Origin: a virus
Strand: one strand, 5' to 3'
Length of the DNA stretch: 26,796 nt
Virus record (IMG/VR): IMGVR_UViG_3300024343_000097
Location: 1 to 26,796 of that record
The number at the start of each line of letters is the position of its first letter. Position 1 is the stretch's first letter. The translations under genes were made by a program, and so were the position numbers. Below the pieces are notes generated by a model. That model made no database searches. It was not told the DNA's origin and saw nothing but the letters and a program-made list of their open reading frames with translations. This document shows, piece by piece, positions 1 through 26,796 of this stretch.

Positions 1-182
1 AGGATTAAAACAATATAACACTGCATTTATGAAGAATTGAGCGAAAGGCGGAATGAGTGATTTATATCTGAGTTAAATCAAGGTGTTATAAAATAACCGT
101 TCCTGTTTTGCGCACGTTAGATGGAATAGCTTATTGTGTATTCCGCCTTTCCCCGTTTGTTACAATTAGAAATAGGTGATTT
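1..182 (+). other. Non-coding leader with interleaved inverted repeats
   Basis: No convincing gene lies in this stretch. It holds two perfect inverted repeats. TATAACAC at 14-21 is complementary to GTGTTATA at 83-90. GAAAGGCGGAAT at 43-54 is complementary to ATTCCGCCTTTC at 140-151. The arms interleave (a, b, a', b'), so an RNA made from this strand could form either long stem or, in principle, a pseudoknot. The region lies just upstream of the + strand lysis genes, so a structured 5' leader is one reading. A protein-binding or recombination site is another. I see no strong sigma70 promoter here. Confidence 0.4.
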
Positions 183-347
183 ATGTTTAAAAATAGAGAG
201 CATCAGGCGTTATTGTTTGTTTTTATTTGGTCGCTGATATCTTTAGCTATAGCAAATACAGCAAGAGTGGTAATCAATGAAAACAATGCCGATTTACATA
301 TTAAATATACGGAGTTTAAAGATGACAGCAAAAACCAAGAATTTTAA
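183..347 (+). CDS. Small membrane peptide, holin or lysis-accessory candidate
   Basis: This is a 54-codon ORF starting ATG at 183, preceded by AGGTGA at 174-179. Residues 9-25 form one hydrophobic segment (ALLFVFIWSLISLAIA). A hydrophilic tail of about 29 residues follows. The AIA just after the segment could also be a signal peptidase site, so a secreted peptide is possible. It overlaps the endolysin start at 322 by 26 bases in another frame, and overlapping membrane/endolysin pairs are typical of phage lysis cassettes. A holin, pinholin or spanin-like role is inference from size and position. There is no lipobox, so it is not an obvious o-spanin. Confidence 0.5.
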   Translation: MFKNREHQALLFVFIWSLISLAIANTARVVINENNADLHIKYTEFKDDSKNQEF

Positions 348-711
348 CCCTGAAACAGATATAAAGTTATGCTGTACTTGTGGCGAAGATGGATGCGACA
401 AAAGGAGTGTTAAGCAAATGGGTTTAAATATGCTTCAGAAAGTGCGTGACGAATACGGGCTACCTATGACTGTAACTTCTGGAGGTCGCTGCCCTTTGCA
501 TAAGAATGAAAAACATAGAAGCGCACCAGCAGACCATCAAAAAGGCTTAGGTGTTGACATACGAATAACAGGACTTATTATGGCAATGAAGCTAGTTGCG
601 ATTGCTAGTAAGCATGGGTTTAACGCTTTTGGTATTAACTTAAAATCAGGGTTTATTCATCTTGGATATAGACCTGAAAATCACAAAAAGGTGTCAGTAT
701 GGACTTATTAA
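322..711 (+). CDS. Endolysin, peptidase M15 family (D-Ala-D-Ala-type)
   Basis: This is a 129-residue zinc peptidase expected to cut peptide cross-links in peptidoglycan at lysis. With the start at 322, the signature of the M15A family is visible: TSGGRCPLH near residues 52-60, then H72 and D79 in DHQKGLGVDI, and H113 in FIHLG. The H, D, H set are the expected zinc ligands. The N-terminal LCCTCGEDGC region is cysteine-rich, which is unusual. I prefer the ATG at 322 over the upstream ATG at 277 because GGAG lies at 311-314 with 7-base spacing and the extra 15 residues lack family character. It is the last gene of a short + strand lysis operon that converges on the tailspike gene. Confidence 0.88.
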   Translation: MTAKTKNFNPETDIKLCCTCGEDGCDKRSVKQMGLNMLQKVRDEYGLPMTVTSGGRCPLHKNEKHRSAPADHQKGLGVDIRITGLIMAMKLVAIASKHGFNAFGINLKSGFIHLGYRPENHKKVSVWTY

Positions 712-727
712 TATTATTGATTGAATT

Positions 728-753
728 AGCGTGTGACATGGATGACACACGCT
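728..753 (+). terminator. Terminator hairpin between convergent genes
   Basis: AGCGTGTG at 728-735 is perfectly complementary to CACACGCT at 746-753, with a 10-base loop. TTTATATT follows on the + strand. It sits 16 bases past the endolysin stop and 13 bases past the tailspike stop on the opposite strand, so it may serve both transcripts. The T-tract is short, so efficiency is uncertain. Confidence 0.6.
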
Positions 754-766
754 TTATATTAACCGG

Positions 767-2851
767 CTATGCTGGCGCTGGGGAGTGAGCAACAGCAGCC
801 GCATCCCTCCATGCGTCACCTGCCGATGGGCCGCTAGCGTAAAGCGGTTTAATTAAGCTCGTTATATATATCGGCTTTCCTGCGTATTTGTTTGTGGTAT
901 TTATCGGGTCTGAGATATCCTCAATTTCAGCAGTAGTTACATTTTGAGGGTTACTGTCAACTTGGTTAGTTAGTGACATGCTAGGCGATAATCTCAAGGA
1001 CGCGTTTGCATCAGATGATTTTATTCCCAATGCGAATCTTTCAAACACTGTGCCAAGCGTTGTAGATTGGCAGAATATTTTTATGTATTTACATGATGAG
1101 TCAAGCGTTGTCATATTAAACACACTTGATCCGTCGCTGTTGGTTGCAGCCGTGTGAACAGAGCCTAAGTTTATTGTCACTCCATTATAGATAACTTGGG
1201 CGGTCGTTGTTGTTCCGCTAAATACTTCATTTAAAGCGTTATTGTAACCCCTTACGAATATAAATACCCCTCCAGCACTTTTGCCGTAAACTCTACAATT
1301 AAATACTTCATCAGCGATATCATTAAGCTCTATGTAATCACTTGAATAAATATAGTTAAAAGCTGTCGACGTTAACTCATTACCCGAAACGGTTAAATTA
1401 CCAGCACCTTTTTTGACGGGACTATTATCACCATTCTTAACGTAAGATGAAAAGTTAAATGCTTCAATATGATTATGGTATTGATGTTCGTCGTGTAGAT
1501 TTCCGACGAGATTATTTGTTCCTAAGTCGCTTTTTGAAGGAAAACCAAAACCGTTGTCGAAATCCATGTAATCAGCAAGAAGCCTATTGTTGGCCGTTCC
1601 TGCTGCAAATACCACGGGTGTTGTCATGCCCTCACTGCGTATCCCATAAAAGAAATTACCCCGACCAGTATTGAACGTCATTGAAGATGATCCACCCTCA
1701 AAACTACCCCCGAAAAACCTATTTCCGTTATGATTATTAAACCCGGTCATTACGAATTCTTGGATAAACCCAAGGTGAAAGGTGTTTTCATTAATCCACT
1801 TTTTAGTATCAGTGTCGCCTGTAACGGGTATGGCAGGGTTATCGTAAAGCTCCAGCTTATTACATTGTCTAATGTCAAAAGTTGAATATGATATAGCTCT
1901 GTCATCGCTAGGGCCAAGACCGCCACCGTCAGGATTGCCTTCAGCAAATAACCTAACATAACCACAGTTACCAATTGTTATAGTGGATTTGTAAGCACCA
2001 ATAACATCAATGCCCGGCAATGTTGCTGGCCTGCCAACTTTACGAACATACTGCCTGTGAGCTTGAAATAAATTAGAGTACACGCCACCTAAAATCACCG
2101 AAGTAATATCGCCATCAGGCAAAATAGTAGATAGGATATTAACAGAATCCAACTCTCTAAAATCTAGTGGTTGATTAACTGTGTAAGTATCATTAACAGG
2201 ACTAGATATAGCTATCTTGTTGGCTTTTGCATACGCTATCGCCTCAAGAGCAAACATAGTATTGTTAGCTATGCTTTCAGTTGTTTTTGTGCCGAATTGA
2301 GGCATGCAAACCAAACCATTAACAATTAACTCAATACTTGCGCTAAATACTGAACTAGCAATTATTCGACCTTCCGTAGCTGAACCAGTGCCAGCAATAA
2401 CCGTAAAGTCTGCACCCCTATCGAGTAAGTGTACTGTTTTACCGACAGGAAAAGCAGTGGCAAAAGCTTTGTATGCTGCAACCGTAGCGAACTCATAAGC
2501 TTGTGATAGGTCGTTGATTAAATCAAGCTCTGTTACGGGCTGACCCTCAAATACGTTTTCAATGTAATAAACTTGAGCGCCAAGCTTATTTAGTATTTTT
2601 ATTGAGTAGTTCCCATCGACATCTAGGCGGACAGGATTTCCATCATAAACAGGAACCCCTCCAGCACTTAATGTAAATGGCTGGCTTACTGGAACTACTG
2701 CGCCATTCTCTTCAATAACATTTAATTGCTTTTGGTTGATTACGACTTGAGGATCAGTGTCAGGCTCGCCAACAAATATTTGACCGCTAAATAATGGACG
2801 GCCTTTTGTTGGGTCAGGTATGTATAATATTGGAAAGTTTATTAAACTCAT
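767..2851 (-). CDS. Tailspike protein with P22-type head-binding domain
   Basis: This is a 694-residue receptor-binding protein at the end of the ejection-gene run, the same place as gene 9 in P22. Residues 1 to about 110 resemble the P22 tailspike head-binding domain: FPILYIPDPTKGRPL, a QIFVGEPDTDPQ turn, GGVPVYDGNPVRLDVDGNYS and a YYIENV end. This domain attaches the trimer to the tail machine. The rest is Asn/Gly/Ser-rich, as in a right-handed beta-helix that binds or cleaves surface polysaccharide. The receptor specificity and any catalytic residues cannot be read from sequence alone. I start at ATG 2851, not the in-frame GTG at 2860, because that GTG lies inside the Shine-Dalgarno AGGTGA. 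Confidence 0.85.
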   Translation of the reverse strand: MSLINFPILYIPDPTKGRPLFSGQIFVGEPDTDPQVVINQKQLNVIEENGAVVPVSQPFTLSAGGVPVYDGNPVRLDVDGNYSIKILNKLGAQVYYIENVFEGQPVTELDLINDLSQAYEFATVAAYKAFATAFPVGKTVHLLDRGADFTVIAGTGSATEGRIIASSVFSASIELIVNGLVCMPQFGTKTTESIANNTMFALEAIAYAKANKIAISSPVNDTYTVNQPLDFRELDSVNILSTILPDGDITSVILGGVYSNLFQAHRQYVRKVGRPATLPGIDVIGAYKSTITIGNCGYVRLFAEGNPDGGGLGPSDDRAISYSTFDIRQCNKLELYDNPAIPVTGDTDTKKWINENTFHLGFIQEFVMTGFNNHNGNRFFGGSFEGGSSSMTFNTGRGNFFYGIRSEGMTTPVVFAAGTANNRLLADYMDFDNGFGFPSKSDLGTNNLVGNLHDEHQYHNHIEAFNFSSYVKNGDNSPVKKGAGNLTVSGNELTSTAFNYIYSSDYIELNDIADEVFNCRVYGKSAGGVFIFVRGYNNALNEVFSGTTTTAQVIYNGVTINLGSVHTAATNSDGSSVFNMTTLDSSCKYIKIFCQSTTLGTVFERFALGIKSSDANASLRLSPSMSLTNQVDSNPQNVTTAEIEDISDPINTTNKYAGKPIYITSLIKPLYASGPSAGDAWRDAAAVAHSPAPA

Positions 2852-2898
2852 TTTGTTCACCTATTTATTTAGTTTGTGGTGGTTTTGCTTTTTTAGCT

Positions 2899-2911
2899 GT
2901 TTAGGCTAAAC
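2899..2911. promoter_or_regulatory. 13-base palindrome upstream of tailspike
   Basis: GTTTAGGCTAAAC has perfect 6-base arms around one central base. It lies in the 147-base gap between the tailspike start and the gp16-like gene. Hairpin formation would be poor because the loop is one base, and no T-tract follows on either strand, so a protein-binding site is more likely than a terminator. Its function is unknown. Confidence 0.3.
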
Positions 2912-2944
2912 TGTGTTTACTACTACTTTTATTAAGGGTTAATT

Positions 2945-3049
2945 ATGTTCGGTATTGCAACTATAATCATTGCCATGATAATTGGTGATAAACAGAAATC
3001 ATTGCGCGACCTCCTTTGGGGTGCTGGCCTCGTTCTGTTGTTCGTTTGA
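2945..3049 (+). CDS. Possible 34-residue membrane peptide, antisense orientation
   Basis: This small ORF runs opposite to its neighbours. ATG at 2945 follows AAGGG at 2934-2938 with 6-base spacing. The peptide has two hydrophobic stretches (residues 2-14 and 23-34) separated by a charged DKQKSLRD linker, a hairpin-membrane pattern. The last 51 bases overlap the 3' end of the gp16-like gene on the other strand. It could be a small membrane or holin-like product or a chance ORF. No promoter is convincing, though TTGCTT and TAAACT lie 16 bases apart upstream. Confidence 0.25.
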   Translation: MFGIATIIIAMIIGDKQKSLRDLLWGAGLVLLFV

Positions 3050-5038
3050 TCTTGCTAGCCATGAAGTCAAGCCTAATACGCTTATTGCTTTTGCTTCATT
3101 GGTTGGTAGCGAATTAACGAAGTCTTGAAATTTCTTTTTCTTCATTAATCTTTTTTCTAGAATCTCAGCTTTTTTTGCCTGCCCTTTTGCGATAGCGTTT
3201 ATATTACCAAGGAAGTCAGGATCATTTAATACATCCATTGCCGCATCAAACCCTTTGTTTTTTCCTTTCTCTAAGCCAGCAGAGACAACATCACCAATAA
3301 GCCCTGGTAGTTTAGCTAAAAACCTATTTGCCACACCATTAACCACTTTATCTAATACGCCAGCGTTAGCCATTACTTGACCACCAATAGGTGCGGATGA
3401 CTGAGCATTGCGGATTCCGTTTGTTACCTTCCCTAACGCATCAAGCTTAACTGTCAATTCTTTTGGGAGATGATCGTAAAGTTCTTTTTTTAACTTTGTG
3501 TTTTTATTTAGTCCGTTAAACCAATCAGCATACCCAGCAACGTTAAGTTGCTTTTCTTTTCTGCTGCCCATGGTAAATACATCATTAAGGGCTGAAACAA
3601 CAACCTCTTGCTTTCTTCCTTCAGGAACCGAATCCATCAGTTCACTGAATTTTTTATAGTCTCCAGTGGTTAGTTTTTTCATAGCTAATCCCATTTTAGG
3701 CATAAAGGCATCAGTTAAATTTTTACCAAACATCTGTATTGATTTGTCCTCTAATGCCTTTCTTTGTGTGACAAGATCTTTTGCTGCATTCCATGAGTCA
3801 CCCATACCAAACTCGTTAGCGACAATCTCCTGATCATCCGTTAGTTTTGCGTAAATCCTTTTTAGCGCACCAACATCCTCAGATTTGTATTTGTCGCTTT
3901 TCTTTCCGATAGTATTACCAACTTCCTTTCTTATTTTATCAAGCGCGTGATATGTTGCGCCTTTTTCTGACATTGATAACAGTCTTCTTTCTAGTGGGCT
4001 TAACTGTGAAATGTCACCACCTAGATCAGCTAATTCTTGGGTTATATACTCACCCATATTATCCATAGTTGACATTGTTTGCTTTGGTATGCTTTCTTTG
4101 ATGCTATTGTATGCCGTTTCAGTAGTTAAGTTTAAGTTCTCAATAACGCGATCGGCATCATTCGCAAGTGACATTGATAGTGATGATTTATCAGTAGTGC
4201 CGCCAAACTCAGTTATTAAATCATCAGATATTTTTTGCAACTCAGCAACTTGATCAAACTCTTTTTTAGATAAGTCAGAGCCAGGCATCTTTTTAAGTGC
4301 TTGCTCAGTCTCTTGGTACTGCCTATTCTTGCTTGATGCTGATGGTAATCCTTTTTCTTTAGCGCCTAACTCATCCAAAGCTTTAAAAAACTCTGGATCT
4401 GAATCAATCATTGCTGCCAGTCTTTCTTGATCGCCTGATGCCAAAACCTCATCTAACTGTTGCTTTTTTGCTGACTCAGTAAATGCTTTGTTTTTATCCA
4501 GCCCTTTAGGCTCAAACCCTTGTGACACAAAAGACTTTTTCTTTGCTATGTCGTCAGGAGTCATGGGTATAGATTTTTTACCAAGAAAGCTTTTTACACC
4601 CAAAGCCTCCAATGCTGCGGTTGGTAGTGTGTGGGCGATAGTTGCAAGCTCTGCATTTCCTGTGGCATCAAAAACGGCATTGCCAAGACCTTCTTCAACC
4701 CCTTTAAATGCCTCACCTATTGGCTGCATAAACTCACCAACAGCTTGCATTTGCTGCTTTCCTGACTCTGTCCTTGGGGCATAGGTTAATTCTTTTTGCA
4801 TAAATGGTATTAGCGCGGATGGATCACCACCTTTAAATGCCTCATAAGCACCCATGATGCCAGAAATCGGTTCTGCAATAGCCCCACTAGCGATAGTCGC
4901 TCCAACCTCTAAGCCGCCAATAATATCTTCACCAAAAGTGGTTTCTTCTTGTGTTTCTCTTTTGGCTATTTCTGCATCTATAGCCGATAACTTATCTCTT
5001 TTTGCTATTTCTGCATCTATCTCTTGTATAGTTGGCAT
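2999..5038 (-). CDS. Ejection (internal virion) protein, P22 gp16-like by position
   Basis: This is a 679-residue protein expected to sit inside the capsid and be injected with DNA to help genome passage across the cell envelope. It follows gp7-like and gp20-like genes and precedes the tailspike, exactly where P22 gene 16 lies (P22 gp16 is about 609 residues). The N-terminus repeats IDAEIAKR at residues 7-14 and 20-27. A Gly/Ala-rich, partly hydrophobic stretch lies near residues 38-65 (EDIIGGLEVGATIASGAIAE), then a long Lys/Glu-rich helical body. The C-terminus is again basic. The start is ATG after AAAAGG. The previous stop is 2 bases upstream. I infer function mainly from synteny and composition. 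Confidence 0.68.
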   Translation of the reverse strand: MPTIQEIDAEIAKRDKLSAIDAEIAKRETQEETTFGEDIIGGLEVGATIASGAIAEPISGIMGAYEAFKGGDPSALIPFMQKELTYAPRTESGKQQMQAVGEFMQPIGEAFKGVEEGLGNAVFDATGNAELATIAHTLPTAALEALGVKSFLGKKSIPMTPDDIAKKKSFVSQGFEPKGLDKNKAFTESAKKQQLDEVLASGDQERLAAMIDSDPEFFKALDELGAKEKGLPSASSKNRQYQETEQALKKMPGSDLSKKEFDQVAELQKISDDLITEFGGTTDKSSLSMSLANDADRVIENLNLTTETAYNSIKESIPKQTMSTMDNMGEYITQELADLGGDISQLSPLERRLLSMSEKGATYHALDKIRKEVGNTIGKKSDKYKSEDVGALKRIYAKLTDDQEIVANEFGMGDSWNAAKDLVTQRKALEDKSIQMFGKNLTDAFMPKMGLAMKKLTTGDYKKFSELMDSVPEGRKQEVVVSALNDVFTMGSRKEKQLNVAGYADWFNGLNKNTKLKKELYDHLPKELTVKLDALGKVTNGIRNAQSSAPIGGQVMANAGVLDKVVNGVANRFLAKLPGLIGDVVSAGLEKGKNKGFDAAMDVLNDPDFLGNINAIAKGQAKKAEILEKRLMKKKKFQDFVNSLPTNEAKAISVLGLTSWLARSNEQQNEASTPKEVAQ
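4965..5020. repeat. 17-base direct repeat, two copies 39 bases apart
   Basis: GCTATTTCTGCATCTAT occurs at 4965-4981 and 5004-5020. It encodes the two IDAEIAK copies at the N-terminus of the gp16-like protein. The offset is 13 codons, so the repeat keeps frame and looks like an internal duplication of a short helical motif. Confidence 0.8.
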
Positions 5039-5040
5039 AA

Positions 5041-6231
5041 TTAACCTTTTGCTCTAAGTGCTTTTAACTCTTCCAAGCTAAGTTTCGACAAATCAACTTC
5101 GTTATCTTTTTGATTTGATGTTGAAGGGTCTAGCTTGAACCTTTTTTCTATTTGCGGTTTAGCTTTTGACATTTGTTTTTTAACTAGGTTTTTAATTACA
5201 TTCAATGACTTTTTAAAGTCGGCTTCGCTTTGTGCTGTAGTTAGGTTTGACAGCGCTGCACCAAGCTTTTTGCCTTCGTTATCAGACAGGGAGCCAGCCC
5301 CGCCAGCGGATTTGAATTCGCCTATAGCGGTTAGAAAGTTTTGCGCCTCTAGCGTTTCAATTAATGCACCTACACCAGCAGCCTCAGTACCAGCAAAAGG
5401 CTCATCCATCAACCCATATAATGATGAAGCCCCTTTTGCACCGATGGCAGACTCGAAGCCTGGGTGCTTTTCTATTTCAGTAATAAGATCAAGCGTAGAC
5501 TTGCCAGAATCAACAACAGTTTGTGCCGATTCAGATCGTGCTTTTTTAATTTGAAATTGCTTTTCTTCGTTGGCTATTTTTTTGTTTTTTAATTCTGCTA
5601 ATTTGACCGCGCTAGTTTCAGTTTTTAATTTGTTGTCTATCTTTTTGTTTTCTATTTCTGATTTTCTTAAATCTCTATCGATGGCGTTACCTTTTACCAT
5701 CTCTCTTTGGTACTCGGTCATAGGTGTAGCTTCACCACCAAAAAAGCTTTCAGCATATTCTTTACCTTTAACCTGTCCGATTATCGCTTTACGTGCGTTA
5801 ACGTCCATAAAAGAGTTGCGATCATCTTCATCGATATCATAGCGAGGATCATCAATTGCAGCGTTAAACATCGCCTCTTGCTGCTCTTGTGGCGCCAAGT
5901 GCATCTGCTCGATAAATCCAGCGGTATTATTTGCAACCTCACCAGTAAATCTATCTTGCTCGGCTTGCTGTCCTGCCTGCTGTTGCTGCAAATGTTGAGC
6001 AACCATTTGCGCGGCTTGAGGGCTTTTTATCATAAGCTCCTCTAGAGCAACAGGATCTCCACTAATTGCTTGACGCATAAAAGCCTCAACATCTTGCTGT
6101 GATTGCTGCTGCTGATCTTGCTGGCTTGAGCGCTGAATTGCTCCGCCTACTTTTTGCCCTATATCCATCAGAGAGCTACCTATAGTTCTAGAGCTTCTTT
6201 CTAGTGGTGACATATCTATTTGAAAACCCAT
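5041..6231 (-). CDS. Ejection (internal virion) protein, P22 gp20-like by position
   Basis: This is a 396-residue protein between the gp7-like and gp16-like genes, the place of gene 20 in P22. The N-terminal third is extremely glutamine-rich (around residues 35-45 and 80-92), with predicted helices. The middle is Lys/Glu-rich (about residues 185-235). A Gly/Ala-containing stretch follows near 240-325, and the C-terminus ends in a short acidic/basic helix. This composition suits a helical, partly disordered DNA-ejection protein that passes through the portal. AGGAGG lies just before ATG 6231, inside the end of the gp7-like gene, so translation is coupled. Assignment rests on synteny and composition. 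Confidence 0.68.
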   Translation of the reverse strand: MGFQIDMSPLERSSRTIGSSLMDIGQKVGGAIQRSSQQDQQQQSQQDVEAFMRQAISGDPVALEELMIKSPQAAQMVAQHLQQQQAGQQAEQDRFTGEVANNTAGFIEQMHLAPQEQQEAMFNAAIDDPRYDIDEDDRNSFMDVNARKAIIGQVKGKEYAESFFGGEATPMTEYQREMVKGNAIDRDLRKSEIENKKIDNKLKTETSAVKLAELKNKKIANEEKQFQIKKARSESAQTVVDSGKSTLDLITEIEKHPGFESAIGAKGASSLYGLMDEPFAGTEAAGVGALIETLEAQNFLTAIGEFKSAGGAGSLSDNEGKKLGAALSNLTTAQSEADFKKSLNVIKNLVKKQMSKAKPQIEKRFKLDPSTSNQKDNEVDLSKLSLEELKALRAKG

Positions 6232-6232
6232 T

Positions 6233-6832
6233 TTAAACGCCTCCTGTGTAAGCTGACACGCCAGCGTTAACTAGTCCGCTTAACATATTGCCGCGCTGTG
6301 CTGCTTGATTGATTCCGACATTAGCTATTTGACCGCGTGTAGCACCAGTGCCAGCAGTTATGTTTTGCATTGCAGTAGTGTAAGCGTCTTGAGCGCCATA
6401 CCCGCTTTGTGCAATGCTTTGCTTGCCTTGCAGTAATTGGTTAACTAAGCCCATAAGTACGTTTTGATCATTCTGCGCAAAATTTTCTTGTGTTGTGCCT
6501 GTTCTTAATCCGCCTGTCATTTGTGCATTTCTAGCGATAGCGCTTTCACCTTGATTAACAAGGCTAGACATAAATGGGGATGATTTAGCCTTATCAATAA
6601 TACCCTGCTGATTACCGCCATAAAAATCAGTTAGCTCACCAAAGGCTTTATTTCCTGCTTCCATTCGTGGATTGTAGATGCCGCCAATTTCTTCACGTAA
6701 AGCTTGCTGTTCAGCAAGGGTTGCTGCTCCTGCTTCTTTTGCGCCTCTAGCTGCCGCTGTAGCTCCCGTCCTAGTGAGTTTATCTAGATTACCTAAACCC
6801 GTAAATTTCATTACACTACTGAATATACCCAT
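6233..6832 (-). CDS. Ejection (internal virion) protein, P22 gp7-like by position
   Basis: This is a 199-residue Ala/Gly/Gln-rich protein, first of the three ejection genes. P22 gp7 is of similar size (about 229 residues). The N-terminus MGIFSSVMKFTGLGNLDK has an amphipathic, weakly hydrophobic helix. The centre has SLVNQGESAIARNAQMTGGLRTG, a pattern I associate with small ejection proteins that have long Gln/Asn/Ala helices. The Gly-rich C-terminus could interact with membrane. The start ATG at 6832 follows AAGG at good spacing. It opens the gp7-gp20-gp16 set, which is translated with almost no gaps. Confidence 0.68.
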   Translation of the reverse strand: MGIFSSVMKFTGLGNLDKLTRTGATAAARGAKEAGAATLAEQQALREEIGGIYNPRMEAGNKAFGELTDFYGGNQQGIIDKAKSSPFMSSLVNQGESAIARNAQMTGGLRTGTTQENFAQNDQNVLMGLVNQLLQGKQSIAQSGYGAQDAYTTAMQNITAGTGATRGQIANVGINQAAQRGNMLSGLVNAGVSAYTGGV

Positions 6833-6859
6833 AATTATTACCTTGCCTTTGTTTTGTTT

Positions 6860-6868
6860 ATTGTATCA
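6860..6868 (-). promoter_or_regulatory. Weak extended -10 element upstream of ejection genes
   Basis: TGATACAAT on the - strand (TGn plus TACAAT, one mismatch to TATAAT) lies in the 42-base gap before the gp7-like gene. No -35 box is obvious. It resembles the extended -10 elements at 11211, 18824 and 21995, but is the weakest of the group. Confidence 0.25.
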
Positions 6869-6874
6869 CGTAAA

Positions 6875-7207
6875 TTAAACGCTGACTTCTCTACCTGTTA
6901 CAGTGAAGTATATTGAGTTGATAACTGATGATTCTACCTTTAAAGTGCCGCCAGATGGTATTGCTTGATTAACAATTCCAATACCTAAATCAATTTCACC
7001 CCATACAACAACTTTAAACGGTCTTAATGGCTGCTCTATTCCATCAGATGAAACTATGTAAGCCTTGTAACTTGCGTTGACTCCAGAGTTGTTTGCTGCT
7101 GTAAATGACTCTATGACAACATTTTGCTGCTGTGGGGCTGTGTAAACCGTTTGCACAGTATCAGCTATAGTGTTGCTAAAGTTGTCTGAAATTTGCAGTG
7201 TGGCCAT
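6875..7207 (-). CDS. Small beta-rich virion-associated protein
   Basis: This is a 110-residue protein of alternating hydrophobic and polar residues (VVIESFTAANNSG, YKAYIVSSDG, GTLKVESSVINSIYFTVTGREV), consistent with a beta-sandwich. It has no signal peptide, membrane segment or recognised motif. It lies where P22 has gene 14, between tail genes and gp7. That suggests a minor virion or assembly role, but no sequence similarity to gp14 is claimed. The start overlaps the stop of the fibre gene as TAATG, and GAGG precedes it at good spacing, so the two are translationally coupled. It could be a decoration protein. Confidence 0.45.
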   Translation of the reverse strand: MATLQISDNFSNTIADTVQTVYTAPQQQNVVIESFTAANNSGVNASYKAYIVSSDGIEQPLRPFKVVVWGEIDLGIGIVNQAIPSGGTLKVESSVINSIYFTVTGREVSV

Positions 7208-8526
7208 TATCTTTCCTCTACAATATAATAACTATCTGTTTCAGCCGTAATATCGTTGGTTGCGCTAATATTGGCCACCTGGAGCTTTACGTAATCATTT
7301 TGATCAAGTGTTGTGTTGATATTTACAGAGAAAAATGCCACATCGCGACCACCGACAAGGGCGTTTACCTGCCTTGTTTGATCTAGCACTGTGATAAATG
7401 TTGACGATGAATCATCCCATTTGGTTACTCTTATCGTTACAACATCGTTAGAACCGGAGTCTAAAACTAGATCAGCGACCACCTTGTACTCTCTTGGTGT
7501 ATTTCCCAGATGCCTCAACTGGTTTCCTGTTGGGTTATCGAAATGCTGCAAATCTGCTGACGCCCACAAGGTTGCCGCTAAATCTTCAAATACCCCTGCT
7601 ACAGTTATATTTGTTGCTAATTCTGTTGTTACACCTATAGAGCCACCCTCGAAAGTGTTAGGCATACCATTATTATTAGACCAAGATGCAACTAAGTCAC
7701 CTGCTGACATGTTTGGAGTTATGTTTGTATCAGTAGCGTCAAAAACACCATTTCTGGAAACTATAGCACCTGTTATTTGCACTGTTGATGGAGTGGAGAA
7801 GTTAGCTGGTGCAAAGTCAAAAAATGAAGCACTTGCAGGTAGATCAATATTCATATTACTTCTGAATCGCGAGGCCATAGTAAATCCTGCGCCAGCTTTA
7901 AATAAACTATATACGCCATCAATCGCGTTTCTAACTATTGATGTGTCAATAAAATAACCACCCACCCATGTACCTATAAGCTCAAGTTCTGGTTTTCCAC
8001 CAAAACGGCCTGTTCCAACCTCTAGCCCCTGCCTGTAACCTGATATACTACCAAGTGATGAACAATCGTTATAATTAATTCTTGAGAATTCAAAAGCATT
8101 AAACCCTGTAGCATCTGTTAAATTGTAAACTTGAGAGCCTGAACCTGTAACCTCTACAGCGTAATCCTGACCTAATACATCACCACTTCCACCAACTGCC
8201 GAAGTGAACAATGTATAGCCAGCATCCGAACATATTATTTTAGATACGTCAAAGGTAGAGCCGACCATGTTGAGGCCGCCAGAAGGTATTTCAATATTTA
8301 AACCTGTGCCGGTAAAATCGAGTATTCCATCAATAACATAAACCTTTGTACTGTCTATTGTTCCGCCTAAAGTTGTTGACAGGTTGCCTTGATTAGCCAC
8401 TATGGTGCTTTGTAAGTTATCAGCGTATAACTCTGTAAAATTAGATTGTGTTTTTGTGAATGCTGAAAATAAAGTGTCACCGGCTTTTGTATCTGCCGCA
8501 CCTATATTTATATCTTGTTGTGCCAT
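7207..8526 (-). CDS. Putative second tail fibre or tail-associated beta protein
   Basis: This is a 439-residue protein. Residues 5-35 carry the motif GAADTKAGDTLFSAFTKTQSNFTELY, which is common at the N-terminus of phage tail fibres. The central part is rich in Gly, Asn, Ser and Thr with short hydrophobic strands, consistent with a beta-helix or beta-prism. The C-terminal 130 residues look like a jelly-roll or TNF-like adhesion domain (ITVAGVFEDLAA, REYKVVADLVLDSG, NDYVKLQVANIS). It sits between the needle candidate and the small protein before gp7. It may be a second receptor-binding fibre or the tip of the tail needle. Start ATG overlaps the previous stop as TAATG. Confidence 0.55.
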   Translation of the reverse strand: MAQQDINIGAADTKAGDTLFSAFTKTQSNFTELYADNLQSTIVANQGNLSTTLGGTIDSTKVYVIDGILDFTGTGLNIEIPSGGLNMVGSTFDVSKIICSDAGYTLFTSAVGGSGDVLGQDYAVEVTGSGSQVYNLTDATGFNAFEFSRINYNDCSSLGSISGYRQGLEVGTGRFGGKPELELIGTWVGGYFIDTSIVRNAIDGVYSLFKAGAGFTMASRFRSNMNIDLPASASFFDFAPANFSTPSTVQITGAIVSRNGVFDATDTNITPNMSAGDLVASWSNNNGMPNTFEGGSIGVTTELATNITVAGVFEDLAATLWASADLQHFDNPTGNQLRHLGNTPREYKVVADLVLDSGSNDVVTIRVTKWDDSSSTFITVLDQTRQVNALVGGRDVAFFSVNINTTLDQNDYVKLQVANISATNDITAETDSYYIVEER

Positions 8527-8879
8527 TATGCGATCACCTTATCTGTCGTTATTTCCGTTGTGTCTGTAGTGAATCCTGATGTGTCAATCGTGAATTCAGG
8601 CAAGCCGTCTATTTGTTGTTGTAAAAATTGAACCTGTGAGCTTAAATTGGGGTAATGAGAATCCTGTAAATCAGTGATTGCAGCCTCATTTATAGTCACC
8701 CTAATGTCGATTAAATCTATTTCATCAGTGGTAAATACAAAATCCTGAAATATACCCTGATAATCCTTGATAAGAAGATCAGGCAGGACTATTGGAGGGC
8801 TAGCCTGTCTGTACAGCTCCCCGTATTGATCGTAACTTAATACAGCTCGCCTCGTTGACGTACTTCTAGGTAAAGTCAT
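8526..8879 (-). CDS. Short tail protein, possible plug or needle (gp26 position)
   Basis: This is a 117-residue protein directly after the gp10-like gene, where P22 encodes the gp26 tail needle. Residues 45-95 have a heptad-like pattern (IDIRVTINEAAITDLQD, SSQVQFLQQQID) consistent with a short coiled coil. The C-terminus is Thr/Asp-rich (DTSGFTTDTTEITTDK). P22 gp26 is about 233 residues, so this is much shorter, and the needle may be split between it and the next gene or replaced. N-terminal RSTSTRRAVLSYDQYGELYRQ is basic and may bind the tail. Start and stop overlap neighbours by one to four bases. Confidence 0.4.
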   Translation of the reverse strand: MTLPRSTSTRRAVLSYDQYGELYRQASPPIVLPDLLIKDYQGIFQDFVFTTDEIDLIDIRVTINEAAITDLQDSHYPNLSSQVQFLQQQIDGLPEFTIDTSGFTTDTTEITTDKVIA

Positions 8880-10288
8880 CAGTTAGCCTCTACATCAAGT
8901 CTACAAAAAGCCATTCTTGAGCGTGATGCTGTCCTTATTTTAAATGCTGTTTCGCTTCTAACGTACCCCAGATTGCGCATAGTAAAGTTTTTATTGTAGT
9001 CATGGTTTACGCCATACTGCTCAATATGTTCTTTACTGTGTATTCTCATATCATCAGTTCTTGATACAAATACAGTAGCGTCATTGTTTGGAGATATACC
9101 AGGAATAGTTTTTAATTTAAGTGTGTTTATAGATAGTGTTTCCATTGGGATAGTAGGCGTAAACAATAAGCCTTCAACTATATCACCGTAATGAGTACAA
9201 GCTGAATCATCCAAAAAGCCTATTTTATTGTCTCGCTTATCACCTATACACCACTTACTAAATCTTGGGTCGTAAGTCATATCCTTGCCGCGATAAGTAG
9301 CGTCACCATAAACATCAGTTTTTAATATTGACCATGCCGCATTAATACCGTAATTTTTAGCAATAGTCTCATTGTAGGCTAAAGTTTCATTAGGTAAGTG
9401 CGCGACCATCCAAGTTACTGAGTCTTTAGTGAAAACCTCTATAACTGTTTTTGATAGCTCTGTGCCGGTATATTTAGCTAGTACCTTTTCAATTTCTCGG
9501 CTAGTTATTGATTCTGATGAGCCTGACTGTATGATGGAAAATTGATACTGAGTGTTAGAGCGTCTTGTTAATGAATACCACCTATCTTTTAACTCCGCTT
9601 TACAGTGAGTGCCCGCAATACCGGCCTTAACTGCCTTTAATTGTATGCGGGTATAAGTAAAATTATCTTGTCCGATGTTAACAAAATATTCAGTTGTCAA
9701 AGCGTTGAATGCTATTAACTCGTTATCATCATTAAGCCCAACACCTAATATTTTATCAGGTTGAAAATCTGAACCTGAAAAATCTAGTGGTTCGTATTCT
9801 TCTTCATTCAGTTCCGATGATTGAAATAAATATTCACTGTCAGTTAGTACAAATCTAAAATCAGCCCATACAATGTCAATAGGAGAGCCAACGTTAGGAT
9901 CTGTTATCTGTCTGAATCCATCAGTAGGATTGTAATAATAAAGCTTACCATCTGCGACTATAGCCAGATTATTTAACGAGTAGGTTAATGATGCTTGACC
10001 AGTGCCGGATATAGCACCTAAAACAGTAACAGATTGATTGTCCTCTATCTTTATGAGTGATGTCCCACTAACACGATACTGACCTTCTAGACCTGTTCTT
10101 TCAACCCATATAGAGCCGCGACTAATACCTTGACCGGTAGCAAAATCAGACAACCCATAATAATTAAGCATATAGCCTTTTTCCCCGTAAATATCACGCA
10201 ATACAGCATAATAATTTACAGGCAAAGCATCCCTAAAATCAGTGTTATCATCTACTTTATCGCCTTTAATAAAAGGAATACTTGGCAT
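8879..10288 (-). CDS. Packaged DNA stabilization protein, P22 gp10-like (tail hub)
   Basis: This is a 469-residue protein, close to the 472 of P22 gp10, and follows the gp4-like gene as in P22. gp10 closes the portal channel and forms the hub that receives the needle. Features that fit the family are the N-terminal IPFIKGDKVDDNTDFRDALP, with NYYAVLRD and GYMLNYYGLSDFATG, followed by repeated beta-propeller-like blades (GQYRVSGTSLIKI, LAIVADGKLYYYN, DIVWADFRFVLTDSEYL). The ATG at 10288 is preferred over an adjoining GTG at 10291, because AAGG precedes at 8-base spacing. It overlaps the next gene by one base. Confidence 0.82.
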   Translation of the reverse strand: MPSIPFIKGDKVDDNTDFRDALPVNYYAVLRDIYGEKGYMLNYYGLSDFATGQGISRGSIWVERTGLEGQYRVSGTSLIKIEDNQSVTVLGAISGTGQASLTYSLNNLAIVADGKLYYYNPTDGFRQITDPNVGSPIDIVWADFRFVLTDSEYLFQSSELNEEEYEPLDFSGSDFQPDKILGVGLNDDNELIAFNALTTEYFVNIGQDNFTYTRIQLKAVKAGIAGTHCKAELKDRWYSLTRRSNTQYQFSIIQSGSSESITSREIEKVLAKYTGTELSKTVIEVFTKDSVTWMVAHLPNETLAYNETIAKNYGINAAWSILKTDVYGDATYRGKDMTYDPRFSKWCIGDKRDNKIGFLDDSACTHYGDIVEGLLFTPTIPMETLSINTLKLKTIPGISPNNDATVFVSRTDDMRIHSKEHIEQYGVNHDYNKNFTMRNLGYVRSETAFKIRTASRSRMAFCRLDVEAN

Positions 10289-10297
10289 CACAAAACC

Positions 10298-11020
10298 TTA
10301 TGGGTAATAGTTTTTGTTACAGTCAGTAACGTTATAGATTATCTTTTCATTCGTAACGTCACCGTTTGAATTGGTAGCTCTAGCGCATAGTGTAAACTGC
10401 CCTTGCTTAGCAAAGCTAACAGTAACAACAGATGTTTCATCAACGATAGCTTCGTCAGTCAATACAATACCAGCATCGAATTCATACTCAACAGACGTTA
10501 AAGTAAACAAGCCAGCGAGCCAAGCAGTCCAGTCAATAGGCAACTGAAATACGTCAGAAGTATTTTTATAAATAGCGCCATCGTCACTGATAGGCTCAGG
10601 ATAAAATTTATCGCTGCGATAGTCCCACTCATTGCCAGAACCAATTGGTAAAGTGCCAGGGTTTTGAGATGGGTTAACATTAACTAACAGCTGCTCTAAC
10701 GATCTCATTCCTTTGTCAGCGTTCATCTGTAGCGACACAGGTGCAACCTTTCCGAAATAATCAACTAACTCTAAAGCTAGTAATTTTTTAAATGGCCCGA
10801 TAGTTTGAGCATTTAAACCTGAATAATCATTAGGATCACTTTGGCCGTACTCTAAAGGTTGAATCCACCCAATATCTAAGCCGGTAGACAATAATTCCCC
10901 TGCGTAATCGTCAGCAACTTGTAGTGCTGTTTCAATTTCTTCAGGTATAGCTTCAGATGTTAACCCACTAATTCTAATTAACTTATAAGTACCGTTGACT
11001 AAATCAATTTTATTTGGCAT
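10298..11020 (-). CDS. P22 gp4-like tail accessory (head-completion) protein with extra C-terminal domain
   Basis: This is a 240-residue protein in the gene 4 place. Residues 1 to about 140 match the gp4 type: a helical N-terminus (VNGTYKLIRISGLTSEAI, EIETALQVADDYAGELLSTGLDIGW), then PGTLPIGSGNEWDYRSDKFYPE, which resembles the conserved P-x-x-M-P-x-G-S-G-N and FYP region of P22 gp4. P22 gp4 has about 166 residues. Here about 90 further residues form a beta-rich, probably Ig-like module (VEYEFDAGIV, VTVSFAKQGQFTLCARATNSNGD). gp4 extends the portal to the tail hub. The start overlaps the Lys-rich small gene by 11 bases. Confidence 0.72.
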   Translation of the reverse strand: MPNKIDLVNGTYKLIRISGLTSEAIPEEIETALQVADDYAGELLSTGLDIGWIQPLEYGQSDPNDYSGLNAQTIGPFKKLLALELVDYFGKVAPVSLQMNADKGMRSLEQLLVNVNPSQNPGTLPIGSGNEWDYRSDKFYPEPISDDGAIYKNTSDVFQLPIDWTAWLAGLFTLTSVEYEFDAGIVLTDEAIVDETSVVTVSFAKQGQFTLCARATNSNGDVTNEKIIYNVTDCNKNYYP

Positions 11021-11180
11021 TTGTTTTGGCCTTGCCTTTAGCCTTTGGCTTTGCTTTAGGCTTTAGTTTTGAGTCGTGATCAACAAAATCCAAAGCTTCA
11101 AAGTCTGCTTTATTTGAGTCGTCAATTACGCATTGAATAGTTTTATCTTGAGAGTTTTTAATTAACATTGTGATGTGCAT
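11010..11180 (-). CDS. Small protein with Lys/Ala/Pro-rich C-terminal tail
   Basis: This is a 56-residue ORF found by reading the gap. It starts ATG 11180 with AGG upstream, and an in-frame ATG 4 codons later is possible. The first 38 residues are an acidic, probably folded segment (CVIDDSNKADFEALDFVDHD). The end, from LKPKAKPKAKGKAKTNAK, is a highly basic histone-H1-like tail. It lies between coat and the gp4-like gene, and its 3' end overlaps the start of the latter by 11 bases. Role unknown: such tails bind DNA or acidic proteins. A second basic tail of the same kind is encoded at 21840. Confidence 0.6.
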   Translation of the reverse strand: MHITMLIKNSQDKTIQCVIDDSNKADFEALDFVDHDSKLKPKAKPKAKGKAKTNAK

Positions 11181-11210
11181 TCTAATTACCTACTGTTAAC
11201 GATTCGTTTA

Positions 11211-11219
11211 ATTATACCA
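11211..11219 (-). promoter_or_regulatory. Extended -10 promoter for tail operon
   Basis: TGGTATAAT on the - strand is a perfect -10 with TGn extension, followed by TAAACG. A weak -35, TTTAAA, lies 17 bases upstream. It directly follows the coat terminator and precedes the 56-residue gene, so it would restart transcription of the tail and ejection genes. The same TGGTATAATTAA appears before terS at 18824. Confidence 0.6.
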
Positions 11220-11245
11220 CCACTAGATAACTTTTTAAATGACAT

Positions 11246-11274
11246 AAAAAAGGGAGCAATTAAGCCCCCTTTTT
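11246..11274 (-). terminator. Rho-independent terminator after coat gene
   Basis: On the - strand AAAAAGGGGGC pairs with GCTCCCTTTTT around a 6-base TTAATT loop, with one G-T wobble. The T-run ends at 11246. It lies 21 bases past the coat stop. A strong stem with T-tract makes it the clearest terminator in the window. Confidence 0.85.
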
Positions 11275-11295
11275 ATTAGTCGATAACTTCTTATA

Positions 11296-12576
11296 TTAAG
11301 AAGTACCTTCCAACTGAATACCCCAAGATGGGTTAAACGTTGCGAACGTTGGCAAGATATCAAAACGATAACGGTTTTTGTTGCCTAAGCCATCACTAAA
11401 GCGATGAACTCGGATACTAATACCTTTATGATTGATGATATTTGAGTCAATTGAATGCAACTTAGGCAATACAACCGAACCCATACCAACAAAACCTTCG
11501 CAGTATGCAAGTGCCGGACGCTTATCAACTGAAGTCGCGCCATCCAATACTGTTACAGTGTCGCCAGAGGTTAACGCTGCGCTAACAGTGTTATATGCTC
11601 CGTCAGCTTCAAAGATAGCCGCACCACTTACTAATACAGTAGCATTACCTGAACCGTCAGCAGTAACATCAGCTAATACAGTTGCAGTGAATGGAACCGC
11701 AGCACCAGACTTGCGAACAACCTTACCATTACGCATATTTAACAAGCTAGATGAAGGGAATGATAACTGTTGACCGGCTTTAAGTGTGCCAGTAGTAGTT
11801 GTTAGTCCCGTTAATGATAAAGACATTTGATAGCTGTCTTTGTATGTAACATAAGTAGCTGCCGGAGTAGCTGCCAATGTGATACCAGTACCAGGAGCGC
11901 CAGAAGCGTATTCGTCAAGGTTGTTAGTAGTCATAACTTGGTTCAAGCCAGCAAAGCCAGTTTTAATTACCGCATCATTCCACGCTTGATTTACTTCAGG
12001 ATTAACACCTAACTGAGTTTGCAAGTCAGCAAGAACAGTTTCATCAAAAGAATTGATAGCTGCATACTTCTTACCAGCAGGGGCACCAATTTCTTTAAAT
12101 AATGCGCCAGCGTTAGCAACATCAGACCACTTGGTAATTGCAGTTCCAGCAGTACCAGAGTGTAACTGAGCGTTACGTGTCATGTACTGAGCTAGTTCGC
12201 TTTCACAAGTAATAACCATATCTTCAGCGATTGGCATTAGTAACGCGTCAAGTTGATCAGTTTCTAAAGCTTCTTCGACTTGAGTGTTTTCAACGTAAAC
12301 AGTAATGTAACCATTAGCTGAAACATGACCGTAAACAGAGCCAACTTGTACAGGGTTTGCAGTTGTTGACGTTAAATCACCATCTGCTGAACGTACAGGC
12401 TTGTATTGTGTAGGGCGCTTCATCTTAACAGGTGTAGCACCTGCACCAGTTGATGCGTCAAGATCATTTACTAACTGCTTTGAAACAGTATTTAGTAAAA
12501 CCGTAGAGGATTCAAACCCCTTAATAAAGCTGCGTAGCAACTTCTCATTGGTATTGCTTTGGTAATTATTAGCCAT
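11296..12576 (-). CDS. Major capsid (coat) protein, P22-type
   Basis: This is a 426-residue protein, near the 430 of P22 coat, placed immediately after scaffold. The N-terminal arm (MANNYQSNTNEKLL), the helix-rich segment EEALETDQLDALLMPIAEDM, and the central inserted beta domain around residues 230-345 (KDSYQMSLSLTGLTTTTGTLKAGQQLSF, SGAAIFEADGAYNTV) fit the P22 coat with its inserted I-domain. Residues 350-420 supply the final strands of the HK97-type fold (AYCEGFVGMGSVVLPKL, ISIRVHRFSDG). AAGGAAA precedes ATG 12576. A strong terminator follows. Coat is the most expressed virion gene, in line with its close promoter and terminator. Confidence 0.8.
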   Translation of the reverse strand: MANNYQSNTNEKLLRSFIKGFESSTVLLNTVSKQLVNDLDASTGAGATPVKMKRPTQYKPVRSADGDLTSTTANPVQVGSVYGHVSANGYITVYVENTQVEEALETDQLDALLMPIAEDMVITCESELAQYMTRNAQLHSGTAGTAITKWSDVANAGALFKEIGAPAGKKYAAINSFDETVLADLQTQLGVNPEVNQAWNDAVIKTGFAGLNQVMTTNNLDEYASGAPGTGITLAATPAATYVTYKDSYQMSLSLTGLTTTTGTLKAGQQLSFPSSSLLNMRNGKVVRKSGAAVPFTATVLADVTADGSGNATVLVSGAAIFEADGAYNTVSAALTSGDTVTVLDGATSVDKRPALAYCEGFVGMGSVVLPKLHSIDSNIINHKGISIRVHRFSDGLGNKNRYRFDILPTFATFNPSWGIQLEGTS

Positions 12577-12592
12577 TGTATTTCCTTAAAAC

Positions 12593-13402
12593 TTAAATTA
12601 TAACTGCACCGGGGTATTTTTTGCTGAAATCATCAGTGTCAACATACCCACCAGCACCTTTAACTTCAGGTATTGGGTCTGGTGCGCCAGATACTTTTGG
12701 AGTTTGCGACAAAACTTTTGGCTTAATCTCGGTGGCAATGCGTATACCAGCAGATACAGGATCTAGCGCTAGTATTTCGTGCATTTCAGCAGGATTATCA
12801 TTTAGATACTCCACTATCTTAGCTCCGTTGTTATCATTCATTAAATATGAACCTAACTCATTACCAAGACCAGCTTGTTTAAGCGTTCGCTCTGCAACTA
12901 GCAATTTGTCAAAATCTACACCATCGCGTGTTGCGTTTGCTGCGTACTTATCTAAATTAACTTGATGTTTTGCGTTTGCTTCTTGTTGCTTACTCGCTTG
13001 TTGTTGGGATTCAAATTGAGACTTTGCGAACCTTTCAGCAGTCGAAGTATTATATACTTGACTATCCTCATGGTATTTCCGCATAGCTTCTTCATCGTAA
13101 ATATCTTCGGGCAATACTGGAGCAGATAAAGACTGCTCTGGTTGTGGCACTGGCGTTTGATTGGCTTGGTTAGCTTCGTATTCTGCTAATTTTGCTTCAG
13201 CCTCGTTTGCTCTTCGCTCTTCTTTGTATCGTTTTGCCGTTAAATCATTAATACGATTTTGAACACCATTTGATTTTGATTCGTGTTGTTCTTCACTAGC
13301 AGGAGATGATTCTGCAATAACTTCAGGTTGTGCTACTTCTTCTGTAACTTGATCACTTGTTACGGCTGGCATAACTATACCTTCGTTTGTTTCATCTGAC
13401 AT
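12593..13402 (-). CDS. Scaffolding protein
   Basis: This is a 269-residue, mostly helical, highly charged protein immediately before coat, as P22 gp8 is (303 residues). Residues 40-75 are Lys/Glu-rich (RINDLTAKRYKEERRANEAEAKLAEYEANQ, coiled-coil-like). Residues 75-95 are Pro-rich. Residues 120-160 are Gln/Ser/Ala-rich. The C-terminal tail ends in a short hydrophobic cap (KKYPGAVII). It directs coat assembly and leaves the procapsid. The strong upstream AAAGGGTGAGAAC-ATG and a promoter at 13465 support high expression. No serine protease motif is seen. Confidence 0.72.
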   Translation of the reverse strand: MSDETNEGIVMPAVTSDQVTEEVAQPEVIAESSPASEEQHESKSNGVQNRINDLTAKRYKEERRANEAEAKLAEYEANQANQTPVPQPEQSLSAPVLPEDIYDEEAMRKYHEDSQVYNTSTAERFAKSQFESQQQASKQQEANAKHQVNLDKYAANATRDGVDFDKLLVAERTLKQAGLGNELGSYLMNDNNGAKIVEYLNDNPAEMHEILALDPVSAGIRIATEIKPKVLSQTPKVSGAPDPIPEVKGAGGYVDTDDFSKKYPGAVII

Positions 13403-13464
13403 GTTCTCACCCTTTGGCGTATTTAAGCATTAACTTTAATAGGTGTTAAGGAAACCTTGTGGTC

Positions 13465-13494
13465 ATTATAACTAATTATTAGTCAAAAATACAA
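13465..13494 (-). promoter_or_regulatory. Promoter of scaffold-coat operon
   Basis: On the - strand, a perfect TATAAT (13465-13470) is preceded at 18 bases by TTGTAT (13489-13494), a partial -35. It lies downstream of the 13525 terminator and 63 bases upstream of the scaffold start. A second possible -35, TTGACT, is only 10 bases from the -10 and is rejected on spacing. Confidence 0.55.
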
Positions 13495-13524
13495 CTTAGT
13501 TAAATACACTAAATTTTAGGCAAT

Positions 13525-13547
13525 AAAAAACCACTCGCTAAAGTGGC
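13525..13547 (-). terminator. Terminator of the small-gene cassette
   Basis: On the - strand CCACT TTAGCG AGTGG forms a 5-base stem with a 6-base loop, extended by G-C context, then TTTTTT. It lies 15 bases past the stop of the last cassette gene (13562). It separates the cassette from the scaffold promoter. Confidence 0.7.
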
Positions 13548-13561
13548 TTGATGATGGGTAG

Positions 13562-13756
13562 TTATTCGCATTTGTGTTTGTGCTTATCGTAAGCGCCACC
13601 CCAAAAGGCTACTCTTTTCTTTGCCTTTGTATTCTCTTTAGTATCATCCATGGACTTAAACAGCCAGTGCAGCCCCATACCCAAGCAGTAACCTTCGAAT
13701 TGCTCTTTGGTTAGGTTTAATGCTATGCGCTCAATGTTATTCTTGCACTCCATCAT
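13562..13756 (-). CDS. Hypothetical protein, last cassette gene
   Basis: This is a 64-residue ORF with no recognised family. It is lysine- and histidine-rich at the C-terminus (AFWGGAYDKHKHKCE) and has KNNIERIALNLTKEQFEGYCLGMGLHWL at the front, including two Cys. Two consecutive ATGs open it, and the second at 13753 fits GGTGA at 6 bases better, while the first overlaps the upstream stop as ATGA. It looks soluble and small, as many anti-host or superinfection factors are, but no function is assigned. Confidence 0.5.
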   Translation of the reverse strand: MMECKNNIERIALNLTKEQFEGYCLGMGLHWLFKSMDDTKENTKAKKRVAFWGGAYDKHKHKCE

Positions 13757-13947
13757 AAGTCACCATTCTCAGATAAAACCAAAGCATCATCAATAACCAC
13801 TCGGTTATTACCATGACCAATCAGCAAAAACTCCTCTCTAACCTCACCATTAGTCTCTAACTGCTGAATAATGACACCGTTAGCTTTAGCTTCCTTTAAT
13901 ACCTCTGCTCGCTTGTGAGTAAGGTCGCTTGATTTATATTTTTTCAT
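13753..13947 (-). CDS. Hypothetical protein, possible Phd/YefM-like fold
   Basis: This is a 64-residue ORF. KKYKSSDLTHKRAEVLKEAKANGVIIQQ resembles the start of Phd/YefM antitoxins (a short strand, helix, then a beta strand), and EEFLLIGHGNNRVVIDD would continue the strands. Phd-type proteins are usually paired with a toxin, and no toxin partner such as Doc or YoeB is recognised next to it, so a stand-alone DNA-binding role or an anti-toxin decoy are both possible. AGAGGTG precedes ATG 13947. The start overlaps the upstream stop by 14 bases. Confidence 0.4.
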   Translation of the reverse strand: MKKYKSSDLTHKRAEVLKEAKANGVIIQQLETNGEVREEFLLIGHGNNRVVIDDALVLSENGDL

Positions 13948-14260
13948 TAGCGAACACCTCTACCAGTTCGTTTAACTCAGACGACGCCCAGCCCTCATTG
14001 CGCGGGCCGCAATCACAATGATCATCAAGTACATCTTGTAGTTTTTCTAACTGGTTATCGGTAAGTGTAAATAGATTACCCTTCTTTACTATCTTGAAAT
14101 ACGTATTGTCGATAACACAATTAGGTAACGCATTTACCTTGGGTTCACCACTGGACTGTATGTCTTCACGCTTATATGCATTCTTTAGTTCGCCAGCCTT
14201 TTCAATGTTAAACCCTTGAGCCTCGATAAAAGCCCTTAATAGTTTTTCTGTGTTATTCAT
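13934..14260 (-). CDS. Hypothetical protein, first major cassette gene
   Basis: This is a 108-residue ORF of unknown function. It has an amphipathic N-terminus (NNTEKLLRAFIEAQGFNIEKAG), a central beta-like segment (YFKIVKKGNLFTL) and an acidic helical C-terminus (NELVEVFANE) with CDCG near residue 85. No membrane segment. I start at ATG 14260 rather than an upstream ATG at 14302, because a GGG-containing site lies about 10 bases upstream and the extra 14 residues overlap a coupled leader ORF. The leader stop (14263) is separated by 2 bases from this ATG (TAGTGATG), a strong sign of coupling. Confidence 0.5.
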   Translation of the reverse strand: MNNTEKLLRAFIEAQGFNIEKAGELKNAYKREDIQSSGEPKVNALPNCVIDNTYFKIVKKGNLFTLTDNQLEKLQDVLDDHCDCGPRNEGWASSELNELVEVFANEKI

Positions 14261-14262
14261 CA

Positions 14263-14325
14263 CTAAACCGCCCTTAAAGCAAATACGTAAAGAGCCAACC
14301 AAAACAAGATTTTTTCAACATTCAT
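14263..14325 (-). CDS. 20-residue hydrophobic leader peptide ORF
   Basis: ATG 14325 is preceded by AAGAGA. The peptide is 20 residues with a hydrophobic core (ILFWLALYVFAL) and small polar ends, so it would insert in membrane. It is the first ORF after the strong promoter at 14361, and its stop sits 2 bases from the next start. It could be a coupled leader, a small membrane effector or a type I toxin-like peptide. Short length makes it uncertain. Confidence 0.35.
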   Translation of the reverse strand: MNVEKILFWLALYVFALRAV

Positions 14326-14360
14326 AACAGATCTCTTTTTTAATTAAAATTAGTTTTAAT

Positions 14361-14389
14361 AATATAGTAAAATAAAAGGCATGTGTCAA
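14361..14389 (-). promoter_or_regulatory. Strong sigma70 promoter of the small-gene cassette
   Basis: On the - strand a perfect TTGACA (14384-14389) and TATATT (14361-14366) are 17 bases apart, the best consensus promoter in the window. The -35 lies entirely within the 7-base loop of the terminator hairpin at 14375-14397, so one 23-base element serves to end one transcript and begin the next. The predicted start is around 14354, leaving a leader of about 30 bases before the peptide ORF. Confidence 0.8.
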
Positions 14390-14397
14390 ATGCCTTT
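14371..14397 (-). terminator. Terminator whose loop carries the -35 box
   Basis: AAAGGCAT at one arm and ATGCCTTT at the other form a perfect 8-base stem with the 7-base loop TTGACAC (- strand), followed by TATTTT. It lies just past the stop of the 60-residue gene (14404). The A-run on the far side may let it act bidirectionally. Confidence 0.6.
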
Positions 14398-14403
14398 GGT
14401 TAT

Positions 14404-14586
14404 TTATTGAATAGTTTCTACAATCAATCCTTCGTCTTTTATTCCTGTAATAATAAACTCTGCTGATGCTGCACCGTCAATCATTAGATCTATACGAGAA
14501 TAAACTTCGTACATATCTTCGGCAGTTACCCAGTACTCTTCACCGGGTAACTTATAGCCTTGGATTGCTATTAATTTCTCACTCAC
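14404..14586 (-). CDS. Hypothetical acidic protein following portal
   Basis: This is a 60-residue acidic ORF with no recognised family. Alternating hydrophobic residues (KLIAIQGYKL, EYWVTAEDMYEVYSRIDLMIDG, AEFIITGIKDEGLIVETIQ) suggest a small alpha/beta fold. It overlaps the portal stop by 8 bases and is the last gene before a terminator. It might be a minor virion factor or a moron at the end of the packaging operon. Confidence 0.5.
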   Translation of the reverse strand: MSEKLIAIQGYKLPGEEYWVTAEDMYEVYSRIDLMIDGAASAEFIITGIKDEGLIVETIQ

Positions 14587-16678
14587 TAGCTGTTTGCAGG
14601 TTCGCGGTTATATTTGCGTTCTGCTCCTGTTGCGTTTGAAATTCTAACTCAGCAATAGCGATAGCATTTTTCATAAACTTATCTTTAGCATCGTTATTGA
14701 TCTTTTCTTGATTCTGCTCAAGTTTACGCGCATTAGTTAAAATGTCGCTTTGTAGTTTAGCGCCTTTACCTTCTGCTTCGGTTATTGCTTTGGCGGTATC
14801 AAGCTCTAATTGTTTGCTTTTGTTCTGATGTGACATAGCGATATTTTCTTCTTTCATTCGCTCTAGCATTACAGCAGGGTCTTCGGGTTGTGGTTGTTGT
14901 GCCGCTTGTTGTGCTGCTGCTACTTCTTCGTCAGTCATTTGATCTTCAGGTATCATGCCTGCCTGCAATAACTGCGCTCGCTTACGTGCTGCCATTTCAT
15001 CCATTAAGGGGGCATCAATACTCTTAAGCATTAAATCACCACCAGTATTAACAATAGACGGGTCGATAGCTGCATAGTTAAGCATTGCAGACAAGCCAGC
15101 TTCCATTTTGTTGGCGAATGCAGGCCCAGCATCACAAAATACTTTATACTCACCTTTGTTTAATGTGTTAACTCTTACCATTGTTTGTGTTTGAGTGTCG
15201 TACACCTCATCGTTAAGCGTAACCATTTCCTCCGAACCGTCTTGACCTAGAATCATAAATTGTTGCTTGGTGTCATAAACTGGAGGGATAGTTTGCACTA
15301 GTATTTCACACGTTCGCTTAATACCATTGACCAAGGCATTAACCCATTTACGCGTTGCGCCAGTACCGCGATCTATTTGCATTCTTAAAGCATCTTCAGA
15401 CATTCTTGCTGCATACTGTCCATTCATAGCATTGTTTGTGCCTCCAGTGGTTTGCATCCCTATTGCCATGTCATTAGCTAAATTTGCTAGATTAGGGTTG
15501 ACCTGTGCGCCTCCTATTTCTTGAACTCCAGCAGTCCATTCATTATCAGGATTAACAAATAAAACAGGGTCAGCACTGACGTTTAATGCTGCTATTTGCT
15601 TTTCATTACCTTTAGCCATTTTTTTTGTCATTACTAGCTTTTTGCGTGGAGCTAATGCGCCTTCTTCAATCTCGCGTGATTTAGCGTAATTAAATACTCG
15701 CTGGTAATCCATTTCTTTTAGTGTAATGCCCGAGTAAGTGATCTTAGAGTTTTCGCCAAGTAATTCAAAGTTACCGTAAACAGTTACTACCGGTAAAGTT
15801 CTGAATACTGTTTCGCGTTCTTCTGATAGTATTCCACCACCATCAAAGAATCTATGATATATTTTAAAGTCTTTTACTTTCTTTTCACGAACAACCTTTA
15901 CACCTTGTGCTAAATACTCATCAACAACCTTTTTAAAGTTCTCGTCCTTTTCCACAATTTCACCATTAGATAATTGGCATACTTCGCGGATAGTTTCTTT
16001 TTTGTAATACCGTTCACCAAATATAATCACTTCAGGTCTATATTGATCGTAATGCTCACCCAGATCAGCATCATCAATACTCACCATTAAACCTTCTGGG
16101 AATTGCTCTTTGTACGCTTCAGGTGTAACTGATGTTAAAACGTAAGCAACATCACTATCTGAACTATCAGCCTTTGATGATGTGTTTGAAGTCCACACAC
16201 GGTTTATGGCATTAGGTATTGCCTCAACAGCTAAGCTTTGATCGAAACTCCATTCATTTTTAAATTTAGCTTTGATTATCCATGCATCAAAACCTCTACG
16301 AATTAATCTACGGCAAGCGTTACGGTAGATAGAAGTTGCATCTGAATCAGCTTCAATACTTCTTACCATGCCCTCATAAGTTTTGGCTAACTCTTTGGTT
16401 GCCTCGCCTGAAGCTGGCTTGACATTAGAGCCGAATTCCATATCTTCAATATCAGCCATGATGTTTTCTATAACTGGCGTAACTTGATCGAATGTATAGC
16501 GAGGTCTTTTCTGTGAATCTAAAGAGCGAGCGACGGATTCTTCCCATTGTCCATCTTTATCAAGTAAGAACCTGTCACATTCTCGCGCCTGTTGACGTTG
16601 GTCAAGGTCTGATTGCTGAAAGTCACTTAATTGATTCAACCAAGTTAAGTGCTCGTTATTATCTTTTTTATCTACCAT
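14579..16678 (-). CDS. Portal protein, P22-type
   Basis: This is a 699-residue protein, close to the 725 of P22 gp1. It forms the dodecameric ring through which DNA is packaged and ejected. N-terminal features match: WLNQLSDFQQSDLDQRQQARECDRFLLDKDGQWEE, KRPRYTFDQVTPVIENIMADI and the EGMVRSIEADSDATSIYRNACRRLI helix. A wing/crown domain and a long, Gln-rich C-terminal helix (residues about 585-699, EDPAVMLERMKEENIAM) follow, comparable to the P22 barrel. ATG 16678 is chosen over a TTG at 16684 because AAGGG precedes at 7 bases. It follows TerL at an 11-base gap. Confidence 0.85.
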   Translation of the reverse strand: MVDKKDNNEHLTWLNQLSDFQQSDLDQRQQARECDRFLLDKDGQWEESVARSLDSQKRPRYTFDQVTPVIENIMADIEDMEFGSNVKPASGEATKELAKTYEGMVRSIEADSDATSIYRNACRRLIRRGFDAWIIKAKFKNEWSFDQSLAVEAIPNAINRVWTSNTSSKADSSDSDVAYVLTSVTPEAYKEQFPEGLMVSIDDADLGEHYDQYRPEVIIFGERYYKKETIREVCQLSNGEIVEKDENFKKVVDEYLAQGVKVVREKKVKDFKIYHRFFDGGGILSEERETVFRTLPVVTVYGNFELLGENSKITYSGITLKEMDYQRVFNYAKSREIEEGALAPRKKLVMTKKMAKGNEKQIAALNVSADPVLFVNPDNEWTAGVQEIGGAQVNPNLANLANDMAIGMQTTGGTNNAMNGQYAARMSEDALRMQIDRGTGATRKWVNALVNGIKRTCEILVQTIPPVYDTKQQFMILGQDGSEEMVTLNDEVYDTQTQTMVRVNTLNKGEYKVFCDAGPAFANKMEAGLSAMLNYAAIDPSIVNTGGDLMLKSIDAPLMDEMAARKRAQLLQAGMIPEDQMTDEEVAAAQQAAQQPQPEDPAVMLERMKEENIAMSHQNKSKQLELDTAKAITEAEGKGAKLQSDILTNARKLEQNQEKINNDAKDKFMKNAIAIAELEFQTQQEQNANITANLQTASE

Positions 16679-16689
16679 CGTCAAACCCT

Positions 16690-18342
16690 TTAGTAAAGTG
16701 ACGCGAAATTAATATCGTTTGTGCTTTGTATAATATCATGAATACGTTCTGACATCATCAGTGTGTCAGCACAGTTAGGAGAGCGAACTTTGAACTTCTC
16801 TCTCATTTCTTTTTTAGTGTACAGCTCGAATAAGCCATCGCTTCTAGGTTTGATTGGCATTCTACACAATTCGGCCCTAAGTGTTGTTAAGTTTTCACAT
16901 GATGAGGCAAATGATATCAACTCGTCGGGGTTAGTCATTACACCGTCAGTGATTGCCTTGTAGGTACGGTAAACTCTATCGCGTAATTTTAAATAACACT
17001 GAGCGCGTAAATTTCTGCAAACTTGCTCCCATGTTTTTTGTTGGACAATATTGCTAGCACCTGATGATTCATAAATTGATTTCGGGTGATCAACTTTAGA
17101 TGCCCCATTGAATTGATGCACGGTTATTCTTTTGTTATCCAGCGCAGCGTTAACATCACGCTTAAGTGTTACACCCATTCCGCCAACATCCCATTCATAC
17201 TGGTCTGCATTTTCATTGATAGCAACACCTAACGCCCAATCTGAGCCTTCGTTAACATCTAAATCGGTGCGTTGCATCACGTTAGTAATTATATTACCTT
17301 TCCTAACCAATGTAGCTTTAGGGTCATTACCTAAGTCAGATGGATCATGAGTAACCTTAGATACTCCAAACTCTTTAATGCCTAATTTGACGTGAGCATC
17401 AATACAAGCATCGAACCACTCAGGTTTAATCAAACCATTCTCGATCTCATCATTAAAACCGCCCTCCCAAACCCAATCATAAGTCCCCCTTGGTAAATTC
17501 TTTAGATCAAAAAGCCTTTCCTCTTCTAGTCCTGACTCATCAAACCAAGGATTGTCTGACCAATTCATTTTTATAATTAAATGCAGGTCATCTTCGTATA
17601 CGCCACAACTATCTAATTCCGACTTAAACGGAACAATAAACCTTTGGCTAAATGGATCTTCACTTGATGCAGGGTTAGCACAGAATACCATCCTAACATC
17701 ACCCATATTTACCTCATTGGTATCTACTTCTTTTTGCTTGCCGGGCAATCCTTTCTTTGGTTTTTTACGCGCTGTTGGTGTTAATACCCTTAAAGATTTT
17801 TCACTTAGAAATTGCGCCTCTTCTACCCACCAATCAAGAAAGCCAAATGCTGACTTGACAGACTCAGGATTTCTGCTTAAGCCCATAAATCGAGCCATTG
17901 AATTGTTATGCGTAAACTTTACCGTTCTTTCTGTTACGTCAGAGTTATCTAGTTCGAGTCTTTTTATTTCAGAATTAAGAACGGCATGAACACTATCTGC
18001 AACTGATGATTGAAACTCACGAATACACATCATGTTTCGACCTAAGTCGTGCATGTTAATTAATCCGTGATCACCTTCAACTAAAGTTTTCCCCGAACCC
18101 CTTCCTCCTATTAACGCCATGAACCTTTTAGGGCTTAAAAACATTGGCTTTACTATCCTAGGAAAAAAGACTGTCGGCTCTTTTACTGTTGGCTCCCAAA
18201 CTCCGCTTACTAAATGATATGTAGATATTAATAGCTTTGATTTAGGGCAAACAAACCCTATAACCGTTGATTCGTAATCACCAGCACCAAAAGAAACTAA
18301 AGCCTCAGCCTTTTCTAGCCTGTTAATCCTGCTCGCTAGCAT
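16690..18342 (-). CDS. Terminase large subunit (ATPase-nuclease)
   Basis: This is a 550-residue packaging motor. Walker A GGRGSGKT is at residues 79-86. Walker B with catalytic carboxylates lies in FLDWWVEEA at 168-176. The RuvC-like nuclease acidic residues are D333 in THDPSD, D385 in EWDVGGMG and D526 in SPNCADTL. The order is as in PBSX/P22-type terminases, which use headful packaging. The N-terminal 60 residues (FGAGDYESTVIGFVCPKSKLLISTY) are not something I recognise and precede the usual start of the ATPase fold. ATG 18342 overlaps terS by 20 bases. There is an internal Met at 67 (MFLSPKRF) as an alternative start. Confidence 0.9.
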   Translation of the reverse strand: MLASRINRLEKAEALVSFGAGDYESTVIGFVCPKSKLLISTYHLVSGVWEPTVKEPTVFFPRIVKPMFLSPKRFMALIGGRGSGKTLVEGDHGLINMHDLGRNMMCIREFQSSVADSVHAVLNSEIKRLELDNSDVTERTVKFTHNNSMARFMGLSRNPESVKSAFGFLDWWVEEAQFLSEKSLRVLTPTARKKPKKGLPGKQKEVDTNEVNMGDVRMVFCANPASSEDPFSQRFIVPFKSELDSCGVYEDDLHLIIKMNWSDNPWFDESGLEEERLFDLKNLPRGTYDWVWEGGFNDEIENGLIKPEWFDACIDAHVKLGIKEFGVSKVTHDPSDLGNDPKATLVRKGNIITNVMQRTDLDVNEGSDWALGVAINENADQYEWDVGGMGVTLKRDVNAALDNKRITVHQFNGASKVDHPKSIYESSGASNIVQQKTWEQVCRNLRAQCYLKLRDRVYRTYKAITDGVMTNPDELISFASSCENLTTLRAELCRMPIKPRSDGLFELYTKKEMREKFKVRSPNCADTLMMSERIHDIIQSTNDINFASLY

Positions 18343-18793
18343 CTTCTATAGCCTTTAATCTTTCTTCGAAATCTGTTTTCTCTTGTATGTTTAGCATTGA
18401 TGAAATAGATGTTATAAATAACTGACCGACATCTGAAGGTATGTCACCTTTTGCCATGGCATCAAGAACCTGTTTTGCTTGTTTATGTAAGTCAGCTTCG
18501 GGATCGAAATCAAATTTATATGTGGGGGTGACAGATTTTAAAGGAGGTTCGATTCTATTTAATACTAAACTTAACAACATAGGGTTAGGGTTTTTATATT
18601 CAAACTCTTCTTCATCCGCTTCGGGCGCACTTACCTTTGTCAGACCTCCGATCCCAATCGCTACCACTTGCTGTAAGAATTCTTCTTCATCCCTACATAC
18701 TTCTCTTATAGCTTCAAGCATTAAAGATTTTTTACCTTTACCTCTAGGTCTTCTTTCTTCTGGCTGATTTTCACTTGTAAACTCTACACCCAT
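18323..18793 (-). CDS. Terminase small subunit
   Basis: This is a 156-residue protein overlapping the TerL start. TerS binds the packaging site and recruits TerL. It begins with a basic RRPRGKGKK region and a helix-rich MLEAIREVCRDEEEFLQQVVAIGI segment, then a charged central portion and C-terminal helices. P22 gp3 has 162 residues. By analogy, pac may lie within this gene. The position and size are stronger evidence than sequence, since TerS varies widely. Confidence 0.7.
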   Translation of the reverse strand: MGVEFTSENQPEERRPRGKGKKSLMLEAIREVCRDEEEFLQQVVAIGIGGLTKVSAPEADEEEFEYKNPNPMLLSLVLNRIEPPLKSVTPTYKFDFDPEADLHKQAKQVLDAMAKGDIPSDVGQLFITSISSMLNIQEKTDFEERLKAIEDASEQD

Positions 18794-18823
18794 AAGTCTC
18801 GTCTTTTTCTCGTTATTTTCTTA

Positions 18824-18832
18824 ATTATACCA
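18824..18832 (-). promoter_or_regulatory. Extended -10 promoter for packaging operon
   Basis: TGGTATAAT on the - strand, then TAAG. The sequence TGGTATAATTAA is shared with the one at 11211. The corresponding -35 region falls within the hairpin at 18841-18857 and is weak. It is 31 bases from the terS start. Confidence 0.6.
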
Positions 18833-18835
18833 AAT

Positions 18836-18857
18836 AAAAACCCGTTATTAAAACGGG
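18836..18857 (-). terminator. Terminator upstream of terS
   Basis: CCCGTT TTAAT AACGGG on the - strand is a 6-base stem with 5-base loop, followed by TTTTT. It ends the transcript of the genes at 18914-22003 and directly abuts the terS promoter. Confidence 0.75.
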
Positions 18858-18913
18858 CTATCTATAGGGTGGCGAAGTATGAATTTGGCTTTGATTTATA
18901 TAGCTTTTATTTT

Positions 18914-19096
18914 TTAGCTTAAAGCCTCATTCATGCTATCTTTTATTGATTGCAGCTCACCTTTTCGTCTTGTCAGCTCTTTATTGAGCGATTCAAGCCT
19001 TTCAGGGTCGTAAGTGTCACCGATAGCTATCTTTAAAGTTTTAATTCTATCAATGTTCCTAGCAATCTTATCTGTAGCGCTTGGGTTAAAGTTCAT
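18914..19096 (-). CDS. Small coiled-coil protein
   Basis: This is a 60-residue, highly charged ORF. Residues 8-58 have a Leu/Ile heptad pattern (KIARNIDRIKTLKIAI, LESLNKELTRRKGELQSIKDSM), likely an antiparallel or parallel helix pair. The start overlaps the stop of the upstream gene as TAATG. Its placement after fibre-like genes may mark a chaperone or linker for these. Function unknown. Confidence 0.5.
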   Translation of the reverse strand: MNFNPSATDKIARNIDRIKTLKIAIGDTYDPERLESLNKELTRRKGELQSIKDSMNEALS

Positions 19097-19539
19097 TATG
19101 TTAAAGTTATATCCATTATTCCGTTAGCACCGAAAGCAAACGATAAATCATTATTAATTAAATCCAAAGGTGTAGAACCATCTGTGGTGGCATCAAACAC
19201 TTGCATGGCATCATCACTAGCTGAAGTGTCATTTATCACTAGTATAGTTCTTACATCAGCAGGATTAGAGGCGTTTTTAACAAATGTAGCCGGATCGTCA
19301 GCATCGAATTTAACTGTTGTTGTTGCTCTTGTGATCGTAAAATTACTTAAAGCAGTTTTTACAATCGTTCCGCCAGTTGTTTCCGTATAGCTAGCTAGGT
19401 TAGGGTTTGTTACATCAACATTGATTGAAGCGTAAGTGTCGGATAAAAACACGATACTGTAAGTGTCAGTCACAGCATAGTCACCGCGATTAACCTTTAA
19501 ATTATAATCTCTTAAATACTTGCCGCTACCTTGTGCCAT
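19096..19539 (-). CDS. Putative virion beta protein
   Basis: This is a 147-residue, Thr/Ala/Asn/Asp-rich ORF. Alternating patterns (YAVTDTYSIVFLSDTYASINVDVTNPN, GGTIVKTALSNFTITRATTTVKFDADDPAT) suggest a beta-sandwich. It lacks a signal peptide and membrane segments. AAGG precedes ATG at 19539. It lies downstream of the repeat-bearing fibre, so I infer a decoration or fibre-associated subunit, not proved by sequence. Confidence 0.45.
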   Translation of the reverse strand: MAQGSGKYLRDYNLKVNRGDYAVTDTYSIVFLSDTYASINVDVTNPNLASYTETTGGTIVKTALSNFTITRATTTVKFDADDPATFVKNASNPADVRTILVINDTSASDDAMQVFDATTDGSTPLDLINNDLSFAFGANGIMDITLT

Positions 19540-19543
19540 GATA

Positions 19544-20566
19544 TTACCTTACTATTATTGTGTTTGTTTGTCGCTTGACTCTGATTGTATTAGACGCTCT
19601 TTTTACTCTGATTATATTCTTAGGGTTAATCGTTATTGGCCCTTGTAGTATAATTGTACCATTTAACGCGTTGTATGTGTAATTAGTAGTATTACCTGTA
19701 AATGTTATTTGCCCTTGCAACACTACACTTGAATCATTTGCATTAAGTATAGAGTTCGTCGTTTTTCCTTCGATATTAATTAAACCACTAAACTCTAGCG
19801 ATCCATTATAAGCTATGCATTCCGAGTTAGCTGTTTCACCATTTATAGATATCGTTGGCGTGAGGCTTAAGATTGCATCGCTAGCACTATAAGAGCTATT
19901 CGGGGTTGACCCTGTAACTTGTATCTCACCAGTCAGTCCTACGTTTCCATCTATTGCAGAATACGAGCTATTTGTGGTGTCTCCTGTTATAGATATACCG
20001 CTACCACCTAAATTAACCCATTGACTATCGTCAGTAGGGAAGTTAACTAGCGTACCATCAGCGGAGCCTATAGAGTCAGGCCATACGCTTCTCGTTCCTG
20101 CCGTGTTTATTAATGATTGAAGATCAGTTCCAAGCTCTTCAATTACAAAACCGTCCATCCTGCCATGAAATAACGTACTGCCATTGAATGCACCAACTTG
20201 ATCTATAGTTACCGCATTGTTATTCATTACTGTTTCTGGAGCTAGCGCTGAATCAAACTCGTCAACTAACGACCATACGTTACTTACTCTTTTAAATTTA
20301 AAGATATATTCACCGTTAAGTACTAACGGCGTTGTTAAATTAAGCGTTATAGACGAACTGTTTACCCTGAAAAATAATTGACTGTTATTTAATATCTGAC
20401 ATATATTAGATGTACCTGATTGATTACCGAAAAGCGCTTGACCGTTAGATGTATCTGTACGCTTGAACTTTGCAGTTATCGATCCGTCATTACCAAACCC
20501 GATTGACACTGGAGAAGCAATATTAACTAAATCATTAACACCATCGTACTGTAGCCCGTATGCCAT
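19544..20566 (-). CDS. Fibre-like protein: lectin-type domain plus five 24-residue repeats
   Basis: This is a 340-residue protein with three parts. Residues 1-185 look like a LamG/concanavalin-like sandwich (YGLQYDGVNDLVNI, GSITAKFKR, FHGRMDGFVIEELG). Residues 191-310 are five exact-length 24-residue repeats, starting at 191, 215, 239, 263 and 287, each of the form I-x-x-x-G-x-T-x-N-S, then a Y/A-rich strand and L-x-G. The last 30 residues repeat N-x-I-R-V-K-R-x-x (318-326, 327-335, then a partial). Such proteins occur on virions of marine phages as capsid or tail fibres binding glycans. Position, upstream of the packaging genes next to a holin, is unusual for a P22 virion part. Confidence 0.6.
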   Translation of the reverse strand: MAYGLQYDGVNDLVNIASPVSIGFGNDGSITAKFKRTDTSNGQALFGNQSGTSNICQILNNSQLFFRVNSSSITLNLTTPLVLNGEYIFKFKRVSNVWSLVDEFDSALAPETVMNNNAVTIDQVGAFNGSTLFHGRMDGFVIEELGTDLQSLINTAGTRSVWPDSIGSADGTLVNFPTDDSQWVNLGGSGISITGDTTNSSYSAIDGNVGLTGEIQVTGSTPNSSYSASDAILSLTPTISINGETANSECIAYNGSLEFSGLINIEGKTTNSILNANDSSVVLQGQITFTGNTTNYTYNALNGTIILQGPITINPKNIIRVKRASNTIRVKRQTNTIIVR

Positions 20567-20934
20567 TAGATTAACACCTCTGGCTCAGTGTACCAGATAG
20601 AGCTAACATCATTTTTAATAGCTCTGAATTCTTCTGACGTATATTCAATAGCAGCAGAAAGGAGTTGCTCTTGTATTTCTGTAGCATTATCTGACCATTG
20701 CAACCAAGCACTTAACGTAGCTTGTGGGTGAACTAATTCGCCTTTCGAGTTATACCCATCTATTAGCATTCTTGTGGGGAAGTCAATCCAGTTACCATCT
20801 TCGTCTTGCAACCATTCACCATCAACGCCTTTTTCTCCGTCATTTGAGAACACGCCGCCTTTAAATGTAGGTACGTTCTTTTTTGTGGTTTGAGGTATTA
20901 AGCTCATATCAAGAGCTAAAAAAGTATGCGCCAT
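20566..20934 (-). CDS. Hypothetical protein upstream of fibre gene
   Basis: This is a 122-residue acidic ORF. It begins MAHTFLALDMSLIPQTTK and contains KGGVFSNDGEKGVDGEWLQDEDGNWIDFPTR, a Gly/Asp-rich stretch with Trp, then a helix-rich end (EIQEQLLSAAIEYTSEEFRAIKNDV). It resembles no family that I can name. Coupled to the following fibre gene (TAATG), it might be its assembly chaperone. AAGGG precedes ATG 20934. Confidence 0.5.
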   Translation of the reverse strand: MAHTFLALDMSLIPQTTKKNVPTFKGGVFSNDGEKGVDGEWLQDEDGNWIDFPTRMLIDGYNSKGELVHPQATLSAWLQWSDNATEIQEQLLSAAIEYTSEEFRAIKNDVSSIWYTEPEVLI

Positions 20935-20937
20935 TAC

Positions 20938-21285
20938 TTACCCTTTATGTTGTCTTTGATTGCTATTATCGAGTTTTGTTAATATTTCTTGTATGCCACC
21001 ACCGACTTTTTCAAATTCTTTTTGAGTGTCTTCTTTGTGGCTATCGAATGCGCTTGATAGTAAATCTAGCTCTTGCTTGTTTTCGTTGGAAAGATTTTGT
21101 TTTCGCCATGTAGCAAGGTAAAATATTGTCGCTATAATAAGCCCTGCGAGAGATATTAACGCACCTATACCGGCGGCATAAGTGTTTATATATTCAAACA
21201 TACTTAACGCTTTACTTCCTGCGCCTGTACCTACGGTCAATATCAGCGAGCCATCCGCCAATGTTTTTAAGGTTTCTTGCTTCAC
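20938..21285 (-). CDS. Putative holin
   Basis: This 115-residue ORF, from GTG 21285, has one strong transmembrane segment near residues 38-62 (AAGIGALISLAGLIIATIFYLAT) followed by WRKQ and a charged helical tail (ENKQELDLLSSAFDSHKEDTQKEF). One-TM holins of this type have a short N-terminal region and a cytoplasmic basic tail. An alternative start, ATG 21201, would give an 87-residue form beginning just before the segment, and the N-terminal 28 residues could be non-coding. The endolysin is 20 kb away at 322, so the pair is split. It could instead be a virion-associated membrane protein. Confidence 0.5.
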   Translation of the reverse strand: MKQETLKTLADGSLILTVGTGAGSKALSMFEYINTYAAGIGALISLAGLIIATIFYLATWRKQNLSNENKQELDLLSSAFDSHKEDTQKEFEKVGGGIQEILTKLDNSNQRQHKG

Positions 21286-21400
21286 GTTTAGCCTTTTCTT
21301 TCTTTACGCGGTAGATGCACTTTACTGCTGTGTATATAACGAACCCTAAACCTATAACCAGAATCCTGTACTCTGCTAATAACGTTAAGAATTCCGTCAC
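21212..21400 (-). CDS. Alternative small membrane protein ORF overlapping holin and upstream gene
   Basis: This 62-residue reading, from GTG 21400 with GGG 6 bases upstream, has a TM segment (EYRILVIGLGFVIYTAVKCIY) then a strongly basic tail (KKEKAKREARNLK, RRYRRRK). It overlaps the 3' end of the 182-residue membrane gene by 113 bases and the 5' part of the holin reading by 74 bases. Its stop at 21212 is 10 bases before an alternative holin start at 21201. Spanin-like or antiholin function is possible, but this could be a chance overlap. Conservation is needed to decide. Confidence 0.3.
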   Translation of the reverse strand: MTEFLTLLAEYRILVIGLGFVIYTAVKCIYRVKKEKAKREARNLKNIGGWLADIDRRYRRRK

Positions 21401-21836
21401 GAGATACCCACACTTGTAAAAGCCCAATGATTATTATTAGCTCATCGTAGTAAGTGTAAAAACGTCCGGTTAACCACGACTGGCTTATTGTTAGATCCCA
21501 TAATATCATAGAATGACACAGAACAACAAAACCTAGCAATGCCCACTGTTTATATACATAGTTATTTAATTTGTGTTTATTTACTGCATACATAACAAGC
21601 CCAAAAAACACATCTGTAGCGACTAAAAACCTTGTTATTTTTATATATTCAGCCATATATTCAGGAGAATTAATATTAAAATGTATTTCTTTAATCGTGA
21701 CTACGTTAAATAAGTACATAGCAAATATTACTAAATTAACTCTTTTGTCTTTATCTGAAAAAGAGGCAATAAAAAACCACAGAACAAGAAAGTATATTAG
21801 ACATTTAACTATTAACTGTGGTTGATAATATTCCAT
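21288..21836 (-). CDS. Multi-pass membrane protein
   Basis: This is a 182-residue ORF with four to five hydrophobic segments near residues 8-26, 32-50, 70-85, 97-117 and 131-144. The C-terminus after residue 150 is basic. No family is recognised. It follows the Lys/Pro-rich 41-residue gene by 3 bases. Its last 113 bases overlap a competing ORF, so the exact C-terminus is less sure. Possible roles are lysis control or superinfection exclusion. Confidence 0.55.
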   Translation of the reverse strand: MEYYQPQLIVKCLIYFLVLWFFIASFSDKDKRVNLVIFAMYLFNVVTIKEIHFNINSPEYMAEYIKITRFLVATDVFFGLVMYAVNKHKLNNYVYKQWALLGFVVLCHSMILWDLTISQSWLTGRFYTYYDELIIIIGLLQVWVSRDGILNVISRVQDSGYRFRVRYIHSSKVHLPRKERKG

Positions 21837-21839
21837 AAT

Positions 21840-21965
21840 TTACTTATTTTTAGGTTCTTTGTTCACTTTTGGCTTGGTTTTTGGTTTGGCTTTTGGTTTT
21901 TTATCTGTAGTTATACGTACCACTGTTTTTTTACGTGGTGGTTTTTCGTTTGTATTGCCGCTCAT
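21840..21965 (-). CDS. Lys/Pro-rich small protein
   Basis: This is a 41-residue ORF found by reading the gap. It is MSGNTNEKPPRKKTVVRI, then a tail of about 20 residues that is nearly all Lys and Pro (KKPKAKPKTKPK) and Asn/Glu. AAGG precedes ATG 21965. It is highly basic and would be disordered, like DNA-binding or anchor tails. It shares the KPKAKPK motif with the gene at 11010. Confidence 0.5.
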   Translation of the reverse strand: MSGNTNEKPPRKKTVVRITTDKKPKAKPKTKPKVNKEPKNK

Positions 21966-21994
21966 AGGTATACCTTGCTTGTGAATGAATCATA

Positions 21995-22003
21995 ATTATA
22001 TCA
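21995..22003 (-). promoter_or_regulatory. Extended -10 promoter after ninG
   Basis: TGATATAAT on the - strand, then TATG. The TGA is also the ninG stop codon. It lies 30 bases upstream of the Lys/Pro-rich gene. The -35 is weak, so the TGn extension would matter. Similar to 18824 and 11211. Confidence 0.5.
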
Positions 22004-22606
22004 AACTCCCGCGTCTTTTAGTAATTTTCTGTATCGCTTTATCTCTAACTCTATGTCTTGCCAAGTAGGGAATAATTCTTTTAGTGTTGGATAGTTCGCT
22101 TCACAAGATAAATATTCAGCAAATCCCTCTCCATACTCAATATCCAAAGCTATATCATATTCAACCGGCATTCCCGAGCCGTGCTGATTACAGTTAACTG
22201 AGCATTGTTTGTGAATATTTTCCGGTATAAATCTGCGCCTATCTCCCCCACCCCTTCCTGCGTGATGTCTATGACCTGCATCATACTTAACTGATTGGTC
22301 AGTTTTGCCGCAAGTGTAGCAACCTTTATCTTTATCTCTAACGTGTACAATCCATTTATGAATTTCAATCTTTAGCTTGGTGTACCATTGGGAGCGAGTC
22401 ATTAATTCTTTTTTTCGCTGAGTGTCTTTTGCTTTCTGCTTTTTGTAAGTGATGACTTTGGCCTTTTGCTTTAATTCGCCGGGCTTTTTAGTTGCATAAT
22501 CATACTGGCATTGTTTATCACAAAAGAAACCGATAGGCGCAACAATCCCTTTTGAGGCTTCTTTGTATTTTTTACATGAAGTGCACCGCCTTTTCTTGTT
22601 AGCCAT
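22001..22606 (-). CDS. ninG: NinG-like recombination nuclease (Rap family)
   Basis: This is a 201-residue protein of the lambda NinG/Rap type, a branched-DNA endonuclease that resolves recombination intermediates. Visible features are a zinc-ribbon N-terminus (C8, C11, C29, C33), a basic region (Lys/Gln-rich, 45-66), a second Cys pair C96/C99 (CYTCG), then AGHRHHAGR at 110-118 and C135/C139 in HKQCSVNCNQHGSG, as in HNH-like folds. The length is typical (lambda Rap is 204 residues). GGAG precedes ATG 22606. It acts with RecT and the exonuclease encoded upstream in the same operon. Confidence 0.85.
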   Translation of the reverse strand: MANKKRRCTSCKKYKEASKGIVAPIGFFCDKQCQYDYATKKPGELKQKAKVITYKKQKAKDTQRKKELMTRSQWYTKLKIEIHKWIVHVRDKDKGCYTCGKTDQSVKYDAGHRHHAGRGGGDRRRFIPENIHKQCSVNCNQHGSGMPVEYDIALDIEYGEGFAEYLSCEANYPTLKELFPTWQDIELEIKRYRKLLKDAGV

Positions 22607-22609
22607 TAC

Positions 22610-22834
22610 TTAAAACTCCAATCTGTTAGATGCCTCTAGCTCACCTGGGTATCCTTCAACAAACGACTCGCTCCAGCCTGACCCCATCCTATGCCAAAAA
22701 GGCTTTTCATGTCCGTGATCGCCTTTGTCCCACAATACAAATTCTACATCACCGTTTCTCTCGTTCTTTCTGTATCGCCCACTTCTAGGCTCGCCACTTG
22801 GCATAATTATTTGTCCATGAATGTAACTAGCCAT
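22610..22834 (-). CDS. Hypothetical protein
   Basis: This is a 74-residue ORF in the Nin-like region, rich in Gly, Arg, Trp and Glu. FWHRMGSGWSESF and EFVLWDKGDHGHEKP suggest a compact beta fold. It starts in TAATG overlap with the upstream zinc-ribbon gene. No function is assigned. Confidence 0.55.
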   Translation of the reverse strand: MASYIHGQIIMPSGEPRSGRYRKNERNGDVEFVLWDKGDHGHEKPFWHRMGSGWSESFVEGYPGELEASNRLEF

Positions 22835-22983
22835 TACTTTTCCTTACACTTATCACAAATAAAAACTGGTCGACCTAAACTATCACGTTTTGGCGACCTC
22901 CAAGCTTCTTGTCCTTGCATGAATATATAATCATTACATTTGCATGTTTTGTTACAGTCTTTTGATACAGTATCTTTTTGCAT
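22834..22983 (-). CDS. Small zinc-ribbon-like protein
   Basis: This is a 49-residue ORF found by reading the gap. It has Cys at 10, 14, 16, 43 and 46 (CNKTCKC and CDKC), a likely zinc site, with a basic centre (WRSPKRDSLGRP). AAGGA precedes ATG 22983, and its stop overlaps the next start as TAATG. It is similar in kind to small Nin-region zinc proteins of lambdoid phages. Confidence 0.6.
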   Translation of the reverse strand: MQKDTVSKDCNKTCKCNDYIFMQGQEAWRSPKRDSLGRPVFICDKCKEK

Positions 22984-22992
22984 TATTTATCC

Positions 22993-23427
22993 TTAAAAAA
23001 AGCTCATTAATTTATTCCAAGTTGCTTCGTCTGCGCTATGAAATACATTTTTACATGCTGCAGTTACTAATTTTTGATAGCATTCTCGCCTAACTTCCTC
23101 CTTCATTTTTGCGTAGCTTATTGATTGAGCTGTAACCTCAATATACCCAGTACGAGGATCAACCATTGTTTTTGAATACCCAGCAGCAATCAATAATTGT
23201 TTTTTAGTATAGTCGATTTCATCTTTATCAACCTCTTCGTCACCAAAATAGTGCTTGGCACAATACTTATAAAACACATGAATTTTTTGTAATAATTTAT
23301 AATTATGGTTTAACTTTACTTCGTAACTATAAACATCGCCCACTGCTAAATTCTTCGCTTCATCAACATCATCATCACCAGCAGGCCAAAACTTTCCGTT
23401 AGCGGTCTTAATTAAGTTTATTATCAT
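22993..23427 (-). CDS. DUF1367 family protein
   Basis: This is a 144-residue protein of the DUF1367 type, often found in the recombination region of lambdoid phages. NGKFWPAGDDDVDEAKNLAVGDVYSYEVKLNHNYKLLQKIHVFYKYC matches the usual pattern: an N-terminal strand, then a helix with basic and aromatic residues. The C-terminal helices (YAKMKEEVRRECYQKLVTAACKNVF) are also typical. Function unproven, probably DNA metabolism, by context with NinG. GGTGA precedes ATG 23427. Confidence 0.75.
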   Translation of the reverse strand: MIINLIKTANGKFWPAGDDDVDEAKNLAVGDVYSYEVKLNHNYKLLQKIHVFYKYCAKHYFGDEEVDKDEIDYTKKQLLIAAGYSKTMVDPRTGYIEVTAQSISYAKMKEEVRRECYQKLVTAACKNVFHSADEATWNKLMSFF

Positions 23428-23499
23428 TAGTTCACCGAATAAATAAATACAATAATCATTTTGATCGACAATAAATAATAAAAAGCCTCGCCTATTTTG

Positions 23500-23898
23500 C
23501 TACTCTTCATTGTTTATCAACTTAATATCTCTGTTTATTGTTGTGCTAGCTACACCCAAAATAATAGCTATTGCGCGATTAGATATCTTTTCGCCTTTTG
23601 ATAGTATTTCTTTTATTTTTGCATGCCGCTTAATTGCCTCTTCTTTTCTCGTGGTCAATGCAGACCCTCTGCCAATACCAGTTAGCTCAAGCATTTTGCT
23701 TTTACTTATTGATTCTCCGCAAAACCTCTGTACAGCACTATTGCAAATACCTAACTGCTCAGCAACTTCCTTTATTTTAAGGCCTGAAAGTCTTAACTTT
23801 ACAGCCTCCTTTTTAACCTCTTCACTGTGATGCGTGTAAGTTTTTTCTGGCAATTCTTTTTCAGAATTAAAGCTTGATAGTAAGTTACCTAAAATCAT
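23500..23898 (-). CDS. Putative HTH DNA-binding protein
   Basis: This 132-residue ORF starts at ATG 23898, preferred over ATG 23910 because GGGG is 6 bases upstream. It has two helix-turn-helix-like units. The first is HSEEVKKEAVKLRLSGLKIKEVAEQLGICNSAVQRF (about residues 23-60), like IS3 OrfA or response-regulator HTH. The second is ISNRAIAIILGVASTTINRDIKLI at the C-terminus. It is basic, and no transposase domain follows, so a phage regulator is more likely, perhaps of late genes. That role is inference from position between the recombination genes and the late region. Confidence 0.55.
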   Translation of the reverse strand: MILGNLLSSFNSEKELPEKTYTHHSEEVKKEAVKLRLSGLKIKEVAEQLGICNSAVQRFCGESISKSKMLELTGIGRGSALTTRKEEAIKRHAKIKEILSKGEKISNRAIAIILGVASTTINRDIKLINNEE

Positions 23899-23938
23899 AA
23901 TAAACCCCATATAAAATAATTGAACTCTGGAAAGCTGG

Positions 23939-24085
23939 TTAAATACGCCAGAGCGAAAGAAAATACAACCAAATACAAATGAAAATAGTTGCTGTCAGTA
24001 AAGCTCCTGCGAGTAACGTTAGAAATATAAACACCCCTTTATTTTTGAAATGATTTAATTTTCTTTGTTGTGATTTGCTGAGCAT
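23939..24085 (-). CDS. Small single-pass membrane protein
   Basis: This is a 48-residue ORF found by reading the gap. A basic N-terminus (MLSKSQQRKLNHFKNKG) is followed by a long hydrophobic stretch (residues 18-46, two short or one long membrane segment) with several aromatic residues. AAGGA precedes ATG 24085. It lies between the exonuclease and HTH genes. Confidence 0.5.
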   Translation of the reverse strand: MLSKSQQRKLNHFKNKGVFIFLTLLAGALLTATIFICIWLYFLSLWRI

Positions 24086-24095
24086 CTCTTCTTCC

Positions 24096-24887
24096 TTATT
24101 CAGTTAACTGCCACTGCTGCCCAAATTCCATACCTAATTTCCCTAACATTAAATCCATATCATTAGTGAAATTCTTAAATGCTTCGTCGTACTTTTTCAT
24201 GTAAGTTTCGTCACGTTCGATTAATACCCAGTGTAGATTTTTAGTTTTTATACGCGGGTCATAGTTAGCAAAGTACCAAGACTCGTAACCTGTAACCCAC
24301 ATTGAATACTGGCATTGTTCTATGTATTCTTTTTTAATTTTTTCGCACGTTGCGAACTCTACGAATACTTTTGTTGTGAACGGACATTTTAATTCTAAGC
24401 CGATTTTTTTGCCGACAATTAACCCATCAGGAGATATACCACAACGCTTACCTTTATCTTTATATATAAATGCTGGCACATCTACATCAACACCCAATTC
24501 AAGCTCAAATAACGCCCTTGCTGAATCTTCATGCTCATTACCCCATTCGCACTGTTTAAAGCTCATTTCATCAGGTAACAAGCCAGTAACTATTTGCCCC
24601 ACCAATTCAGCCATATAGCCTTGACGCATATCTCCGTAAACTCTTGGCAAAGTTGCACGTATATCGTCCTGAACCTTGGTCTTGTTTGTACCCATGAACT
24701 TAACGCCTGACTTTAAATAAAAAGAGTGCATCTTTTCCTCTTTCATATAATGAAAGTCGCAATCATCTAGCATAGGCGCAAGCTTTGACTCTGTTGAGAA
24801 TTCAGCGGCACGACTAGCAGATATAACGCCAGCCTTTAACGCAAACCAATCTTGCGAACCTTGCTCTATATCTTTAATGATAATCAT
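24096..24887 (-). CDS. YqaJ-like viral recombinase exonuclease
   Basis: This is a 263-residue 5'-3' double-strand exonuclease of the lambda Exo/YqaJ type. It contains EWGNEHEDSARALFE near 114-128 (metal-binding glutamates), SPDG with D154 and LELKCP with E165 and K167, which together match the PD-(D/E)xK nuclease core. It works with RecT to form and anneal single strands. ATGA overlap with recT at 24884-24887 couples them, with AGGTGG as ribosome binding site. Confidence 0.88.
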   Translation of the reverse strand: MIIIKDIEQGSQDWFALKAGVISASRAAEFSTESKLAPMLDDCDFHYMKEEKMHSFYLKSGVKFMGTNKTKVQDDIRATLPRVYGDMRQGYMAELVGQIVTGLLPDEMSFKQCEWGNEHEDSARALFELELGVDVDVPAFIYKDKGKRCGISPDGLIVGKKIGLELKCPFTTKVFVEFATCEKIKKEYIEQCQYSMWVTGYESWYFANYDPRIKTKNLHWVLIERDETYMKKYDEAFKNFTNDMDLMLGKLGMEFGQQWQLTE

Positions 24888-25726
24888 GATGCCACCTGTA
24901 ATACTTTCTCAAAATCAACTGATTTAATATCACTAAGATTATTAAACTTAAATGCTCTTGCAACCTTTTCGCCTTTTGCCGTATAAATCCCTTCATTATC
25001 ACAAAGTAAAGGTAGTAATTGGCCTGCTTGCTCTGTATTTATTAATTCGTTAGTGATATCTTTTTCAATACCTTCACCGTTATCATTAAGCATCTGAATG
25101 GCTGTACCGAGCCTTTCACATTTAGGCCAATATTTATAAGCACGTTTAACAACTGTTTTACGGATCATTTCACCTTCGTCGGTTTTCCATGGTCCGTTTC
25201 CTTTCTTGAACGCTTCAGACCTTGCGCGAATATCAAATATTTCTTGAATGCTCATTTCTTCAGTCAGGTAATCACCATCAATGGTTTTAACGGTACAGTA
25301 TGCGCCAACTATTTCACCTCTATCGCCAAATGTATTGGATAAGTGGCTAGGCTCTTTTGATAAACCGGCATTTTGATAAGTGTCATTAGCGCGAACGATT
25401 TTACATTGCCCCCACAATATAACGCCTGATGATTGCGCCAAGTGAAGTAAGCCCCTATAACTTAAATCTAAACATACGCCACCTTTGCGTGGCACAAGGT
25501 AAGCATGCTTTAACGCTGGGTTCAAGCTAATACCAATGCTAGCAATATTGATTATTGCATTCTGTAGGCTCGCTTGGTTCTTCTGAGCTATTCCGGCAAG
25601 ATAACTATTTGCCGTTATTGCTTGGATTGCAAATTGCTTTTCTTTTTCCCACACTACGGATTCATCAGAAAGAACAGGTAAAAATAACCCCTCTTGATTC
25701 CCTATATATTCAACTAAATTACTCAC
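24884..25726 (-). CDS. recT: RecT single-strand annealing protein
   Basis: This is a 280-residue RecT-family annealing protein. The pattern of the family is clear: a helical N-terminus (KQFAIQAITANSYLAGIAQKNQASLQNAIINIASIGISLNPALKHAYLVPR), then CLDLSYRGLLHLAQSSG, GEIVGAYCTVKTIDG and the MIRKTVVKRAYKYWP helix. Start is GTG 25726, supported by AAGGGG 6 bases upstream. It overlaps the 65-residue upstream gene by 8 bases and the exonuclease by 4. Confidence 0.92.
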   Translation of the reverse strand: MSNLVEYIGNQEGLFLPVLSDESVVWEKEKQFAIQAITANSYLAGIAQKNQASLQNAIINIASIGISLNPALKHAYLVPRKGGVCLDLSYRGLLHLAQSSGVILWGQCKIVRANDTYQNAGLSKEPSHLSNTFGDRGEIVGAYCTVKTIDGDYLTEEMSIQEIFDIRARSEAFKKGNGPWKTDEGEMIRKTVVKRAYKYWPKCERLGTAIQMLNDNGEGIEKDITNELINTEQAGQLLPLLCDNEGIYTAKGEKVARAFKFNNLSDIKSVDFEKVLQVAS

Positions 25727-25916
25727 TTGCTTCCCCTTCTATATAAGCCCAATGCGTCATGCTATGGCTTTGTAGTTCATTAATTACATTATCAACTGAT
25801 GACTCATTCTTGCAAAAATCTACTATGTGATAGCTAGGCCCATATAGTCCTTCTTTTTTACCAAGTATTGCAGCTATCTTTTCCGGCTGGTTAATATTTA
25901 ATGTTAAAAATTCCAT
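25719..25916 (-). CDS. Hypothetical protein
   Basis: This is a 65-residue ORF of unknown family (KIAAILGKKEGLYGPSYHIVDFC, ending in acidic EGEASE). It sits between the zinc ribbon gene and recT. ATG immediately follows the TAA of the zinc ribbon gene, with GAGGG upstream. It may be a small modulator of recombination or host, similar in placement to lambda Gam-region genes, but no similarity to Gam is seen. Confidence 0.55.
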   Translation of the reverse strand: MEFLTLNINQPEKIAAILGKKEGLYGPSYHIVDFCKNESSVDNVINELQSHSMTHWAYIEGEASE

Positions 25917-26072
25917 TTACTCGCCCTCAATAACGTGTCTACATTCTTCATTATCACACTCTAACCAATCAATACCAGAGTAATGATTAAGAGTCATTGT
26001 TGATTCGCATACTGGACAATAATCACCCTCTGGCTCGTCTGCGTTAACTGCTATTTGATTCTCGATAGACAT
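25917..26072 (-). CDS. Small zinc-ribbon protein, first gene of early operon
   Basis: This is a 51-residue ORF with CPVC at 19-22 and ECDNEEC ending at 44, then H46, a plausible zinc ribbon. I chose ATG 26072 over an upstream start at 26117 because TAAGGAGG lies at 26081-26088, the strongest Shine-Dalgarno in the window. As first gene after the leftward promoter it is likely made early and in quantity. The N-terminal 18 residues are acidic. Role unknown. Confidence 0.65.
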   Translation of the reverse strand: MSIENQIAVNADEPEGDYCPVCESTMTLNHYSGIDWLECDNEECRHVIEGE

Positions 26073-26107
26073 TTTTTTATTCCTCCTTAACCGCTTTGAT
26101 GGAATTA

Positions 26108-26135
26108 ATATTAGCACGATAAATTGTTAAAGCAA
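26108..26135 (-). promoter_or_regulatory. Leftward early promoter (pL-like)
   Basis: TTGCTT (26130-26135) and an extended -10 TGC-TAATAT (26108-26116) are 16 bases apart on the - strand. It precedes the zinc-ribbon/RecT operon. Its -35 overlaps a 16-base imperfect palindrome (26132-26147) shared with the rightward promoter. Confidence 0.5.
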
Positions 26136-26192
26136 GTATTTATTTGCATTTATTTAATTGTTTATATACACTATAGAAAAATCAACAATTAA
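26122..26192. promoter_or_regulatory. Divergent control region with repeated AATTGTT sites
   Basis: AATTGTT occurs at 26122-26128 and 26156-26162 and inverted (AACAATT) at 26184-26190. The last two form a 9-base inverted pair, TTAATTGTT/AACAATTAA, 30 bases apart. GCAAGTATTTATTTGC at 26132-26147 is a partial palindrome whose arms form both -35 boxes. Together these are candidate operators for the XRE protein encoded at 26201 or another repressor. Confidence 0.4.
26144..26172 (+). promoter_or_regulatory. Rightward promoter for XRE gene
   Basis: TTGCAT (26144-26149) and TACACT (26167-26172) are 17 bases apart; an alternative -10, TATACA, has 15 bases. The AATTGTT site at 26156 lies between them, and the inverted site at 26184 lies downstream, fitting repression. 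Only moderate match. Confidence 0.4.
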
Positions 26193-26200
26193 GGGTAAAG

Positions 26201-26404
26201 ATGTTTAAATTAAAAAAAGCAGTAAAGGTGTGTTTAGCAAAGAGCGAATGGAACATGGATGACTTGGCAAAAAGCTTATGTAAACCTAAAGCTACAGTTA
26301 ATAGCGCTTTATATAATGGCAATCCAACACTAGCAACACTTAACGATATGGCAAAAGAGTTTAAATTAACATTAAGTGAATTTATCGCATTAGGGGAAGA
26401 ATAA
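26201..26404 (+). CDS. XRE-family HTH regulator, Cro-like
   Basis: This is a 67-residue protein that is nearly all a helix-turn-helix domain: EWNMDDLAKSLCKPKATVNSALYNGNPTLATLNDMAKEF is the typical XRE five-helix pattern, with KPKATVNSAL as recognition helix. It lacks a C-terminal protease or dimer domain, so it is Cro-like or a short repressor, and it could bind the control region just upstream. Divergent orientation with the recombination operon matches lambdoid regulation. AAGGG precedes ATG 26201 at 6 bases. Confidence 0.75.
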   Translation: MFKLKKAVKVCLAKSEWNMDDLAKSLCKPKATVNSALYNGNPTLATLNDMAKEFKLTLSEFIALGEE

Positions 26405-26475
26405 TGAAAACTCTACTAAACTTAATCAATAAAAGCGCTGACTTTTTTAACGAATTATTTGGGTGTACGCTATGA
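26404..26475 (+). CDS. 23-residue coupled peptide
   Basis: ATG 26404 overlaps the XRE stop (TAATG) and its TGA overlaps the next ATG (ATGA) at 26472-26475. The peptide has an amphipathic, partly hydrophobic helix (LLNLINKSADFFNELFG) and a Cys near the end. Tight coupling on both sides suggests it is translated, either as a small effector or simply to carry ribosomes to the next gene. Confidence 0.4.
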   Translation: MKTLLNLINKSADFFNELFGCTL

Positions 26476-26648
26476 AAGGAATTAACAAAGAGTTAGATGA
26501 TAAAATAAAACGCGAGTGTTTGCTTAACTCTGCAATTAAAAATGTCAGAAAAGAAAAGGAAGACGAGCGACCCATAAACCGTAGGCGAATTGAAGATATT
26601 CTAGAAGCTAAAAAAATAGAGGATGACCTTGCATTATCTATCCAATAA
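26472..26648 (+). CDS. Hypothetical charged helical protein
   Basis: This 58-residue ORF starts at ATG 26472, with GGGTG 6 bases upstream, rather than GTG 26463. It is highly charged and helical (KELDDKIKRECLLNSAIKNVRKEKEDERPINRRRIEDILEAKK). It shares an operon with the XRE gene. It might be a regulator, but has no recognised DNA-binding motif. Confidence 0.5.
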   Translation: MKGINKELDDKIKRECLLNSAIKNVRKEKEDERPINRRRIEDILEAKKIEDDLALSIQ

Positions 26649-26675
26649 ATTAACTGAGTTTATCGTTGAATTACT

Positions 26676-26698
26676 AAGCCGTTAATAGCGGCTTTTTT
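26676..26698 (+). terminator. Terminator of XRE operon
   Basis: AAGCCG TTAATAG CGGCTT on the + strand, then TTTT, is a good intrinsic terminator 27 bases past the last stop. Confidence 0.75.
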
Positions 26699-26722
26699 AT
26701 TGCCTCGAATCAAACACAAAAT

Positions 26723-26748
26723 AAAACCGCTAATTAAGCGGCTTTTTA
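26723..26748. terminator. Second, probably bidirectional, terminator
   Basis: CCGCT AATTA AGCGG at 26727-26741 has AAAA before and CTTTTTATT after. It can work on either strand and may also end a - strand gene beyond the window. Confidence 0.65.
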
Positions 26749-26796
26749 TTATTAATTTTATCAATATCTTCATTGCGAACCGAGGCACTCTCTCGC

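Follow-up and report, generated by a model that had tools for sequence, protein, structure and literature searches.

A moron with a conserved, probably self-repressed control frame and changing cargo at the portal-scaffold junction of P22-like podophages

The window analysed here, meaning the whole stretch of 26,796 bases of IMGVR_UViG_3300024343_000097, is part of the genome of a P22-like podophage, and a nearest-neighbour DNA search of a phage collection found no match to it. Its genes follow the P22 order, namely terminase, portal, scaffold, coat, head-tail connectors, DNA-ejection proteins and a tail fibre/spike-like protein, with genes for NinB, NinG and a RecE-like exonuclease upstream. 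A preliminary description of the window had proposed a moron between portal and scaffold, made up of four small ORFs with their own promoter and terminator, and all of these parts are indeed present. In addition, a 60-aa ORF that had been missed is recognised in the portal/cassette interval, and at least nine close relatives carry it with 58-82% identity. The features are as follows.

14579-16684, minus strand: portal gene (Pfam P22_portal match, 6e-109)
14404-14586, minus strand: 60-aa ORF, the final gene ahead of the insertion
14375-14397, minus strand: terminator-type hairpin AAAGGCAT-TTGACAC-ATGCCTTT, then TATTTTA (dG -8.0, z -3.1)
14361-14389, minus strand: cassette promoter TTGACA-17 bp-TATATT, at the same position in relatives
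14344-14359, minus strand: candidate palindromic operator TTAAAACTAATTTTAA, overlapping the presumed start site
14263-14325, minus strand: 20-aa hydrophobic peptide MNVEKILFWLALYVFALRAV (an ORF call; the ORF itself is not conserved)
13934-14260, minus strand: 108-aa cargo protein of a modular family (MNN.EK.L.A.I.A.GF)
13753-13947, minus strand: 64-aa protein of predicted Phd/YefM fold, the proposed autorepressor, its start overlapping the 108-aa ORF
13562-13756, minus strand: 64-aa Lys/His-rich cargo protein, a relative of T7-type gp1.7 (C-terminal part)
13528-13549, minus strand: closing terminator AAGCCACTT-TAGC-GAGTGGTTT with T tail (dG -9.6 kcal/mol, z -3.1)
12593-13402, minus strand: scaffold gene (PHROG scaffold family match, 5e-24)
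11296-12576, minus strand: coat gene (Pfam P22_CoatProtein match, 6e-48)

Portal, scaffold and coat searches of IMG/VR provided 49 related loci (L002-L050) for comparison. Where both flanks are available (19 loci), portal and scaffold are separated by 75 to 3,641 bp, and the genes inside this gap differ almost completely between relatives, which clearly do not all carry the same set. Two loci, L015 and L016, present an empty site, where the stop of the 60-aa ORF runs directly into the scaffold promoter, and their flanks are nearly identical to those on either side of the 1.5-kb cassette of L003. The insertion is likewise missing in Sf6 (gap of 13 bp) and in the Vibrio phages 234P9 (about 115 bp) and 1.183.O (about 92 bp). 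This presence and absence at one and the same junction bears out the insertion that the preliminary description had proposed, and the portal-scaffold block is, as judged from the comparison of loci, a moron.

The cassette promoter is one of two 11/12 consensus matches in the whole window. Overall, the region is not enriched for such signals (17 promoter-like sites against 22.7 expected and 8 terminator-like sites against 6.2 expected), and thus it is conservation in relatives that provides real evidence for them. Such conservation is found: in relatives, directly after the 60-aa ORF, a hairpin with the loop TTGACAC is followed by a T-rich tail and then by TATATT, so that the -35 box is the hairpin loop and the T-tract is part of the promoter spacer, an arrangement missed in the earlier reading. 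The motif TTGACAC-N13-15-ACTATATT has no match in 100 shuffles. Among 21 distinct stem sequences, seven of the eight pairs are changed on both sides while the loop is nearly constant, and the covariation of the stem (0.59, against 0.17 +/- 0.03 in shuffles) is lost when the partners are slid. The structure is therefore kept and the sequence is not, which argues for an RNA hairpin, i.e. a terminator, rather than a protein site; a protein-binding palindrome was rejected here because the stem varies freely and is unrelated to the regulator type (r = 0.05, see below). We infer that the hairpin at 14375-14397 acts as a terminator, which should shield the cassette from late transcription arriving from upstream. 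The closing terminators stand at the same position in relatives with other stems. The cassette's own promoter and terminator, as proposed before, are thus recognisable by sequence and conserved.

In the closing terminators (window 13525-13549 and about 25 relatives), the loop is nearly constant, being TTAACT, TTAATT, TTAACC or TTTAAC over the varying stems, which is perhaps a habit of the host lineage. Motif matches in L055, L066 and L068 have no hairpin and were discarded as chance, and a distant blastn search with the promoter element in isolated phages gave AT-rich matches only, probably by chance as well.

Located 3' of the -10 box is a second element missed in the earlier reading, a palindrome with a CTAA centre and arms that covary pairwise, which we regard as the candidate operator. 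Its core, AAAACTAATTTT, has a single site in the window when one mismatch is allowed. The type TTAAAA-CTAA-TTTTAA is shared by the window and about 20 other loci; the others are CTGA-CTAA-TCAG, TGAA-CTAA-TTCA (L010), TTAGA-CTTAA-TCTAA (L018), TAGGA-TTAA-TTCTA (L044) and TTAGAA-TTAG-TTCTAA (L111). The centre reads CTAA in most loci and TTAG in L002 and L111, and its occurrence in both orientations points to a dyad-symmetric protein site; for the same reason, an RNA hairpin was rejected for this element. A motif search with the centre fixed and the arms free picked out 20 stretches, and a Phd-like gene lies downstream in each of those that include the hairpin and are long enough.

This Phd-like gene is the one gene common to all cassettes, and a search with its alignment yields 48 viral loci, while tblastn of the protein in isolated phages gives no match at E <= 1. 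From 21 sequences, AlphaFold2 predicts a strand-helix-helix-strand-strand order with pLDDT of about 88 over residues 1-40, followed by a disordered tail. Comparison of the profile with PDB sequences gave nothing meaningful, and fold comparison was used instead: the first 13 Foldseek matches in PDB are all Phd/YefM-family members, with the DNA-binding domain of P1 Phd at the top (probability 0.99, E 0.09). Pfam PF02604 (Phd/YefM) is matched from position 1 but below its gathering cut-off (at best 14.9 against 29.8 bits); such weak E-values and a sub-threshold score are expected for a domain of 43 residues. The Phd/YefM-like character noticed in the preliminary description is therefore supported by a predicted N-terminal beta-alpha-beta-beta DNA-binding fold. 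Residues 1-43 are conserved and the C-terminal tail is variable, the N-domain being under purifying selection (type A pN/pS 0.27, type B 0.19). The tails are also swapped between types, as the tails of L003 (type B) and L090 (type A) are 82% identical and their N-domains 37%.

The types of regulator and operator go together. Type A regulators (SDLTHKR) are paired with the AAA-CTAA operator in 20 of 21 cases, L091, L102 and L120 being three additional matches and L096, with a deviant operator, the exception; type B regulators (SDLSKKP) are paired with CTGA-CTAA-TCAG in all six, and type C occurs only with its own type, the typing leaving the L106/L109/L113 type and L101/L103/L112 with no assigned operator. 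Over 34 loci, the more alike two regulators are in residues 4-43, the more alike are their operators (r = 0.73, permutation p = 5e-5, a nominal value that overstates independence because the loci are related), and the arms of the adjacent hairpin show no such correlation (r = 0.05, p = 0.29). Simple linkage is disfavoured as the cause, because a linked hairpin would have tracked the regulator as well; moreover, the regulator gene lies 69 to 1,398 bp from the promoter, and the genes in the interval are exchanged. By sequence, the protein thus behaves as an autoregulator would, its own promoter carrying a putative operator whose type follows that of the regulator, and the operator's position favours repression over activation.

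The remaining genes are regarded as cargo. Simple ORF calling in 35 cassettes plus their downstream flank gives 153 ORFs, which group into 82 clusters (64 singletons) and include some structural genes or chance ORFs. In a sample of 32 cargo proteins, the domains recognised are YopX, HNH endonuclease, DUF3307, DUF7336 and P22 NinX; apart from a homing endonuclease, a defence-library scan of the cargo gave just one type I specificity match, a weak one. The 108-aa family is present in 14 of the 35 cassettes, often directly upstream of the regulator gene; the protein has no confident family or fold match, its model having a pTM of 0.35 and meaningless PDB matches. The 20-aa hydrophobic peptide is plausibly a small membrane cargo gene, and unrelated hydrophobic ORFs of 27-40 aa recur in other cassettes. 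The Lys/His-rich protein matches phrog_2585 (8.6e-8, profile positions 112-170 of 175), and tblastn with it matches 901 phage records; relatives also occur in L010 and L012. It is, on this profile similarity, a diverged relative of T7-type gp1.7, corresponding to the C-terminal part of that protein. The similarity to T7 gp1.7, annotated as a nucleotide kinase, covers nearly the whole cargo protein, from which the N-terminal two thirds of gp1.7 are absent, and the GN-LKY motif of K1F gp1.7 is GM-LHW in the window; with that part missing and the motif changed, kinase activity is not to be assumed. Overall, the cargo probably consists of a varying set of small proteins for host takeover or phage competition, and it may act in superinfection exclusion or anti-defence, as the preliminary description had considered.

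In L090, a cargo gene resembling HNH homing endonucleases lies about 65 bp after the promoter, and it could contribute to the spread of the cassette.

The control parts recur in phages whose portals are only 22-29% identical. In L062, with a portal 29% identical, promoter and operator are 97% identical over 67 bp and the regulator gene is 90% identical over 125 bp, and in L051 and L110 the frame of promoter, operator and regulator immediately precedes terS. These cases suggest that recombination moves the frame from phage to phage and from one position to another; no mobilising enzyme is constant among the cassettes.

Taking these together, we consider it likely that the block is a moron built on a standard regulatory chassis, consisting of a promoter within a terminator, an operator, a Phd-fold autorepressor and a closing terminator, which carries swapped cargo and gives an early pulse of expression. 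The promoter would fire on the incoming genome with host RNA polymerase alone, and cargo and regulator would be made early, a timing suggested by promoter strength and the type of cargo. The regulator would then accumulate and bind the operator as a dimer, shutting the promoter and so ending the pulse, while the two terminators would separate the unit from late transcription until late antitermination reads through. A broader reading, which we put forward tentatively, is that the frame represents a standard socket for expression, exchanged horizontally among marine podophages, divided into repressor-operator specificity groups and with tails that may serve as interchangeable sensors.

Other readings of the cassette were also considered. 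The preliminary description had left a toxin-antitoxin role open, and a type II system, with the Phd-like protein as antitoxin and the 108-aa (or downstream) ORF as toxin acting in phage stabilisation or exclusion, would suit the predicted fold, the variable tails, which could be toxin-binding arms, and the roughly 12 cassettes in which a gene of the 108-aa family immediately precedes and overlaps the Phd-like gene. We hold it unlikely, however, since the Phd-like gene has no constant partner: the 108-aa family is missing from more than half of the 35 cassettes, the cassette of L018 (285 bp) contains promoter, operator, regulator and terminator only, and the same tail is found on different DNA-binding types (L003 and L090), while the 32 sampled cargo proteins have no toxin family match in Pfam or PADLOC. 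Being present in every cassette, covarying with the operator and standing alone in L018, the protein is most likely the cassette's own repressor and not an antitoxin. A role of this protein as an activator or late repressor of late genes, acting through the embedded terminator-promoter, with a cassette that would mainly tune the expression of scaffold and coat, is suggested by the cassette's place directly upstream of scaffold and by the P22 ant moron, which has been proposed to influence transcription running into the tailspike gene (PMC2629481). Yet the scaffold promoter and gene are intact in cassette-free relatives (L015 and Vibrio phage 234P9), the operator core is unique in the window, and cassettes occur at other late-gene positions, i.e. 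before terS in L051 and L110, and we hold this reading very unlikely.

Expression from a prophage, which the preliminary description had thought possible, is not supported either. An ordinary lysogenic-conversion moron, carrying a gene for superinfection exclusion or fitness, would have its own promoter and terminator, as this one does, and the RecE/RecT- and Nin-type genes recall temperate lambdoid phages. It is nevertheless very unlikely here, because a search of eight related contigs (32-42 kb) for tyrosine integrases gave none, and the 84,980 species genomes scanned contain no relative of the Phd-like or the coat family. In the early half of a 40.5-kb relative, whose translations were judged by eye, there are RecT, exonuclease, SSB and replication genes, with no integrase and no recognisable CI-type repressor; small HTH ORFs do occur. 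The lineage is likely virulent, in which case the independent expression of the preliminary description most likely means expression early in infection. On the whole, its moron reading is retained for the insertion, the own promoter and terminator and the Phd fold, and given up for the prophage and the toxin-antitoxin role.

Among known systems, Arc and Mnt of P22 are ribbon-helix-helix proteins, and their fold is unrelated to the predicted Phd fold of the cassette protein. They belong to the ant moron (immunity I: arc, mnt, ant), whose promoter in the late operon is controlled by small repressors (PMC2629481). Like the cassette, it lies in the late operon and varies in gene content between relatives, and it represses its own promoter, as the cassette probably does (PMC2629481), but it is located upstream of the tailspike gene and not at the portal-scaffold junction. 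In virulent SPP1, a moron segment of ORFs 8-10 is bracketed by transcription signals in the portal/scaffold region, a comparable place; unlike the cassette, that segment holds oriR, belongs to a different host group and has no Phd-like regulator in the description consulted (PMC6316719). P1 Phd and E. coli YefM share with the cassette protein the N-terminal DNA-binding fold and a palindromic operator at their own promoter, both predicted here, while the cassette protein differs in having no toxin partner, short swapped tails and a score below the Pfam threshold. DNA-binding specificity and operator also diversify together in the immunity groups of Cluster A mycobacteriophages (PMC6550527), where the pairs govern lysogeny, whereas the cassette pair seems to govern the moron promoter only.

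In the open-licence literature we found no description of the promoter-in-terminator element, the interchangeable operator types or the whole frame. Morons as such are a known kind of element, usually described singly, while here the frame is conserved and the cargo turns over. The frame can serve as a sequence tag for new accessory genes, with about 80 ORF clusters already, most of them without known function, and the matched repressor-operator types offer a testable specificity code for a DNA-binding domain of 43 residues. If there are indeed several specificity groups, two phages of one group that infect the same cell would shut off each other's cargo genes. The epsilon34 paper asked whether the P22-like capsid cluster tolerates morons at one place only (PMC2629481), and for this lineage the answer is that they are tolerated both at the portal-scaffold junction and before terS.

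Several further observations concern the neighbourhood of the cassette. Four small opposite-strand genes, an independent insertion, lie at the portal-scaffold junction of Pseudoalteromonas phage H6/1 (KX257490.2, L125) at 4789-5478. In the portal/60-aa ORF interval, L003 (5334-7196) and L010 (1005-2492) have a large gene (620 and 495 aa) beginning with MP[IV]V[DN]IKGVG.A.FPDGMS, the L010 version also with a peptidase-like HELQHAIQ motif, and this looks like a second, separate insertion slot. When L006 and L008 are compared with L002-L005, terminase large subunits about 30% and about 90% identical to that of the window stand beside portals that are all about 80% identical, which is, as read from these identities, a sharp mosaicism at the terminase-portal boundary.

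P22 scaffold regulates its own synthesis. In the window, a hairpin in the scaffold leader (13403-13465, minus strand) has a covarying stem (0.69 against 0.21 in shuffles) and the loop CACC(T)AAA, complementary to scaffold's own Shine-Dalgarno sequence AGGTG/GGGTG; it is found at the same place in L003, L005, L009, L010, L012, L014, L021, L022, L023 and L046, and is possibly a translational control element of scaffold. A promoter-like site for scaffold, TTGTAT-18-TATAAT (13470-13503, minus strand), has the palindrome ACTAATAATTAGT in its spacer and is similar in several relatives.
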